NCBI GenBank assembly: GCA_019239915.1
Contig: JAFAZF010000014.1
Coordinates: 62,001-126,000, forward strand
Direction of reading: 5' to 3'
DNA length: 64,000 nucleotides
Source of the DNA: Sphingomonadaceae bacterium
Lineage (GTDB): Bacteria > Pseudomonadota > Alphaproteobacteria > Sphingomonadales > Sphingomonadaceae
The translations under genes and the position numbers were made by a program. The notes below the pieces were generated by a model that worked only from the letters and a program-made list of their open reading frames with translations, was not told the DNA's origin and did no database searches. Positions 1 through 64,000 of this stretch are shown here, one piece after another; position 1 is the first letter of the stretch, and every line of letters starts with the position of its first letter.

Positions 1-1076
1 TCGGCGCATCCTATTTCCGCGCGATCGGCGCGCTCCATCAATATGGTCTCTCCGCGCGCGGCGTCGCGATCGACGTGGTTGCACCCGATCGGCCCGAGGA
101 GTTCCCGGCGTTCACGCGCTTCTACATCGCGCCGACGGGCGATCATGACGACAGCATCACCGTCTACGCGCTGCTCGAGGGCCCGAGCGTGACCGGCGCC
201 TACCGCTTCCTGCTCCGGCGCGACAAGGCGGTGGTCATGGACGTCGAGGCGCACCTGTTCCTGCGCCGTGACGTCGAGCGGCTCGGTCTCGCGCCGCTGA
301 CGTCGATGTACTGGTATTCCGAGACGGCGAAGCCGACCGCGATCGACTGGCGGCCGGAAGCGCATGATTCGGACGGCCTTGCGATGTGGACCGGCAAGGG
401 CGAGCGCATCTGGCGACCGCTCAATGATCCGCCCGCCGTCGCGGTCTCAGCATTCGCCGACGCTGCGCCGCGTGGTTTCGGGCTGATGCAGCGCGATCGC
501 AACTTCGATCATTATCTCGACGGCGTCCATTACGAGCGGCGGCCGAGCCTCTGGGTGGAACCGCTGGACGATTGGGGCGAAGGCGCCGTCCAGCTGATCG
601 AGATCCCGACGGACGACGAGATCAACGACAACATCGTGCTGTGCTGGGTGCCCAAGGCTCGCGCCAGCGCGGGGAGCGCCTATCATCTGCGTTACCGCCT
701 GCATTGGAGCGGCGACGAGCCCTTCCCGTCCGAGGTCGCGCCCTGCGTCGCGACGCGCATCGGTCGCGGCGGGCAGCCCGGCCGGCCGCGGCCAAAAGGG
801 GTCGTCAAGTTCGTCGTTGAGTTCCTCGGCAAGTCGCTCGCCGGCCTTCCCTTCGGCGTGTTGCCCGAAGCGGTCGTCAGCGCGTCAAGCGGCAGCTTCA
901 CCAACGTCTTTACCGAAGCGGTGCCCGATGACGTCGGCGGCCATTGGCGCGCCGAGTTCGACTTCACGCCCGTGGATCGTGACCCGGTCGAGATGCGGCT
1001 CTACCTGAAAGCGCGAGGCCAGACGCTAACCGAGACGTGGCTTTACCGGTTCCACCCGCAGGCTTCGGCCGTGTGA
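1..1076 (+). CDS. Periplasmic glucan biosynthesis protein, OpgG/OpgD (MdoG) family, 5' truncated by window edge
   Basis: The frame is open from base 3 to a TGA at 1074-1076, so only the C-terminal part (about 358 residues) is present. The first residues read SYFRAIG and then YGLSARGVAID, a conserved block of the OpgG/OpgD family, and the C-terminal beta-sandwich region follows. Proteins of this family act in the periplasm in the synthesis or modification of osmoregulated periplasmic glucans. The sequence does not decide between OpgG and OpgD. The next gene is an efflux operon with its own promoter, so the two are probably independent. No clear terminator follows the stop. Confidence 0.9.
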   Translation, partial: GASYFRAIGALHQYGLSARGVAIDVVAPDRPEEFPAFTRFYIAPTGDHDDSITVYALLEGPSVTGAYRFLLRRDKAVVMDVEAHLFLRRDVERLGLAPLTSMYWYSETAKPTAIDWRPEAHDSDGLAMWTGKGERIWRPLNDPPAVAVSAFADAAPRGFGLMQRDRNFDHYLDGVHYERRPSLWVEPLDDWGEGAVQLIEIPTDDEINDNIVLCWVPKARASAGSAYHLRYRLHWSGDEPFPSEVAPCVATRIGRGGQPGRPRPKGVVKFVVEFLGKSLAGLPFGVLPEAVVSASSGSFTNVFTEAVPDDVGGHWRAEFDFTPVDRDPVEMRLYLKARGQTLTETWLYRFHPQASAV

Positions 1077-1103
1077 TCGTGTGCCGGACCGATGTGAAAG
1101 AAA

Positions 1104-1117
1104 ATACCGCACGGTAT
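1104..1117. promoter_or_regulatory. Perfect 14-bp palindrome, candidate TetR-family operator of the RND efflux operon
   Basis: ATACCG-CA-CGGTAT is a perfect dyad lying 9 bp upstream of the TTGACG -35 element of the efflux promoter. Short dyads of this kind upstream of RND pumps are often bound by TetR-type repressors; that is inference, since no regulator gene lies in this window next to the operon. A second, shorter dyad (GTACG, 6 nt, CGTAC) occurs at 1166-1181, just downstream of the predicted transcription start. Confidence 0.5.
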
Positions 1118-1126
1118 AGAAATCAC

Positions 1127-1156
1127 TTGACGGTTCATTTCGCAGCGCAATATATA
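1127..1156 (+). promoter_or_regulatory. Predicted sigma70-type promoter for the RND efflux operon
   Basis: TTGACG at 1127-1132 and TATATA at 1151-1156 are separated by 18 bp, a good match to a housekeeping promoter. The stretch is noticeably AT-rich compared with its surroundings. Transcription would start near 1163, giving a leader of about 155 nt before the first gene. Confidence 0.5.
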
Positions 1157-1320
1157 TACCCCTCAGTACGAAAACGCGTACGAGTTCATCACATGCCGTT
1201 GTCGAGCGCGTGATCGCGCCATGGGCGGCCACGTCCGAATGCAGTGCGAGGGTTCATGGACAATTCTGAAACGTACGGTCCGCTGCGCACAATATCGGTC
1301 CTCTTGGAAGGATGCCGGGC

Positions 1321-2571
1321 ATGACCATGCACACGCCGATCGCGCGTGACGAGGCAATGGTGCCGGTGCGCTCTTCGCGGTGGCAGCATGGGGTTGTTGC
1401 GATTCTGCTGCTGGTCCTGCTCGTGCTTCTCGGCGCGCATTTTTTCCGGGCGACGCCACCGCCGCCGCCGATGCCGCGGGCAACCGTGACGATCGCGACG
1501 CCGATCGCGCGCGACGTGACGCAGTGGGACGATTATGTCGGTCGCTTCGTCGCGAGCCAGGCGGTCGAGGTGCGTCCGCGCGTCTCGGGGCAGATCGCCA
1601 CGCTCAACTTTCGCGATGGCGATATCGTGCGGCGGGGGCAGCTCCTCTTCACGATAGACCAGCGCCCCTTCCTCGCCGCGCAAGCCGAAGCGAAGGCGGA
1701 TGTCGCCAGCGCGCAGAGTACGCGGGATCTCGCCCGCTCCGATCTTGCGCGTGCCACGCGCCTGACCGGGGACGACGCCGTCTCTGCCGGTGAGATCGAT
1801 CAACTCCGCTCCCGCGTCCACGCGGGCGAGGCCGCCGTGGCGGCAGCGCAGGCGCGGCTGCGGGAGCGTGCCCTGGACGTCGAGTGGAGCGAGGTCCGCG
1901 CGCCGATCACCGGGCGTGTGTCCGATCGTCGTGCCGATATCGGCAACCTCGTCGCCGGCGGCCAGGGTACTAGCGGCACATTGCTCACCACGATCAATGC
2001 CGTCGATCCGATCTATTTCGCGTTCGATGCTTCGGAGGCGCTGTTCCTAAAGGCGCAGCGCGATCGTCAGCAGGGCCGCGGCGCCACTGCGGTTCAGGTG
2101 CGCCTGCAGGACGAGACCGGTTACAAATGGGCCGGCACCCTCGATTTCACCGACAATGGCGTCGACCCGCATTCGGGCACGATCCGCGGGCGCGCGACGA
2201 TCGCCAACCCACAAGGTTTCCTGACGCCAGGCCTGTTCGGCAACATGCGGCTGGCTTCGGGCGGCACGGTTCGCGCGCTGCTGGTCCCCGACGCCGCCGT
2301 GCAGACCGACCAGACCCGCAAGAGCGTGTTGGTCGTCGGACGTGACGGCATGGTCGTGGCCAAGCCGGTCGTGCTGGGCCCGGTCGTCCAGGGTTTGCGG
2401 ATCGTCCGCTCGGGGCTCCTGCCCAGCGACCGCGTCGTGATCGAAGGCATGCAAGGCGCGACGCCCGGCCAGAAGGTAGATGCGCATTCCGGTCGGATCC
2501 TGCCGGACCAGCCGGCTGCCGCAGCCGATGACGACGCGCCGATCGCAGCACAGGCGACCTTCGCGCGGTAG
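1321..2571 (+). CDS. RND efflux system periplasmic adaptor (membrane fusion protein)
   Basis: Periplasmic adaptor of an AcrA/MexE-type tripartite pump. It has an N-terminal membrane anchor (about residues 20-43, GVVAILLLVLLVLLG), a barrel-sandwich/lipoyl half with VRPRVSGQI, a coiled-coil hairpin rich in Ala/Arg, and the second lipoyl half with the block VRAPITGRVSDR. An ATG also exists at 1312, but GGAAGG (1306-1311) touches it; the ATG at 1321 lies 9 nt after that Shine-Dalgarno and is the better start. It is followed by the pump (2776) and the outer-membrane factor (5967), so the full tripartite system is encoded together. Substrates cannot be read from the sequence. Confidence 0.93.
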   Translation: MTMHTPIARDEAMVPVRSSRWQHGVVAILLLVLLVLLGAHFFRATPPPPPMPRATVTIATPIARDVTQWDDYVGRFVASQAVEVRPRVSGQIATLNFRDGDIVRRGQLLFTIDQRPFLAAQAEAKADVASAQSTRDLARSDLARATRLTGDDAVSAGEIDQLRSRVHAGEAAVAAAQARLRERALDVEWSEVRAPITGRVSDRRADIGNLVAGGQGTSGTLLTTINAVDPIYFAFDASEALFLKAQRDRQQGRGATAVQVRLQDETGYKWAGTLDFTDNGVDPHSGTIRGRATIANPQGFLTPGLFGNMRLASGGTVRALLVPDAAVQTDQTRKSVLVVGRDGMVVAKPVVLGPVVQGLRIVRSGLLPSDRVVIEGMQGATPGQKVDAHSGRILPDQPAAAADDDAPIAAQATFAR

Positions 2572-2594
2572 AACTTGGACGAGCAGAAGATACT

Positions 2595-2722
2595 CGTTCG
2601 CTCTGAGGAGGGATTGAGCGGAGCGTAGCAGAGACGAAAGCCCGTCTCGAAGGGTCTGGGCCCGGCCTCGATGCTTCGAGACGCGCCCTCGACTTCGCTC
2701 AGCCGTTCCTCAGCACGAACGG
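2595..2722. repeat. Imperfect palindromic intergenic repeat (CGTTCG family)
   Basis: The left arm starts CGTTCGCTCTGAGGAG and the right arm ends with the reverse complement of CGTTCGTGCTGAGGA, with further matching blocks (GAGCG, GTCTCGAAG, GGGCC) towards the centre. It fills most of the gap between adaptor and pump genes. Similar elements recur at 5985, 24162, 34696, 42659 and 58415. It would form a long stem-loop in the mRNA and might damp readthrough or protect the upstream transcript; that role is inferred. Confidence 0.75.
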
Positions 2723-2775
2723 ATTGCAAGTAACGATAGGGCGCCCGCGTCCCTGCTTTATCAAGGACCTTCCTC

Positions 2776-5700
2776 ATGCGCCTCTCGCGCTTCTTCATCG
2801 ATCGCCCGATCTTCGCAGCCGTGATCGCGGTGCTGATCACCGTAGTCGGCGGGCTCGCCTATTTCGGGCTCTCGGTGTCGCAATATCCGGACATCGTGCC
2901 GCCGACCGTCACGGTTTCCGCGCAATATCCCGGCGCGTCCGCAGAGACGATCGCCGACACCATCGCCGCGCCGATCGAGCAGGAGATCAACGGCGTCGAC
3001 AACATGCTCTATCAGACGTCGCAATCGACCGGCGATGGCAAGCTGACGATCACCGTTACCTTCAAGGTCGGCACCAATCTCGATACCGCGCAGGTGCTGG
3101 TGCAGAACCGCGTCGCGGTCGCGGTGCCGCGGCTGCCCGAGGAAGTCCAGCGGCTCGGCGTCGTCACGCGCAAGACCTCGCCGGACTTCCTGATGGTGGT
3201 GAACCTTCAGTCGCCGGACGGCACGTTCGATCGCCAGTTCCTGTCCAACTACGCGCTGACGCAGGTGCGCGACCAGCTTGCGCGTATCGACGGCGTCGGC
3301 GATGTCGAGCTGTTCGGCTCGCGCGACTATGCGATGCGGATCTGGATCGATCCAGGCCGCGCCGCCGCGCTCAACCTCACCGCCGACGAGATCGTCGCGG
3401 CGCTGCGCGCGCAGAACGTCCAGGTCGCCGCCGGCGCGATCGGCCAGCCGCCCTATGCTTCGGGACAGGCCTTCCAGATCGGCGTGGAGACGCAGGGACG
3501 GCTCACCGATCCACAGCAGTTCGCCGACGTGGTGATCCGCACCGATTCCGACGGCCATCAGGTGCGTGTGTCGGACATCGGCCGCGTCGAGGTCGGTGCC
3601 GCGGACTATGGCGTGAACACCTATCTGTCCGGCAAGCCGACGGTCGTGATCGGCGTGTTCCAGCGGCCGGGCTCCAACGCGCTGGCCGCCGCCAAGCAGG
3701 TGCTCGGCACGATGGACACGCTCAAGCAGCGCTTTCCCAAGGGGCTCGACTACAGCGTCATCTACAACCCGACCGAATTCATCAGCCAGTCGATCGACGC
3801 CGTCTATCATACGCTCGGCGAGGCGATGATCCTCGTCGTGATCGTGATCCTCGTCTTTCTCCAGAGCTGGCGGGCGGCGATCATCCCGATCGTGGCGATC
3901 CCGGTCTCGCTGATCGGCACCTTCGCGATGCTGGCGGCGGTCGGCTACTCGCTCAACACGCTGTCGCTGTTCGGGCTGGTGCTCGCGATCGGCATCGTCG
4001 TGGACGATGCCATCGTCGTCGTCGAGAATGTCGAGCGCAACATCGAGCACGGCTTGTCGCCGCTCGAGGCAGCGCGTGTCTCGATGGACGAGGTGGCGGC
4101 GGCGCTTGTCGCGATCGCGCTCGTGCTCTGCGCGGTGTTCGTGCCGACGCTCTTCATCAAGGGCATCTCGGGCGCCTTCTACCACCAGTTTGCGGTAACG
4201 ATCGCGACCGCGACGATGTTCTCGCTGATCCTCTCGCTCACCTTGTCGCCGGCTATGGCGGCGATGCTGCTCAAGCCGAGGACCGAAGGAAAAGTGCCCG
4301 CCGGCAATCGTTGGCAGCGGATCGGCGCGGGCTTTGCGGCCCGCTTCAACCATGGGTTCGATCGCCTCGGCGATGGCTATGCGCGGCTGACCGGACGGCT
4401 CGCGCGGCGCCCGAAGACGATGTTGGGCGTCTACGCAGGCTTGCTCGCGCTCACCGGCGCTTTGTTCTGGCGAACCCCCGGCGGCTTCATCCCGCACCAG
4501 GACCAAGGCTATTTCCTCACCGCGATCCAGCTTCCCGCTGGCGCCTCGCTCTCGCGGACCGATGCGGTCGTACAGGATGTCGCTAAGCGCATCCTGCCGA
4601 TCAAGGGCATTCGCGGCGCCGTGATGTTCGCGGGCTTCGATGGCCCTTCGCAGACCAACATCCCGAACTCGGCCGCAATCTACTTCCCGTTCGACAGCTT
4701 CGCCGATCGCGAGCGGAAAGGCGTCACCTACGATCAGATCATGGCCCAGGCGAACAAGGCGGTCGCCGGCTACGACCAAGCGAGGATCTTCGTCCTGCCG
4801 GCGCCGACGGTGCAGGGCATCGTTCCCGCCTTCGGCTACCGCATGATGGTCGAGGATCGCGAGGATCGGCCTTATGCGGAGACGCTCAAGGACGGTGGCG
4901 CGCTGATCGGCAAGGCCAACCAGACCGCCGGCATGAACCAGGTCTTCACGCTGCTCGAGTCGCGAACGCCCCGCATCTTCGCCGATGTCGATCGCCGCAA
5001 GGCCGCGTTGCTCGGTGTGCCGCCCGAGCGCGTCCTCGCAGCCCTGCAGACCTATCTCGGCTCGGCGTTCATCAATGATTTCAACCTGATCGGACGGACC
5101 TACCACGTCACCGCACAGGCCGATGCACCCTATCGCAACACCGTGGCCGACATAGCCAACCTCAAGACGCGATCGGATTCGGGCGCGATGGTCCCGATCG
5201 GTGCCGTCTCCACCTTCCGCGACAAGACCGGGCCGTATCGGGTCGTCCGCTACAATCTCTATCCGGCCGTCGAGGTCGATGGCGACACCGCCAAGGGCTA
5301 TTCGACCGGACATTATCTCGAGACGATGGAGAAGCTGACCGCCGCCCTGCCCGCCGGCTACACCAGCGAGTGGACCGGCATCGCCTATCAGCAGAAGATC
5401 GCCGGCAACACCGCCGGGCTCGTCTTCGGCATGGCGACGCTGTTCGTCTTCCTCGTGCTCGCGGCGCAATATGAGAGCCTGACGCTGCCGCTCGCCGTGA
5501 TCCTGATCGTGCCGATGTGCCTGCTCGCGGCGATGACCGGCGTGAACCTGCGCAGCATGGACAACAACGTGCTGACCCAAATCGGGCTCGTCGTGCTGAT
5601 CGCGCTGGCCGCCAAGAACGCGATCCTGATCGTGGAGTTCGCCAAGCAGCATGAGGAGGCGGGCTCCTCGACCATCGATGCCGCGATCCATGCCGCCCGA

Positions 5701-5958
5701 ACACGGTTGCGGCCGATCCTGATGACCAGCTTCGCCTTCATCCTCGGCGCCGTGCCGCTGGTGATCGCCAAAGGTGCGGGCGCCGAGCTGAGGCAGGCGC
5801 TGGGCACGGCCGTGTTCTTCGGGATGATCGGCGTGACCGGCTTCGGCCTGCTCTTCACCCCCACCTTCTACGTCGTCTGCCGCGCGCTGGGCGACCGGCT
5901 CGCAAGCGCCCGTCGCAACGATGGCGGCGCCGCGCCGGTCGCGGTTCCGGCCGAGTGA
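2776..5958 (+). CDS. RND efflux pump inner-membrane transporter, HAE1 (AcrB/MexF-like) family
   Basis: The 1060 residues match the usual length of hydrophobe/amphiphile RND pumps. The N-terminus MRLSRFFIDRPIFA is the standard cytoplasmic start. TM4 carries GIVVDDAIVVVEN with the paired aspartates of the proton relay, and TM10 carries AAKNAILIVEF with the partner lysine. Two large periplasmic loops follow TM1 and TM7. The protein exports diverse lipophilic compounds using the proton gradient, with the adaptor upstream and the outer-membrane factor downstream. The stop TGA overlaps a GTG of the next frame. AAGGAC precedes the ATG. Confidence 0.96.
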   Translation: MRLSRFFIDRPIFAAVIAVLITVVGGLAYFGLSVSQYPDIVPPTVTVSAQYPGASAETIADTIAAPIEQEINGVDNMLYQTSQSTGDGKLTITVTFKVGTNLDTAQVLVQNRVAVAVPRLPEEVQRLGVVTRKTSPDFLMVVNLQSPDGTFDRQFLSNYALTQVRDQLARIDGVGDVELFGSRDYAMRIWIDPGRAAALNLTADEIVAALRAQNVQVAAGAIGQPPYASGQAFQIGVETQGRLTDPQQFADVVIRTDSDGHQVRVSDIGRVEVGAADYGVNTYLSGKPTVVIGVFQRPGSNALAAAKQVLGTMDTLKQRFPKGLDYSVIYNPTEFISQSIDAVYHTLGEAMILVVIVILVFLQSWRAAIIPIVAIPVSLIGTFAMLAAVGYSLNTLSLFGLVLAIGIVVDDAIVVVENVERNIEHGLSPLEAARVSMDEVAAALVAIALVLCAVFVPTLFIKGISGAFYHQFAVTIATATMFSLILSLTLSPAMAAMLLKPRTEGKVPAGNRWQRIGAGFAARFNHGFDRLGDGYARLTGRLARRPKTMLGVYAGLLALTGALFWRTPGGFIPHQDQGYFLTAIQLPAGASLSRTDAVVQDVAKRILPIKGIRGAVMFAGFDGPSQTNIPNSAAIYFPFDSFADRERKGVTYDQIMAQANKAVAGYDQARIFVLPAPTVQGIVPAFGYRMMVEDREDRPYAETLKDGGALIGKANQTAGMNQVFTLLESRTPRIFADVDRRKAALLGVPPERVLAALQTYLGSAFINDFNLIGRTYHVTAQADAPYRNTVADIANLKTRSDSGAMVPIGAVSTFRDKTGPYRVVRYNLYPAVEVDGDTAKGYSTGHYLETMEKLTAALPAGYTSEWTGIAYQQKIAGNTAGLVFGMATLFVFLVLAAQYESLTLPLAVILIVPMCLLAAMTGVNLRSMDNNVLTQIGLVVLIALAAKNAILIVEFAKQHEEAGSSTIDAAIHAARTRLRPILMTSFAFILGAVPLVIAKGAGAELRQALGTAVFFGMIGVTGFGLLFTPTFYVVCRALGDRLASARRNDGGAAPVAVPAE

Positions 5959-5966
5959 GGTTCGTC

Positions 5967-7505
5967 ATGATCGTTAAAAGAAGCCCGTTCGGGCTGAGCC
6001 TGTCGGAGCCCTGTTCTTCTACTTTCGGCACCGAAGTGAAGAACGGAACAACCGTTCGACAAGCTCAGGGCGAACGGTGGAAAGCGGGAGTTGCTCTCCT
6101 CGCCACGACCGCGCTGTCCGCCTGCGCGGTTGGGCCCGACTATGTTCGCCCCCAGAGCAGCGTGAGCGTCACGGCGCCGTTCATCGGCGCCGGTCGCCCG
6201 GGCGTCGACGCGACGGTCGATGCCGATCCGCAATGGTGGCGGCTCTACGACGATCCCGTCCTCAACGGGCTGATCGCCGATGCGCTCGCCGCCAACACCG
6301 ATCTGCGGGTCGCGGTCGCCAACCTCGACAAGGCCCGTGCGGCGCTCCGCGGGGCGCGCGCCGATCGGCTGCCGCAAACGACGATCGACGCTTCGACGAC
6401 CTATAATCGCGTGCCGAGCTGGCAGGTGCTGCCGGGCGAGCCGCGGCAATATTGGAGCGTCGATACCGGCATCGACGTGTCCTACGAGGTCGATCTGTTC
6501 GGCCGCGTGAAGCGTTCGATCGAGGCTGCGCGCGGCGACGCGCAGGCGACCGAAGCGGATGCCGATGCGGTGCGCGTCGCGATCGTGGCCGATACCGTGC
6601 GCGCCTACCTGGATGCTATTGCCTCGGCGAAGCAGATCGCGGTCGCCGAGCAGACGGTCGCTCTGCTCGACCGCTCGGTGCGTGTCACGAGCGCGCGCGT
6701 CGAGGCGGGGCGTTCCGAGAAGCTCGATCTCATCCGCATCAGTGCGCTGCGCGACCAACGGCGCGCGGCGGTTCAGCCGCTCGAAGCCGAGCGCGATGCC
6801 GCGCTGTTTCGTCTCGCTACACTGACCGGGCGCACGCCGCGCGATCTGCCGGCGCCCGCGGCGACGGCGACGACGCTGCCGCAGCTCGGCCAGCCCATTC
6901 CCGTCGGCGACGGCCGGGCGCTGATCGCCCGCCGTCCCGATGTGCGTGCCGCGGAACGTCGGCTGGCTGCCGACACGGCGAGGATCGGCGTCGCCACCGC
7001 CGATCTCTATCCCCATATTCAGCTTGGCGGCCAGATCGGCACCACCAGCGCGGGCCTCTCGGATGTCTTCGGCGGCGGCCCGCTGCGCTGGCTGACGGGG
7101 CCGCTGATCAGCTGGAACTTCCCCAACATCGCAGCGACCCGTGCCAAGATCGCGGGTGCGAAGGCGCAGACCCAGGCCTCGCTCGCCGGCTTCGACGGGG
7201 CGGTGCTGACCGCGCTCCGCGAAACGGAGACGGCGCTCTCCGCCTACGCCCACGAAATCGAGCGGCATCAGGCGCTTACCCAGGCACGCGACGAAGCGCA
7301 GCGCGCCGCGACGGTCACCGAGCATCGCCAGCGCGAGGGGACGGTCGATTTCCTCAACGTGCTCGACGCCGAGCGAACGCTCGCGGACACCCAGGCCGAT
7401 CTCGCCGCGTCCGACGCACGGCTGGCCTTCGCGCAGGTCGATCTGTTCCGCGCGCTTGGCGGCGGCTGGCAGCAAGCTCCGGGAAAGGCGATCGCGACGC
7501 GCTGA
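5967..7505 (+). CDS. RND efflux outer-membrane factor, NodT/OprM-type lipoprotein with repeat-derived N-terminus
   Basis: Outer-membrane channel of the pump (512 aa). The lipobox LSAC ends at Cys53 (from the ATG at 5967), followed by AVGPDYVRP, typical of NodT-type factors, and two outer-membrane efflux repeats. The signal peptide core (AGVALLATTAL) is normal, but the ~40 residues before it are encoded by a palindromic repeat (5985-6077). No ATG, GTG or TTG lies in frame between the repeat and the hydrophobic core, so the repeat must be translated. A GTG at 5955 overlapping the previous stop is an alternative start. The gene completes the tripartite efflux operon and ends 21 bp from a convergent gene. 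Confidence 0.93.
   Translation: MIVKRSPFGLSLSEPCSSTFGTEVKNGTTVRQAQGERWKAGVALLATTALSACAVGPDYVRPQSSVSVTAPFIGAGRPGVDATVDADPQWWRLYDDPVLNGLIADALAANTDLRVAVANLDKARAALRGARADRLPQTTIDASTTYNRVPSWQVLPGEPRQYWSVDTGIDVSYEVDLFGRVKRSIEAARGDAQATEADADAVRVAIVADTVRAYLDAIASAKQIAVAEQTVALLDRSVRVTSARVEAGRSEKLDLIRISALRDQRRAAVQPLEAERDAALFRLATLTGRTPRDLPAPAATATTLPQLGQPIPVGDGRALIARRPDVRAAERRLAADTARIGVATADLYPHIQLGGQIGTTSAGLSDVFGGGPLRWLTGPLISWNFPNIAATRAKIAGAKAQTQASLAGFDGAVLTALRETETALSAYAHEIERHQALTQARDEAQRAATVTEHRQREGTVDFLNVLDAERTLADTQADLAASDARLAFAQVDLFRALGGGWQQAPGKAIATR
5985..6077. repeat. Palindromic repeat (CCGTTCG family) inside a coding region
   Basis: The left arm begins CCGTTCGGGCTGAGCCTGTC and the right arm is the reverse complement of CCGTTCGCCCTGAGCTTGTC, with a second pair of arms (TGTTCTTC / GAAGAACG) near the centre. 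It lies within the n-region of the outer-membrane factor's signal peptide and stays in frame. All other clear members of this family in the window are intergenic. Confidence 0.85.
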
Positions 7506-7526
7506 TCCTGCCGCGATCGGCACCCG

Positions 7527-8447
7527 TCAGCGCGACGGCGGATTCTCGATCGCGGGTACGACGTGGCGGATCAACAGTTCCGTCTGCGCGATCAGGTCGG
7601 CATCGTCGGCCACGATCGGCGACAGCACGAACTTGGAAATTCCGGCGGCAACATAGCGCCGCAGCCGGGCGATCACCGCGTCGGGCGTGCCGATGGCGAA
7701 CGGATCGGCCGCCGTCGCGGCATCGCGCGCACGCAGGCGTTCGCGCCAGCCGAGCACCGGCGCGTCATCGACGCTGCCGATGCGGAATGGGAGCACCACG
7801 CCATAATGATCGTCTTCGATGTGGCGGCCGGTCTCGGCCAGCGCCGCCCGGATCCCGCGACGTGCCGCCGCGGCGGTGTCGGGATCGATCAGGCCGCCCA
7901 GCCAGCCGTCGCCGAGCAGCGCCGTCCGCCGGATCGCGGCAGCGGAATGACCGCCCGTCCACAGCGGTATCGGCATCGAAGGGCGCGGTCCCACGCCGGG
8001 TCCGCGATAGCGGAAATGGTCGCCGGCGTGATCGACTGCCTCCTGCTCGAGCAGCAGCCGCAGGAGCGTGAGCGCCTCGTTGGATCGCGGCCCGCGCGTC
8101 GTGGCGAAGCGCTTGGTCGCCGACCAATAGGGATCGTTGGCATTGCCGACGCCGAAGACCGGAAAGACGCGGCCGTCGCTCAGGAAGTGGATCGCCGCGA
8201 GTTGCTTGGCGACGAGCAGCGGGTCACGGAAAGCGAGCACCAGCGCGTTGGTGCCGAACCGCAGCCGCGCGGTTCGCGCCGCCAACGCCGCGAGCATCGC
8301 CAGCGGTTCGAGCATGGTGCCGAGCATCTGGTCCGAATGCCAGATGCTGTCGATGCCGCCGGTTTCGCATTGCTCGACCCAGCGCCAATAATCGCGCGGC
8401 GATGCGGGCGTGTGCAAGCCGAGGCCGATGCCGATTCTGACGCTCAT
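7527..8447 (-). CDS. LLM-class (luciferase-like) flavin-dependent oxidoreductase
   Basis: The 306-residue protein has the bacterial-luciferase-like TIM-barrel pattern: N-terminal RIGIGLGLHTP, IDSIWHSDQM, LRFGTNALVLAFRDPLLVAKQLA, and the late block MPIPLWTGGHSAAAIRRTALLGDGWL. Such enzymes use FMNH2 or F420H2; the cofactor cannot be decided. AGGAG precedes the ATG. It lies 27 nt behind a second LLM gene, and both follow an esterase and a VOC gene on the same strand, suggesting one degradative pathway. Confidence 0.88.
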   Translation of the reverse strand: MSVRIGIGLGLHTPASPRDYWRWVEQCETGGIDSIWHSDQMLGTMLEPLAMLAALAARTARLRFGTNALVLAFRDPLLVAKQLAAIHFLSDGRVFPVFGVGNANDPYWSATKRFATTRGPRSNEALTLLRLLLEQEAVDHAGDHFRYRGPGVGPRPSMPIPLWTGGHSAAAIRRTALLGDGWLGGLIDPDTAAAARRGIRAALAETGRHIEDDHYGVVLPFRIGSVDDAPVLGWRERLRARDAATAADPFAIGTPDAVIARLRRYVAAGISKFVLSPIVADDADLIAQTELLIRHVVPAIENPPSR

Positions 8448-8474
8448 GCCGGGCTCCTGCCACGCCGCGCGCGC

Positions 8475-9497
8475 TCAACTGAACTGCGGGATAACCTCCT
8501 TGCCGAACAGCTCCAGCATCTCCCTGACGCTGGCGTAGTCGCCCGGGCCGGTGATCATCAGCTCCATCGAGTCCGGGTTCACGGTGTCGCGCCAGTCCGC
8601 AATCTCGGCGATCACGTCGTCCGGTGTGCCGGCCAGCGCCTGGCCGCGCGTGAACTCCTCGATCGGAACATGCTCCTGCCGCGCGACGCGCTGCATGAGG
8701 TCGCTTTCCCACGGCAGCGTTCCGGAGCCTGCATTGGCGCCGGCATAATGCGCGAGATAGGCGCGCATCGCCGGCATTACCGCATCCTCGGCGGCCTTGC
8801 GCGTCGTCGCGACCCAGGCGGTGCGGAGGATGCAGACCTCGCCGGTTTCGCGACCGGTCGCCCTGCAGCTCTCGCGGTAGAAGTTCGCCCGTTCCGCCTC
8901 GCCGGCGATGTTGATCATGTTGTCGGACATCCAGCCGTCGCCGAGCGTGGCGGCGCGGCGGATTGCGGCGTCGCTCGATCCGCCGACCCACATCGGCGGG
9001 CCGTTGCGCTGGATTGGCGTCGGCTGGAGCGGCAGGTCCTTCAGTGTCCAGAACCGGCTTTCATGGTTCCAGCGGCCTTCGGTGTGCGCGGTGCGGATGG
9101 CCTTCATAGCCTCGTTCATGCGTGCGCCGCGGCTGTGGATGTCCACGCCGAAAGCGTCGAACTCATAGTCGCGGTAACCCGCGCCGACCCCCATGATCGC
9201 ACGCCCGTTCGAGATGACGTCGAGCGTGTCGAGCTGCTCTGCTACGGCGGCGGGATGGTGCAGCGGGAGGAGGTAGATGCCCGTCACCAGCCGGATCCTG
9301 CTGGTGCGCGCCGCGACCGCGGCGAGAAACACGAAGGGCGCGGATTCGGTGCCGCCGTCGGGCGTGAAGCTATGATGGCCGACGCTGCAGAAATCGAAGC
9401 CGAGATCCTCCGCGAGGAGGCACAGATCGAAGGTCTGCCGATAGGGATCGCGTGACGTCCGGTCGTAGATCTTGGGTACCGTGATGCCGAAGCGCAT
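8475..9497 (-). CDS. LLM-class flavin-dependent oxidoreductase (luciferase-like monooxygenase)
   Basis: The 340-residue luciferase-like protein begins MRFGITVPKIYD and contains EDLGFDFCSVGHHSF, IRLVTGIYLLPLHHPAAVAEQ and PPMWVGGSSDAAIRRAATLGDGWM, all standard for the family. It is distinct in sequence from the following LLM gene, so the two are paralogous family members rather than a recent duplication. A strong GGGGAGGAG lies just before the ATG. The substrate is unknown; many relatives oxidise small organic compounds or aldehydes. Confidence 0.9.
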   Translation of the reverse strand: MRFGITVPKIYDRTSRDPYRQTFDLCLLAEDLGFDFCSVGHHSFTPDGGTESAPFVFLAAVAARTSRIRLVTGIYLLPLHHPAAVAEQLDTLDVISNGRAIMGVGAGYRDYEFDAFGVDIHSRGARMNEAMKAIRTAHTEGRWNHESRFWTLKDLPLQPTPIQRNGPPMWVGGSSDAAIRRAATLGDGWMSDNMINIAGEAERANFYRESCRATGRETGEVCILRTAWVATTRKAAEDAVMPAMRAYLAHYAGANAGSGTLPWESDLMQRVARQEHVPIEEFTRGQALAGTPDDVIAEIADWRDTVNPDSMELMITGPGDYASVREMLELFGKEVIPQFS

Positions 9498-9798
9498 GGG
9501 CTCCTCCCCTTTTATCCACGCCGCCGAGCAGCCGATTCATCATACTCTTTATCCTATCGCCGGATCGCTCCATAATGCTTCGCGCCGCACACGCGGACTG
9601 CCGGTGGGAACGGATACGATTGTTCGAGGCAACAGCGCCTTCGCGCTGCGAGCGCGAGGTTGCCCTGGCAGGCGGCTCAGGCAGCATCCGCACGATCCTG
9701 CAACATAGGTGCCTAAGACAGAGGCGCCTCCCCCCGGCGGGACAACACCAGTTTCTGTCGGGTAGCGGCTCCCGCGGATCGCGGGACGCTGAGGCGTT
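9498..9798. other. Intergenic region within the LLM/esterase gene group, no gene seen
   Basis: No convincing coding region lies in these 301 bp. A compact dyad CCCGCG-GAT-CGCGGG (9771-9785) sits just beyond the esterase stop on the reverse strand. It is not followed by a T-run in that direction, so an intrinsic terminator is not supported. The gap is long for a single operon, and the two LLM genes may have their own promoter here, though none was recognised. Confidence 0.4.
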
Positions 9799-11334
9799 TC
9801 AGCTCATCATGATCGGCGCGTCCTCGCGGTTCCGCAGCCATGGATAGGCCGCCTGCCAGATCGCCAGGCGATCGGCATGTTGGCCATGGACGACTCGGGG
9901 CCGCTCTCCGATCCGTAATGTCGGCCGGCATTCCGGATCATAGCAGGGCCACTTGCCCGTAGCGACCGTCGACGGATCGCCGGTGCGCGCAAAAGCGCCC
10001 CATGCCTCCTGGAGCCGTCGCGACATCGCGTCCGCCTCGGCACCTGCGCCTGAGAGCTTCGCGCCGACTTCCAACGTGCCGAACAGCAGCGGCAGGCAGA
10101 TGTTGTGGCACGCGCCGAGCCCAAGCGTCGGTGAACGCCATTCGAGCTCATAGTGATAGACCGGGTTGCCGGCTGCGGCATGCCCGCGCGCGAACAGCTC
10201 GGTCGGGGCGACGAAGTGCAGGTCGCCGACAAGATGCGACGCGATGGCCCGCGGCGTGGGTGCCTCCCCAAGCGCCGCAAGATCGGTACGGTAGCGTTCC
10301 AGCGCGACGTCGACCTCTGCCCCGTCGGGCAACAGCATCTCGACCAGTGACCTGAGGCGCGTTTCGTCGAAATCCGCAGCGAGCGAGGCATCGTCGAACG
10401 TCTTCCATTCCTGGGCCGTCGTTCCCGTCAGGATCGGGATCGGCGCGGTGCGGCCGGCGAGCGCGGCGAGGATCGGGTGCTCGGGAACCACGTCGCCGTC
10501 GACGAAGGGATGGAATTCGCCGCGCGGCGGCAGGATGCGCTGACCTACGGGGGTCGCCTGTGCGGCCATGATGGCGTCGAGCGGCAGCTGCCGCAGCTCC
10601 GCCGCGGACTTGCTGCCGAATGCGGCGAGAAAGCCGTCGGCGATCTCTGCGGCGTCGGCAGCCGCGATGACGCGTTCGAGGCCACCGCTCTGCAGGATCG
10701 CCTTGTCGAACAGGCTCGCCGCATCTGGATGCGCCATCAGGCAGGCGACGGCGACGCCGCCCGAAGACTGGCCGGTGAGCACGATATTGTTCGGATCGCC
10801 ACCGTAGGCGGCACCCTCGCGACGCAGGAATGCCAGTGCGGCCATGATGTCCTGCAGCGCGAGGTTGGCGCTCGTCTTGGCCGACGTCTCGTCCAGGCGG
10901 TTCGGGGCGTTGATCACGCCCAGTGCGCCGAGGCGGTAGTTCAGCGTCACCACGACCAGATCGGCGCGCTCCGCCAGCCGTGATCCGTTCAGCAGCGGTG
11001 CCGAACCCGAACCGGAGATCATGCCGCCGCCGTGAACGAAGACGAGGATCGGACGCTTCGCGCCATCGGCGGCGGGTGTCCAGACGTTCAGGTAGAGACA
11101 GTCCTCATCCATGCGGCCGCCGCTTCTTGCCAGCTGGCGTGGGCTGATCGTCTGCGGCGCGATCGGGCCGAAGGCCGTGGCGTCGCGAATGCCGGGCCAG
11201 GAGCGCGGCGGATCAGGCCGCCGCCAGCGAAGATCGCCGACGGGCGGAGCGGCGAAGGGGACGCCGCGGAACACCGTCACGCCGCCTTCGCACTCGCCGC
11301 GGAGAGGTCCCAAGCCGGTGGATATGAGGGTCAT
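9799..11334 (-). CDS. Type-B carboxylesterase family protein
   Basis: The 511-residue alpha/beta hydrolase has the type-B carboxylesterase layout: FRGVPFAAPPVGDLRW near the N-terminus, EDCLYLNVWTP, the oxyanion-hole motif FVHGGGM, and the nucleophile elbow GQSSGG (Ser near residue 190). The His region reads GACHNICLPLLFG, close to the usual GxxHxxELPYVFG. Most family members have GESAGG at the elbow, so the Glu-to-Gln change is unusual. No signal peptide is seen, suggesting a cytoplasmic enzyme. Its start overlaps the stop of the upstream VOC gene by 4 bp (ATGA). The ester it cleaves is unknown. Confidence 0.9.
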   Translation of the reverse strand: MTLISTGLGPLRGECEGGVTVFRGVPFAAPPVGDLRWRRPDPPRSWPGIRDATAFGPIAPQTISPRQLARSGGRMDEDCLYLNVWTPAADGAKRPILVFVHGGGMISGSGSAPLLNGSRLAERADLVVVTLNYRLGALGVINAPNRLDETSAKTSANLALQDIMAALAFLRREGAAYGGDPNNIVLTGQSSGGVAVACLMAHPDAASLFDKAILQSGGLERVIAAADAAEIADGFLAAFGSKSAAELRQLPLDAIMAAQATPVGQRILPPRGEFHPFVDGDVVPEHPILAALAGRTAPIPILTGTTAQEWKTFDDASLAADFDETRLRSLVEMLLPDGAEVDVALERYRTDLAALGEAPTPRAIASHLVGDLHFVAPTELFARGHAAAGNPVYHYELEWRSPTLGLGACHNICLPLLFGTLEVGAKLSGAGAEADAMSRRLQEAWGAFARTGDPSTVATGKWPCYDPECRPTLRIGERPRVVHGQHADRLAIWQAAYPWLRNREDAPIMMS

Positions 11335-11843
11335 GCGCCGCGGGCGCGAAGCGGAAGCCGACGCCCGACCTCGCCGTTGAGAATGCTCGTCAGGAAGGCG
11401 CGGCCGCGGAAGCTTACGATCTCGTAGCGGATGTCGAGCACCGGATCGCGGACGAACGCCAGTCCGTCGCCGCTGAGTTCGTGGACGAACCCGAGCGCGA
11501 TCAGGCGCGCGGTCTCATCACGCCAGCGCTCGGCGTAGACGCCGAGATGGTGGACGCCGCCGGGCGGCTTCGCGAACGGCGAATCCGCCGATCCCGCCAC
11601 GCGCTCGATCAGCTCGATGAAGGGCGGTCCCTGGAGCGAATAGCCGATCCGCAGATGCGAATCGTCGATGCAGCCATCCGGGGTGTGGAATTGGGAGACC
11701 ATCTCGAACGGCTCGGCCCAGCCAATGCCTAGGCTTTGCGAAAACGCCGCCATGGCCGCGACCAGATCCGGTACCAGATGTGCGATATGATAGATATTTT
11801 CCGCTAGGATCGCAGACGCCGCTTCTCGCTCCAGCGTGAACAT
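11331..11843 (-). CDS. VOC superfamily (glyoxalase/dioxygenase-fold) protein
   Basis: The 170-residue protein starts IYHIAHLVPDLVAAMAAFSQSLGI, a typical first betaalphabetabetabeta unit of the vicinal-oxygen-chelate fold with a His ligand, and has GVHHLGVYAERW in the second unit with further His residues. Members include glyoxalase I, methylmalonyl-CoA epimerase and ring-cleaving dioxygenases; the length suggests a small lyase or isomerase rather than an extradiol dioxygenase. It is the first gene of the reverse-strand group and is translationally coupled to the esterase by a 4-bp overlap. Confidence 0.8.
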   Translation of the reverse strand: MFTLEREAASAILAENIYHIAHLVPDLVAAMAAFSQSLGIGWAEPFEMVSQFHTPDGCIDDSHLRIGYSLQGPPFIELIERVAGSADSPFAKPPGGVHHLGVYAERWRDETARLIALGFVHELSGDGLAFVRDPVLDIRYEIVSFRGRAFLTSILNGEVGRRLPLRARGA

Positions 11844-12221
11844 CTGCGCCCTACTCCTGTTCGACCACTGCCCAAGCTACCCAAGCGCAGCAACCGGGCA
11901 AGCACTACCGGCATCTAAGCGGCGTGCCGTGGAGCAATGGGGCTCGGAGCTTTGCATTTCGGGCGAGAGCGAGGTGCCGGACCTGGCGGCTGCCGTCGGC
12001 GACGAAGGCCGCGAGCGCGACGGCGCTAGCCGGTTGCGTATCCCGAAGCCCACGTAAATCACTGCCAAAGCGGACCCGAACGGTGAGCATCGACGCTGGA
12101 GACGACGTCTGGCGCAACTCTATGCATGGGGAGCTGAGCGTAAAGCTCGGCGCGGCTCGATCTATGTCGCGACGGGTCGTTTCGCCACGCGCACGGCAAT
12201 CCGTCTGCGCCGCGCTCGTAG
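11844..12221. other. Intergenic region between VOC gene and phaR, no gene seen
   Basis: These 378 bp hold only short overlapping open frames on both strands, none with a Shine-Dalgarno or a recognisable product. The region must carry the promoter for the VOC-esterase group, but no clear -35/-10 pair was found. One forward frame without a start codon (after the TAA near 12056) continues into the antisense of phaR and is not called. Confidence 0.35.
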
Positions 12222-12791
12222 CTATTTCGCAAGCTTGTCGAGCTTCTCCTGGAGACCGGCGAGCTGGCTCTTGAGCTGCGCGAGCTCGTCGGCGCCGCCT
12301 GCGGCTGCGCCTTCGCCTTCGCTCTTGGCCCCAGGCGCGGGATGGGCAGCTTTCTGGAAGGCTCCGGCGGCCGCCTCGAACATCTCCATGTTGCGCTTCG
12401 CGATCTCTGCGAAGGGACCGCCTGAGAAGGCGCCCTGCATGGCGGTGCGAAACTGCGTCTGGTTGCGCTTGAACGCTTCCATCGACGCCTCGAGATATTG
12501 CGGCACCATCGACTGCATCGAATCGCCGTAAAGCGCGATCAGCTGGCGCAGAAAGCTCACCGGGAGCATCGTCTGGCCGCGGCCTTCCTCATCCATGATG
12601 ATCTGGGTGAGGACGTTGTGGGTGATGTCCTCCTCGGTACGGGCGTCGAGCACCTTGAAGTCGCGCCCGTCACGCGTCATCTGCGCGAGATGGTCGAGCG
12701 TGATATAGCTCGAGCTCTCGGTGTTATAGAGCCGCCGATTGGCATATTTCTTGATGATGACGGTATCCGAACCCGACCCCGATCTTGCCAT
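12222..12791 (-). CDS. phaR: Polyhydroxyalkanoate synthesis regulator PhaR
   Basis: The 189-residue protein has the PhaR/PhbF DNA-binding domain with the diagnostic block IKKYANRRLYNT, followed by YITLDHLAQMTRDGRDFKVLDA and the PHB-accumulation regulatory domain TMLPVSFLRQLIALYGDSMQ. The C-terminus is an Ala/Gly/Glu linker and a short coiled coil (LAQLKSQLAGLQEKLDKLA). PhaR represses PHA granule genes and is released by binding to the polymer. The start ATG (12791) has GGAGGA at a good distance; upstream ATGs in frame are discarded because the family begins here. The divergent hydrolase may start only one base away. Confidence 0.95.
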   Translation of the reverse strand: MARSGSGSDTVIIKKYANRRLYNTESSSYITLDHLAQMTRDGRDFKVLDARTEEDITHNVLTQIIMDEEGRGQTMLPVSFLRQLIALYGDSMQSMVPQYLEASMEAFKRNQTQFRTAMQGAFSGGPFAEIAKRNMEMFEAAAGAFQKAAHPAPGAKSEGEGAAAGGADELAQLKSQLAGLQEKLDKLAK

Positions 12792-13899
12792 GAAGACATC
12801 CTCCGCCGCATCTGCGCCCTTGTTGCAGCAAGGCCTAGCATCAATCCATGCCGCACCGCAACACGGCCCGCGGCCGCTACCACTGTTTCTAGACATTGTG
12901 CGCAGCGAAGCTGCAGCATCGCCTAAGCTGATGGCGGCTGCGCTGCGCGGATTACGGCGGTATCAGGAGGCGGAGCGGCCGCCGCATCCTGCAGCGCCGC
13001 CGATTGCCGCGCGTGCTGGCCGCGCAGCATTGTATGATTACGGGACGTGCTCGTCGGCCGACGCGCCTTCGGTGGTCTTCGTGCCGTCGCTGATCAATCC
13101 CGCGCAGGTGCTCGATCTTGCCGAGGGCAAGTCGCTGCTGCGCTGGCTCGCGACCCAGGGCGTTCGGCCCCTCTTGGTCGACTGGGGCACGCCGAGTGCG
13201 GACGATCGCGACCTGTCGATCGCCGGCCATGTCGAGCGCCTGTTGATGCCGCTGCTGGACACTTTGCCGGAGCCGCCGCTGCTCGCGGGCTATTGTCTCG
13301 GCGGACCGATGGCGCTGGCCGCAGCGACGCTACGCTCGGTCCGCGGCGTCGCGTTGCTTGCGGCGCCATGGCGCTTCTCGGGTTTTCCGGCGCCATCCCG
13401 GCAAGGGCTCGCGATGCTGTGGGAGCAGGCGCAGCCGCTTGCACGCCAATTGGGGCTGCTTCCGGTAGAGGTGCTTCAAGCGGGGTTCTGGCAGCTCGAC
13501 CCGAAGGCGCTGGTTGCCAAATATGTGCGGTTCGGCGAGCTCGATCCCGCCGATGATGCCGCGCGTGATTTCGTGTCGCTGGAGGATTGGGCGAATGATG
13601 GGCCGCCGCTCACCTATGCCGCCGGTGCGGAACTGATCGAGGATTTCATCGGCGCGGATGTCACCGGTGCGGGCACCTGGCACGTCGGCGGCCGCGTAGT
13701 CGATCCCAGCGCACTGAACTGTCCGCTGCTGGACGTGGCATCGCGTTCCGATCGGATCGTGCCGTTCGCGAGCGCTGCGGCAATCGGCGACCGGCTCGCC
13801 TTGGCACAGGGGCATGTCGGGATGATCATCGGCCGTCGCGCCCACGAGGCGCTGTGGCAGCCGCTCGCGCGCTGGTTCCGCGACCCTCGATCGACGTAG
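12790..13899 (+). CDS. PHA-synthase-like alpha/beta hydrolase with Cys nucleophile
   Basis: The elbow is GYCLGG (Cys169 if started at 12790), with the nucleophile Cys instead of Ser as in PHA synthases, followed by an Asp in SRSDRIVPF and a His in GHVGM as likely triad members. At about 369 residues it is shorter than class I PhaC and resembles the class III-like hydrolases annotated beside phaR in sphingomonads. The start is uncertain: the ATG at 12790 overlaps the divergent phaR ATG, so a downstream start such as TTG near 12823 or GTG at 12898 is possible. Either PHA polymerisation or depolymerisation would fit the neighbourhood. Confidence 0.75.
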   Translation: MKTSSAASAPLLQQGLASIHAAPQHGPRPLPLFLDIVRSEAAASPKLMAAALRGLRRYQEAERPPHPAAPPIAARAGRAALYDYGTCSSADAPSVVFVPSLINPAQVLDLAEGKSLLRWLATQGVRPLLVDWGTPSADDRDLSIAGHVERLLMPLLDTLPEPPLLAGYCLGGPMALAAATLRSVRGVALLAAPWRFSGFPAPSRQGLAMLWEQAQPLARQLGLLPVEVLQAGFWQLDPKALVAKYVRFGELDPADDAARDFVSLEDWANDGPPLTYAAGAELIEDFIGADVTGAGTWHVGGRVVDPSALNCPLLDVASRSDRIVPFASAAAIGDRLALAQGHVGMIIGRRAHEALWQPLARWFRDPRST

Positions 13900-13913
13900 C
13901 CAGCGGCGCGAGC

Positions 13914-14813
13914 TCATCCCCAGAGACGTTCGCGATACCGATCGAAGCAGCGCGCACCGCAATGCAGGCGGATCAGCGCACCTTCCGCGATCGCCGCGGC
14001 ACGGCGCGGGTCTTCGGCGATCGCGGGCCGCAGCGCCTCGCGGTTCCAAGCTTCGCTATGCTTCACGTCGAGCACGGCATGGAGATCGAAATAGCGTCGC
14101 TCGCGGTCGCTGAGGCCGATGCGGCGCAGCCCCTTGGCGACGAGCGCGGATCGGCCCGGCGCCGTCAGCTCGATCACGCCCAGTGCGCCGACGGAATGCC
14201 ACGCATAGCGGCGGGTCGTCGCCATCGCGGTCATCGCATTGGCGAGACACAGGCTTTCCCATACCGTCTCTTCGATCGAGGGGGTCACACCGAGCGTCTG
14301 GACGAGTTCGTCCAGCATCGGCCCGTGCATACCCTTCGCATTGCCGCGGCCCATTTCGTCCCAATAGTTGCGCGCGAGTTCGAGTTTCGGTTGCGCCGGC
14401 AGCTTCACCTGCGTCAGCGCGACGAGATCGTCGAATCCGGCCTCGCCCGCGGCCTCCTGCTCGAAGAACCACCGTAGTTGATCGGGGTTCGCGTCGGCCG
14501 CGAGCCACGGGAACAGCGGATCACCCTGCCCTGGCCCGTTTTCCTTGAGACCTTCGAACCAGGCAATGAAGCCATCCGCGTCCGCCGGAACAGCCGCCGC
14601 CTGTTCGGTTACCTGGGCGCGCAGCTCCTCGATGAACCCGCCTTCGAGCCGCAGCATCGCGGCATCGCGCTCGATCGTCTTCTGCCAATCGGATTCTGGA
14701 AAGGCTGGCGCCAGGCGCTGCCGGTTCCAGCGCGCGAGTTCGCGCTGGAAATTGCCGTTAAGAAATTGCGACGCGCCGGGATCCGACGCGCCCGAATGCA
14801 ACCGGGTCGCCAT
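13914..14813 (-). CDS. Haem-oxygenase-fold iron-containing redox enzyme family protein
   Basis: The 299-residue all-helical protein shows the pattern of the TenA/haem-oxygenase-like diiron family: an FFEQEAAGEAGFDDLVAL helix, RNYWDEMGRGNAKGMHGPM with acidic and His ligands, then DLHAVLDVKHSEAWNREAL with DxxH and HxxxW. Relatives in this superfamily are non-haem diiron oxygenases or oxidases; the substrate is not evident. GAGGTG precedes the ATG. The gene runs convergently towards the PHA-synthase-like gene, with 14 bp between the stops. Confidence 0.75.
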   Translation of the reverse strand: MATRLHSGASDPGASQFLNGNFQRELARWNRQRLAPAFPESDWQKTIERDAAMLRLEGGFIEELRAQVTEQAAAVPADADGFIAWFEGLKENGPGQGDPLFPWLAADANPDQLRWFFEQEAAGEAGFDDLVALTQVKLPAQPKLELARNYWDEMGRGNAKGMHGPMLDELVQTLGVTPSIEETVWESLCLANAMTAMATTRRYAWHSVGALGVIELTAPGRSALVAKGLRRIGLSDRERRYFDLHAVLDVKHSEAWNREALRPAIAEDPRRAAAIAEGALIRLHCGARCFDRYRERLWG

Positions 14814-14928
14814 GTTGCGAGCACCTCATGTCGGGAACAGTCAGTGCGCAAACGGCCTTGGCGGACCCTAAGTTCCGGGGAAACAAACTGATCCTGATCA
14901 AGCACTAAGGCGGCAGACAGCCAAGATG

Positions 14929-15705
14929 CTACTTGATCGGACCATCCGCCCGCCCTTGAACGAACTGATCCACATAAGGATTTCCGGAGTCGTAGAGCCG
15001 GTCGCGCGGGCCATGCCAGATGATGCGGCCCTGGTAGAGCATCGCCACCCGGTGCGCGATCTTGCGCGCGGACACCATGTCATGGGTGATGGTGAGCGCG
15101 GTGATGCCGAGATCGACGACAAGGCTGACGATAAGATCGTTGATCACGTCGGCGCGGATCGGGTCGAGCCCGGTGGTGGGTTCGTCGAAGAAGACGATCT
15201 CCGGCCGTGGCGCGATCGCGCGCGCCAGCGCGACCCGCTTCTGCATGCCGCCCGAGAGCTCTGCCGGAAAGCGATCGAGCACGTCGGCGCCGAGGCCGAC
15301 GCGCTCGAGATTCTCCTGCGCGACCCGCCGCATGTTGGCGCTGTCGCGGAGCCGGCCCTGCGTCAGCCCGAAGCTGACGTTGCGCCAGATCGGGAGCGAA
15401 TCGAACAGCGCCGATCCTTGGAACAGCATGCCGAACTTCGCGCGCAGCGCCGCGGCATCGCGGTTCGAGAGGCCGATGATTTCGCGCCCGTCGACTTCGA
15501 TCGATCCCGCCTCGGGCGTCAGCAGGCCGAGAATGCATTTCAGCGTTACCGATTTGCCGGTGCCCGAGCCGCCGATGATCGCGACGGATTCGCCGGGCAT
15601 GACCGAGAGGTTGACGCCGTCGAGCACCACCTTGTCGCCGAAGCGCTTCGCGACGTTGATGAGCTTGATCTTGGGGGTCTCACCCGCGCATTCGCCGCGA
15701 TCCAT
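14929..15705 (-). CDS. mlaF: Phospholipid/lipid transport ABC ATP-binding protein MlaF
   Basis: The 258-residue ATPase has Walker A GGSGTGKS (residues 45-52), signature LSGGM, and Walker B IVFFDEPTTGLDP, plus the MlaF-like phrases LFQGSALFDSL and AIAPRPEI. It energises retrograde or anterograde lipid movement between inner and outer membrane together with MlaE. Its ATG shares one base with the MlaE stop (TGATG), so the two are translationally coupled. The family normally works with a periplasmic MCE subunit (MlaD), which is not encoded next to it here. Confidence 0.93.
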   Translation of the reverse strand: MDRGECAGETPKIKLINVAKRFGDKVVLDGVNLSVMPGESVAIIGGSGTGKSVTLKCILGLLTPEAGSIEVDGREIIGLSNRDAAALRAKFGMLFQGSALFDSLPIWRNVSFGLTQGRLRDSANMRRVAQENLERVGLGADVLDRFPAELSGGMQKRVALARAIAPRPEIVFFDEPTTGLDPIRADVINDLIVSLVVDLGITALTITHDMVSARKIAHRVAMLYQGRIIWHGPRDRLYDSGNPYVDQFVQGRADGPIK

Positions 15706-16505
15706 CAGCCGAACGCCAGCACGGTGATGAGCAGGTCCGAGAGCAGGATCAGCACGAAGGCGGAGACGACCGCGTTGGTCGTCGCGCGGCCGACGCCCGC
15801 CGCGCCGCCGTCCGCCTCGAAGCCGTGGTAGCAGCCCATCAGTGCGATGAAGAAACCGAACACCGCCGCCTTGACGACCGACATGACGAGATCGTCCGAC
15901 CGCAGGAATTGCCGCGTCGTCACGAGGTAGTGGGTCGGATTGAAGCCCAGCTTCTCGACCGCGAGCAGATAGCCGCCGAACAGACCGATCGAATTGGCGA
16001 TCAGCACCATGATCGGCAGCGCGATGACCGCCGCGAACAGCCGTGGCGCGATGAGGTAGCGATAGGGATCGGTGCGCAGCGTGGCCATCGCATCGAGCTG
16101 CTCGGTGACGCGCATCGTGCCGAGCTCGGCCGCCATCGCCGAAGACACGCGACCGGCGACCATCAGGCCGACGAGCACCGGCCCGAGCTCGCGGATGATC
16201 CCGAAAACGACGATCGCCGGCACCGTCTGCTGCGCGTTGAAGCGCGAGCCGCCGATATAGATTTGCTGCGCGAGCGCGGCGCCCGTGAAGCTCGCCGTCA
16301 GGCCGACGACCGGCAGCGAATACCAGCCGATCTCGCGCAGCTGCTGGAAGAACCGGCCCGGATAATAAGGCGGCCGCAACGCGCGTCCGATCGTGCGTCC
16401 GGCGAAGATCGTGATGCGGCCGATCGTGGCGAGGATCGCAAGCGTCAGCCTGCCGATATCGGCGAAGGGGCGCCCGATGAGCGGGCTGGTCGAGCTGGCG
16501 GTCAT
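15705..16505 (-). CDS. mlaE: Lipid transport ABC permease MlaE
   Basis: The 266-residue permease has the MlaE signature region: QLREIGWYSLPVVGLTASFTGAALAQQ, the GIIRELGPVLVGLMVAGRVSSAMAAELGTMRVTEQ coupling-helix block (positions about 90-125), and five to six membrane spans. It forms the membrane channel of an Mla/TGD/Ttg2-type lipid transporter with MlaF downstream. It overlaps the alanine racemase stop by 4 bp (ATGA), so all three genes form one transcript. Confidence 0.93.
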   Translation of the reverse strand: MTASSTSPLIGRPFADIGRLTLAILATIGRITIFAGRTIGRALRPPYYPGRFFQQLREIGWYSLPVVGLTASFTGAALAQQIYIGGSRFNAQQTVPAIVVFGIIRELGPVLVGLMVAGRVSSAMAAELGTMRVTEQLDAMATLRTDPYRYLIAPRLFAAVIALPIMVLIANSIGLFGGYLLAVEKLGFNPTHYLVTTRQFLRSDDLVMSVVKAAVFGFFIALMGCYHGFEADGGAAGVGRATTNAVVSAFVLILLSDLLITVLAFG

Positions 16506-17539
16506 GTCCAGCGCCGCTGATAGCGGCCGCCGAGGCCGGTCAGCAACTCATATTGCGACAGCCCGGTGACAGCGGCGGCCTGCGCGAGATCGTAGCCGAT
16601 CTCGAGCCAATCGCCCTCGCCCGCATGGGTTTGGCCGAGATCGACCGCGACGAGATCCATCGACACGCGGCCGATCAGCGGGCAACGGACGCCGTCGACG
16701 AGCGCATGGCCCTTGCCGGCAAAGGCGCGCAGATAGCCATCGGCATAGCCGATGTTGAGGATGCCGACCTGCATCTCGGCAGGCGCGGTGAAGGTCGCGC
16801 CGTAGCCGACGGTCTGGCCGGCACGCACCATGCGCCGCTGGATGAGCTGCGCTTCGAGACGGACGACCGGCCTGATGTGGCCCTCGGCGGCGGGCGTCGG
16901 GACGCCGCCGTAGAGCGCCAGCCCCGGGCGGGTGAGATCGAAGGCATAGCGCGGGCCGAGGCAGATGCCCGCCGAATTGGCGAGGCTGTAACGCTTCGCC
17001 TTCACGAAACCCTTGGCGAGGCGGAAGGCATAGAGCTGCTGCATGTTGAGGCCGTGATCGGCTTCCTCCGCGCAGGCGAGATGGCTCATCAGCGTCTCGA
17101 TCCTGAGCCCCTCGAGGAGGCCCGAGCGGGCCTCCTCGATCGTGAGCCCGAGCCGGTTCATGCCGGTGTCGACCATCACGTCGCAGGCGCCGCCGCCCGC
17201 AGCCTTCCAGCGCGCGACCTGGGCCGGTGAGTTGAGCACCGGCCGCGCCTTGCTCGCAAGCGCCCGCGGCATGTCCGCGCTCCGCACGCCATGCAGCACC
17301 GAAAGCGCAGCGCCCGCCGGCAAATCTTTGAGCGCCTCGGCTTCGTCCCAGGTCGCGACGAAGAAATCGCGACAGCCCGCAGCGGCGAACCGCTCGACGA
17401 CAGCGGCTGCGCCGAGGCCGTAGCCGTCTGCCTTCACCGCCGCACCGCAATCGGCCTGGCCGCCCTCGGCGCGCAGCCAGCGCCAGTTGGCGACGAGCGC
17501 GGATGAATCGAGCGTGAGGCGGAGCGGCGGTTCGGACAC
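16502..17539 (-). CDS. alr: Alanine racemase
   Basis: The PLP-dependent racemase converts L-alanine to D-alanine for peptidoglycan. The PLP lysine is in AVKADGYGLG (Lys36), and the catalytic tyrosine is in VGYGATF; GYADGY and IGRVSMD also match the family. The length, 345 aa, is slightly shorter than typical. The start is GTG (17537-17539), without a clear Shine-Dalgarno, 28 bp after the MFS stop. Coupling to mlaEF joins wall precursor synthesis and envelope lipid transport on one transcript. Confidence 0.95.
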   Translation of the reverse strand: MSEPPLRLTLDSSALVANWRWLRAEGGQADCGAAVKADGYGLGAAAVVERFAAAGCRDFFVATWDEAEALKDLPAGAALSVLHGVRSADMPRALASKARPVLNSPAQVARWKAAGGGACDVMVDTGMNRLGLTIEEARSGLLEGLRIETLMSHLACAEEADHGLNMQQLYAFRLAKGFVKAKRYSLANSAGICLGPRYAFDLTRPGLALYGGVPTPAAEGHIRPVVRLEAQLIQRRMVRAGQTVGYGATFTAPAEMQVGILNIGYADGYLRAFAGKGHALVDGVRCPLIGRVSMDLVAVDLGQTHAGEGDWLEIGYDLAQAAAVTGLSQYELLTGLGGRYQRRWT

Positions 17540-17567
17540 CCGCGGCGCGATAGCGGCGCCGTTCGCG

Positions 17568-19163
17568 CTAGTCGAGTTCGCGGCCTATGGTTTCGGGCAG
17601 CCAGAATACCGAGACGATCAGCGCCATTGCGACCACCGCGAAGGCATACCAGAAGCCGGCGAAGGGATTGCCCGAGCGCGCGACGATATACTGGCTGATG
17701 AACGGCAGGAACCCGCCGAAATAGCCGGTGCCGATATGATAGGGGATCGACATCGAGCTGTAGCGAATACGCGCCGGGAAGAGCTCGACGAGCAACGCCG
17801 CTGCCGGACCGTAGGTCAGCCCCGAGAGGCAGCCCAGCACGACGATGCCGATCCACATTACGAAGGCGCGGTCGAGGCTCGGCACGACCTTCGCGGTCGA
17901 CCAGCCATGCTTGGCCAGCGCCGCGTCGAGGCCGGCGGGGCTGGTGTCGGCGACCGGCGTGCCGGCGACGAGCACGGCAAGACCGGGCGTGCGCCCCTTG
18001 CGATAGGTGACGCCTTTCTTGGAGAGGTGATCGAGCACGCGGCCGCAAGGCGTAGGTTGCTCGCCGGCGGCGAACGGGTTGTAGCGGCAGTCGGGCCCCG
18101 AGACGAACACCGGCGCGCGGCTCGCCGCTTCGGCGAGACCGGGATTGGCAGCACTCGCGATGAGATGGAAGACCGGGAAGATGAGTACGAGCGTGGCGGC
18201 GTAGCCGATGATCATCAGCGCCTTGCGGCCGACCCGATCCGAGAGCCAGCCGAACAGCACGAACCAGCCGAGGCTCGCGACCGCGCCGGCGCCGATGATC
18301 AGGCGCGCGGCCATATCGTCGACCCGCTCCGCGTTCTGGAGGAAGTAGAGCGCGCTGAACTGTGCGGTGTACCAGACGACCGTGAGCCCGGCCGACACGC
18401 CGAGCATCGCGACGACGATCAGCTTGACGTTCTTGGCGCTGGAAAAGCTTTCGCGCAGCGGATTGCCGGAGATCGCGCCGCGTTCCTTCATCGCGCGGAA
18501 CACCGGGCTCTCCGACAGCCGCATGCGCATCCAGATCGAGACGCCGAGCAGCACCAGCGAAAAGAGAAACGGCACGCGCCAGCCCCAATCGTCCCAGGCC
18601 GTGCGCGAGATCAGGACCTGGGAGGCGATCACCACGATCAGGCTCAGCAGGAACCCGCCGATCACGCTGGCCTGGATGAAGCTCGTCCAATAGCCGCGTC
18701 GGCCGAGCGGTGCATGCTCGGCGACATAGATCGCGGCGCCGCCATATTCGCCGCCGAGGGCCAGGCCCTGCAGCACGCGCAGCACGATCAGGCCGATCGG
18801 CGCAGCCAGACCGAGTTGATGGTAGGTCGGCATCAGGCCGACCCCCGCGGTGGCGATGCCCATCAGCGTGATCGTGATCAGAAACGTGTATTTGCGGCCC
18901 CAGCGATCGCCGAGATAGCCGAACAACACCGCGCCGAGCGGCCGCACGCCGAAGCCGACACCGAACGAGGCCAGCGCGAGCAGGAACTGCGCGGTCTCGT
19001 TACCGGCCGGGAAGAACAGCCGCCCGATCAGTGCCGCGAGCGTGCCATAGACGAAGAAATCATACCATTCGAACACCGTACCGAGCGCGGAGGCTGCGAT
19101 CGTGAGCTGGTCACGCCGCCGCCGTGCGCGCTTGTCGATCACAGCGGCTGCCGCGCTTGCCAT
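17568..19163 (-). CDS. MFS transporter, metabolite:H+ symporter (MHS) family
   Basis: The 531-residue permease has 12 predicted spans and the MHS/sugar-porter-type loop GYLGDRWGRKYTF, repeated as GWLSDRVGRKALM, with FGVGFGVRPLGAVLFG in TM2. The protein is longer than most MHS members because of a roughly 90-residue hydrophilic periplasmic loop between TM9 and TM10 (around SGPDCRYNPFAAGEQPTPC), with a possible disulfide pair. GAGGG precedes the ATG. Substrates of the family include dicarboxylates, proline-betaine and shikimate; none can be chosen. Confidence 0.9.
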   Translation of the reverse strand: MASAAAAVIDKRARRRRDQLTIAASALGTVFEWYDFFVYGTLAALIGRLFFPAGNETAQFLLALASFGVGFGVRPLGAVLFGYLGDRWGRKYTFLITITLMGIATAGVGLMPTYHQLGLAAPIGLIVLRVLQGLALGGEYGGAAIYVAEHAPLGRRGYWTSFIQASVIGGFLLSLIVVIASQVLISRTAWDDWGWRVPFLFSLVLLGVSIWMRMRLSESPVFRAMKERGAISGNPLRESFSSAKNVKLIVVAMLGVSAGLTVVWYTAQFSALYFLQNAERVDDMAARLIIGAGAVASLGWFVLFGWLSDRVGRKALMIIGYAATLVLIFPVFHLIASAANPGLAEAASRAPVFVSGPDCRYNPFAAGEQPTPCGRVLDHLSKKGVTYRKGRTPGLAVLVAGTPVADTSPAGLDAALAKHGWSTAKVVPSLDRAFVMWIGIVVLGCLSGLTYGPAAALLVELFPARIRYSSMSIPYHIGTGYFGGFLPFISQYIVARSGNPFAGFWYAFAVVAMALIVSVFWLPETIGRELD

Positions 19164-19286
19164 CCGATCACCCTCTTTATTGCCCCGTGGTGGAGCCTAG
19201 CAGGTTGGCGCCGCGAGGAAATGGGGCGGCGGCTTCACCAATCGCAGGCTTTCGATGCTATAGGCGCGCCGTTCACGAGCTACGGG

Positions 19287-21350
19287 ATGGCAAGCTTGGA
19301 CAAGGACGATTTCTTCTCGATCCATGCGCAGGGCATGGTCCGCGTCGCCGCAGCGACGCCGCGTGCGACTTCGGGCGACGTGCCGGCAAACCGCGACGCG
19401 ATCCTCGATCTGGCGCGCGCCGCCGATGCGCGGCAAGCCGATCTTGTCGTCTTCCCGGAACTGTCGCTGTCCTCCTACGCGATCGACGATCTGCTGTTGC
19501 AGGACGCGCTGCTCGACGCTGTCGAGGGCGCCGCCGCCGAGATCGTCGACGCCAGTGCCGCGCTGTCCCCGGTGCTGCTCGTCGGCGCGCCGGTGCGGCG
19601 CAATGGGCGGCTGTACAATTGCGCGCTGGTGATCGCACGCGGTAAGCTGCTCGGCATCGTTCCCAAGAGCTTCCTGCCCAACTATCGCGAATATTATGAG
19701 AAACGCTGGTTCGCCGCCGGCGTCGGTCTGGCGGGGCTGGAGATCGAGTTCGCCGGGCATAGCGTGCCGTTCGGGCCGGATCTGATCTTCGCGGCGTCCG
19801 ACCTCGCCGACTTCGTCTTCCACGTGGAGATCTGCGAGGATTACTGGGCGCCGCTGCCGCCATCCACGATGGGCGCGATGGCCGGCGCGACGATCCTCTG
19901 CAATCTCTCCGCGTCCAACATCATCGTCGGCAAGGCGCGTCGACGCGCGCTGCTCTCGGCGGCGCAGTCCGAACGCTGCCAGGCCGCCTACGCCTATTCG
20001 GCGGCGGGGCCGGGCGAGAGCACCACCGACCTCGCCTGGGACGGCCAGGCGATGATCCACGAGCTCGGCGAAACACTCGCGGAGTCGACCCGCTTCGGCC
20101 GCGAAGCGGAACTGATCTGCGCCGATGTCGACGTCGAGCGCATCCGGCTCGAACGCATGCGAATGGGGACGTTCAACGACTGCGCGATCGCCGCCGGACA
20201 TCCCGAAACCCGTTTCCGCCGCGTGCCCTTCGCGCATCAGCCGGCGATGGCGAACATCGGGCTCCAGCGTGCGATCCGTCGTTTTCCGTTCGTCCCCGAC
20301 GATCCGGCGCGGCTCGACGAGGATTGCTACGAAGCCTTCAACATCCAGGTGGATGGGCTCGCCAAGCGCTATCTCGCCTCCGGCGCGCGGCACATGGTCA
20401 TCGGCATTTCGGGCGGCCTCGATTCGACGCATGCGTTGATCGTCGCCGCGAAGGTCTGCGATCGCCTGGCGCTGCCGCGCACGACCATCCTCGGCTACAC
20501 CATGCCCGGCTTTGCGACCGGCACCGCGACCAAGTCCAATGCCTGGGCACTGATGAAGTCCTTGGGTATCGAGGGTGCCGAGATCGACATCCGCCCCGCC
20601 GCGCGCCAGATGCTCGCCGATCTCGACCATCCCTTTGCGAAGGGCGAGCCGGTCTACGACGTGACGTTCGAGAACGTGCAGGCGGGTCTCCGCACCGACT
20701 ATCTGTTCCGCCTCGCCAATCATCGCGGTGGCTTCGTCGTCGGCACGGGCGATCTTTCCGAGCTCGCGCTCGGCTGGTGCACCTACGGCGTCGGCGATCA
20801 GATGAGCCACTATGCCGCCAACGCCGGCGTGCCAAAGTCGCTGATCCAATATCTGATCCGCTGGTGCGTTGAAACGAAGCAATTCGACGGTGGCACGAGC
20901 GAACTGCTCAGCGCGATCCTTGGCACGGAGATTTCCCCCGAGCTCGTCCCCGCTGACGAGACCGGCGCGATGCAGAGCACGCAGTCGCGGATCGGTCCGT
21001 ACGAACTGCACGACTTCTATTTGCACTATATGGTGCGGCATGGTCTCTCGCCCGCGAAGATCGCGTTCCTGGCGTGGCATGCCTGGCGCGATGCGAGCGC
21101 GGGGCGTTGGCCGATCGACTTTCCGCAGGCGGCGCGCAACAGCTATGACCTCGCCACGATCAAGCGGTGGCTGGAGGCATTCCTGCGCCGCTTCTTCGCC
21201 AACCAGTTCAAGCGCACCACCATCCCGAACGGGCCGAAGGTGTCGGCGGCGGCGAGCCTGTCTCCGCGCGGTGATTGGCGGATGCCGTCCGACGCCAGCG
21301 CCGCCGCCTGGCTCGCGGCGCTCGATGCGATCCCCAATCGCGAAGCCTGA
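19287..21350 (+). CDS. nadE: Glutamine-dependent NAD+ synthetase
   Basis: The 687-residue enzyme amidates nicotinic-acid adenine dinucleotide. The N-terminal nitrilase-like glutaminase domain (about 1-300) carries FPELSLSSYA (Glu), PKSFLPNYREYYEKRWF (Lys) and VEICEDYW (Cys). The C-terminal synthetase domain carries the PP-loop SGGLDSTHAL, then TGDLSELALGW. The open frame extends back to 17487, antisense to the MFS gene, but the homology starts at MASLDKDDFFSIHAQGMVRVA, so the ATG at 19287 is chosen. It is divergent from the MFS gene. Confidence 0.96.
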   Translation: MASLDKDDFFSIHAQGMVRVAAATPRATSGDVPANRDAILDLARAADARQADLVVFPELSLSSYAIDDLLLQDALLDAVEGAAAEIVDASAALSPVLLVGAPVRRNGRLYNCALVIARGKLLGIVPKSFLPNYREYYEKRWFAAGVGLAGLEIEFAGHSVPFGPDLIFAASDLADFVFHVEICEDYWAPLPPSTMGAMAGATILCNLSASNIIVGKARRRALLSAAQSERCQAAYAYSAAGPGESTTDLAWDGQAMIHELGETLAESTRFGREAELICADVDVERIRLERMRMGTFNDCAIAAGHPETRFRRVPFAHQPAMANIGLQRAIRRFPFVPDDPARLDEDCYEAFNIQVDGLAKRYLASGARHMVIGISGGLDSTHALIVAAKVCDRLALPRTTILGYTMPGFATGTATKSNAWALMKSLGIEGAEIDIRPAARQMLADLDHPFAKGEPVYDVTFENVQAGLRTDYLFRLANHRGGFVVGTGDLSELALGWCTYGVGDQMSHYAANAGVPKSLIQYLIRWCVETKQFDGGTSELLSAILGTEISPELVPADETGAMQSTQSRIGPYELHDFYLHYMVRHGLSPAKIAFLAWHAWRDASAGRWPIDFPQAARNSYDLATIKRWLEAFLRRFFANQFKRTTIPNGPKVSAAASLSPRGDWRMPSDASAAAWLAALDAIPNREA

Positions 21351-21377
21351 GACGGTCGTGTCGCTCGCGAAACCGTA

Positions 21378-21403
21378 GGAACGTCCGCGAAAGCCTGCTC
21401 GTT
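21378..21403 (+). promoter_or_regulatory. EcfG-type general stress response promoter
   Basis: GGAAC (21378-21382), 17 bp, then CGTT (21400-21403) is an exact match to the consensus bound by the alphaproteobacterial stress sigma factor EcfG. It stands 33 bp before the start of a small protein with a very strong Shine-Dalgarno. That places the two following small genes in the general stress regulon; this is inference from the motif. Confidence 0.7.
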
Positions 21404-21436
21404 CAACACATCGGACCCTCGGATCAGGAGGTAGTG

Positions 21437-21658
21437 ATGGCTGTGAGCAAGAGCGCGCCGTCCGGCGCGGGTAACCGGGGTGAACCGGCCAAGGCGACGA
21501 CCGGCGCCGTCCAGGGCGGCGGCGCGGGTGCGGGCGGCGGCGGTGCCGCCGAGGACTATGATCCCGATCCGCAAGCGGGCGGTGGCGACCTCGCAATGAA
21601 GAAGGCGCAGAAGTCGCCGAACGCCTTTGGCGACGCTGCCAACGGTGGCTCGCGCTGA
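21437..21658 (+). CDS. Small Gly/Ala-rich disordered protein, unknown function
   Basis: The 73-residue protein begins at an ATG 4 nt after a full AGGAGG (21427-21432). It is hydrophilic and low in complexity: a poly-Gly/Ala middle, an acidic EDYDPDP patch, and a basic end (MKKAQKSPNAFGD). No signal peptide, membrane segment or known domain is visible. It sits directly behind an EcfG-type promoter, so it is probably a stress-induced protein. It may be cotranscribed with the next gene, 43 bp downstream. Confidence 0.7.
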   Translation: MAVSKSAPSGAGNRGEPAKATTGAVQGGGAGAGGGGAAEDYDPDPQAGGGDLAMKKAQKSPNAFGDAANGGSR

Positions 21659-21701
21659 TCCGCAACACACCCGGAGGTCGGCCGGCGAAGGAGAGTGATT
21701 C

Positions 21702-21932
21702 GTGATTGACCGAAACGACGCTCGCGGACGCGACGACCGCGATCTGCACGATGAGCCGCCCGCTCCTTCCCAGCAGGGCAGCGGCGGCGGTGGCATCGCG
21801 ACGGAGATCGGATCGCGCGATGAGGAACGGTCCGCCCTCGGCGGGGACCCCGAACCGACGCGGGCGACCAAGCAGGACAAGCTTCAGCCGCGCATCCCGA
21901 CACGCGCGGACAATGAGGGCGCGAACGGCTGA
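21702..21932 (+). CDS. Small charged disordered protein, unknown function
   Basis: The 76-residue protein starts with GTG, with GGAGA 7 nt upstream. It is extremely hydrophilic (MIDRNDARGRDDRDLHDEPP at the start, then Ser/Gly/Gln-rich, then Arg/Lys/Glu-rich) and predicted to be disordered. It has no Cys and almost no hydrophobic residues. It follows the previous small gene and likely shares its stress promoter. Its stop is 2 bp from the convergent acylphosphatase stop. Confidence 0.6.
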   Translation: MIDRNDARGRDDRDLHDEPPAPSQQGSGGGGIATEIGSRDEERSALGGDPEPTRATKQDKLQPRIPTRADNEGANG

Positions 21933-21934
21933 AG

Positions 21935-22210
21935 TTAGACGGTCGCGCGCAGCTCGAAGCCGTCGAGCCGCTCTGCCTCCGCCTCCTCGATGTCGACGCG
22001 CTCGACCCGCGACTTGGGCGAACCCTCGTGGCAGGCGGCGGTAAAGCGTTCGATGGCTTCCGGTTCGCCGATGGCGAGCGCTTCGACGGTGCCGTCCTCG
22101 CGGTTGCGCACCCAGCCCTTGATAGCCAGACTGCGGGCGGTGCGGACGGCCCAATCACGGAACCACACGCCCTGGACCGTGCCGTGAATGCGTAGCTTTC
22201 GCGCGATCAT
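21935..22210 (-). CDS. acyP: Acylphosphatase
   Basis: The 91-residue enzyme hydrolyses acyl phosphates. It has the family motifs VQGVWFRDW (phosphate-binding loop with catalytic Arg) and [19 protein letters not shown] (with the catalytic Asn). The length fits the family. The open frame extends upstream into hisI, but homology and the ATGA overlap with the hisI stop (22207-22210) place the start at 22210. Coupling to hisI suggests cotranscription. Confidence 0.93.
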
Positions 22211-22575
22211 GCGTCCTGCTCTACCCGTTCGAGCGCGCCATCGGCTAACCGCCGGTAGAAGCAGCTGCGCGCGCCGGTGTGGCAGGCGGGCCCTGTCGGA
22301 TCGACGATCAGCCAGATCGCATCCTGATCGCAGTCGACGCGCAGCTCGCGGACCCTGAGGACGTTGCCGCTCTCTTCGCCCTTGCGCCACAGCCGCCCCC
22401 GGGAGCGCGACCAGAACACCGCCTCACCGCTCGCGATGGTCTGCTCCAGCGCCGCCGCGTTCATGTGCGCGACCATCAGCAAGGCGCCGTCGCGCGCATC
22501 TGTCGCAATCGCGGTCACCAAGCCATTGGCGTCGTATTTGGGATCCAGCCGGAGGCACTGCTCGCGCGCATCCAA
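22207..22575 (-). CDS. hisI: Phosphoribosyl-AMP cyclohydrolase
   Basis: This enzyme of histidine biosynthesis opens the purine ring of PR-AMP. It has the motifs [24 protein letters not shown] (metal ligands) and [10 protein letters not shown] (zinc Cys). It is the stand-alone HisI form without the HisE domain. No ATG is available: TTG at 22575 has AAGGAA 8 nt upstream and is preferred to TTG at 22596, which has none. The product is about 122 aa. It is divergent from purF across a short spacer and coupled to acylphosphatase by a 4-bp overlap. Confidence 0.93.
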
Positions 22576-22662
22576 TGTGACAGTTCCTTGAAACAAAGCC
22601 GTCGCAAATCGCGACGCCGGCCCCTATATGCGCGCCCGTCAGCCACCGCGACGGGATTCGCG

Positions 22663-24132
<1,470 letters not shown>

Positions 24133-24161
24133 TTCACAAAGCCTAGCAGCTTCCACAAGCA

Positions 24162-24245
24162 CCGTTCGTCCTGAGCGAAGTCGAAGGACGTACCGCAGAC
24201 GCTGCGCTGCTTGGCACGCACTTCGACTTCGCTCAGTGCGACCGG
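24162..24245. repeat. Palindromic intergenic repeat (CCGTTCG family)
   Basis: The left arm begins CCGTTCGTCCTGAGCGAAGT and the right arm is the reverse complement of CCGGTCGCACTGAGCGAAGT. It lies between purF and the SDR gene. The left arm is nearly identical to that of the repeat at 34696, 10 kb away, indicating a recently dispersed element. Confidence 0.85.
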
Positions 24246-24273
24246 GAGAGCATGAGCAGGATGTGAGACGATC

Positions 24274-24987
24274 ATGACTGACCGACCGTTCGAAGGCAGG
24301 CTGGCGCTCGTCACCGGCGCGAGCCGCGGCATCGGTGCCGCGACGGCGAAGGCGCTGGCCGCTAAGGGGGCGCACGTCGTTCTCGTCGCGCGCACCGCCG
24401 GAGGGCTTGAGGAGGTCGAGGAGGCGATCCATGGCGCCGGCGGATCGGCGACGATCGCGCCGCTCGACCTCACCGAGAGCGACAGCATCGCCAGGCTGGC
24501 AAGCGCGATCGGCGGCCGCTGGCAGGCGCTCGACATGCTCGTGCTGAACGCGGCCGCGCTCGGCACGCTGACGCCCGTGCCGATGGTCGACCAGAAGGAA
24601 TTCGGCCGGGTCATCACGCTCAACCTGCTGGCGACGCAGGCGCTGATCGCCGGCTTCGACGCGATGCTGCGCAAGAGCGCGGCGGCGCGCGTCATCGGGC
24701 TCACCACTTCGGTGGCGACGCGGCCGCGCGCCTACTGGGGCGTCTATGGCGCAACCAAGGCGGCGATGGAGAGCCTGCTCCTCAGCTATGGTGAGGAGGT
24801 GAAGGATATCAGCGCGATCCGCGTCGCGCTCGTCAATCCAGGCGCGACCGCCACCAAGATGCGCGCGCTCGCCTACCCCGGCGAGGATCAGGCGACGCTG
24901 AAGTCACCCGACGTTGTCGGAGCGGCGCTCGCGGCGCTCGTGGAGCGCGATTTCGAGAACGGCTTCCGCCTCAAGGTGGAAGCCTGA
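24274..24987 (+). CDS. SDR family NAD(P)-dependent oxidoreductase
   Basis: The 237-residue classical short-chain dehydrogenase has the Rossmann motif TGASRGIG (residues 14-21), NAA in VLNAAALG, catalytic Ser in LTTSVATRP and YGATK with Tyr and Lys. It resembles the YciK-like/oxidoreductase SDRs, but no substrate can be assigned. It lies between purF and a convergent small secreted protein; the repeat upstream separates it from purF, so it may be independently expressed. Confidence 0.9.
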   Translation: MTDRPFEGRLALVTGASRGIGAATAKALAAKGAHVVLVARTAGGLEEVEEAIHGAGGSATIAPLDLTESDSIARLASAIGGRWQALDMLVLNAAALGTLTPVPMVDQKEFGRVITLNLLATQALIAGFDAMLRKSAAARVIGLTTSVATRPRAYWGVYGATKAAMESLLLSYGEEVKDISAIRVALVNPGATATKMRALAYPGEDQATLKSPDVVGAALAALVERDFENGFRLKVEA

Positions 24988-24997
24988 TCCCTTCCGG

Positions 24998-25486
24998 CTA
25001 CCTGCTCTTGGCGGGCGCTGCCGGCGCCGGAGCGGCACCCTGCGGTGCCGGATTGCGGCGCACGCCGAACACGAGCAGCTTCGCGTAGAGCAGCTGATCG
25101 GCGGCGGGCAGGCTGTGCAGCGTCGTCAACTGATGCTGGAACGATTGGTCGCGCAGCCGGGTGACGCGGGTCTGCTGATTGCGCAGCTGCGTCTCGAAAT
25201 TCGCCTCGTTGAACGGCGCCGCCTGGATCGCGCCCACGATCGCGGCGTTGCCGGCACGAATGTCCGGCGCCGCCGCCTGAGCGGTCGCGGCGTCGTCATT
25301 GCCGGACTTCATCAGGATCGTGATCCCGGCAGGCGAGAAGCCGAGCTGCTGCAGGATCGCCTGCTGCTGTGCCGGGGTCGGCGGCGCCGGCCGTGCGGGC
25401 GCGGCGGCAGCGGCGGCCGCCGGAGCGGTCGCGGTCGTCGCCGGCGCGGCGGCGGTCATTGCGAGAAGCGCGAGGGCTGGAATCAT
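24998..25486 (-). CDS. Small secreted Ala-rich protein, possibly CpxP/Spy-like
   Basis: The 162-residue protein has an N-terminal hydrophobic signal (MIPALALLAMTAAAPA), an Ala/Pro-rich linker, then a helical region (LQQLGFSPAGITILMK ... LRNQQTRVTRLRDQSFQHQL ... LPAADQLLYAKLL) and a Pro/Ala-rich tail. The last helices recall periplasmic CpxP/Spy or heavy-metal-resistance proteins, but the LTxxQ motif is not obvious, so this is a weak call. Its ATG overlaps the korB stop by 4 bp, so it is translated with korAB. A role tied to the oxidoreductase is not known. Confidence 0.65.
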   Translation of the reverse strand: MIPALALLAMTAAAPATTATAPAAAAAAAPARPAPPTPAQQQAILQQLGFSPAGITILMKSGNDDAATAQAAAPDIRAGNAAIVGAIQAAPFNEANFETQLRNQQTRVTRLRDQSFQHQLTTLHSLPAADQLLYAKLLVFGVRRNPAPQGAAPAPAAPAKSR

Positions 25487-26514
25487 ATGATGTGCGGCTC
25501 CTTCTCCACCTGCCAGGTCTGTCCTTCCGAGATCAGCGCCTGGAGGTCGGCTTTCTTTCCTTTGGACGCCGTGAGGTTCTGCTCGACGACGGCGCTTTCG
25601 AAGGTCGGCGCCGGCGCGTTGAAGATCACGCCGAGCGCGACGGGATAGGCGCCGAACGGCATCTCGACAAGCAGATGCGCGAGCGCCCGCTTGGTCTCGT
25701 CATGGACGATCACGCCCGCCGCCTGCCACTCGCCGCCGACGACCTCAACCACTTTCAGCCCGAAGGTCTCCTGATCGAAAGCGAGGCCCTTGGCGCCACC
25801 GGCATAGAGCAGCGGCTTGCCATGCTCGACCCAGAGCTGGTTCTCGGCCGCGCCCTTCTTCTCGGTGAATGGCGCGAACACGTCGTCATTGTAGACGATG
25901 CAGTTCTGGAAGATCTCGACGAAGCTCGCGCCCTTGTGCGCGTGCGCCGCCTTGAGCACCGTAGGCAGGTTCTTGTGGACGTCGATGCCGCGGCCGATGA
26001 AGCGCGCGCCGGCGCCGAGCGCGAAGGCGCAGGGGTTGGCCGGCCGATCGACCGAACCGAACGGCGTCGACGGCGAGCGTGTGCCGACGCGGCTGGTCGG
26101 AGAATATTGTCCCTTGGTGAGGCCGTAGATCTCGTTGTTGAATAGCAGCACCTGGCAATCGAGGTTGCGGCGCAGCAGGTGCATCGTGTGGTTGCCGCCG
26201 ATCGAGAGCGCATCGCCGTCGCCGGTGATGATCCAGACGTCGAGATCGGGATTGGCGAGCTTGACCCCGGTCGCCACCGCCGGCGCGCGGCCGTGGATCG
26301 TGTGGAAGCCGTAGGTCTCCATATAATAAGGGAAACGGCTCGAGCAGCCGATGCCCGAGACGAATACGGTGTTCTCGGGCTTCACGCCGAGTTCGGGCAT
26401 CGTGCGCTGCACCGCCTTCAGGATCGCATAGTCGCCGCAGCCCGGGCACCAGCGGACCTCCTGATCGGTCTCCCAGTCCTTGGGCGCGGTCTTGATGGGG
26501 GTCATGTCGTTCAT
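25483..26514 (-). CDS. korB: 2-oxoacid:ferredoxin/acceptor oxidoreductase beta subunit
   Basis: The 343-residue subunit binds thiamine diphosphate and an Fe-S cluster. It shows WCPGCGDYAIL, GIGCSSRFPYY, HGRAPAVATG and the TPP motif GDGDALSIGGNH through NNEIYGLTKGQYSPTS. Together with the alpha subunit it oxidises 2-oxoglutarate (or a related 2-oxoacid) to the acyl-CoA with a low-potential acceptor. GGAAG precedes the ATG. It follows korA by 107 bp and overlaps the secreted-protein gene by 4 bp. No ferredoxin gene is adjacent. Confidence 0.95.
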   Translation of the reverse strand: MNDMTPIKTAPKDWETDQEVRWCPGCGDYAILKAVQRTMPELGVKPENTVFVSGIGCSSRFPYYMETYGFHTIHGRAPAVATGVKLANPDLDVWIITGDGDALSIGGNHTMHLLRRNLDCQVLLFNNEIYGLTKGQYSPTSRVGTRSPSTPFGSVDRPANPCAFALGAGARFIGRGIDVHKNLPTVLKAAHAHKGASFVEIFQNCIVYNDDVFAPFTEKKGAAENQLWVEHGKPLLYAGGAKGLAFDQETFGLKVVEVVGGEWQAAGVIVHDETKRALAHLLVEMPFGAYPVALGVIFNAPAPTFESAVVEQNLTASKGKKADLQALISEGQTWQVEKEPHII

Positions 26515-26621
26515 GCGATCACTTCCGAAGGTGACAATGGTAGCGCGACGTCGCGCGATAACTCAGGCGGGCCGTGCCGAATGGACGACGAACCCCGCCG
26601 TTGGCTGAGACCCTCCGCCGC

Positions 26622-28610
26622 TCATGCCGATTGCGGCGAGACATGGCCCGCATGACCGGCGTTGCGGCCCGGATCGAGGCCCGACTGCGGCTCGGGCAGC
26701 TGCGTGTCGTCCGCAGGCACCGCACCGCCGCCACGGCCGGCCAGCGCGGCATCGATCGCGGCCTCGATCTCCGCGATGCGGAACGGTTGGCCCGACACCT
26801 TGTTCAGCGGCTTCGCATCGACGAGCAGCTCGTCGCGCAGCACCGTCTTGAGCTGGCCGGTGTTCATCTCGGGCACGAGGATATGCTCGAAGCCCTTGAG
26901 TAGGACAGCGAGATTCTTCGGCAGCGGCCAGATATGGCGGATATGGACGTGGGAGACGTCCCTGCCCTTCGCCCGCGCACGGCGCACCGCCTGGTGGATC
27001 GGCCCGAAGGTCGAACCCCAGCCGACCACGACGAGCTTGCCCGACGTCTCGCCAAGCGTGACCTCCTGATCGGGGATATGGTTCGCGATCCCGTCGACCT
27101 TCGCCTTGCGCGCGTCGGTCATCGCCTGGTGGTTGGCGGGGGCATAGTCGATGTTGCCGGTGCCCTGCTGCTTCTCGATGCCGCCGATGCGGTGGAGCAA
27201 CCCGGGCGTGCCGGGCTTCACCCATGGCCGCGCGCCCTTGGCGTCGCGCGCATAAGGCAGGAAGCCACTCTCGGGCTTCTCCTCCAGGAACTGCACCGGG
27301 AACGGCTCGAAGGTCGAAACGTCGGGCACCTTCCAGGGCTCGGCGGCATTGGCGATATAGCCGTCGGTGAGCAGCATCACCGGCGTCATGAACTGGGTCG
27401 CCAGCCGGATCGCCTCGATCGCGCATTCGAACGCGTCTGCCGGCGAGCGCGCGGAGACCACCGGCAGCGGGGCATCGCCGTTGCGGCCATAGACCGCCTG
27501 GTAGAGATCGGACTGCTCGGTCTTGGTCGGCAGGCCGGTCGAAGGGCCGCCGCGCTGCGAGTTGACGATGACCAGCGGCAGCTCGGTCATGATCGCGAGG
27601 CCGATCGCCTCGCCCTTGAGCGCGATCCCGGGCCCCGACGACGAGGTGACGCCGAGCTTGCCGGCGTAGGAGGCGCCGATCGCGCTCGCGACCGCGGCGA
27701 TCTCGTCCTCCGCCTGGAAGGTCGTCACGCCGAACTGCTTGAGCCGCGAGAGATGATGCAGGATCGCCGAGGCCGGCGTGATCGGATAGCCGCCGAAGAA
27801 CATGTCGACGCCGGCAAGCTGCGCGCCGGCGACGAGGCCCATCGAGATCGATTCCGCGCCGGTCACGGTGCGGTAGAGGCCGGGTTCGGCGGGCGCGGGG
27901 CTGAGCGAATGCTGGCGGATCGAGGTGCCGAGCTCAGCGGTCTCGCCATAGGCGTGGCCCGCGTTGAGCGCGGCGATGTTGGCTTCGGCGAGCTCGGGCG
28001 CCTTGGCGAACTTGGCCTTCAGCCAGTCGACGATCGCGTCGCGCGGCCGGTCGAACATCCAGAGCGCGAGCCCCAGCGTCCACATGTTCTTGCAGCGCAG
28101 CGCCTCCTTGTTGCCGAGCCCGAACGGCTTCACGGCATCGAGGGTGAGCTGCGAGATGTTGAAGGCGAGCGTCTGCCACTTGGCGAGGCTGCCGTCGGTG
28201 AGCGGCGAGACCTCGTAGCCGGCCTTGGCGAGGTTGCGCGGGCCGAACTCGCCTTCGTCGGCGATGATCAGGCCGCCGGGCTTGAGCGCCGGCGCGTTGG
28301 TCTTGAGCGCGGCCGGGTTCATCGCGATCAGCACGTCGGGCGCGTCGCCGGCGGTCTCGACCGCGGTCGAGCCGAAGTTGATTTGGAAGGCGGAAACGCC
28401 AAACAGCGTGCCCTGCGGCGCGCGGATCTCGGCGGGAAAGTCCGGAAAGGTGGCGAGATCGTTGCCGGCGAGCGCCGTCGCCAGCGTGAACTGGCCGCCG
28501 GTAAGCTGCATGCCGTCGCCCGAATCTCCGGCGAAGCGCACCACGATCGCCTCGGGCACGGGCTCCGCCGAGGCTTCCTGAGGCGTAAGTTCATGAACGG
28601 CAGTCGCCAT
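26622..28610 (-). CDS. korA: 2-oxoacid:ferredoxin/acceptor oxidoreductase alpha subunit (gamma-alpha fusion)
   Basis: The 662-residue protein fuses the gamma domain (VRFAGDSGDGMQLTGGQFT near the N-terminus) to the alpha pyrimidine-binding domain (FFGGYPITPASAILHHLS, with the PIT motif) and the C-terminal transketolase-like domain (VVGWGSTFGPI). This is the KorA/TIGR03710-like architecture found in aerobic bacteria. It pairs with korB downstream. The HDAC-like gene lies 55 bp upstream on the same strand and may share the transcript. Confidence 0.95.
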   Translation of the reverse strand: MATAVHELTPQEASAEPVPEAIVVRFAGDSGDGMQLTGGQFTLATALAGNDLATFPDFPAEIRAPQGTLFGVSAFQINFGSTAVETAGDAPDVLIAMNPAALKTNAPALKPGGLIIADEGEFGPRNLAKAGYEVSPLTDGSLAKWQTLAFNISQLTLDAVKPFGLGNKEALRCKNMWTLGLALWMFDRPRDAIVDWLKAKFAKAPELAEANIAALNAGHAYGETAELGTSIRQHSLSPAPAEPGLYRTVTGAESISMGLVAGAQLAGVDMFFGGYPITPASAILHHLSRLKQFGVTTFQAEDEIAAVASAIGASYAGKLGVTSSSGPGIALKGEAIGLAIMTELPLVIVNSQRGGPSTGLPTKTEQSDLYQAVYGRNGDAPLPVVSARSPADAFECAIEAIRLATQFMTPVMLLTDGYIANAAEPWKVPDVSTFEPFPVQFLEEKPESGFLPYARDAKGARPWVKPGTPGLLHRIGGIEKQQGTGNIDYAPANHQAMTDARKAKVDGIANHIPDQEVTLGETSGKLVVVGWGSTFGPIHQAVRRARAKGRDVSHVHIRHIWPLPKNLAVLLKGFEHILVPEMNTGQLKTVLRDELLVDAKPLNKVSGQPFRIAEIEAAIDAALAGRGGGAVPADDTQLPEPQSGLDPGRNAGHAGHVSPQSA

Positions 28611-28665
28611 CGCGAAGCGAGACCTTCTTCCGAATGCGGGATGGCGGGCTTCTAGGCGCGGATGG

Positions 28666-29622
28666 CTAGCGGCTCAAAGAAGAAAAAATCGCGGGCCGCC
28701 GATCCTGCCTTGCCTCGGCATGGGCGGAGGCGAGTGTGACGATCGTCGCGGCGTGGCGGCGCGCGACCGCCATGCGGTCCTCGCCCCGATCGCTGCCGTA
28801 GCCGCCGCCGAGCGTGCTCGCGAGCGGGATGCCGCGCGCGGCGGCCTCGCGCATCACGAAGCGGTCGCGCGCCGCCAGCCCGGCGTCGCTGAGCGCGAGG
28901 CGGCCGAGGCGATCGTCGCGGTGGGGATCGACGCCGGCCTGGTAGAGAACGAGGTCGGGCGCGAAGCGATCGAGGATCGGCGGCAGCGCGCCGGCGAGGA
29001 TCGCGAGATAGCCGTCGTCGCCGAGGCCGTCGGCGAGCGGCACGTCGTGCGACGAGCGCGCCTTGCGTGCCGGGAAATTCTTCTCGGCGTGCATCGAGAA
29101 GGTGAAGATGCCTTCGCGGCCGGCGGTGAGCGCAGCGGTGCCGTCGCCCTGGTGGACGTCGAGGTCGACGATCAGGATGCGGCGCGCGTCGCCTTCGGCG
29201 ATCAGCCGGTGGGCGGCGACGGCGAGATCGTTGAACACGCAATAGCCCGCACCGGTATCGGCGAGCGCATGATGGCTGCCGCCCGCGCTGTTCGCCGCGA
29301 AGCCGCTCGCGAGCGCGAGCCTGGCGGCGAGCCAGGTGCCGCCCGGCGACAGCTGCGCGCGCGCCGACACCCGCGCGGTGATCGGGAAGCCGATGCGCCG
29401 TTCCTTCGCCTTCGGCACCGTGCAGCCGAGCACCTCCTCGACATAAGCCGGATCGTGTACCGCCTCGAGCCAACGGCGCGGCATCAACGCCGGCTCGTGT
29501 ATGCGGAATGCTGCGCCCGTTTCGCGCAGCGCGGCCATGACGAGGCCGTATTTGTCGAAGCGGAACCGGCTGCCCGGCGCGGCCGGCGAGACGTAGCCGG
29601 GATGGTGGACGAGATCGAACAT
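28666..29622 (-). CDS. Histone-deacetylase-family (class II/IV-like) deacylase
   Basis: The 318-residue protein has the arginase/deacetylase fold motifs: [21 protein letters not shown] (active-site His pair), the zinc ligands in [10 protein letters not shown], and [15 protein letters not shown] with the third Asp. STLGGGYG is the late Tyr/Gly motif. Bacterial members deacetylate small molecules, polyamines or lysines. The ATG at 29622 is preferred over a TTG four codons upstream. It sits at the head of the korA-korB group, and the polyamine pathway gene pair lies 11 kb away, so substrate inference is not possible from context. Confidence 0.9.
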
Positions 29623-29722
29623 CGCTGCGCCCAATGTGATGGCTGCCGAAGCGCTTGCAAGTTGCGGATGGCAGGCCTCGACGCAGCGGCTATAGCCACC
29701 CGCCGAAGCAGGAGAGTCTCGC

Positions 29723-30730
29723 GTGCCCGACGAAGATCATGTGCGGCCGGACGTCAGACAGTTTCTCGACTATATCAACGCGTTGCCGGGGCCGCCCGTG
29801 CACGAGCTCGGCGCGGCGGCATGGCGCGCGCAGATCCGGGCGACGCGCGACCTCAGCGATCTCGATGCCGGGCCGCTCGCCGTCCGCCGCGACCTGACGA
29901 TCGAGGGCGCGGAAGGCCACGCCATCGGGCTGCGGCTCTATGATGCGCGCGAGCAGCGCCTGCCCGGGCCGATCCTGGTCTACTATCATGGCGGCGGCTT
30001 CGTCGTCGGCGATCTGGAGTCGCACGATCCGGTCTGCGCCGAGATCGCGCGCGGGCTCGACATCCCCGTCGTCGCGGTGGACTACCGGCTCGCGCCCGAA
30101 CATCCCTGGCCGGCCGCGCCCGACGATGCCGAGGCCGCGGCGCGCTGGATCGCGGAGAATGGCGCCATGCTGGGTCGCGCCGCGACCGGACTCGTGCTCG
30201 CCGGCGACAGCGCCGGCGGCATGCTCTCGGTGGTCACCGCGCTTGCGCTCCGCGATGCGCCGGCGGCGCTGCCCCTGCTCGCGACATGGCTGATCTATCC
30301 GGGCACCGACATGGTGACCCGCTACTCCTCCTACGATCGCTTCGGCGCCGGCTATCTGCTCACCCGCCAGTCGATGCGCTGGTTCGGCGAGGCCTATGCG
30401 CCGGACCTCGAGCATTGGCGCGGATCGCCGATGCTGAAGGACCTCGCCGGCTTTCCTCCGACACTCGTCAGCACCGCGAGCCTCGATCCGCTGCGCGATC
30501 AGGGCCGCGCCTTCGCCGCCGCGCTGATCCAGGCAGGAACCGCGACGATCTTTCGCGAGGCCAAGGGGATCATCCACGGCTATCTCAACATGCGCCGCGC
30601 GATCCCTTCTGCCCAGGGCGACCTGCTCGGCGATCTGGCGGCGCTCAAGCCGCTGATCGTCGCCGCCGAGGCCGACGCGGTAATGGCCCAGGCGGCGCGC
30701 CTCGACATCGGCGTGCAAGAGCCGGCATGA
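29723..30730 (+). CDS. Alpha/beta hydrolase, hormone-sensitive lipase (HSL) family
   Basis: The 335-residue esterase carries the HSL oxyanion motif [23 protein letters not shown], the elbow GDSAGG, and late Asp (SLDPLRDQG) and His (IIHGYLNM) triad residues. The GTG start has AGGAGAG 6 nt upstream. No signal peptide is seen. Its stop overlaps the ATG of rppH by 4 bp, so the two are coupled. The substrate is an ester or lactone of unknown type. Confidence 0.92.
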
Positions 30731-31200
30731 GCCACGATCATCTTCCCTACCGCCCGGCCGCGGGCATCATGCTGCTGAACGCCGAGAACAAGGTGTTCGT
30801 CGGCCAGCGCATCGATAACAAGCTCGAGGCCTGGCAGATGCCGCAGGGCGGCCTCGATCCCGACGAGGCGCCGGAGCAGGCCGCGCTGCGCGAGCTCGAG
30901 GAGGAGACCGGCATCCGGCCGGAGCATGTCGAGATCATCGCCACCGCGCCCGAGGAGCTGCTCTACGATCTCCCCGCGGACATGATCCCGCGGCTGTGGA
31001 AAGGGCAATATCGCGGCCAGCGCCAGACCTGGTTCCTGATGCGCTTCACCGGCACCGACGCCGACGTCCACATCGACACCGCGCATCCCGAGTTCCGCGC
31101 CTGGAAATGGGCCGAGCCGAGCGAATTGCCGGACATGATCGTGCCGTTCAAACGTACGCTGTACGAAAATGTGTTAAGGGTTTTCGCGCACCTGATCTGA
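30727..31200 (+). CDS. rppH: RNA pyrophosphohydrolase (Nudix)
   Basis: The 157-residue Nudix enzyme removes pyrophosphate from the 5' end of mRNA to trigger decay; it could also act on dinucleoside polyphosphates. It has the RppH/IalA-type phrases YRPAAGIMLLN, WQMPQGGLDPDE, the Nudix box ending RELEEETGI, and LWKGQYRGQRQTWF. The start ATG overlaps the esterase stop (ATGA). A DUF481 gene follows after 20 bp. Confidence 0.94.
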   Translation: MSHDHLPYRPAAGIMLLNAENKVFVGQRIDNKLEAWQMPQGGLDPDEAPEQAALRELEEETGIRPEHVEIIATAPEELLYDLPADMIPRLWKGQYRGQRQTWFLMRFTGTDADVHIDTAHPEFRAWKWAEPSELPDMIVPFKRTLYENVLRVFAHLI

Positions 31201-31220
31201 CCGTGGTCTGGAACGCGCGT

Positions 31221-32306
31221 ATGAAGTATCCCTGTGCGGCGGCGCTCGCCGTCGCCCTGCTGGCGGTTTCGCCGGCACATGCCGCCGTGCGGCATCGCAT
31301 TCCCGAGAAGAAGAAAAAGGTCGAGGAGGCGCTGCCGCCGATCGTCTGGCTAGAGCCGCCGGCGGCGCCGCCCGATCCTGTCGTCGTGATCTGGGCGCCG
31401 CCGCCGCAGGTTGCCGACGTGCCGCCGCTGCCGCCGGAGGCGCGCGATCTCATCGAGAAGGCGATCGCGAGCGGCGACCAGACCCAGGTCAAGGCCGTGG
31501 TCGCGCTCGCCCGCCAGAATTATCCGCAGGGCGCCGCGCAGATCGCCGCGCTCACCGCCGAGAACGACGCCCGCGTCGCCGAGAAGGCGGCCGCGGCGGC
31601 CCGCGAACGCGCCGACCGGCTCGCTTCGGCGAGCTTCCTCGCGCTCTGGAAGGGGCAGATCGAGATCGGCGGCTCGCGCTCGACGGGCAACTCCGACACG
31701 CTCGCGCTCTATGGCGGGCTGACGCTCGACCGCGAGGGGCTCAAGTGGAAGCAGCATCTCGCGGCGCGCGCCGACTATCAGAAGACCGACGGCACGACGA
31801 CGGTCGAGAAGATCACGGCGCAGTGGCAGCCGCAATATAAGCTGGACGATCGGCTCTACGTCTTCGGCCTGGCCCAATATGACCATGACCGCTTCCTAGG
31901 CCTCGACGATCGCTACACCGGCGGCGTCGGTGCCGGCTACGGCGTCGTGCGGGGGCCGCACCTCAAGATCGACCTCGAGGGCGGGCCCGCCTTCCGGCAC
32001 ACCGACTTCATCGACGTGCCGAACAGCGAGATCACTTCGGACGAGCCGCACAGCAACACGCTGGCCGGCCGCGCCTCGCTCGCGGTCGACTGGAAGCCGA
32101 GCGCCGCGGTCGAGCTGCAGCATCATACCGCGGTGTTCGTCGAACGCGGCGACAGCAGCGTCGTCTCGACCACCGCGCTCGATTCCAAGCTGTTCGGGCC
32201 GCTGAAGGCGCGGCTGAGCTATGACGTGAACTACGAGAGCAATCCCATCGGCGACGCCAAGAACCTCGATACGATCAGCCGCGCTGCGTTGGTCTATAGT
32301 TTCTGA
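31221..32306 (+). CDS. DUF481-family outer-membrane beta-barrel protein
   Basis: The 361-residue protein has a signal peptide (cleavage near AHAA), a basic KKKKVEEA patch, a Pro-rich segment, a helical Ala/Arg-rich stretch, and then a C-terminal beta-barrel domain with alternating residues that starts LWKGQIEIGGSRSTGNSDT and ends RAALVYSF with terminal Phe. This is the DUF481 (salt-induced outer membrane protein YdiY-like) pattern. The function is unknown. It is probably cotranscribed with rppH. A strong stem-loop follows the stop. Confidence 0.85.
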   Translation: MKYPCAAALAVALLAVSPAHAAVRHRIPEKKKKVEEALPPIVWLEPPAAPPDPVVVIWAPPPQVADVPPLPPEARDLIEKAIASGDQTQVKAVVALARQNYPQGAAQIAALTAENDARVAEKAAAAARERADRLASASFLALWKGQIEIGGSRSTGNSDTLALYGGLTLDREGLKWKQHLAARADYQKTDGTTTVEKITAQWQPQYKLDDRLYVFGLAQYDHDRFLGLDDRYTGGVGAGYGVVRGPHLKIDLEGGPAFRHTDFIDVPNSEITSDEPHSNTLAGRASLAVDWKPSAAVELQHHTAVFVERGDSSVVSTTALDSKLFGPLKARLSYDVNYESNPIGDAKNLDTISRAALVYSF

Positions 32307-32359
32307 CCGACAAAGCCGTCCCCCCTCAGGAAGAGGGTGTCCGCCCTGTCGAGGGCGAC

Positions 32360-32414
32360 GAACCCCTTCACCCCGACCCTCTCCCCATGGGAGAGGGAGG
32401 GCAGCAAGGGGTTC
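32360..32414. repeat. Nested inverted repeat (CCCTCTCC type), possible terminator
   Basis: Outer arms GAACCCCTT (32360-32368) and AAGGGGTTC (32406-32414) flank a perfect inner stem CCCTCTCCC-CAT-GGGAGAGGG (32377-32397). A run of T residues is absent, so it is more likely a dispersed palindromic repeat, though the structure could still limit transcription downstream of the DUF481 gene. Confidence 0.75.
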
Positions 32415-32446
32415 ACCGTTGCTAGTCACTCGTCTAGTCTGCCGCG

Positions 32447-33658
32447 ATGCTGGCGACCGCATCCGATCACGCCCGCGCGCTCGAGATCGCTTCGGCCCAG
32501 CCGATGCTCGCGCAGGTCGAGCGCTGGTGCGCGGTGCCGAGCGGGAGCGACGATGCTGAGGGTCTCGCCACGATGGCGGGGCTGCTCGCCGATGCCTTCG
32601 CGCGGCTGCCGGGCGATCTCCGCCTGGTCGATCCGGCGCCGGTCGAGCGGATCGCCGCCGATGGTGGCGCAATCCCGGTGCCGACAGGACGCTCGCTCCA
32701 TCTCCGGGTGCGGCCGCAGGCGCCCGTCCAGCTGCTGCTCACCGGGCACATGGATACCGTCTATGGCCCCGGCAACGATTTCCGGTCGCTCGCGTGGCGC
32801 GACGACGGCATGCTGAACGGCCCCGGCGTCGCCGACATGAAGAGCGGCATCGCGATCATCCTCGCCGCGCTGACCGCGCTCGAGACGAGCTCGCTGGCGG
32901 CACGCATCGGCTATGAGGTGGTGATCAATGGCGACGAGGAGACGGGCTCGCTCGGTTCCTCGGCGCTGATCGCGCGTGCGGCGCGCGGCAAGATCGCGGC
33001 GCTGACCTACGAACCCTCCACCCTGCCCGACGGCACGCTGGCGGGCGCGCGGCCGGGCAGCGGCAATTTCGCGATCGTCATCGAGGGCCGCGCGGCGCAT
33101 GCCGGCCGCAATCCCGAGGACGGCCGCAATGCGATCGTCGCCGCCGCCGATCTCGCGCTGCGGCTGGCGAAGGCGGCCGGCCCTCGCCTCTCGGTGAACC
33201 CCGCCAGGATCGACGGCGGCGGACCGAACAACGTGGTGCCGGATCGCGCCGTGCTGCGCGTCAACATGCGCCCGGCGACGCCGGAGGATCAGGCGCGCGC
33301 GCAGAGCCTGCTCGATGGCGCGGTGGCGATGATCGGCGCCGAGCATGACGTGCGCCTCCATGTCCACGGCGGTTTCGCGCGGCCGCCCAAGCCGCTCGAT
33401 GCCGGCGCCGAGCGGCTGTTCGGGCTGGTGCGCGCCTGCGGGCATGAACTCGGCCAGGAGATCGGCTGGCAGCCGACTGGCGGCGTCTGCGACGGCAACA
33501 ACATCGCGGCGTGCGGCGTGCCGGTGGTCGACACGATGGGCGCGCGCGGCGGCGCGATCCACTCGAGGGACGAATATCTGGTCGTCGATTCGCTGCCCGA
33601 GCGCGCCATGCTCTCGACGCTGGTGCTGCTCCGTTTCGCCGAACGAGGTCGCCCTTGA
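32447..33658 (+). CDS. M20 family metallohydrolase (CPG2/ArgE/DapE-like), candidate N-acyl amino acid hydrolase
   Basis: The 403-residue protein has the dizinc M20 motifs LLTGHMDTVYGPG, NGPGVADMKSG and INGDEETGS, with late NIAACG and GAIHSRDEYL. The lid domain (about 180-300) carries GRAAHAGRNPEDG. Relatives remove an acyl or glutamyl group, for example carboxypeptidase G2. It directly precedes astA and astB: the astA TTG start overlaps its stop (TTGA). This position fits a desuccinylase of the AST pathway, a function normally given by AstE, which is not in this window. That assignment is inference. Confidence 0.88.
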   Translation: MLATASDHARALEIASAQPMLAQVERWCAVPSGSDDAEGLATMAGLLADAFARLPGDLRLVDPAPVERIAADGGAIPVPTGRSLHLRVRPQAPVQLLLTGHMDTVYGPGNDFRSLAWRDDGMLNGPGVADMKSGIAIILAALTALETSSLAARIGYEVVINGDEETGSLGSSALIARAARGKIAALTYEPSTLPDGTLAGARPGSGNFAIVIEGRAAHAGRNPEDGRNAIVAAADLALRLAKAAGPRLSVNPARIDGGGPNNVVPDRAVLRVNMRPATPEDQARAQSLLDGAVAMIGAEHDVRLHVHGGFARPPKPLDAGAERLFGLVRACGHELGQEIGWQPTGGVCDGNNIAACGVPVVDTMGARGGAIHSRDEYLVVDSLPERAMLSTLVLLRFAERGRP

Positions 33659-34671
33659 GCGCGCGCATCCGGCCGTCGCATCCCGACGACATCGAGGCGA
33701 TCTATGAGATGGCGAAGCTGACCGGCGGCGGTTTCACCAACCTGCCGCCCGACCGCGACGCGCTCAACGAAAAGCTCGCCAAATCCGCCGCCGCCTTCGC
33801 CAAGAACGCCGACGAGCCCGGCGACGACCTCTATCTGCTCGTGCTGGAAAACGGCGACGGCGTCGTCCGCGGCACCGCCCAGATCTTCTCCAAGATCGGC
33901 CAGCGCTGGCCCTTCTATTCCTATCGCATCGGCACGCTCAGCCAGGCGAGCCAGGCACTCGGCCGCGCCTTCCGCGCCGAGATGCTGAACCTGACGACGG
34001 ATTATGAAGGCTCGTCGGAAGTGGGTGGGCTGTTCCTGCACCCGCGCGATCGCGCCGGCGGGTTCGGCGCGCTGCTCGCGCGATCGCGCTACCTCTTCAT
34101 CGCGATGCACCGCGCGCGCTTCGCCGACCGGATCATCGCCGAGCTGCGCGGCGTGATCGACGAGGCGGGCGGCTCACCCTTCTGGGATGGGCTGGCGGGA
34201 CGCTTCTTCGGGATGAATTTCCAGGATGCCGACCAGTTCAATGCCGTCAACGGCAACCAGTTCATCGCCGATCTGATGCCCAAACACCCGATCTATCTCG
34301 CGATGCTGAGCGAAACCGCCCGCGCGGTGATCGGCCTTCCCCACCCCACCGGCCGTGCCGCGATGCGCATGCTCGAGGCCGAGGGCTTTCATCATGACGG
34401 CTATGTCGACATCTTCGACGGCGGTCCGACGATGGCGGTCGCGACCGACAAGCTGCGCACGATCCGCGAGGCGAGCCGCGCGCACGTCGCCGGCTTTTCG
34501 CCGCGTGTGCCCGGCGGGCTGCAGGCGATCGTGGCGACCGGACGGCTGCAGCATTTCCGCGCCGGCTTCGCGATGCTGCGCCCCGATCCCGACGGCATCC
34601 GGCTCGCGACCGCCGACGGCGAGGCGCTCGGCCTCCGCGAGGGCGATGCGGTAATGCACATCGCACGCTAG
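33655..34671 (+). CDS. astA: Arginine N-succinyltransferase
   Basis: The first AST pathway enzyme transfers succinyl from succinyl-CoA to arginine. The 338 residues include RIRPSHPDDIEAIYEMAKLTGGGFTNLP, SEVGGLFLHPRDRAGG, LLARSRYLFIA, FWDGLAGRFFGMNFQDAD and PHPTGRAAMRMLEAEGF, all typical of AstA. No ATG fits the family start; TTG at 33655 overlaps the upstream M20 stop by 4 bp and gives the expected N-terminus. It is followed, after a palindromic repeat, by astB. Confidence 0.95.
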   Translation: MSARIRPSHPDDIEAIYEMAKLTGGGFTNLPPDRDALNEKLAKSAAAFAKNADEPGDDLYLLVLENGDGVVRGTAQIFSKIGQRWPFYSYRIGTLSQASQALGRAFRAEMLNLTTDYEGSSEVGGLFLHPRDRAGGFGALLARSRYLFIAMHRARFADRIIAELRGVIDEAGGSPFWDGLAGRFFGMNFQDADQFNAVNGNQFIADLMPKHPIYLAMLSETARAVIGLPHPTGRAAMRMLEAEGFHHDGYVDIFDGGPTMAVATDKLRTIREASRAHVAGFSPRVPGGLQAIVATGRLQHFRAGFAMLRPDPDGIRLATADGEALGLREGDAVMHIAR

Positions 34672-34695
34672 GTGGCCGCGCCCGCCTTTCGCGCG

Positions 34696-34778
34696 CCGTT
34701 CGTCCTGAGCGAAGTCGAAGGACGTGCCCTAGCCGGTTCGCTGACGGCACGCACTTCGACTTCGCTCAGTGCGAACGG
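34696..34778. repeat. Palindromic intergenic repeat (CCGTTCG family)
   Basis: The arms start CCGTTCGTCCTGAGCGAAGT and, on the other strand, CCGTTCGCACTGAGCGAAGT. It lies between astA and astB, so a transcript covering both would contain a long stem-loop. The left arm is almost the same as that at 24162. Confidence 0.85.
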
Positions 34779-34803
34779 GTTGCTGCTTGGTTAGGGTAAT
34801 CCG

Positions 34804-36081
34804 ATGATCACCGAGATCAATTTCGACGGGATCGTCGGGCCGACGCACAATTATGCCGGCTTGAGCTTCGGCAACCTCGCCGCGACGCGCAACGCCGGCC
34901 AGCCGAGCTTCCCGCGCGCCGCGGCGCTGCAGGGGATCGCCAAGATGCGCGCCAACCTCGCGCTCGGGCTCGTGCAAGGCATTCTGCCGCCGCATCGCCG
35001 TCCGGCACGCGCCTGGCTCACCGAACTCGGCGCCACGCCCGAACGCGCGCCGCCGGGGCTGCTCGCCAATGCGATGTCCGCTTCGGCGATGTGGGCGGCG
35101 AACGCGGCAACGGTGTCGCCCGCCGCCGATACCGCGGACGGGCGAACGCATCTCAGCGTCGCCAACCTCGTCACCATGCCGCATCGCAGCCACGAAGCGG
35201 AGGAGACGATCGCGGCGCTGCGGCTCGCCTTCGCCGACGAATCTGCCTTTCGGGTCCATCCGCCGGTGCCGTCGACATTCGGCGACGAAGGCGCGGCCAA
35301 TCACATGCGGCTGGCCTCGCCGCACGGTGTCGGCCCCGGCGTCGAGATCTTCGTCTACGGCGCGCCGGGCGGTCGCTTTCCCGCGCGTCAGCATCGCCAG
35401 GCCAGCGAAGCCGTCGCGCGCCGCCATGGACTTGACCCCGATCGTGTCCTGTTCGTCGAGCAGAGCCCGGAGGCGATCGCCGCCGGCGCCTTCCACAACG
35501 ATGTCGTCGCGGTCGCCAACGGCCATGTCCTGTTCGCGCATGAGCAGGCCTTCGCCGATCGCGACGCGTTCTTCGCGCGGCTGCGGGCGCTGCTGCCGGA
35601 GGTCGAGATCGTCGAGGTGCCCGCGGCACGCGTCAGCCTCGCCGATGCGATCGCGAGCTACATGTTCAACGCGCAGCTGGTGACGCTGCCCGCCGGCGAT
35701 CCCTCCGCTGCGCGCGCGGGGGCAATGGCGCTGATCCTGCCCGGCGAGGCGCGCGCGACGGCACCCGTCTGGACGTGGCTCGGCGAGATGGTTGCCGGCA
35801 ACGGCCCGATCCGCCGGCTGGAATTCGTCGACGTGCGCGAATCGATGGCGAACGGCGGCGGTCCCGCTTGCCTGCGGTTGCGCGTGCTCGCCGATCCCGC
35901 TGCGGTGAATCGACGCTTTCTCGTCGACGAAACGAAGCTGGACACGATCGCCGCACTGATTTCCGCCCATTGGCCGGTGCGCATCGCGCTGGAAGATATC
36001 GCGTCGCCCGCGCTGTGGATGCAGGCCGAGACCGCGCGCCGCGCGCTGCTCGCGCTGCTCGACCTCGATGCCCTGATCTGA
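34804..36081 (+). CDS. astB: N-succinylarginine dihydrolase
   Basis: The second AST enzyme converts N2-succinylarginine to N2-succinylornithine, releasing ammonia and CO2. It is a 425-aa amidinotransferase-fold protein with the N-terminal block NFDGIVGPTHNYAGLSFGN, the middle HNDVVAVANGHVLF with active-site His, and the catalytic Cys356 in GGGPACLRLR. The ATG at 34804 is preceded by TAGGG. With astA and the M20 hydrolase it gives part of arginine catabolism; astC and astD were not found here. Confidence 0.96.
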   Translation: MITEINFDGIVGPTHNYAGLSFGNLAATRNAGQPSFPRAAALQGIAKMRANLALGLVQGILPPHRRPARAWLTELGATPERAPPGLLANAMSASAMWAANAATVSPAADTADGRTHLSVANLVTMPHRSHEAEETIAALRLAFADESAFRVHPPVPSTFGDEGAANHMRLASPHGVGPGVEIFVYGAPGGRFPARQHRQASEAVARRHGLDPDRVLFVEQSPEAIAAGAFHNDVVAVANGHVLFAHEQAFADRDAFFARLRALLPEVEIVEVPAARVSLADAIASYMFNAQLVTLPAGDPSAARAGAMALILPGEARATAPVWTWLGEMVAGNGPIRRLEFVDVRESMANGGGPACLRLRVLADPAAVNRRFLVDETKLDTIAALISAHWPVRIALEDIASPALWMQAETARRALLALLDLDALI

Positions 36082-36150
36082 GCGTTTACCTTCCCTTCAG
36101 CGCTACCGTGGCATGAACGGTCCGAGCGTCACGTACAGGGGCTGGATGCC

Positions 36151-36453
36151 ATGAAATATGAGGTGATCGACAATCGTGAGAGCAAGCGCGAGCGCGTGCT
36201 GCTCGGCTGCGAGATCGCGTTCGGCGGCGGCCGCCACCGCGCCCATCTCCTCAACATCTCCGAGAGCGGCGCCAAGCTCGACGCCGACGACGTGCCGGCC
36301 GTCGGCGATTCGATCACGCTGTATCGTGACGATCACGCCCTCGCCGGCAATGTGAACTGGGTGCAGGACCATCGCTTCGGCATCCAGTTCGATGCGCGGC
36401 TCGATGCGGCGGTCGTCGCCCATTATGCCGCGATGCTCTTCCGCCGAAACTGA
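36151..36453 (+). CDS. PilZ domain protein
   Basis: The 100-residue single-domain protein has RxxxR (ESKRERVLLGCEIAFGG) and NISESGAKL, matching the c-di-GMP-binding RxxxR and (D/N)xSxxG motifs of PilZ. It is therefore a likely c-di-GMP receptor; the target cannot be read. AGGGG is near the ATG. A palindrome-containing spacer separates it from the downstream dienelactone-hydrolase-like gene. Confidence 0.85.
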   Translation: MKYEVIDNRESKRERVLLGCEIAFGGGRHRAHLLNISESGAKLDADDVPAVGDSITLYRDDHALAGNVNWVQDHRFGIQFDARLDAAVVAHYAAMLFRRN

Positions 36454-36467
36454 TCCGCGCCTAATCC

Positions 36468-36490
36468 GCTCCCTCGCCTGGAGAGGGAGC
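36468..36490 (+). promoter_or_regulatory. Stem-loop covering the Shine-Dalgarno of the dienelactone-hydrolase-like gene
   Basis: GCTCCCTC (36468-36475) pairs perfectly with GAGGGAGC (36483-36490) across a 7-nt loop. The right arm is the purine-rich ribosome-binding site, 5 nt before the ATG at 36496. The hairpin could keep translation low until opened. It is also similar to the CCCTCTCC-type palindromes of this genome, so a repeat origin is equally possible. Confidence 0.45.
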
Positions 36491-36495
36491 AGGTC

Positions 36496-37233
36496 ATGGC
36501 CATGCAATCGCTCGAGATCGCAGCCGCCGACGGCTGCATCGACGCCGAGCTGTATCTGAGCGGCGAAGCGCCGCGCCCGGCGGTGCTGCTGTTCACCGAC
36601 ATCCGCGGCATCCGCGAGGCATTCCGCGCCCATGCCCGGCGGCTGGCCGAGGCGGGTCACGCCGTGCTGATGCCGAACATCTTCTATCGATGGACGAAGC
36701 CGCCGGTGATGACGGCCGGCGAGAGCATGGCCGATCCGGCGGTGCGCGATCGCCTGATGGGCTGGAAGGATGCGCTCGGCCCCGACGAGCAGGCGCGCGA
36801 TTTCGCCGCCCTCATCGCGGCGCTGGATGCGCAGCCGGGCGTCGCCCGCGGGCCGATCGCCGCTGTCGGCTACTGCATGACCGGCAGCTTCGCGCTGCGT
36901 TGCGCCGCGCTGCATCCCGATCGGGTCGCGGCAGCGGCGTCCTTCCACGGCGGCAGCCTCGCCGAGCCCTGCAATCCGCTCAGCGTCCACGAGCTGGTCG
37001 GCGCGATCAGAGCGCGCGTCCATGTCGGCCATGCCGACGAGGACGCCACCGCCCCGCCCGATCAGATCGCGCGGCTCGATCGCGCGCTCGCGGACGCCCA
37101 TGTCGACTTCACGACCGAGTTCTACCGCGGCGCCAGGCACGGCTTCACGATCGACGGTCAGGCTTATGACGCGACCGCTTCCGCGCGGCACTTCGCGCGG
37201 CTGACCACCTTGCTGGCGGAAACGCTCGGCTAA
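36496..37233 (+). CDS. Dienelactone hydrolase family protein
   Basis: The 245-residue alpha/beta hydrolase has the DLH-type elbow VGYCMTG with Cys nucleophile, a late Asp in HVGHADEDATAPP, and His in ARHGFTIDG. The N-terminal FTDIRGIREAFRAHARRL replaces the usual substrate-binding start. Family members cleave dienelactone in aromatic degradation or act on other cyclic esters. No aromatic-pathway genes are adjacent, so the substrate is open. Confidence 0.87.
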   Translation: MAMQSLEIAAADGCIDAELYLSGEAPRPAVLLFTDIRGIREAFRAHARRLAEAGHAVLMPNIFYRWTKPPVMTAGESMADPAVRDRLMGWKDALGPDEQARDFAALIAALDAQPGVARGPIAAVGYCMTGSFALRCAALHPDRVAAAASFHGGSLAEPCNPLSVHELVGAIRARVHVGHADEDATAPPDQIARLDRALADAHVDFTTEFYRGARHGFTIDGQAYDATASARHFARLTTLLAETLG

Positions 37234-37286
37234 GCCGGACTGCAGACCGTTGGGGCAGCGTTCGGCTGGCAGGCTCGCTGCTTGCG

Positions 37287-38819
37287 CTAATGCCAGAAGC
37301 GCTTGACGTCGATCAGCGCGGCATGGGCCTCGGCCGCCTTGCGGATCAGCGCGTCGCGGCTCTGGTGATCGGCGGCGAGCGCCGTCGCGGTGGGGCTGCC
37401 CTCCAGCCCTAGCCGCGCAAGCACCAGCGGCTCGGTGGCGAGATCGTTGAGGTCGCCGAGATCGGCCTGCATCGCCTCCAGCGCGGCGAGGAAGGCGGCG
37501 TGACGGCGGCGCGGCTTCGGCTGGGCGTAAAGCTCGGCGAAGAATTCGGTCGCGTAGCGCAGCTTCTTCGCCTGGATGCGGAGCTCGTGCCGCGCCTCGT
37601 CCTCGATATGCGCGAGATTGCGCCCGCGCCGCTTCACCTTGCGGCGGAACTTCTCGAGCACCTGCCCCGCGAACATCGGAAGCGGCTCCTCGCGGAGCGC
37701 CGCACTCGCCTTGTCCGAGAGCCAGCCGCCGAGCGCGATCCACTCGACGAGATCGACCATCAGCGCGCGGGTGCGCTCCGAGGCAAGCGCCGTCTCGACC
37801 TCGGCATAGGCAGCCTGGCGCGCCGGCTTCAGCGGCCGTCCCTCACGCTTGGAGAGTCGGCCGATCAGCACGTCGATGTTGCGCGCTTCGCCGAGCTCGG
37901 CCGCGAGCCAGCGCAACTCGCCGCGGAGATGCTCGAAATGATCGTCGACGAGGATCTCGCGGAAGATCGAGAAGGTGGAGCGCAGCCGCCGCAATGCGAC
38001 GCGCGCCTGATGCAGCGCGATGTCGTTGCCGGTGCGGCGCAGGATCGATTCGTTGACGCAGAATTGGCGCAGGCAAGCACGCGCGATCGCCTGGAAACCC
38101 TGCGCGGCGCTCATTTCGGACGTCAGCCGCACGGGCTGCGACTTGAGCGGTTTGTCGAGCTCGTCGTCGAGCAGGCGATAGCCCCGTTCGGACTTGGTCA
38201 GCACGCCAAGCTGGAGCGGCGCCTGATCGCCGAGCAGCCGCGCGACATCGAATAGCAGCGCCGGATCGCCTTCCTTGAGCTCGAGCTCGATCTCGCTGAC
38301 CGGCGTGGTGCGGCCGGCGACGCTGATTTCGCCGGTGTCGAGCGCGAGCTCGATCGTCGCGCCCTCGCACTGAATCTGCGCGAGCCGGCGGCGCACCTTC
38401 ACCTCGAAGATCGGCGCGAGCCGTGCGAGCTCCTGCGCGTCGACCAGCGCCCCCAGCGGCGCGCCGAAGTCGTCGACGATCGGGCGATCGTCGGCCACCT
38501 CGCGTTCCCATTCGGGCCGCACGAACAGGCCCGCGGCGGCGCCCGTCTCGGCCTTGACGGTCTGGATGCGGGTCTCGCCGACGCGGCGGATGCGCAGCGA
38601 TAGGCCGCATTTGAGCAGCGCCCGCGACGGCGTGTCGAAATAGATGGCATGCTGGTCGCGGACCTCGATATCGGCCGACCCCAGGAGCGGCGCGGCGACG
38701 ATCGCCTCGGCATCCGACGAATCGAGCTCGAGCTTCAGTTCCAGCTCTTTGCCGTCGCCTTCCGTTGCCGGTTGCGGCGGCGGCTCGTCGACGATCGCAT
38801 GGGGCAGCACACGGGCCAT
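37287..38819 (-). CDS. CYTH-CHAD domain protein (inorganic triphosphatase-like with polyphosphate-binding domain)
   Basis: The 510-residue protein has an N-terminal CYTH domain with the ExExK signature ELELK (residues 25-29) and the tunnel-fold segments ending ELELKEGDPALLFDVA, followed by a CHAD domain (about 220-510) with its repeated His/Arg/Lys helices such as HQARVALRRLRSTFSIF and RHELRIQAKKLRYATEFF. CYTH domains hydrolyse triphosphate or tripolyphosphate; CHAD domains bind polyphosphate. Several upstream ATGs are in frame; 38819 is chosen from family alignment. It is divergent from a Nudix gene. Confidence 0.93.
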   Translation of the reverse strand: MARVLPHAIVDEPPPQPATEGDGKELELKLELDSSDAEAIVAAPLLGSADIEVRDQHAIYFDTPSRALLKCGLSLRIRRVGETRIQTVKAETGAAAGLFVRPEWEREVADDRPIVDDFGAPLGALVDAQELARLAPIFEVKVRRRLAQIQCEGATIELALDTGEISVAGRTTPVSEIELELKEGDPALLFDVARLLGDQAPLQLGVLTKSERGYRLLDDELDKPLKSQPVRLTSEMSAAQGFQAIARACLRQFCVNESILRRTGNDIALHQARVALRRLRSTFSIFREILVDDHFEHLRGELRWLAAELGEARNIDVLIGRLSKREGRPLKPARQAAYAEVETALASERTRALMVDLVEWIALGGWLSDKASAALREEPLPMFAGQVLEKFRRKVKRRGRNLAHIEDEARHELRIQAKKLRYATEFFAELYAQPKPRRRHAAFLAALEAMQADLGDLNDLATEPLVLARLGLEGSPTATALAADHQSRDALIRKAAEAHAALIDVKRFWH

Positions 38820-39006
38820 TGGCCTCATCCTATAGCAGATATCCACAGCTTGGCGACGAAACGGACGAACGCGCCCGGTCGCTCCATGCCGAAGCATCTT
38901 GCCGCAAGCTTCTCGGCTGGGTGATGAACGAACCATTGCGCATCTGTTTCGGAACGAAGCCTCGCCTGGAGGGTCCTAAGCGCTAGTGAACGGAGGTTGG
39001 CTCCTG

Positions 39007-39471
39007 ATGCTCCAGCGGCACGCGGCGCGGCTGCTCACGCGGATCGGCGTCGCGATCGACGACCATCGCGCGGGGCCCGGCGGCACCCGGCTGCAGGTCG
39101 CCGCCTTGCCCTACCGCAGCGGCGAGCACGGCGTCGAAATCCTGCTCGTCACCTCGCGCCGCTCGCGGCGCTGGATCCTGCCCAAGGGCTGGCCGCTGCA
39201 CGGCCAGAGCCTCGCCGATTCGGCAGCGCGCGAGGCCTATGAGGAGGCCGGCATCCAGGGCGAGACCGCGCCGGGCGAGATCGGCCGCTTCATGACGATG
39301 AAGCCGGGCGCCGGACCGCATCCGGTGCTCGTCTTCCCGCTGGCAGTCGTTACCGAGCTCGCCCACTGGCCCGAGCAGCGCGAACGCAGCCGCAAATGGT
39401 TTCCGATCGGCGAGGCGATCGCCGCGATCGCACCCGACCAGCGCGAGTTGCTGCGCGGCTTCGAGCCATGA
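39007..39471 (+). CDS. Nudix hydrolase, DIPP-like
   Basis: The 154-residue protein has the Nudix box with G-x-P-x-H-G and AREAYEEAGI, the family phrase WILPKGWPLHGQ found in diphosphoinositol-polyphosphate phosphohydrolase-like Nudix enzymes, and WFPIGEAI late. These act on inositol pyrophosphates, Ap(n)A or polyphosphate. GGAGG lies 10 nt upstream of the ATG at 39007, better than the GTG at 38986. It is divergent from the polyphosphate-binding CYTH-CHAD gene, a suggestive pairing. Confidence 0.88.
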   Translation: MLQRHAARLLTRIGVAIDDHRAGPGGTRLQVAALPYRSGEHGVEILLVTSRRSRRWILPKGWPLHGQSLADSAAREAYEEAGIQGETAPGEIGRFMTMKPGAGPHPVLVFPLAVVTELAHWPEQRERSRKWFPIGEAIAAIAPDQRELLRGFEP

Positions 39472-39481
39472 TGGTTGCACG

Positions 39482-39712
39482 ATGAAGCGGGGTCAGCTGG
39501 TCACCGAGATTTGGCGGTCAGATCGAAAGCGCTCGGTCGTTATCCTGAAGCGCGGCAGACTCTTCTCGTGGGAAGAGCATGGTGAGGAATTGGATTGCGG
39601 CGAGAGGTTCTGGACGATCCTTTCCGGCGGTGGCCTGTTCGAAACTGCGGATGCAGCCGAGCGAGCTGCGTGTGTAGAACTTTCCTGGCTGCGAAGACCT
39701 TCTCCGAACTGA
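39482..39712 (+). CDS. Small hypothetical protein
   Basis: The 76-residue frame starts 10 bp after the Nudix stop. It shows alternating beta-like segments (LVTEIWRSDRKRSVVILKRGRL and ERFWTILSGG) and a terminal helix with ETADAAERAACVELSWL, reminiscent of small uncharacterised sphingomonad proteins. No Shine-Dalgarno is clear and its GC at third positions is lower than in neighbours. It may be cotranscribed with the Nudix gene. The call rests on position and overall pattern only. Confidence 0.55.
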   Translation: MKRGQLVTEIWRSDRKRSVVILKRGRLFSWEEHGEELDCGERFWTILSGGGLFETADAAERAACVELSWLRRPSPN

Positions 39713-39848
39713 GCGGTACCAGGCGAGCCTTGACCTTTGCCGCCGCTTCCGCCATGGGCGCCGCTTCGCAATTGGCCCCGCACGTCCGGTGAAGCGGTGG
39801 CCCTGCCGGATCTCTCCCGATTTCCGAACAGCGCGGCTCCGGGCTGAA

Positions 39849-39871
39849 CGCCGCGGCATTTCGCCGCGGCG
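39849..39871 (+). promoter_or_regulatory. Perfect stem-loop in the rpsD leader
   Basis: CGCCGCGGC (39849-39857), loop ATTTC, GCCGCGGCG (39863-39871): a 9-bp perfect GC stem ending 21 nt before the rpsD ATG and 9 nt before its GAAGGA. S4 autoregulates its synthesis through leader RNA in other bacteria; whether this hairpin does so is unknown. There is no T-run, so a terminator is less likely. Confidence 0.45.
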
Positions 39872-39892
39872 AACGCAGTTGAAGGACCTGTC

Positions 39893-40507
39893 ATGTCGAA
39901 GCGCAGCAGCGCCAAGCACAAGCTCGATCGCCGCATGGGCGAGAATATCTGGGGTCGCCCGAAGAGCCCGGTCAACAAGCGCGAATACGGCCCCGGCCAG
40001 CACGGCCAGCGCCGCAAGGGCAAGACCTCGGACTACGGCATCCAGCTCAAGGCGAAGCAGAAGCTCAAGGGCTATTACGGCGACGTCACCGAGAAGCAGT
40101 TCAAGAAGGCCTATATCGAGGCCGCCCGCATGAAGGGCGACACCGGCCAGAACCTGATCGGCCTGCTCGAGCGCCGGCTCGACGCGATCGTCTATCGCGC
40201 CAAGTTCGCGCCGACGATCTTCGCCTCGCGCCAGCTCGTCAGCCACGGCCACATCCGCGTCAACGGCGTGAAGTGCAACATCGCCAGCCGGCTCGTGAAG
40301 GTCGGCGACGTCGTCGAGCTCGGCTCGAAGGCGCAGGAGATGGCACTGGTGCTCGAGGCGCAGAGCCTCTCCGAGCGCGAGGTGCCCGATTATGTCGTGC
40401 AGGACGGCACCGCCAAGGTGCAGTTCAGCCGCGTGCCCGCGCTCGACGAGGTGCCCTATCCGGTGAAGATGGAACCGAACCTAGTCGTCGAGTTCTATTC
40501 GCGCTGA
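39893..40507 (+). CDS. rpsD: 30S ribosomal protein S4
   Basis: The 204-residue protein has the S4 N-terminal domain ([36 protein letters not shown]) and the S4 RNA-binding domain ([15 protein letters not shown]). It initiates 16S rRNA assembly of the small subunit. The N-terminus is the alphaproteobacterial type lacking a zinc-binding Cys cluster. GAAGGA precedes the ATG. It is alone, with an intrinsic terminator immediately after it, not in an alpha-operon. Confidence 0.98.
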
Positions 40508-40533
40508 GCCTGGCGGCAGCTCTGTTTCGAAGG

Positions 40534-40559
40534 GGGCGGTCCGTTCGGGCCGCCCTTTT
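40534..40559 (+). terminator. Intrinsic terminator after rpsD
   Basis: GGGCGGTCC (40534-40542), loop GTTC, GGGCCGCCC (40547-40555), then TTTT. A 9-bp GC-rich stem with one G-T pair and a T-run, 26 bp after the rpsD stop. Confidence 0.85.
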
Positions 40560-40615
40560 CGTTTGTCATACAGCGCTTATAGGCAAGCCCGACTCTCCAG
40601 GAGACGATTCCCCTC

Positions 40616-41614
40616 ATGCCCGCCCGCCAGCCGCCCGAATGGGCGCCGCACGAAGCCGTCTGGATCGGGTGGCCGAGCCACGAGGAGCTGTGGCTGGAGG
40701 ACCTCGGCCGCGCGCGCCGCGAGGTCGCCGGGTTCGCGCGCGCGGTCCATGCCGAGGGACGCGGCGAACGCGTGATCCTCGTCGCCGCCAACGAGGAGGC
40801 GGAGGCGAGCGCCAAGGCGGTCGGCGTCGATGTCATGACTGCGACGTTCGGCGACGTCTGGTTGCGTGATACCGGTCCCATCGTGGTGCTCGGCGAGCAT
40901 AGCCGCGCCGCGCGCCGCTTCGCGTTCAACGGCTGGGGTGGCAAGTACAACCTCAAGGGCGATCAGACGATCGGCGCAATCCTCGCCGGACGCGCCAACC
41001 TCGCGCTGGTGACGCGCGAATGGGTGCTCGAGGGCGGCGCCATCGACGTCGACGGCACCGGCCTCGCCGTCACCACCGAGCAGTGCCTGCTCAATCCGAA
41101 CCGCAATCCCGAGCTTACCAAGCAGGCGATCGAGCGGCGGCTCGCGGTCGATCTCGGCATCGATCGCGTGCTGTGGCTCGGCGACGGCCTGCTCAACGAC
41201 CATACCGATGGCCACGTCGACAATCTCGCGCGCTTCATCGGCAGGAACCGGCTCGCCATTCCGACGCCGGCGGGGCGCGACGATCCCAACGCGGCGGCGT
41301 TCCGCACCGCCGAGGCGCGCGCGAAACGCTTCGGGGTCGAGGTGGTGCTCGTGCCCTCGCCCGGCCGCGTCGAGCGCGACGGCGAGATCGTGCCCGCCTC
41401 CTACATGAACTTCTACATCGGCAACGCGGCGGTGGTGATCCCGGTCTGGGGTGCGGACAACGACCAGGCGGCGGTCGACGCGATCGGCGCGCTCTTCCCC
41501 GATCGCGACGCGGTCGGCATTCGCAGCGACCATCTGCTCACCGGCGGCGGCAGCTTCCACTGCATCTCGCAGCAATTGCCGACCCGCGATGCGATGAAGG
41601 CGGTCGGGGGATGA
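40616..41614 (+). CDS. aguA: Agmatine deiminase
   Basis: The 332-residue amidinotransferase-fold enzyme converts agmatine to N-carbamoylputrescine and ammonia. It has WPSHEELW near the start, GDVWLRDTGPI, GWGGKYN, LEGGAIDVDGTG, DGHVDNLARF, and the catalytic Cys316 in GGGSFHCISQQ. AGGAGA precedes the ATG. The next gene on the strand, N-carbamoylputrescine amidase, gives the following step; a palindromic repeat lies between them. Confidence 0.95.
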   Translation: MPARQPPEWAPHEAVWIGWPSHEELWLEDLGRARREVAGFARAVHAEGRGERVILVAANEEAEASAKAVGVDVMTATFGDVWLRDTGPIVVLGEHSRAARRFAFNGWGGKYNLKGDQTIGAILAGRANLALVTREWVLEGGAIDVDGTGLAVTTEQCLLNPNRNPELTKQAIERRLAVDLGIDRVLWLGDGLLNDHTDGHVDNLARFIGRNRLAIPTPAGRDDPNAAAFRTAEARAKRFGVEVVLVPSPGRVERDGEIVPASYMNFYIGNAAVVIPVWGADNDQAAVDAIGALFPDRDAVGIRSDHLLTGGGSFHCISQQLPTRDAMKAVGG

Positions 41615-41657
41615 TTTCTCCGGCTCGCGATCTACATTTCGCTTGAAACATTCAGCC

Positions 41658-41750
41658 GTCATTCCCGCGAAGGCGGGAATCCATAGGCCTTGCCCTCGAG
41701 CTTTCACTACAGCGGTTGAGACTATGGATCCCCGCCTGCGCGGGGATGAC
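41658..41750. repeat. Palindromic intergenic repeat (GTCATTCCCGCG family)
   Basis: The left arm GTCATTCCCGCGAAGGCGGG and the right arm, which reads CGGGGATGAC at its end, form a long imperfect palindrome with inner GGATCC-like pairing (ATCCATAG and CTATGGAT). This is a different family from the CCGTTCG repeats, widespread in many proteobacteria. Frames encoding peptides such as DSRLRGNDG here are repeat-derived and not genes. Confidence 0.85.
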
Positions 41751-41778
41751 GAACTTTAGAGCGAGAGCAAGGTTGTCA

Positions 41779-42627
41779 ATGACCGAAGTCACCGTCGCCG
41801 CGCTGCAGCTCGCCTTCGAGGACGATGTCGCGCGCAACATCGCCAACGTCTCCGAGCTGGTGCGCGATGCGGCGGCGCGCGGCGCCCAGGTGATCCTGCC
41901 GCCAGAGCTGTTCGAGGGGCCCTATTTCTGCCGCGTCGAGGACGAGGGACTGTTTGCGACGGCGCAGCCGACCGAGCGGCATCCGTCGGTGCTGGCGATG
42001 CGCGCGCTGGCCGCCGAGCTCGGCGTCCACATCCCCACCAGCTTCTTCGAGTGCGACGGCCCGCACTACTATAACAGCCTGGCGATGATCGGGCCGGATG
42101 GCGCGGTGCAGGGCGTCTACCGCAAGAGCCACATTCCGGACGGACCCGGCTACGAGGAGAAATTCTATTTCCGTCCGGGCAATACCGGCTTCCGCGTCTG
42201 GAAGGATGCGCCGGTGCCGCTCGGCGTCGGCGTCTGCTGGGACCAATGGTATCCGGAGACGGCACGCGCGCTGATGCTGATGGGCGCGGAGATCCTCTTC
42301 TATCCGACCGCGATCGGCGCCGAGCCGCACGACCCCTCGCTCGATACGTCGCGGCTGTGGCGGCGCGCGATGGTCGGTCACGCCGTCTCCAACGTCGTGC
42401 CGGTGGTGGCCGCCAACCGTATCGGCGACGAGGAAGGCCAGCTCTTCTACGGCCACAGCTTCATCTGCGACGAGCGCGGAGACATGCTCACGGAGTTCGG
42501 CGCCAAGGAGACCGGCGCGCTCGTCGCGACGCTCGATCTCGATCGCGTGAAGCGGCACCGCGCCGCGTTCGGCTTCTTCCGCGATCGCCGGCCCGAGCTT
42601 TACGGGCGTCTCGTCGAGGACGTCTAG
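41779..42627 (+). CDS. aguB: N-carbamoylputrescine amidase
   Basis: The 282-residue nitrilase-fold enzyme hydrolyses N-carbamoylputrescine to putrescine, CO2 and ammonia. The triad lies in PELFEGPYFC (Glu), YRKSHIPDGPGYEEKFYF (Lys) and VGVCWDQWYPE (Cys153). The frame extends back to 41716 through a palindromic repeat; the ATG at 41779 gives the family N-terminus MTEVTVAALQ. With agmatine deiminase it completes an arginine-decarboxylase-dependent route to putrescine. Confidence 0.96.
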   Translation: MTEVTVAALQLAFEDDVARNIANVSELVRDAAARGAQVILPPELFEGPYFCRVEDEGLFATAQPTERHPSVLAMRALAAELGVHIPTSFFECDGPHYYNSLAMIGPDGAVQGVYRKSHIPDGPGYEEKFYFRPGNTGFRVWKDAPVPLGVGVCWDQWYPETARALMLMGAEILFYPTAIGAEPHDPSLDTSRLWRRAMVGHAVSNVVPVVAANRIGDEEGQLFYGHSFICDERGDMLTEFGAKETGALVATLDLDRVKRHRAAFGFFRDRRPELYGRLVEDV

Positions 42628-42658
42628 AGCGCTATTCGACCAACCTGAATCGCCTCAG

Positions 42659-42782
42659 CCGTTCGGGCTGAGCCCTTCGACGGCCTGCCAAGGCAGGCGC
42701 TCAGGATGAATTTCGATCCTGCGGATCGAAATCGAAGCCCATGCGCTGTGGCTGCCCTTCGACTTCGCTCAGGGCGAGCGGG
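42659..42782. repeat. Compound palindromic intergenic repeat (CCGTTCG family)
   Basis: The element starts CCGTTCGGGCTGAGCCCTTC and ends with the reverse complement of CCGCTCGCCCTGAGCGAAGT. Inside is a perfect inner stem ATTTCGATCC-TGC-GGATCGAAAT (42710-42732). It is the longest member of the family in the window (about 124 bp) and lies between aguB and the large polysaccharide enzyme. Confidence 0.8.
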
Positions 42783-42904
42783 GAATGATGGATCAGTCAG
42801 GCCGAAAAAGGTTCAAAAAGCGCCGAGGGCGGTCTCGCCGCACTTTTCATGTGCATAGCCGCCGTCTTGCGGGTAGCGCCGTCCCGATCAGGCACAGATA
42901 GACC

Positions 42905-45900
42905 ATGAGCAACGACGCGCGCCCGATCTTCTTCGACCAGTCCGGTCGCCGCAAACGGCGCTTCACGATCGGGGTGGTCGCGTTCCTGGCGCTGATCCTG
43001 CTCGCGCTTCTGCTGTTCGTGACCTCGATCGTCGAGGTCGCGCCGCAGCGGCAGCTGCCGTTCGAGGCGGAGCGCACGCCGATCCACGGCGCCCGCGGGC
43101 CGGTCGGCGCGCTCGCGCACGATGCCAAGAAGCGGCTCAATCGCGTGATCCGCGATGCCGGCTGGTTCCTGCCGGGCTCACCCAGCAAGCCGGCGACGCC
43201 CTCCGCGCTCAGCGTCGCCTTCCACGCGCCGTGGGACGATGCCAGCGCCGCCTCGCTGCAGCGCCACGTCAACGATGTCGACTGGCTGATCCCGGCGTGG
43301 ATGTCGGTCAGCGGCCCGCGTTTCACCTTCACCGTCTTTCCGGACGTCCGCGCCCACGAGATCCTCGCCAGCGCGACGCACCGCCCGAAGCTGCTGCCGA
43401 TGGTGCAGGATGCGATCCAGGGTACTTGGGATCCGAAGAACGCCGCCGGGCTGCTCCACGACCCGCGTTCCCGCGCGCGTTTCCTCGATGTGCTCGAGCA
43501 GCAGCTGCTCAGGATGCGCGCCGACGGCGCCTGCTTCGACATCGAGGCGATCCCGCCGAGCGCGCAGGCCGATTATCTCAGGCTGCTGAACGAGGCGAAC
43601 ACGCGGTTCGATCGGCATGGCTGGCTGCTCACCGTGGCGGTGCCGGTCGGGGATCCCGACTGGAACCTCAAGGCCTATGCGGCGATCGCCGACAAGATCT
43701 TCCTGATGGCCTATGACGAGCATGACGACAGCGGCGATCCCGGCCCGATCGCGAGCCAGGGCTGGTTTATCCAGACCGTCGCGCATGCGCTGCAGGGCGT
43801 GCCGCGCGACAAGGTCGTCGTCGCGCTGGGCTCCTATTCCTATGACTGGGGCAAGGGCGTCGACACCGACACGCTCTCGGTCGAGGATGCGTGGCTGCGC
43901 GCGCACGAGTCGAATACCATCCCGAGCTTCGACAAGGCGAGCGCCAACTCGGTCTACGATTATGACGAGAACGGCGTCCATCACGAGGTCTGGATCGAGG
44001 ACGCCGCGACGATCGCCAACGAGATGGCGATCCTGCGCCGCTCGGGCCTCCAAGGCTTCGCACTGTGGCGGCTCGGCACCGAGGATCCGTCGATCTGGGA
44101 GCTCTTCGGTCGCGCCCATGCCAACGGCGCCGACCCACGCACGATCCGCGCGATCCCGGCCGGCACCGACGTCGACATCGAAGGCTCGGGCGAGATATTG
44201 CGCGTCGGCTCGGTGCCGGTGCCGGGCTTCCGCGATGTCGCGCTCGACAACCACGGACTAATCGCGGACCTCCGCTTCACCCAGCTTCCGCTGCCCTATA
44301 CGATCGAACGCGCGGGCTATCGGCCGGGCTATGTCGCGCTGACGTTCGACGACGGGCCCGACGCCAACTTCACGCCGAAGATCCTCGATATTCTGAGGGC
44401 CAAGGGGGTGCACGCCACCTTCTTCATCATCGGCGAAAACGCGCTCACCAACCGCGGCCTGCTCAATCGGCTCGTCGCCGAGGGCCACGAGATCGGCAAC
44501 CACACCTACACCCATCCCAATCTCGGCCGCATGACGACCGGCGAAACCGATCTCGAACTCAACGCCACGCAGCGCCTCTTCCAGGCCTTCACCGGCCGAT
44601 CGATGCGGCTGTTCCGCGCGCCCTATTTCGGTGACGCCGAGCCGACCACGGCGGACGAGATCGACGCGGTGTGGCGCGGCCAGCAGCTCGGCTATCTCTC
44701 CGTCGGCCTCCATGTCGACGCCCAGGATTGGCAGCGCCCGGGCGTGCCCGCGATCATCCGCAACGTCATGGACGGCGTCGCCTCCGACGACCCGGATCGC
44801 AGCGCGCAGGTGGTGCTGCTCCACGATTCGGGCGGCGACCGGCGCCAGACGATCGAGGCGCTGCCGACGATCATCGATCAGCTGCGCGCGAAGGGCTACA
44901 AGTTCGTCACCGCCTCGCAGTTGATCGGCCTCACGCAGGATCAGGTGATGCCGCGCATCGCGGCGAGCGACCGGCTGGCGGCGCGCATGAACCTCGCGCT
45001 GTTCAGCACGCTCGGCTTCATCGTCCAGGCGCTGCACTGGCTGTTCGCGATCGCGATCTCGGTCGGCATTGCGCGTTCGGTGCTGCTCTCGGCGCTGGCG
45101 CTGTGGCAGGCGCGGCGCGAGAACCGCACCGTCTTCCCGCCGATCGATCCGGATCGCTTCGTCTCGGTGCTGATTCCCGCCTTCAACGAGGCGCGCGTGA
45201 TCGAGCGATCGGTGCGGCGCGTGCTCGACAGCCGCGACGTCGAGATCGAGGTGATCGTGATCGACGACGGTTCGAAGGACGAAACCAGCGCGATCGTCCG
45301 CGCCGCCTTTGCCGACGAGCCGCGCGTCCGCCTGCTCACGCTCGAGAATGGCGGCAAGGCGCGTGCGCTCAACCAGGGGCTGCTGCTCGCACGCGGCGAG
45401 ATCGTGATCGCGCTCGACGCCGACACCCAGTTCGAGCCGACGACGATCGCGCGGCTGGCGCGCTGGTTCGTCGATCCGACGATCGGCGCGGTGGCGGGCA
45501 ACGCCAAGGTCGGCAATCGCATCAATCTCGTCACGCGCTGGCAGGCGCTCGAATATGTCACCGCGCAGAATCTCGAGCGGCGCGCGCTCGCCGCGCTCGG
45601 CGCGATGACGGTCGTGCCCGGCGCGGTCGGCGCATGGCGTGCCGCGACGCTGCGCGAGATCGGCGGGTACCCGTCGGATACACTGGCCGAGGATCAGGAC
45701 CTCACCATCGCGATCCAGCGCGCCGGCTGGGACGTGCGCTACGATCAATATGCGGTGGCGTGGACCGAGGCGCCCGAGAACGCCGCCGGGCTCGCCAAGC
45801 AGCGCTTCCGCTGGGCGTTCGGAACGCTACAATGCCTGTGGAAGCATCGCGCGGTGATGGCGAAAGGCAAGCCACGGGGCCTCGCCTATATCGGCCTGCC

Positions 45901-46267
45901 GCAGGCGATCCTGTTCCAGATCGGCTTCGCTGCGATCTCGCCGGTGATCGACCTCGCGCTGATCGTGAACATCGCCGGCACCTACATCTCGGTGCACGAG
46001 CATGGCTGGGCGGCGACGCAGACCGATCTCTACAAGATGCTGATCTATTGGCTGCTGTTCACGATGATCGATGTGCTTTCGGGCGTGATCGCCTTCGCGC
46101 TCGAGCGACACGAGCGCTGGCGGCTGCTCGCGCTGATGATCCCGCAGCGCGTCGGCTATCGCCAGATCATGTATTATGTCGTGCTGAAGGCGCTGGCGCA
46201 GGCCGCACGGGGTCCGCGCGTCGGCTGGGGCAAGCTCGAGCGGAGCGGGCGTGTCGAGGCCGCCTGA
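42905..46267 (+). CDS. Fusion protein: GH18-like domain, NodB polysaccharide deacetylase and GT2 glycosyltransferase
   Basis: The 1120-residue membrane protein has four parts. A membrane anchor (about 20-42). A GH18-like region (about 100-400) with DGACFDIEA, placing the catalytic acid near Glu213, and LMAYDEHDD near 268. A NodB deacetylase (about 475-650) with LTFDDGPDANF and HTYTHP metal ligands. Then a span near 690-715 and a GT2 domain (about 750-1000) with SVLIPAFNE, IDDGSKDET, ALDADTQF, AEDQD and KQRFRW, followed by C-terminal spans. GT2 is PgaC/HAS-like, suggesting synthesis, deacetylation and trimming of an N-acetylhexosamine polymer. It overlaps the next gene. Confidence 0.93.
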   Translation: MSNDARPIFFDQSGRRKRRFTIGVVAFLALILLALLLFVTSIVEVAPQRQLPFEAERTPIHGARGPVGALAHDAKKRLNRVIRDAGWFLPGSPSKPATPSALSVAFHAPWDDASAASLQRHVNDVDWLIPAWMSVSGPRFTFTVFPDVRAHEILASATHRPKLLPMVQDAIQGTWDPKNAAGLLHDPRSRARFLDVLEQQLLRMRADGACFDIEAIPPSAQADYLRLLNEANTRFDRHGWLLTVAVPVGDPDWNLKAYAAIADKIFLMAYDEHDDSGDPGPIASQGWFIQTVAHALQGVPRDKVVVALGSYSYDWGKGVDTDTLSVEDAWLRAHESNTIPSFDKASANSVYDYDENGVHHEVWIEDAATIANEMAILRRSGLQGFALWRLGTEDPSIWELFGRAHANGADPRTIRAIPAGTDVDIEGSGEILRVGSVPVPGFRDVALDNHGLIADLRFTQLPLPYTIERAGYRPGYVALTFDDGPDANFTPKILDILRAKGVHATFFIIGENALTNRGLLNRLVAEGHEIGNHTYTHPNLGRMTTGETDLELNATQRLFQAFTGRSMRLFRAPYFGDAEPTTADEIDAVWRGQQLGYLSVGLHVDAQDWQRPGVPAIIRNVMDGVASDDPDRSAQVVLLHDSGGDRRQTIEALPTIIDQLRAKGYKFVTASQLIGLTQDQVMPRIAASDRLAARMNLALFSTLGFIVQALHWLFAIAISVGIARSVLLSALALWQARRENRTVFPPIDPDRFVSVLIPAFNEARVIERSVRRVLDSRDVEIEVIVIDDGSKDETSAIVRAAFADEPRVRLLTLENGGKARALNQGLLLARGEIVIALDADTQFEPTTIARLARWFVDPTIGAVAGNAKVGNRINLVTRWQALEYVTAQNLERRALAALGAMTVVPGAVGAWRAATLREIGGYPSDTLAEDQDLTIAIQRAGWDVRYDQYAVAWTEAPENAAGLAKQRFRWAFGTLQCLWKHRAVMAKGKPRGLAYIGLPQAILFQIGFAAISPVIDLALIVNIAGTYISVHEHGWAATQTDLYKMLIYWLLFTMIDVLSGVIAFALERHERWRLLALMIPQRVGYRQIMYYVVLKALAQAARGPRVGWGKLERSGRVEAA

Positions 46268-47648
46268 GCCGACCGCCGCGCCCGTTCCCGCCCCGGCCCT
46301 TCCTGCCTGGCTCATCCCCGCGCTGATCGCGGCGCTCGCCACCTGCCAGATCGCGACGTTCCGCTGGGGCGTGATCATGCCCGACGCGGTCGTCCAATAT
46401 GGTCAAGCGCTGTCCGGCGATTATGGCGACTGGCATCCGCCGGTGATGGCGTGGCTCTGGCGCTGGCTGGGCGCGGCGCGCTTCGGCTCGGCGCCGATGC
46501 TGCTCCTCCAGGTCTCGCTCTACTGGCTGGGGCTCGGCCTGATCGCCGACGGGCTGCGGCGCGCATGGCCGGAGCGGCGCTGGTGGCCGCTGCTCCCGAT
46601 CCTGATCGGCGCGCTGCCGATCCCGTTCGGCCAGCTCGCCGCGGTGCTCAAGGACAGCCAGCTCGCCGCCTGCCTGCTCGCGGCGAGCGGTATCGCGATC
46701 TGGCACGCACTGCAGGGCCGCACGATGCGCTGGCCGGCGCGCGTGGCGATCGCGGTACTCGTCGTCATCGCCGCGGCGGCGCGGTTCAACGCGCCGTTTG
46801 CAGGTGCGCCGGTGCTGCTGCTCGCGCTGCCGCGGCCGCCGCGCGGACCGATCTGTATGATTGTTGCGGCACTGCCGGCGATCGCGCTGCTGTTCGCGAC
46901 CGCTGTGCTGATCAACCAGCTGATGTTGCAACCGCGCGCCCAGCGGCCGATGCTCAGCCTCGTCAATTTCGATCTTGCTGGCATCAGCCTGCGCAGCGGC
47001 ACGAACGTCTATCCGCCGGCGGCGCGGCCGACGATGGTGTTGCTCGCACGATGCTATTCGCCGGCGAGCTTCAATCCGCACTACGCGGCCGATTGCGACA
47101 CGGTCGAAGGCGGGCTCCATCAGCGCTACGACGCGCAAGGCGGCGCGCTGCCGGTCTGGCTCGGCGCGATCGCGCATCATCCGCTCGCCTACGCCAGGCA
47201 TCGGCTCGCGCACTTCAACGTCAACCAGCGTTTCGCCGTCGCGCATGTGCCGGACGACGCCGTCTTCATCGCCACCACTCCGAACGATCTCGGCCTCTTC
47301 TTCAAGGCAGGCCCGGCGACGCTGGGCATCTATCATGTCGCGACCTGGCTTGCCTGGTCGCCGCTCGGCCGTCCGGCGACGTGGCTGGTCGTCGCGCTTG
47401 GCGTCTTGCTGTGCACCGGCAGCGTCCCGGCTCGCCTGCTCGCGCTTTCGGCGCTGCTCTATGGCGCCGGTTACGCCATGGTCAGCGTCGCGCCGGACCT
47501 GCGTTACAATCTCTGGACGTTGCTTGCCGCGATGCTCGCGCTGCTGATCGGATGGGACACGATGTCGCCCCGCCAGCGGTTGTTCGGCGTCGCGCTGCCG
47601 GCCGGCTTCGCAATGATGGCGGAGCTCATCGCGCTCTTCACGGCCTGA
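46251..47648 (+). CDS. Polytopic membrane protein, GT-C-like
   Basis: The 465-residue protein has about 10 or more hydrophobic segments and an early loop with DAVVQYGQ and GDYGDWHPPVMAWLW, resembling the acidic loop of GT-C/GT39 membrane glycosyltransferases that use polyprenyl-linked sugars. The region near 250-330 is a large soluble loop with two Cys (ARCYSPASF, AADCDTVEGG). The start is GTG at 46251, 17 nt inside the preceding gene, so it is coupled to the polysaccharide fusion enzyme and may transfer sugars to or within that product. No specific substrate can be named. Confidence 0.7.
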   Translation: MSRPPEPTAAPVPAPALPAWLIPALIAALATCQIATFRWGVIMPDAVVQYGQALSGDYGDWHPPVMAWLWRWLGAARFGSAPMLLLQVSLYWLGLGLIADGLRRAWPERRWWPLLPILIGALPIPFGQLAAVLKDSQLAACLLAASGIAIWHALQGRTMRWPARVAIAVLVVIAAAARFNAPFAGAPVLLLALPRPPRGPICMIVAALPAIALLFATAVLINQLMLQPRAQRPMLSLVNFDLAGISLRSGTNVYPPAARPTMVLLARCYSPASFNPHYAADCDTVEGGLHQRYDAQGGALPVWLGAIAHHPLAYARHRLAHFNVNQRFAVAHVPDDAVFIATTPNDLGLFFKAGPATLGIYHVATWLAWSPLGRPATWLVVALGVLLCTGSVPARLLALSALLYGAGYAMVSVAPDLRYNLWTLLAAMLALLIGWDTMSPRQRLFGVALPAGFAMMAELIALFTA

Positions 47649-47670
47649 CCTCGCCACGCATCGGCCCGGC

Positions 47671-47691
47671 GCAAAGTTCCGCGAACTTTGC
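47671..47691 (+). repeat. Perfect inverted repeat after the GT-C-like gene
   Basis: GCAAAGTTC-CGC-GAACTTTGC, a 9-bp perfect stem with a 3-nt spacer, starts 23 bp after the stop. No T-run follows, so it may be a weak terminator or an operator for the CHAP gene beyond it. Confidence 0.6.
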
Positions 47692-47806
47692 TGCGTCGCA
47701 GCGAAAATCGTCCCGACAGCGGCTCGACTCGTCGATTACAGGATGACGACAGCGGCTCCCGTCGCCATCTCGCCGCCACCGGGTCAACAGCGAGCGGGCT
47801 TCTTAC

Positions 47807-48391
47807 ATGCGGAAATATTGGACGGCGGCGATCGGCGCCGCCGTGCTGGCGTCGGCTGCCGTCGCGACGCCGGCGAACGCCCAGAGCTGGCAGTGCGCCA
47901 CGTTCGCGCGCGCCTTTTCGGGGCTTCAGCTGTTCGGCCGTGCCGCCGGATGGTGGAAGCAGGCGGTAGGCAAATATGCCGAGGGCGCGATGCCGCAGCT
48001 CGGCTCGGTGCTCGTGTTCCGTGCCGGCCACGCGATGGGCGCCGGCCATGTCGCCACGGTCACCCAGATCATCAGCAACCGGGTCATCGCGGTCACGCAT
48101 GCCAACTGGTCGCCGATCGACGGCCATCGCGGTCAGATCGAGCGCGACGTCACCATCGAGGACACCTCGGCGAACAACGACTGGAGCGAGGTCAAGGTCT
48201 GGTACGCGCCGCTACAGGATCTCGGCACCAAATCCTACCGCACCTACGGCTTTATCTATGCGCCGCGGCCGTCGGCGCCGACGCGGCCGCGCGCGCCGCT
48301 GCTGATAGCGGAGACGTCGCGCACATTGCCGGCGGCGTCGCTTGCCGATCCGGTCGCGGTGCCGGGCTTTACCGCGCGGCACAGCGCCTGA
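47807..48391 (+). CDS. Secreted CHAP-domain protein (putative peptidoglycan amidase/endopeptidase)
   Basis: The 194-residue protein has a signal peptide ending near ANAQS and a CHAP domain with catalytic Cys in WQCATFAR, His in GAGHVATVTQI, and the later NWS/DW region. The C-terminal 60 residues are Pro/Ala-rich. CHAP domains cleave cell-wall peptides, so it is probably a secreted or periplasmic wall hydrolase. It follows the polysaccharide synthesis pair by 158 bp and could be linked to envelope remodelling, though it may have its own promoter. Confidence 0.88.
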   Translation: MRKYWTAAIGAAVLASAAVATPANAQSWQCATFARAFSGLQLFGRAAGWWKQAVGKYAEGAMPQLGSVLVFRAGHAMGAGHVATVTQIISNRVIAVTHANWSPIDGHRGQIERDVTIEDTSANNDWSEVKVWYAPLQDLGTKSYRTYGFIYAPRPSAPTRPRAPLLIAETSRTLPAASLADPVAVPGFTARHSA

Positions 48392-48400
48392 TGGTCTAAG

Positions 48401-49498
48401 TCAAACCCGGAGCGTGGTCCTGCCCGCGCGCACGGTTTCGGCGGCGGTCTCGAACATCGCGCCGACGGTGACGCGGCTGCCGCGCGTGACCAGCGTCAGC
48501 TGATCGCCCGGCTCGATCCGGATCGACGCCGCCGGCCTGACGATCACCTCGCCCGAAGCGCGCTCGGTCTGCGTCACGAAGAACAGGCCACCGCCCTTTC
48601 GCTCCGCTTCGCCGACCGAGAGCCCGGTCATGCCGCCGCGATCCGCGGCGCGTACGATCGCGAGCGTGAGGCCGAGATCGCGCAGCGAGCGCTCGAGTTC
48701 GCGCAGGCTTTCGTCGTCGCGGATCGCCTGCGCGGTGGTGGGGTGCAGGATCAGCTCGGCGATGCGCTCGGCGCCGATATGCGTGGGCAGCACGACCCGG
48801 TCGGCGCCGGCGTGGAAGAGCTTGCTCTCGGTCGACGGTACCTCGCCGCGGGCGATGATCTCGAGCTTCGGATTGAGGTTGCGCGCCGAGAGCGTGATGA
48901 AGACGTTTGCGGCGTCGTCGGGGAGCACGGTCGCGAGCACGCGTGCCCGCTCGATGCCGGCGGCCAACAGCGCCGCCTCGTCGGTGCCGTCGCCCGCCAT
49001 GGCGAGGTAGCCCATGCCGCGGATGTCGCCGATCTTCCCGGGGGAGCGTTCGAGGATCACGAAGCGTGCTCCGCCGGATGATAGGTCCTTGGCGAGCATC
49101 TGGCCGATTCGGCCGAAGCCGCAGACGATGACGTGGTTGTCGAGCTTGTCGATCTGGCCCTGCGCGCGATCCACCCCGAACAACTCCCTGAGCTGGAGCT
49201 CAGTGAACACCTGCACGAGCACGCCGGTCAACAGGATCATGCCGGTGCAGCCGAGGATCATCGTGGCGAGGGTGACGCCGTGGAGATAGGCCGTGTCGAT
49301 CGGCCGCACCTCGCCGTAGCCGACCGTGTAGAGGGTGAGCATCACCATGTAGAAGGCGTCGGCGAAGCTCCAACCGGCGCGCATATAGGCTGCGGTGGCA
49401 CCGATCACGACGCAGCTGACGTAGAGCAGGATCGCGACGAGGTTGCGGATCGGCGAGCTCAGCGCCGCGCCGCTCCTCATCCTGCCGATCGGCCGCAT
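48401..49498 (-). CDS. Potassium channel family protein with RCK (TrkA-N/TrkA-C) module
   Basis: The 365-residue protein has two spans flanking a pore with selectivity filter TVGYG (residues 58-62), then the RCK Rossmann domain (VIVCGFGRIGQMLA, AGDGTDEAAL) and the TrkA-C domain (VTRGSRVTVG near the end). It is an MthK-like ligand-gated K+ channel. The ATG at 49498 with GGGAG 6 nt upstream is chosen over 49522. The stop is 10 bp from the convergent CHAP stop. Confidence 0.93.
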   Translation of the reverse strand: MRPIGRMRSGAALSSPIRNLVAILLYVSCVVIGATAAYMRAGWSFADAFYMVMLTLYTVGYGEVRPIDTAYLHGVTLATMILGCTGMILLTGVLVQVFTELQLRELFGVDRAQGQIDKLDNHVIVCGFGRIGQMLAKDLSSGGARFVILERSPGKIGDIRGMGYLAMAGDGTDEAALLAAGIERARVLATVLPDDAANVFITLSARNLNPKLEIIARGEVPSTESKLFHAGADRVVLPTHIGAERIAELILHPTTAQAIRDDESLRELERSLRDLGLTLAIVRAADRGGMTGLSVGEAERKGGGLFFVTQTERASGEVIVRPAASIRIEPGDQLTLVTRGSRVTVGAMFETAAETVRAGRTTLRV

Positions 49499-49683
49499 GG
49501 CGCTCCCTTTGCTGCTCTGCACAACGGTGCAGGCCGCCGCCGCTCCTGTCCAGCGGCACCATTAGCGACGTGAAGCGTTTTGAAAAATTCATTTGGTTTC
49601 GTGTCGGAGGCGGCACAAATTCGCTCGTGCTTCGTCCTACAGGCGGCGCTGGCCATTCGAGTTCACAGAAAGGGAGCAGACCC

Positions 49684-50049
49684 ATGAAAGCCATTCTCCT
49701 CGCCGCTGCCGCGTTCGGCCTTACCGCCGGCAGCGTCGCGATCGCGCAGGACGCGACCGCGCCCGCCAACCCGGCCCCCGCGCCGGCGGACAGCTCGGCC
49801 CAGCCGGCACCGCCGCCCGACAGCACGATGCCGGCCAGCCCCGCCCCGTCCACGCCGGACAGCTCGATGTCGTCCGGTTCGGGCGGAGCGTCTTCGGCCG
49901 GCGCGATGCCGAGCGGTGGCGGGGACGCCTCGGGCGGCGCGCCAGCGGCCTCGACCGACAGCTACCCGCCGTGCGGCAAGGGCGTGACCGACAAGTGCGT
50001 GGAAAAGGGCGGCAGCGGCCACCACGCGGTGCATCACAAGCGGAAGTAA
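49684..50049 (+). CDS. Small secreted Ser/Pro/Gly-rich protein
   Basis: The 121-residue protein has a signal peptide (MKAILLAAAAFGLTAGSVAIAQ, cleavage after IAQ), a Pro/Ala/Ser and Gly/Ser low-complexity middle, and a short conserved-looking tail PCGKGVTDKCVEKGG with two Cys and a His/Lys end (HHAVHHKRK). The Cys pair could form a disulfide; the His-rich end might bind metal. Function unknown. GGGAG precedes the ATG. It is followed by a very strong terminator. Confidence 0.75.
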   Translation: MKAILLAAAAFGLTAGSVAIAQDATAPANPAPAPADSSAQPAPPPDSTMPASPAPSTPDSSMSSGSGGASSAGAMPSGGGDASGGAPAASTDSYPPCGKGVTDKCVEKGGSGHHAVHHKRK

Positions 50050-50072
50050 GCGCCCAGCGCTGCTTCACCATG

Positions 50073-50100
50073 CGGGCGGGGAGCGATCCCCGCCCGTTTT
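50073..50100. terminator. Bidirectional intrinsic terminator
   Basis: CGGGCGGGGA (50073-50082), loop GCGA, TCCCCGCCCG (50087-50096), then TTTT: a perfect 10-bp stem. It lies between the convergent secreted-protein gene and gcvPB; the T-run favours the forward direction. Confidence 0.88.
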
Positions 50101-50117
50101 GCATCTGGCAGCCCCGG

Positions 50118-51710
50118 CTATTCCGCCGCCACCGCCGCGTCTGGCTGCTCGCGCCACACCAGCACCGGCTTGCGCGCAGCGAGCGTTTCGTCGAGCCGCC
50201 GCCGCGGCGCATGGATCGGCGCCTGCTGCAGCGTCGGATCGCCCGCCTTGCCGCGCTCGGCGACGCTGCGCAGCGCGCCGATGAACTGGTCGAGCGTCGC
50301 CCTGCTCTCAGTCTCGGTGGGCTCGATCAGCATCGCGCCATGAACGACGAGCGGGAAATACATCGTCATCGGATGGAAGCCCTCGTCGATCAGCGCCTTG
50401 GCGATGTCGAGCGTCGAAAAGCCGTCGGCGAGCCCCTCGTCCGAGAACAGCGCTTCGTGCATGCACGGGCCGGACGCCGCGAACGGCGCCTCGAGCACGT
50501 CTTCCAGGCTGCGCAGCACATAGTTCGCGGCGAGCACCGCATCCTCGGCGACCTGCCGTAGCCCGTCCGCGCCGTGGCTGAGCATATAGGCGGCGGCGCG
50601 CACGAACATGCCCATCTGGCCATGGAACGCCACCATCCGGCCGAAGGCGTCGCCATGATGCTCCGCCTGCGCGGTCTCCTCCTCGACGAGGACGAACCGG
50701 TCTCCCTGCTTCTCGACGAACGGCAGCGGCGCGAACGGCGCCAGCGCCTGCGAGAACACCACCGGTCCGGCGCCGGGGCCGCCGCCGCCATGCGGCGTCG
50801 AGAAGGTCTTGTGCAGGTTGATGTGCATGGCGTCGATGCCGAGATCGCCGGGCCGCACCCGGCCCACGATCGCGTTGAAGTTGGCGCCGTCGCAATAGAG
50901 ATAGGCGCCGGCGGCATGGACGGCATCGGCGATCGCGATCATGTCGCGCTCGAAGAGGCCGCAGGTGTTCGGGTTGGTGATCATCACCGCGGCGATGTCG
51001 GGCCCCAGCTTGGCCTTGAGCGCGGCGAGATCGACGCGGCCGTCGCCGGTCGCCGGGATGCTCTCGACGGCGTAGCCGCAAAAGGCGGCGGTGGCGGGAT
51101 TGGTGCCATGGGCGCTTTCGGGGACGAGCACGGTGCGGCGAGCCGCACCGCCCGCGCGCTCCCGCGCTTCGTGCGCGGCGCGGATCGCGAGGAGCCCGCA
51201 CAGCTCGCCATGCGCCCCCGCCTTCGGGCTCATCGCGATTGCCGGCATGTTGGTCAGCGCCTTCAGCCACTCGCCGACGAGATGGATCAGCGCGAGCGCA
51301 CCCTGGCATTGCTCGATCGGCGTCAGCGGGTGGAGGTCGGCGAAGCCCGGCAGACGCGCCATCTTCTCGTTGAGCCGCGGATTGTGCTTCATCGTGCACG
51401 AGCCGAGCGGAAACAGGCCGAGATCGATTGCGTAGTTCTGGCGCGAGAGACGGGTATAGTGCCGCACCGTCTCGGGCTCGGTGAGACCGGGAAGCCCGAT
51501 CGGCGCGCTGCGGAGCAGCGCGCCGAGGCGATCGACGGCGTTCGCCGCGGGCGCATCGGCGAGATCCACGCCGGTCCGCTCGGTGTCGCCGATCTCGAAG
51601 ATCAGCGGTTCCTCGAGCATGAGCGCGCGATTGCCGGTGAAGCTCGGTCGTTCGTGGTCGCCCTGGCCATCGCCGATATTCGGCTTCCAGCCGCTCGCAT
51701 TGATGCTCAT
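50118..51710 (-). CDS. gcvPB: Glycine dehydrogenase (decarboxylating) subunit 2
   Basis: The catalytic half of the split P-protein, 530 aa, with the PLP lysine in [16 protein letters not shown] (Lys301), [28 protein letters not shown] and [12 protein letters not shown]. It decarboxylates glycine and passes the aminomethyl group to GcvH. The N-terminus is longer than the usual form. The frame extends upstream, but the ATG at 51710 overlaps the gcvPA stop (ATGA) and fits the family. Last gene of the gcv operon. Confidence 0.95.
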
Positions 51711-53071
51711 GACAGCGCCTCCCCGAGCGCATCGGCCAGCGCCGCGATATCCTCGTCGCTCACCGTCTCGGTGACCGCGACGACGAGCCCGGTTTCGAGC
51801 GCGGATTGGCCCGGATAGAGCCGCCCCAGCGAAACGCCTCCGAGCACGCCCCGCGCCGCCATCGCCCGCACGATCGGCCGCGACGGCTTCGGCAGCCGCA
51901 GCGTGAACTCGTTGAAGAAAGGATCGGCGACCCGTTCGACATCGGGCAGCGCCGCGAGCCGCTCTGCTGCCGTGACCGTCCTGGCGTGGTTGAGCGACGC
52001 CAGGCGGCGCAGCCCCGCCTCGCCGAGCAGCGTCAGGTGGATCGAGAAAGCGAGTGCGCACAGGCCGGAGTTGGTGCAGATGTTGGAGGTCGCCTTCTCG
52101 CGGCGGATATGCTGCTCGCGTGTCGAGAGCGTCAGCACGAAACCCCGCTTGCCCGCGGCATCGACCGTCTCGCCGGCAAGACGGCCAGGCATCTGGCGGA
52201 CGTAGCGCTCGCGCGTCGCGAACAGGCCGACATAAGGCCCGCCGAAGTTGAGGCCGACGCCGATCGACTGACCTTCGCCGGCGACGATGTCCGCGCCCAT
52301 CTCGCCGTGCGAGCGGATCAGCCCCAGCGATACCGGCTCGGTGACGACCGCGACGAGCAGCGCGCCCTTGGCATGGCAGGCCTCGGCGAGTTCGGAGAGA
52401 TCGGCGACGCGGCCGAGGATGTCCGGGTTCTGCACGACGACGCAGCTCGTCTCGCCGTCGATCGCGGCGATCAGCCGCGCGATCTCCTGCTCAGCGGTGC
52501 CGTCGAGGCGGGGCACGCCGGTCGCGAGCTGATCGCCGGTGAAGCGCGCCATCGTTTTGCAGACGCTGACATAATGGGGATGCAGCCCGCCCGAGAGGAT
52601 CGCCTTGCCGCGCCGCGTGATCCGCCGCGCCATGCCGATCGCTTCCCAGCAGGCGGTCGAGCCGTCGTACATGGAGGCGTTGGCGACATCGCAGCCCAGC
52701 AGCCGCGCGACCTGCGTCTGGAACTCGAACAGCGCCTGCAGCGTGCCCTGCGCGATCTCGGGCTGATAAGGCGTGTAGCTGGTCAGGAACTCGCCGCGCT
52801 GGATGAGGTGATCCACGCTGGCGGGGATGTGGTGGCGATAGGCGCCGGCGCCGAGGAAGAACGGCGCCTCTCCGGCCGCAAGGTTGCGCCGCGCGAGGCC
52901 GGCAAGCTGGCGTTCCACGGCCATCTCGGGCGCGTGCATCGGCAGGTCCGCGATCGGCCCCTCGAACCGCGCCGCCTCGGGAACGTCGACGAACAGATCG
53001 TCGATCGAGCCGGCGCCGATCCGCGCGAGCATCGCGGCGCGGTCGCCGTCCTGGAGCGGGAGATAGCGCAT
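51707..53071 (-). CDS. gcvPA: Glycine dehydrogenase (decarboxylating) subunit 1
   Basis: The 454-residue N-terminal half of the P-protein starts [19 protein letters not shown] and contains [67 protein letters not shown] and [17 protein letters not shown], all typical. It forms a dimer with subunit 2. Its ATG shares one base with the methyltransferase stop (TGATG), and its stop overlaps the gcvPB start by 4 bp. Confidence 0.95.
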
Positions 53072-53844
53072 CACGCCGGCTTCCTCATCGTGAAGCGGAG
53101 GCGGACATAGTCGGCGATCCAGCTGCCATCGGGCTGGCGCAGCTGCGCCTCGAGGCGGCGCTCTACCGCGGCGCCGATCGCCTCCTGCTCGCCGGGCTCG
53201 ATGCCATCGATGTCCATCAGGCCCGAACGGAACGTCCGGATCCAACCTGCCACGCCTGTCGGAAGCGGCGTTGGTCGCTCGATCAAACGTGCTTCGATTG
53301 CCGTGAAACCTGCACCCTCATAGGTTTTGGTGAAATCGGCGATATCCGGATACCAATGCGACTCGTGCTGGCGCCGCACGACGTGACCGCGCGCCTCGAG
53401 CTCGGCATTCACCGCCGTCCAGATCGAGGCGACGTTGCCTTCGCCGCCCATCTCGCCGACGAACCGGCCGCCGGGCTTCAATGCGTTGAACACGCCCCTC
53501 GCCACTGCGCGCTTGTCGAGCATCCAGTGCAGCGCGGCATTGGAGAAGGCCGCGTCGAACTCCGGCGCGAAGCCGAGCGCCTGCGCGTCCTGGACATGCG
53601 CGTCGAGGCCCTTGGCGCGCGCTGCTGCGATCATCTCGGGCGAGCCGTCGACGCCGACCACCTCGGCGCCGGCGGCGGCGATCTGCGCGGTGAGCACGCC
53701 ATCGCCGCAGCCGATGTCGAGGATCCGCTCGCCGGCCCGCGCCGCGAGCAGCGCCAGAACCGGTGTGCCCATTGCGGGCACGAACGCGGCGTTCGCCGCA
53801 TAGTCGGCCGCATTCCAGCGGCTCGCCTGGTTGATGTCAGCCAT
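53071..53844 (-). CDS. Class I SAM-dependent methyltransferase within the gcv operon
   Basis: The 257-residue protein has the class I motifs [15 protein letters not shown] (SAM binding), [11 protein letters not shown], and [13 protein letters not shown], resembling trans-aconitate/ubiquinone-type small-molecule methyltransferases. The substrate is unknown. It sits between gcvH and gcvPA, 2 bp after the gcvH stop and overlapping gcvPA, so it is under the glycine riboswitch. Glycine cleavage feeds one-carbon units towards SAM, which is a possible link but not evidence for a specific function. Confidence 0.88.
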
Positions 53845-53846
53845 GG

Positions 53847-54230
53847 TCAGAGGCTCGCGACATAGGCCTTGTACTCGGCCGCGTTCATCAGTCCCTCGAG
53901 CTCGGTCGAATCCGCGAGCGTCATCTTGAAGAACCAGCCATCGTCCTCGGGCGAGCTGTTGACCAGCGCCGGCTCCCCTTCGAGCGCGCGGTTCGGCTCG
54001 ACCACCTCGCCGGTCACCGGTGCATAGATGTCCGACGCGGCCTTGACCGATTCGACGACGGCACACTCGCCGCCCTTGCTCAGCTTGGTGCCCTTGGGCG
54101 GCGCCTCGACGAAGACGATGTCGCCGAGCTGGGCCTGCGCATAATCGGTGATGCCGACGGTCGCGATCGTGTCGTGACTGGTGCCGTTGACGCTGATCCA
54201 CTCGTGATCGCGGGTATAGTAATAGCTCAT
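53847..54230 (-). CDS. gcvH: Glycine cleavage system H protein
   Basis: The 127-residue lipoyl carrier has the lipoylation lysine in ESVKAASD (Lys63), with DHEWISV and [16 protein letters not shown]. It shuttles the aminomethyl group between P, T and L proteins. Its ATG overlaps the gcvT stop by 4 bp (54227-54230). Confidence 0.97.
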
Positions 54231-55444
54231 GCGGCACTCCCTCGGGCGGATTGGGCTAAGCGGACGTAGCGATGGGGGACGAACGGCAGCGGGGTGACGG
54301 TGCCGGAGAAGATCTTGCCGCGCTGTTCGATGCGCACTGTGCTGCCCGTCGCAGCGGCGGCGACGGGCACATAGGCCATCGCGATCGGCCGCTCGAGGCT
54401 GGGCGAGAAGCCGCCCGAGGTGACGCGGCCGACCATGCTGCCGTCCGCGTCGAGCACGAGCGCGCCTTCGCGCACCGGCTGGCGACCCTCGATCACCAGC
54501 CCGACGCGCCTGCGCACCGTCCCCTGATCGCGCTCGATCATGATGCGGGCGTGGCCGGGAAAGCCGCCGGCCTCACGCCGCCGATTCGCGACCGCGAAGC
54601 CGAGATCGGCCTCGATTGGCGTGGTGCCCTCGTCGAGATCGTGGCCGTAGAGCGGCAATCCGGCTTCGAGCCGCAGCGAATCGCGCGCGCCGAGGCCTGC
54701 CGGTTTCACTTCGGGTTCGCCGCACAGGGCGTCGGCGACGCGCGCCGCGGCTTCGGCAGGGATGGAGATCTCGAACCCGTCCTCGCCGGTATAGCCGGAG
54801 CGGCTGATCCACGCGTCGACCCCGGCGATCGAGAATCTGCCGCCCGTCATGAAGACGAGGTCGGCGAGATTATGTTCGCCCGACGCGTGCCGGGCGAGCG
54901 CGGCCGCCGCCTGCGGCCCCTGCAGCGCAAGCAGCGCGCGATCCTCCATGTGGTTCATGCCGATCTCGTCGGGCAGGTGCTCGCGCATCCAACCGATATC
55001 GTCCCACTTGGTCGCGCCGTTGACGACCATATAGAGCCCGTCCCGCCAGCGCGAGACGATGAGGTCGTCGAGAATGCCGCCCTTCTCGTTGAGCAGCAGC
55101 GAGTAGCGCAACTGCCCCAGCTTGACGGTCGCGAGGTCGGCCGGGATCAGCGCCTCCAGCGCGACGTCTGCACCGTCGCCCGATAAGAAGAGCTGCCCCA
55201 TATGGCTGACATCGAACAGGCTGGCGCTCGATCGTGTCCAGAGGTGCTCGGCGATGATACCGTCATACTGAACGGGCATGAGGTAACCCGCGAACGGCAC
55301 CATCCGGCCGCCGCGTTTCCGATGCCAGGCATCGAGCGGCAGCGTCTCCGGCGGCTGCGGCGCCTCGGGCGCGGGATCGCCGCTCAACGCGAGCCCACGC
55401 GCGGTGCGATCGTCGGTGGGTCCGTCATGCGCGGCCTGGCTCAT
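54227..55444 (-). CDS. gcvT: Glycine cleavage system T protein (aminomethyltransferase)
   Basis: The 405-residue enzyme transfers the methylene group to tetrahydrofolate. It has [42 protein letters not shown] and the C-terminal barrel. Homology begins near [14 protein letters not shown], about 35 residues in, so there is an N-terminal Pro/Ala/Asp-rich extension. The ATG at 55444 has GAGGAA 8 nt upstream. The tandem glycine riboswitch lies directly upstream. Confidence 0.95.
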
Positions 55445-55501
55445 CGCGGGTTCCTCAAGACATGGCAGCGGACAGAGACGGGCTCCTGCCCGCGTCTGCC
55501 G

Positions 55502-55713
55502 CCCCCTCTGTCACGGAACCTGAGAGCATTCGCGCCGGTTCCCGACCGAGGTCAGGATCCGCTGCTTACCCCTTCGGTGGGGCGATCCGGTCGAGAGACC
55601 GCCGCCCGCTTTCCAGAGTGTCCCGATGCGCCCGCGCGGTCCGGTGACCTGAGAGTTTCCGGGGCGGTTGCTCCTTCGGTGGCGGCAGACCGAGACCCGC
55701 CGCGCTCTCCCGC
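55502..55713 (-). promoter_or_regulatory. Tandem glycine riboswitch (two aptamers)
   Basis: Read on the reverse strand. Aptamer I (55713-55606) has GGAGAGCG, CCGAAGGAGCAA, CTCAGGTCACCGGACC and CACTCTGGAAAGCGG. Aptamer II (55605-55502) has CCACCGAAGGGGTAAGC and CTCTCAGGTTCCGTGACAGA. These are the conserved glycine-aptamer cores (CCGAAGG, CUCAGGU/UCAGG, ACAGA). It precedes gcvT by about 58 nt. A GC hairpin (CGGGC-AGGA-GCCCG, 55468-55490 region) in the spacer may be the expression platform. Glycine binding is expected to turn the operon on. Confidence 0.93.
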
Positions 55714-55780
55714 GCGATCGCCCGGGGCAAGCCCCGGAAGACGCCCCTCGCTATTCGGCCTGCCGCATCCAAGTCAACCC

Positions 55781-56260
55781 TCAGGCTAATGCAACTTCAT
55801 CAATCGCCAGGTTCGTCAGTGCCACCTGGAGAAGCTCGTCGCCTTCAGCTGATGTCGAGATGATACAATGATCTTCCCACTCCCCCAGACGTACAAACGT
55901 TTGCCCCTTGACATCGATGAGCTGCGCGTCCGCTCCTTCGATATGACGAAGCCCTCCCAACCGATGGAGTGCCCTCATCACGCGCTCAGCCTCTTGCGAT
56001 CGAAACTCAAGGCTGCTTCTGCCGTTTCCCAACTTGATGATGCGCGGTGCGCCACGCTCGAACGCAAGAAGGATTTTGGCTGCCTGTGAACGGGTGGCGA
56101 CGCCGAGGCGAAGCCTAGCCTTCTCCATAAGTTGCTCCACAGTCCAACTTGAAAGACCAAGCGTGGCGCCGATTGTCTTCGAGCGCTTTCCCGACGCCAA
56201 CATTCGCAAACATTGCTTTTGACGTTCGGTTAGCTTGGCGAGGGCGCTCTCGATGTTCAC
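55781..56260 (-). CDS. LuxR-type HTH protein with unknown C-terminal domain
   Basis: The 159-residue protein has a LuxR/GerE-type HTH near the N-terminus (LTERQKQCLRMLASGKRSKTI, TVEQLMEKARLRLGVATRSQAAKIL), unlike usual LuxR proteins where it is C-terminal. The last 95 residues match no domain I recognise. The start is GTG with AGGA 8 nt upstream. The GC content is visibly lower than in neighbours, and the gene sits between the gcv riboswitch and a conserved lipoprotein, which suggests acquisition. A second unknown gene lies upstream on the same strand. Confidence 0.78.
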   Translation of the reverse strand: MNIESALAKLTERQKQCLRMLASGKRSKTIGATLGLSSWTVEQLMEKARLRLGVATRSQAAKILLAFERGAPRIIKLGNGRSSLEFRSQEAERVMRALHRLGGLRHIEGADAQLIDVKGQTFVRLGEWEDHCIISTSAEGDELLQVALTNLAIDEVALA

Positions 56261-56305
56261 TGCAATGATCCTGCTCGCGTCAACCTGCTGTCGTCCAAAA
56301 TAGGA

Positions 56306-56608
56306 TCAGCTCACGAAAGAGCTAGGTCTGCACGCCGCCTGAATAACTTCGGCCCAGTTGCTGTACCGCGAGCGTTGCTGCTCGGCATGCGGACCAAGCG
56401 GATCTCCATAAAGAGTACGATTTCGCGACTCGATCACCTCGAGGACGATGGCGGGTAGCTCCGCACGATACCATCGCTTAATTTGATTGCGCATCCAACA
56501 AAGTCGCTCGGCGACCCATTTCTCGGCCCAATCTGCTCCAAGAAGCGCGTCAGCGAATGCTCGCAAAGATCTGACTTCCGCCCCATATGCGCGGCGTTCC
56601 CGAGGCAT
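56306..56608 (-). CDS. Hypothetical protein
   Basis: The 100-residue frame has a start at ATG 56608 (GTG at 56620 also possible) and no recognised domain. It is rich in Arg, Glu and Trp, with helical segments such as FADALLGADWAEKWVAERLCW and QIKRWYRAELPAIVLEVIESR. It lies 45 bp upstream of the HTH gene on the same strand and has the same low GC composition. GGGGA lies close to the ATG. The gene is plausible but not proven. Confidence 0.5.
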   Translation of the reverse strand: MPRERRAYGAEVRSLRAFADALLGADWAEKWVAERLCWMRNQIKRWYRAELPAIVLEVIESRNRTLYGDPLGPHAEQQRSRYSNWAEVIQAACRPSSFVS

Positions 56609-56625
56609 TTCCCCAAGCACGACTA

Positions 56626-57291
56626 TCAGCGCGTCGCGTTGTAGGCGAGCTGGTCGTTCGAGAGCTGGAAGCCGACGAGCAGTTCGAAGCTGGCGCGGCT
56701 GACCTCCGAGCGGATTTCCGGATCGGTCATCGGATCGATCGAGGCGTCGGCGTCGGTGGCCTTGCGCTTGCGGGTCAGCCGGTTGCGTACCTTCTGGGAC
56801 AGCGCGACCGCCGAACGGTCGATCGTCACCGTCGCCGTGCCGCTGGTCGTGGCGCGGAGCTGACCGTCGGCGAAGTGCAGGCCGACCCGGCCGAGTTGCT
56901 TGGAGACGACCTGCGTGCCGCCGCGGATCGCCGTCGCGAAATAGGGCAAGGTCACGTCGCGTGCGCCGCTGGCGCTGGTGCGGCGGCCCTCGACGGTGAA
57001 ACTCACGCTCGACGTGAGCGGCCCGGTGCCAGTGTCGGCGCATTGCGGCGTGACGTTCACGATCTCGGCGACGACGTCGATATCGTTGGCGGTGCGGCCG
57101 CCCGGCGTGGTGAACAGCGTCTCGTCGCCGGTATAGGCGGGGATGCCGACCGCCGGACAGGCCGATCGCGTGATCTTGAGCCCGATCGAATCGTTGGCGA
57201 GCTCGATATTGCCTTCGTGGCTGCAGGCGCCGAGCGTGGTGGCGCCGATCAGCGCGAGCGGCAGGAACAGGGAACGCGACAAGCTCGGCAC
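56626..57291 (-). CDS. Hypothetical lipoprotein
   Basis: The 221-residue protein has a lipoprotein signal (SLFLPLALIGATTLGAC, lipobox LGAC), then a mostly beta region with AYTGDETLF and FTVEGRRTSA, and a basic patch RNRLTRKRKATDADAS. The best start is GTG at 57291, with GAGGAAG 6 nt upstream; TTG at 57306 has no Shine-Dalgarno. Function unknown; it looks like a conserved envelope protein. Confidence 0.78.
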   Translation of the reverse strand: MPSLSRSLFLPLALIGATTLGACSHEGNIELANDSIGLKITRSACPAVGIPAYTGDETLFTTPGGRTANDIDVVAEIVNVTPQCADTGTGPLTSSVSFTVEGRRTSASGARDVTLPYFATAIRGGTQVVSKQLGRVGLHFADGQLRATTSGTATVTIDRSAVALSQKVRNRLTRKRKATDADASIDPMTDPEIRSEVSRASFELLVGFQLSNDQLAYNATR

Positions 57292-57409
57292 AGGCGGCTT
57301 CCTCAACGATCAAGAGCTGCCGGCGCGAGCGATCGGCCGGTCCGGTACGGGCGCGGATCATAGGAAGCGGCTTTCGCACAGGCAAGCAATCGCGTAGAGG
57401 GCGGCGGCG

Positions 57410-58387
57410 ATGATGACCGCCCCTGCCGCAGCGCACAACCACGAGCGTGCGAAGCCGCCGCTCACGCTGCTGATCGCCGCACCGCGCGGCTTCTGCGCCG
57501 GCGTCGATCGCGCGATCCGCGTCGTCGAGCTCGCGATCGCGAAGTTCGGCGAGCCGGTCTATGTTCGCCACGAGATCGTTCACAACAAGCATGTCGTCGA
57601 CGGCCTCAAGGCCAAGGGCGCGATCTTCGTCGAGGAGCTGGACGAGGTGCCGGACGGCAAGCCCGTCGTCTTCTCCGCGCACGGCGTGCCCAAGATCGTG
57701 CCACTGGAGGCGAGCGAGCGCGGGCTCGATTTCGTCGATGCCACCTGCCCGCTGGTTTCGAAGGTTCACCGTCAAGCCGAGCGGCTGCACGAGCAGGGCC
57801 GCCATATTCTGTTTATCGGCCATCGCGGCCATCCCGAGGTGATCGGCACGCTCGGCCAGCTGTCGGATGGTGCGATGACGCTGGTCGAGACGGTCGAGGA
57901 TGTCGAGGCGGTGACGCCGGCCGATCCGGCCAACCTTGCCTTCCTCACCCAGACGACGCTCTCGGTGGACGATACCGCCGAGATGGTCGCCGCGCTGCGG
58001 CGTCGCTTCCCGCTGATCCAGGGACCGCGTGGGGAGGATATCTGCTACGCGACCTCGAACCGGCAGGCGGCGGTCAAGGCGATCGCGGCGCGCTGCGATG
58101 CGATGCTGGTGGTCGGCGCCCCCAATTCGTCCAACTCGCTTCGCCTTGTCGAGGTGGCCGAACGCAACGGTGTCCGCGCGCGGCTGATCCAGAACGCATC
58201 CGAAATCGATTTCGCCTGGCTTGCGGGCGTGCGCGCGCTCGGCCTCACCGCCGGCGCTTCGGCTCCCGAGCTGCTGGTCCGCGAGGTCGTCGACGCGCTC
58301 GGCCAGCGCTACACGATCGCCGAGGAAGAGATCACGACCACCGTCGAGCAGATGGCGTTCAAGCTGCCGCGCGGCCTCGCCGCCTGA
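57410..58387 (+). CDS. ispH: 4-hydroxy-3-methylbut-2-enyl diphosphate reductase
   Basis: The last step of the MEP isoprenoid pathway, making IPP and DMAPP, 325 aa. The [4Fe-4S] cysteines are in [13 protein letters not shown] (Cys29), [13 protein letters not shown] and [23 protein letters not shown]126-type TTVEQMAF is near the end. ATG 57410 is the first of two adjacent ATGs. It is divergent from the lipoprotein gene. Confidence 0.97.
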
Positions 58388-58414
58388 GCCTTCGTCACAA
58401 TGCAGTCCCTTCAC

Positions 58415-58492
58415 CCGTTCGTGTCGAGCGAAGTCGACACACGCCAGCGCCCCGTTCGTGGCACGTCCCTCGACTGCGCTCGGGACGAGCGG
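58415..58492. repeat. Palindromic intergenic repeat (CCGTTCG family)
   Basis: The left arm starts CCGTTCGTGTCGAGCGAAGT and the right arm is the reverse complement of CCGCTCGTCCCGAGCGCAGT. It lies between ispH and thrB and is the most diverged member listed. Confidence 0.75.
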
Positions 58493-58518
58493 ATGTGATG
58501 CGGCCGAGGTCGCGCTAG

Positions 58519-59478
58519 ATGGCGGTCTACACGCCGGTCTCGGCGGAGGAGATCGCTGCCCTCCTCGCCCGCTATGAAGGCACCACGCCGCTCGTTTCGG
58601 CCAAGGGCATCGCCGAGGGTGTCGAGAACAGCAATTATCTCGTCGATACCGAGGATCATCGTTACATCCTCACGCTTTACGAGAAGCGCGTCGACAAGGC
58701 CGACTTGCCCTTCTTCCTCGCGCTGATCGACCATCTCGCCGACCGCGGCCTGCCGGTGCCGCGCGCGCTGCGTGACCGCGACGGCGTGCAGATCCAGGAG
58801 GTCGCGGGGCGGTCCGCCTGCCTGATCGAGTTCCTGCCCGGCGTCTCGCTCAGCCACCCGACCGTGCCCCAGGCGCGGGCCGCCGCCACGATAATGGGTG
58901 AGATGCACCGCGCGCTCGAGGATTTCCCGCTCGAGCGGCCGAACAGCCTCGGCGCCGACGCCTGGGCGCCGCTGCTGGCGCGGTGCGGCCACGATCTCGA
59001 CGCGATCCGGCCGGGTCTCTACGATCGGCTCTCCCGCGCGCTCGACGCGGTGCTGCCGCTCTGGGATCGCGCCGCGCCGCGCTCGGTGATCCACGCCGAC
59101 CTCTTTCCCGATAACGTGCTGACGCTCGGCGATCGCGTGACCGGCATCATCGACTTCTATTTCGCGTGCAGCGACGTGCGGCTCTACGATCTCGCGGTAA
59201 TGCACGGATCATGGTGCTTCGATGCGAAGGGCGAGCACTATGATTCGGCGATCGGCGAAGCTTTGCTGCAGGGCTACGCCGCAGGCTTTGGTCTTGCGGA
59301 CGGGGATCGCACGGCGCTGCCGGTGTTGGCGATGGGCGGCTGCATCCGCTTCGCGCTGACCCGCGCCTGGGATTGGCTCAACACGCCGGCCGATGCGCTC
59401 GTCGTCCGCAAGGATCCGCTCGCCTATGTCCGGCGCCTCGATCACTATGCGCAGCATGGTACGGCACTCTTTCGATGA
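58519..59478 (+). CDS. thrB: Homoserine kinase (choline-kinase-fold ThrB)
   Basis: The 319-residue kinase phosphorylates homoserine in threonine synthesis. It has [26 protein letters not shown], the catalytic loop [12 protein letters not shown] and the metal-binding [10 protein letters not shown], the protein-kinase-like ThrB of alphaproteobacteria. Its stop overlaps the rnhA start by 4 bp (ATGA). Confidence 0.95.
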
Positions 59479-59930
59479 CCGAACTGAGCCATGTCGAGAT
59501 CTTCACGGACGGCGCGTGCAAGGGCAATCCCGGCCCGGGCGGCTGGGGCGCGCTGATCCGCATGGGGGCGCATGAGAGGGAGCTCTCCGGCGGCGAGCGG
59601 CTCACCACCAACAACCGCATGGAGATGCTCGCCGCGATCCGCGCGCTCGAAGCGCTGACCCGCCCCTGCCGGGTGACGCTCCATACCGACAGCCGCTATA
59701 TGATGGACGGCATCACCAAGTGGGTGAAGGGCTGGCAGCGCAATGGCTGGAAGACCGCCGACAAGAAGCCCGTGAAGAACATGGAGCTGTGGCAGGAGTT
59801 GCTCGCCGCCGCGGCGCCGCACCGGATCGACTGGCGCTGGGTCAAGGGCCATGCCGGGCATACCGAGAACGAACGCGTCGACATGCTGGCGAGCGATGCC
59901 GCGCGGGCGATCGCGAAGGCGCCGCTGTAG
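59475..59930 (+). CDS. rnhA: Ribonuclease HI
   Basis: The 151-residue nuclease degrades the RNA of RNA-DNA hybrids. Catalytic residues are Asp12 ([11 protein letters not shown]), Glu50 (NNRMEM), Asp72 (HTDSRY) and the last Asp in [20 protein letters not shown] carries the conserved His loop. It overlaps thrB, a common pairing in this group. Confidence 0.97.
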
Positions 59931-60094
59931 CCCGGGCGCAACGGCGCGCCGCAAGATGGCTTGGGCGGCTCAGGTCCATATTGAACCGAATGATACCCTA
60001 GTTTAAAGATGGTCTTTATCGGGTTTAACAAAACCGCGCTGTAACGGCGCGCCCGGTCGCGCCATCAGGGGCGTGCAGATAAGGGGGTTTTCCA

Positions 60095-61744
60095 ATGTCA
60101 CATTCGCGTCGGGCGGTTCGCCGCCTGCTTTTCGTCGCGCTGCTCGGTAGCGTATCGACCGCCGCGCTCGCCGCCGATCCCGCTGCGGGCGACTCCTCGG
60201 TCGACGCGAAGATCGCGGCGCTGCAGGCACAGCTCAACGCGATCCAGAGCGAGATCAGCGAATTGCGCGGTGGTGCGGCCGGCAGTGCGATCCCGGCCGG
60301 CACCCAGCCGCCGAGCAGTGCCGCGACGGCAGACAACGGCATCTTCTCGGGTTCGCGCACCGCAACCGGTGGAGCCGGCGGCTCGTCGCCCACGCCGAAG
60401 GGCCCGACCCCAACGACGGCTGCCGTGGCGAAGATCGACTCGGGCCATCCGGTGATCGCGACCAACGACGGCCGCTTCACGGCGAACCTGCAGGGCATCA
60501 TGCAGTTCGACGTCGCCGACTACTTCCAGCATAGCGCCGGCCCGATCGCGACCGACCTTCGCCGCGGTGGCGCGTCGACGGACACCGCACGCGCGCGCAA
60601 TCTCTCCAACGGCACCACCTTCCGCCGCGCGCGCATCGGCATCAGCGGCCGCGCGTTCGGCGATTTCGAGTATAACGTGCTGTTCGATTTCGGCGGCTCC
60701 GGCGTCGAGGACAACGGCCACGTCCAGGAGCTCTGGCTGCAATATTCCGGCTGGAAGCCCGCACACATCCGCGTCGGCGCGTTCGCGCCGTTCATCGGCC
60801 TTGAGGATGCCGGCTCGACCAACGGCATGCTGTTCCTCGAGCGACCCGCCTCGGCGGACATCGCGCGCAGCGTCGCCGGCGGCGACTTCCGCGAGGGTGG
60901 CCAGATCGCGATCACGCAGCCGCGTTGGTTCGCGTCTGCCGCCGTCACGGGCCGCCTCGTCAACACCGCCGGCAGCAGCGCCGTGCAACCCTACAACAGC
61001 GCGCTCGGCTTCGTCGGCCGCGCCGCCGCGCTGCCGGTCAAGACCGACGACGCGATCGTCCATCTGGGCCTCCACGGCAGCTATGTCGCGCATGCCGCGA
61101 ACACCGCCGGGCCCGATGCCGCGGCCGGCACCGCGATCAGCCCGGTCACGCTGCAGGAGCGGCCCGAGCTGCGCGTCGACGGCACGCGTCTGATCTCGAC
61201 GGGCGCAATCGACGCGAGCCACGTCTATACGGCGGGCGCCGAGTTCGCGGCCGAGTACCGCAATTTCTTCGTCCAGGGCGAATATGAGCGGATTGGCATC
61301 GACCGCCGTGCCTCGGCGCTCGACAATCCGCACTTCAACGGCTTCTATGTCGAAGGCAGCTGGATCCTCACCGGCCAGCGCCGCCGCTACAACGACGGCA
61401 ACTTCGCGTTCGACGGACCGAAGATCGACGGCTCGTTCAATCCCTCCAAGGGCAATTACGGCGCGATCGAGCTGGCGCTGCGCTACTCCGACATCGACCT
61501 GAACTATCATCAGGGCATCCGTGGTGTCGCGCTGCCGGCAGGCGGCGTTCGCGGCGGCGATCAGAAGATCCTCACGGCCGGCGTGAACTGGTATCTGAAC
61601 CCGATCGCGCGCGTGATGTTCGACTATCAGCACGTGAAGATCGATCGCCTCTCGCCGAGCGCGGCGAGCTACGTCACGCCGGTCGGCGCCGAGATTGGAC
61701 AGAGCTACGATACGGCGTCGGCGCGCTTCCAGCTCGCCTTCTAG
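60095..61744 (+). CDS. Porin O/P-like outer-membrane protein
   Basis: The 549-residue protein has a signal peptide (cleavage near ALAADPA), an N-terminal coiled coil (KIAALQAQLNAIQSEISEL), a low-complexity linker, and a large beta-barrel of the OprO/OprP phosphate-selective porin family (TTFRRARIGISGRAFGDFEYN, WLQYSGWKPAHIRVGAF, TSARFQLAF at the end). The C-terminal Phe is the expected outer-membrane signal. AAGGGGG lies upstream of the ATG. No convincing Pho box was found. A near-symmetrical stem-loop follows. Confidence 0.9.
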   Translation: MSHSRRAVRRLLFVALLGSVSTAALAADPAAGDSSVDAKIAALQAQLNAIQSEISELRGGAAGSAIPAGTQPPSSAATADNGIFSGSRTATGGAGGSSPTPKGPTPTTAAVAKIDSGHPVIATNDGRFTANLQGIMQFDVADYFQHSAGPIATDLRRGGASTDTARARNLSNGTTFRRARIGISGRAFGDFEYNVLFDFGGSGVEDNGHVQELWLQYSGWKPAHIRVGAFAPFIGLEDAGSTNGMLFLERPASADIARSVAGGDFREGGQIAITQPRWFASAAVTGRLVNTAGSSAVQPYNSALGFVGRAAALPVKTDDAIVHLGLHGSYVAHAANTAGPDAAAGTAISPVTLQERPELRVDGTRLISTGAIDASHVYTAGAEFAAEYRNFFVQGEYERIGIDRRASALDNPHFNGFYVEGSWILTGQRRRYNDGNFAFDGPKIDGSFNPSKGNYGAIELALRYSDIDLNYHQGIRGVALPAGGVRGGDQKILTAGVNWYLNPIARVMFDYQHVKIDRLSPSAASYVTPVGAEIGQSYDTASARFQLAF

Positions 61745-61768
61745 GCCGAACCAACCGCGTCTTCATCT

Positions 61769-61821
61769 GGGCCGGGTGCCGTGCAGCGTCATGCTGCTAG
61801 GCTCCCGGCCCGCTTCGTTTT
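61769..61821 (+). terminator. Large stem-loop with T-rich tail after the porin gene
   Basis: GGGCCGGG (61769-61776) pairs with CCCGGCCC (61804-61811). Inside, GCC pairs with GGC and GCAGC (61783-61787) with GCTGC (61793-61797), separated by small internal loops. It is followed by CTTCGTTTT. A strong Rho-independent terminator for the porin transcript. Confidence 0.75.
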
Positions 61822-61922
61822 GCGGTCCCAGCCTGCGACGTCGGGCGGTAAATATCGGATCAACGGCGATTATGGCGCTCGCCTCAAAGGCTTGCTAGTC
61901 TTGCAACCCGGAGGGGTTCGCA

Positions 61923-62882
61923 ATGCTGGTGCGGTTCTGGGGAACACGCGGTTCGCTGCCGGTCGCGCCGACGCCGCCGGCGATCCGTACGAAGATCGCG
62001 CGTGCGCTTGTCGCCGCCGATGGACGCCGTTTCACCGACGAGCAGGCTGCGGCCGACTTCGCCGAAACGCTCGATTTCGCGACGTGGGGCACCTATGGCG
62101 GTGCCTCCAGTTGCGTCGAGATCGAGGGCAGCAGCGACGGCTTCGTCGTCTGCGACATGGGTTCGGGCCTGCGCGAGTTCGGCATCGATTCGATCCGCCG
62201 CATCGGCGCCGGCCATCCGCGCCGCTACCATATGTTCCTGTCGCACCTGCACTGGGACCATATCATGGGCTTCCCGTTCTTCGGCCCGGCCTTCGATCCC
62301 CGCAACCGGATCACCATCTATTCGGGCCACGCCGACGCCGAGGAGGCGCTGCGGCGGCAGCAGGAAGAGATCAGCTTCCCGGTTCCGTTCGACTATCTCG
62401 CGGCGCAGATCGACTTCGTGACGCTCGACACCGGCGATGCGCACGACATCGCCGGCATGAAGGTGTCGCTGATCCTCCAGCAGCACGCGCACGACAGCTA
62501 CGGCTATCGATTCGAGCAAGGCGGCAAAAGCGTCGTCTATTCGACCGACTCGGAGCACAAGCTCGAGGACATGGCGGTCGAGGAGGTGTTCGAGCGCTTC
62601 TTCCACGATGGCGATCTCGTCATCTGCGACACGATGTACTCGCTTGCCGAGAGTGTGACGCTCAAGGCCGATTGGGGGCATAGTTCGAACCTCGTCGCGG
62701 TCGATCTCTGCCAGGGTGCGGGCGCGAAGCGGCTCGTGCTCTTTCACCACGAGCCGACCTACAGCGACGAGGACATCCGCCGCCTCCATCTCGAGACGAT
62801 CCGCTACGAGGAGCTTAACCGCCACGATCGCCGCCCGCTCGAGGTGCTGTGCGCCTATGACGGGTTCGAAGTGGAGGTTTGA
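61923..62882 (+). CDS. MBL-fold metallohydrolase
   Basis: The 319-residue protein has the metal motif SHLHWDH plus downstream His (HAHDSYGYRF, ADWGHSS, VLFHHEPTYSD) and Asp (STDSEH) ligands, with the phosphodiesterase-like start VRFWGTRGSLP. That start is shared with cyclic-nucleotide phosphodiesterase-like and RNase-Z-like MBL enzymes. GGAGGGG precedes the ATG. The substrate is unknown; 2',3'- or 3',5'-cyclic nucleotide hydrolysis is possible. Confidence 0.88.
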   Translation: MLVRFWGTRGSLPVAPTPPAIRTKIARALVAADGRRFTDEQAAADFAETLDFATWGTYGGASSCVEIEGSSDGFVVCDMGSGLREFGIDSIRRIGAGHPRRYHMFLSHLHWDHIMGFPFFGPAFDPRNRITIYSGHADAEEALRRQQEEISFPVPFDYLAAQIDFVTLDTGDAHDIAGMKVSLILQQHAHDSYGYRFEQGGKSVVYSTDSEHKLEDMAVEEVFERFFHDGDLVICDTMYSLAESVTLKADWGHSSNLVAVDLCQGAGAKRLVLFHHEPTYSDEDIRRLHLETIRYEELNRHDRRPLEVLCAYDGFEVEV

Positions 62883-62914
62883 TCATTTCGCTACCGATCC
62901 GCTAACGCGTGCAC

Positions 62915-64000
62915 ATGGCCGCGGGACCGATTCAGGATTATCTGCGCGATCTCCACGCGCGGCTGCGCGGTCTCGGGGGCGGCAAGCTCGCCGCCTATAT
63001 CCCAGAGCTTGCCAAGGCCGATCCGAATGCGCTGGCGATCGCGATCGCGACCGTCGACGGCGAGATCTATTCGATCGGCGACGATCGCACGCCCTTCAGC
63101 ATCCAGTCCGTTTCGAAGCCATTCGTTTACGCGCATGCGCTCGAGGTGCGCGGCACCGAGGAGGTGTTCCGCCATGTCGGCGTGGAACCGACCGGCGAGG
63201 CGTTCAACGCGATCGAGCTGGACGACGTCCACCGCCGCGCGTTCAACCCGATGATCAACAGCGGCGCGATCGCGACCTCCGGCTTGGTCGAAGGCGAGAC
63301 GCAGGCGGAGCGGATCGCCGCGCTCGATGCGCTGTTCGCGCGTTTCGCCGGGCGGCCGCTCGCGCTCGACAAGGCGGTGTTCCACTCCGAGTCCGCGACC
63401 GGGCATCGCAATCGCGCGATGGCCTGGCTGATGCTGAACGCGGGTATTCTGACGCGCGAGCCCGAACAGGTCCTGGAGCTCTACTTCCGGCAATGTTCGC
63501 TGCTCGTCGATGCGCGCGATCTCGCGTTGATGGGGGCGACGCTCGCCAACAACGGCGTCAACCCGCGCACCGGCGAGCGCGCGCTGGCCGCAGCGGTGGT
63601 CGGCGACGTGCTCACCGTGATGAACTCCTGCGGCATGTACAATTATGCCGGACAGTGGGCATTCGAGATCGGGCTGCCCGCGAAAAGCGGCGTCTCCGGC
63701 TCGATCCTGGCGGTGGCACCCGGGCAGGCCGGCATCGCGATCTGGTCGCCGCCGATCGACGCAAACGGCACGAGCGTGCGCGGGGTCGCCGCCGCCCGCG
63801 CAATCGCCGAGGATTTCGGATTGCGCACCTTCACCACGCATCCGAGCCCGAGCAGCGTCATCCGCCGCAGCTTTTCGGGCCTCCGGCTCCGTTCGAAGCG
63901 GGTGAGGCCGCCGTCGGAACGCAGCCTGCTCGATCGCGCCGGTGCCGCGATCGCGGTCATCGAACTGCAGGGGCCCCTCTTCTTCGGCGCTGCGGAGCGG
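62915..64000 (+). CDS. glsA: Glutaminase A with C-terminal STAS domain, 3' truncated by window edge
   Basis: The frame is open to the last base, giving 362 residues. The glutaminase domain has the serine-beta-lactamase-like SxxK pair in IQSVSKPF (Ser65, Lys68), NPMINSGAI, MYNYAGQW with the catalytic Tyr, and LPAKSGVSG. At the end, IAVIELQGPLFFGAAER begins a STAS domain, as in glutaminase-STAS fusions that may also carry a cyclic-nucleotide domain. It hydrolyses glutamine to glutamate. An alternative GTG is two codons upstream. Confidence 0.93.
   Translation, partial: MAAGPIQDYLRDLHARLRGLGGGKLAAYIPELAKADPNALAIAIATVDGEIYSIGDDRTPFSIQSVSKPFVYAHALEVRGTEEVFRHVGVEPTGEAFNAIELDDVHRRAFNPMINSGAIATSGLVEGETQAERIAALDALFARFAGRPLALDKAVFHSESATGHRNRAMAWLMLNAGILTREPEQVLELYFRQCSLLVDARDLALMGATLANNGVNPRTGERALAAAVVGDVLTVMNSCGMYNYAGQWAFEIGLPAKSGVSGSILAVAPGQAGIAIWSPPIDANGTSVRGVAAARAIAEDFGLRTFTTHPSPSSVIRRSFSGLRLRSKRVRPPSERSLLDRAGAAIAVIELQGPLFFGAAER

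Follow-up and report, generated by a model that had tools for sequence, protein, structure and literature searches.

A GH18-CE4-GT2 fusion protein of a Sphingomonadaceae bacterium as a probable self-contained synthase of a GlcNAc-type polymer

This study describes a single gene whose product is probably a self-contained synthase of the inner membrane, able to build a GlcNAc-type polymer, deacetylate it and trim it. The gene lies in a stretch of 64,000 nucleotides (hereafter the window), which is part of a 3.6 Mb draft genome that is 98% complete. Its open reading frame starts with ATG, and Pfam recognised GH18, CE4 and GT2 on one chain in this order, with all three matches exceeding the curated cut-offs: Glyco_hydro_18 (6.6e-17, residues 183-391), Polysacc_deac_1 (4.2e-33, residues 474-574) and Glycos_transf_2 (9.6e-31, residues 754-880). 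The open reading frame and Pfam thus agree with an earlier note on this DNA, which had proposed one protein of this length with a GH18 domain, a NodB-type CE4 and a processive-type GT2. The three domains carry conserved catalytic residues, have a coherent predicted topology and stand in an order that is widely kept among homologues. The features are as follows.

42905..46267, + strand: GH18-CE4-GT2 fusion protein, 1120 aa (ORF listing of the window; Pfam; alignment with 107 homologues)
42947..43033, + strand: TM1, residues 15-43, N terminus predicted inside (hydropathy 3.06; charge bias; model helix)
43208..44161, + strand: GH18 domain, residues 102-419, with DGACFDIE at 207-214 (Pfam; profile bounds; SleL, YdhD and chitinase folds)
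44171..44314, + strand: small beta-strand linker between GH18 and CE4, residues 423-470 (secondary structure of the model)
44315..44929, + strand: NodB/PgdA-type CE4 deacetylase, residues ~471-675 (Pfam; PDB sequence match; invariant motifs)
44963..45127, + strand: TM2, a single continuous predicted helix, residues 687-741 (model; hydropathy peaks 696-714 and 713-731)
45149..45868, + strand: GT2 catalytic domain, residues ~749-988, with DDGS, DAD, ED and QRFRW (Pfam, NCBIfam; motifs; hyaluronan synthase and PcManGT folds)
45875..46210, + strand: C-terminal membrane and interface helices, residues 991-1102 (model; hydropathy)
46251..47648, + strand: GT-C-like integral membrane protein, 465 aa, GTG start, 17-nt overlap with the fusion gene (ORF; SD-like GGAG; predicted fold as in Pmt, EmbB and ArnT)

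Predicted topology and conservation of the catalytic residues

The AlphaFold2 model of the fusion protein, built from 53 sequences (mean pLDDT 89.6, pTM 0.74), starts with a helix at residues 15-43 and an extracytoplasmic half; one helix at 687-741 then leads to the GT2 core, which is followed by three C-terminal helices. By hydropathy TM1 covers residues 21-39, with six K/R before it and one after it. Among the 108 rows of the alignment (the window protein and 107 homologues), a hydrophobic segment was present within the first 130 residues in 105, and only 7 showed a TM-like peak in the stretch from residue 110 to residue 676. GH18 and CE4 are thereby predicted to lie outside, and a transmembrane segment would connect them to GT2 on the inside. 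In both the model and the hydropathy profile, GH18 and CE4 face the side where the product would emerge. The wrong-side placement of deacetylase and hydrolase, which the earlier note had named as fatal to its proposal, is therefore not seen in this predicted topology.

The fusion may be viewed as a synthase of the PgaC kind whose loop between the first two membrane helices has taken up GH18 and CE4. Ahead of the GT2 core, two hydropathy peaks are seen in E. coli PgaC and a single one in IcaA, whereas NodC has no peak that reaches the threshold used. The TM2 region of the window protein has two overlapping peaks, drawn as one helix in the model, and two peaks are also found in 53 of the 108 rows; these count against such a reading, since by hydropathy the region might cross the membrane twice.

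The catalytic residues were examined in the same alignment, whose rows are the best whole-protein matches, so that proteins lacking a domain are under-represented. The GH18 motif is classically DxxDxDxE. In the window protein it reads DGACFDIE, where the Glu is E214 and the Asp two residues upstream is D212, and both of these were invariant (108/108 rows). The first Asp of the textbook motif is kept in only 12 of the 108 rows; its middle Asp is Cys in the window protein, and Asp is absent from the seven commonest letters at this position, which cover 104 of the 108 rows. Y270 of GH18 is Tyr in 103 rows and Phe in five. The earlier description of the GH18 DxxxxDxE as intact is therefore borne out by the presence of DGACFDIE and the invariance of D212 and E214.

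In CE4, residues D482, D483, H533, H537, R571, D605, D608, W609 and H640 were invariant in all 108 rows; D483, H533 and H537, all present in the window protein, are the NodB metal ligands that had likewise been called intact. The GT2 motifs DDG, DAD, ED and QRFRW are also present in the window protein, DDG and DAD being invariant in 108/108 rows and ED and QRxRW in the 106 rows readable there, in agreement with the QxxRW noted before. Loss of catalytic residues in most homologues, which would have spoken against the proposal, did not occur across these rows.

The probable product and its relation to PNAG and Nod systems

Based on this arrangement, the cytoplasmic GT2 would polymerise an N-acetylhexosamine, of which GlcNAc taken from UDP-GlcNAc is the most likely. 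The growing chain would cross the membrane through the C-terminal helices of the synthase itself. The periplasmic CE4, held between TM1 and TM2, would then strip acetyl groups, and the neighbouring GH18 would cut or release the chain in the periplasm, so that the product would be a partly deacetylated polymer or oligomer. We infer GlcNAc as the sugar, and likewise a single chain as the common target of the three activities; action of all three domains on one polymer is plausible.

The GT2 domain ranked PgaC/IcaA first among NCBIfam models (186.1 bits, against 94.5 for NodC), although this score is far under the PgaC_IcaA cut-off of 422.3 bits. A GT2 profile of the family gave the same order, with 181 bits for PgaC, 161 for IcaA and 123-137 for NodC. 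The CE4 profile of the family matched NodB (143 and 135 bits) and did not match E. coli PgaB or Staphylococcus IcaB, so that the periplasmic half differs in kind from that of known PNAG systems. The partners of the pga system were also searched for in the window genome. PgaD was not found in this genome, with a positive E. coli control, and PgaA gave four weak matches there of at most 27 bits versus a cut-off of 366.65, a level that one control genome exceeded. A pga-type export route was accordingly not found above cut-off in the window genome. This result, the low PgaC score and the CE4 profile weigh against the polymer-synthase reading. Fusions of a glycosyltransferase and a deacetylase in Gram-negative bacteria with neither PgaA nor PgaD detectable are described in the accessible part of PMC7112194.

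A precedent with a like mixture of resemblances is MatB of Streptomyces, which according to the available sections of PMC5972031 has an extracellular CE4 and an intracellular GT2 and is needed for PNAG. As in the window protein, CE4 is joined through the membrane to GT2, the GT2 of MatB being nearest PgaC and its CE4 nearest PgdA/NodB, as stated in those sections; MatB differs in having two domains and no GH18 and in working with MatA, whereas the window protein has a GH18 of its own. MatB was compared by its description, and a CE4-GT2 protein of another Streptomyces stood in for it. From the PgaC-first scores of GT2, the NodB-like CE4 and the MatB precedent taken together, a GlcNAc polymer of whatever linkage appears the likely product.

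The comparison with pgaABCD of E. coli shows the contrast drawn in the earlier note, which had the three activities in separate proteins there, to be partly wrong. The synthase is indeed encoded by a separate gene in that system, but the deacetylase and hydrolase are already one protein: PgaB of E. coli K-12 is annotated with both functions, and the part of PMC7112194 that is available describes it as a deacetylase and beta-1,6 glycoside hydrolase in one protein. The two systems are thus alike in a PgaC-like GT2 and in the union of deacetylase and hydrolase, and they differ in the separate synthase and in PgaB being missed by the family CE4 profile.

In rhizobia, NodC and NodB likewise pair a GlcNAc transferase with a NodB-fold deacetylase, although they are separate proteins and NodC scored below PgaC against the family GT2 profile. 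The fusion might accordingly be a maker of chitosan oligomers and not a biofilm polymer synthase, with GT2 producing short beta-1,4-GlcNAc oligosaccharides like NodC, CE4 deacetylating them like NodB and GH18 trimming them. The preference of the family CE4 profile for NodB over PgaB and IcaB fits this, as do the PDB relatives of CE4 and GH18, which by name are peptidoglycan and chitin enzymes. In a GT2 tree of 27 rows, whose bootstrap was unsettled, NodC on a branch of 4.74 also fell among the fusion proteins without support, and PgaC and IcaA lay beyond the midpoint root (60/87); E. coli BcsA, which matched over a short stretch only, was left out. The tree is not decisive; it supports no kinship with PgaC and, if anything, would set PgaC and IcaA apart. 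However, GT2 favours PgaC/IcaA over NodC with both sets of profiles, and MatB, for all its similar mixture of resemblances, is tied to PNAG in the available sections of PMC5972031, so that the oligomer maker seems unlikely to us.

The structural relatives of the periplasmic half raise another reading. Among the best 50 matches of a PDB search with the model, the GH18 part resembled SleL (its best match), YdhD and chitinases; CE4 matched Bc1960 best, and the GT2 matches included hyaluronan synthase and PcManGT. By sequence, the best PDB match of CE4 was 5o6y (1.8e-33), and the top solved relatives were peptidoglycan GlcNAc deacetylases. Since SleL is a spore cortex-lytic enzyme and Bc1960 a peptidoglycan deacetylase, the GH18-CE4 half could be a SleL- and PgdA-like module for peptidoglycan remodelling, tethered to the synthase of an unrelated polymer and sharing with it a place but not a substrate. 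This is improbable, as different phyla retain the same order of the three domains and as a CE4-GT2 gene adjoining a separate chitinase gene (so annotated) exists in Kocuria, which favours one pathway.

Spread of the architecture

The earlier note had set the three-enzyme protein apart from the pga/ica systems, but as an architecture it is neither new nor unusual. Homologues covering all three domains were found in at least six phyla, and "GH18-CE4-GT2" was already tabulated in 2012 (PMC3413522, in the portion available). That table lists ZP_09465738 of Acetivibrio cellulolyticus with the same three modules in the same order, and in the portion available no functional study goes with it. Among the best 80 of 585 matches in genomes of named species, the closest named relatives were from Sphingomonas and other Sphingomonadaceae, and others came from Acidobacteria, Gemmatimonadetes, gammaproteobacteria and a Bacillus. 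Plasmid records, of which 22 of the 26 matching ones cover at least 80% of the query, added Deinococcus, Prevotella and Sulfitobacter, where the GH18 profile matched too, and Kocuria and Streptomyces, whose matches span CE4-GT2 only.

The fusion occurs in 33 of 199 genomes of the window's family (E 1e-50 or better) and in 9 of 398 genomes of a phylum sample (E 1e-70 or better), the own genome being counted in both. With these numbers and the several phyla, its spread is therefore wide but thin. In the literature searched, the joined term GH18-CE4-GT2 returned no paper besides PMC3413522 and looser searches added nothing; the architecture was not found in the accessible parts of PMC4928363, PMC4125193 and PMC8954581, and a search for a link with Sphingomonas returned no paper. 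The fusion is an already known and common kind of protein that is seemingly unstudied. As a single-gene polymer system in which every row that could be read retains the tested catalytic residues, it would offer a convenient model for the timing of synthesis, deacetylation and cleavage on one chain.

The overlapping gene and the neighbourhood in relatives

The second gene begins at 46251, ahead of the fusion's end at 46267, which gives the 17-nt overlap reported earlier, and its GGAG motif ends 5 nt ahead of the GTG start. Its protein may resemble the GT-C glycosyltransferases Pmt, ArnT and EmbB, to judge by predicted fold only, Pfam and NCBIfam returning zero matches for it. The model is of low confidence (pLDDT 62.9, built from three sequences), and its best fold match had Z 12.7 with an rmsd of 5.6 over 304 aligned residues, where a Z below ~13 may reflect a mere common helical arrangement. 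The 38 top entries of the fold list, before a drop to Z 5.6 and below, are GT-C-type going by their titles, with the chain presumed in some large complexes. One of 18 relatives of the protein had a weak PMT_2 match (0.014), and a profile of this protein's own family, run against PDB sequences, returned only matches at E >= 0.77, to DNA polymerases.

A relative of the second gene stood beside the fusion at 5 of the 98 other loci having at least 1400 nt downstream. At three of these its start overlaps the fusion gene, with overlaps of 17, 14 and 14 nt, and at the others a gap of ~317 or ~362 nt separates the genes; at one of the five, L093, the second gene runs past the end of the locus, and a 30-residue match at L051 (E 8e-4) was excluded from the count as too short. 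Of 60 related genomes searched, 11 have relatives of the second gene; the window genome is one of them and contains a paralogue. The coupling to a GT-C-like gene proposed earlier is thus seen in a few close relatives, and it was rejected as a general feature. Perhaps the overlapping gene is a lineage-specific accessory whose product decorates the surface glycan made by the fusion with a sugar supplied on a lipid carrier.

Other neighbours recur in relatives. In flanks of varying length, MprF-like genes were found at 11 of 107 loci, VirJ/AcvB-like genes at 8 and either at 13; when only the 61 loci with flanks of 5 kb or more on each side are considered, the numbers are 9 for MprF and 7 for VirJ/AcvB. 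One member of each of the two clusters was confirmed by Pfam. According to the accessible part of PMC13197417, AcvB and LpiA control lysyl-phosphatidylglycerol, and Agrobacterium without AcvB grows poorly at low pH. The fusion might act alongside lysyl-phosphatidylglycerol metabolism in setting the surface charge of the envelope, which in some lineages would be a response to stress, a role that is compatible with the self-contained polymer synthase favoured above.

The 13 loci and one annotated example speak for this role, but the counts are raw, the genomes are related and the loci are not independent; moreover, MprF and AcvB genes are not near the fusion in the window. The MprF C-terminal domain had no match in the window genome, so that the lysyl-phosphatidylglycerol link is not directly applicable there; a VirJ search of this genome gave no match either, but its controls were silent too. 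Taken by itself, the surface-charge role is thus of low probability. Tentatively, and with doubt, we consider a combined form, in which the fusion would make one GlcNAc chain, deacetylate it and cut it by itself, with no PgaA- or PgaD-like partners; in some sphingomonads and Gemmatimonadota it would be tied to MprF, AcvB and a two-component system, and together they would set the positive charge of the envelope.

The annotated example is a plasmid on which AcvB/VirJ, the fusion, a sensor kinase, a response regulator, a hypothetical gene and mprF stand in a row, and lysyl-phosphatidylglycerol genes adjoining the fusion in some relatives hint at a phenotype to seek.

Surroundings of the gene pair

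In the window, the gene for the GH18-CE4-GT2 fusion protein and the overlapping gene for the GT-C-like protein are flanked as follows:
40616-42627 (interval upstream of the fusion gene): a carbon-nitrogen hydrolase (Pfam PF00795) and another gene, which we take to be agmatine-deiminase-like
47807-48391 (same strand, after the pair): a small CHAP-domain protein (Pfam)

Membrane-protein genes

The same draft genome encodes a paralogue of the GT-C-like protein, with 42% identity to it, on contig C67 (174327-175568; L125), away from the gene in the window. In seven related loci (L056, L060, L064, L066, L076, L080 and L082), another membrane-protein gene lies close to the fusion gene, and in five of these seven it is upstream and divergent; the one member checked, that of L066, was assigned to PMT_2 by Pfam.

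Related loci in other records

Among the best 80 of 585 relatives, one with 62% identity, of the type seen in Sphingomonas, comes from a record titled Arthrobacter sp. TPD3018 (L011), a genome that is perhaps mislabelled.

On a Sphingomonas parapaucimobilis plasmid (L145, 7041-16814), the fusion gene has an AcvB/VirJ lysyl-phosphatidylglycerol hydrolase gene on one side and genes for a sensor kinase, a response regulator and mprF on the other. On a Kocuria rosea plasmid (L138, 3668-6973), a gene that encodes CE4 and GT2 but no GH18 domain converges with a distinct gene whose annotation reads chitinase, as if the fusion were present there in split form.
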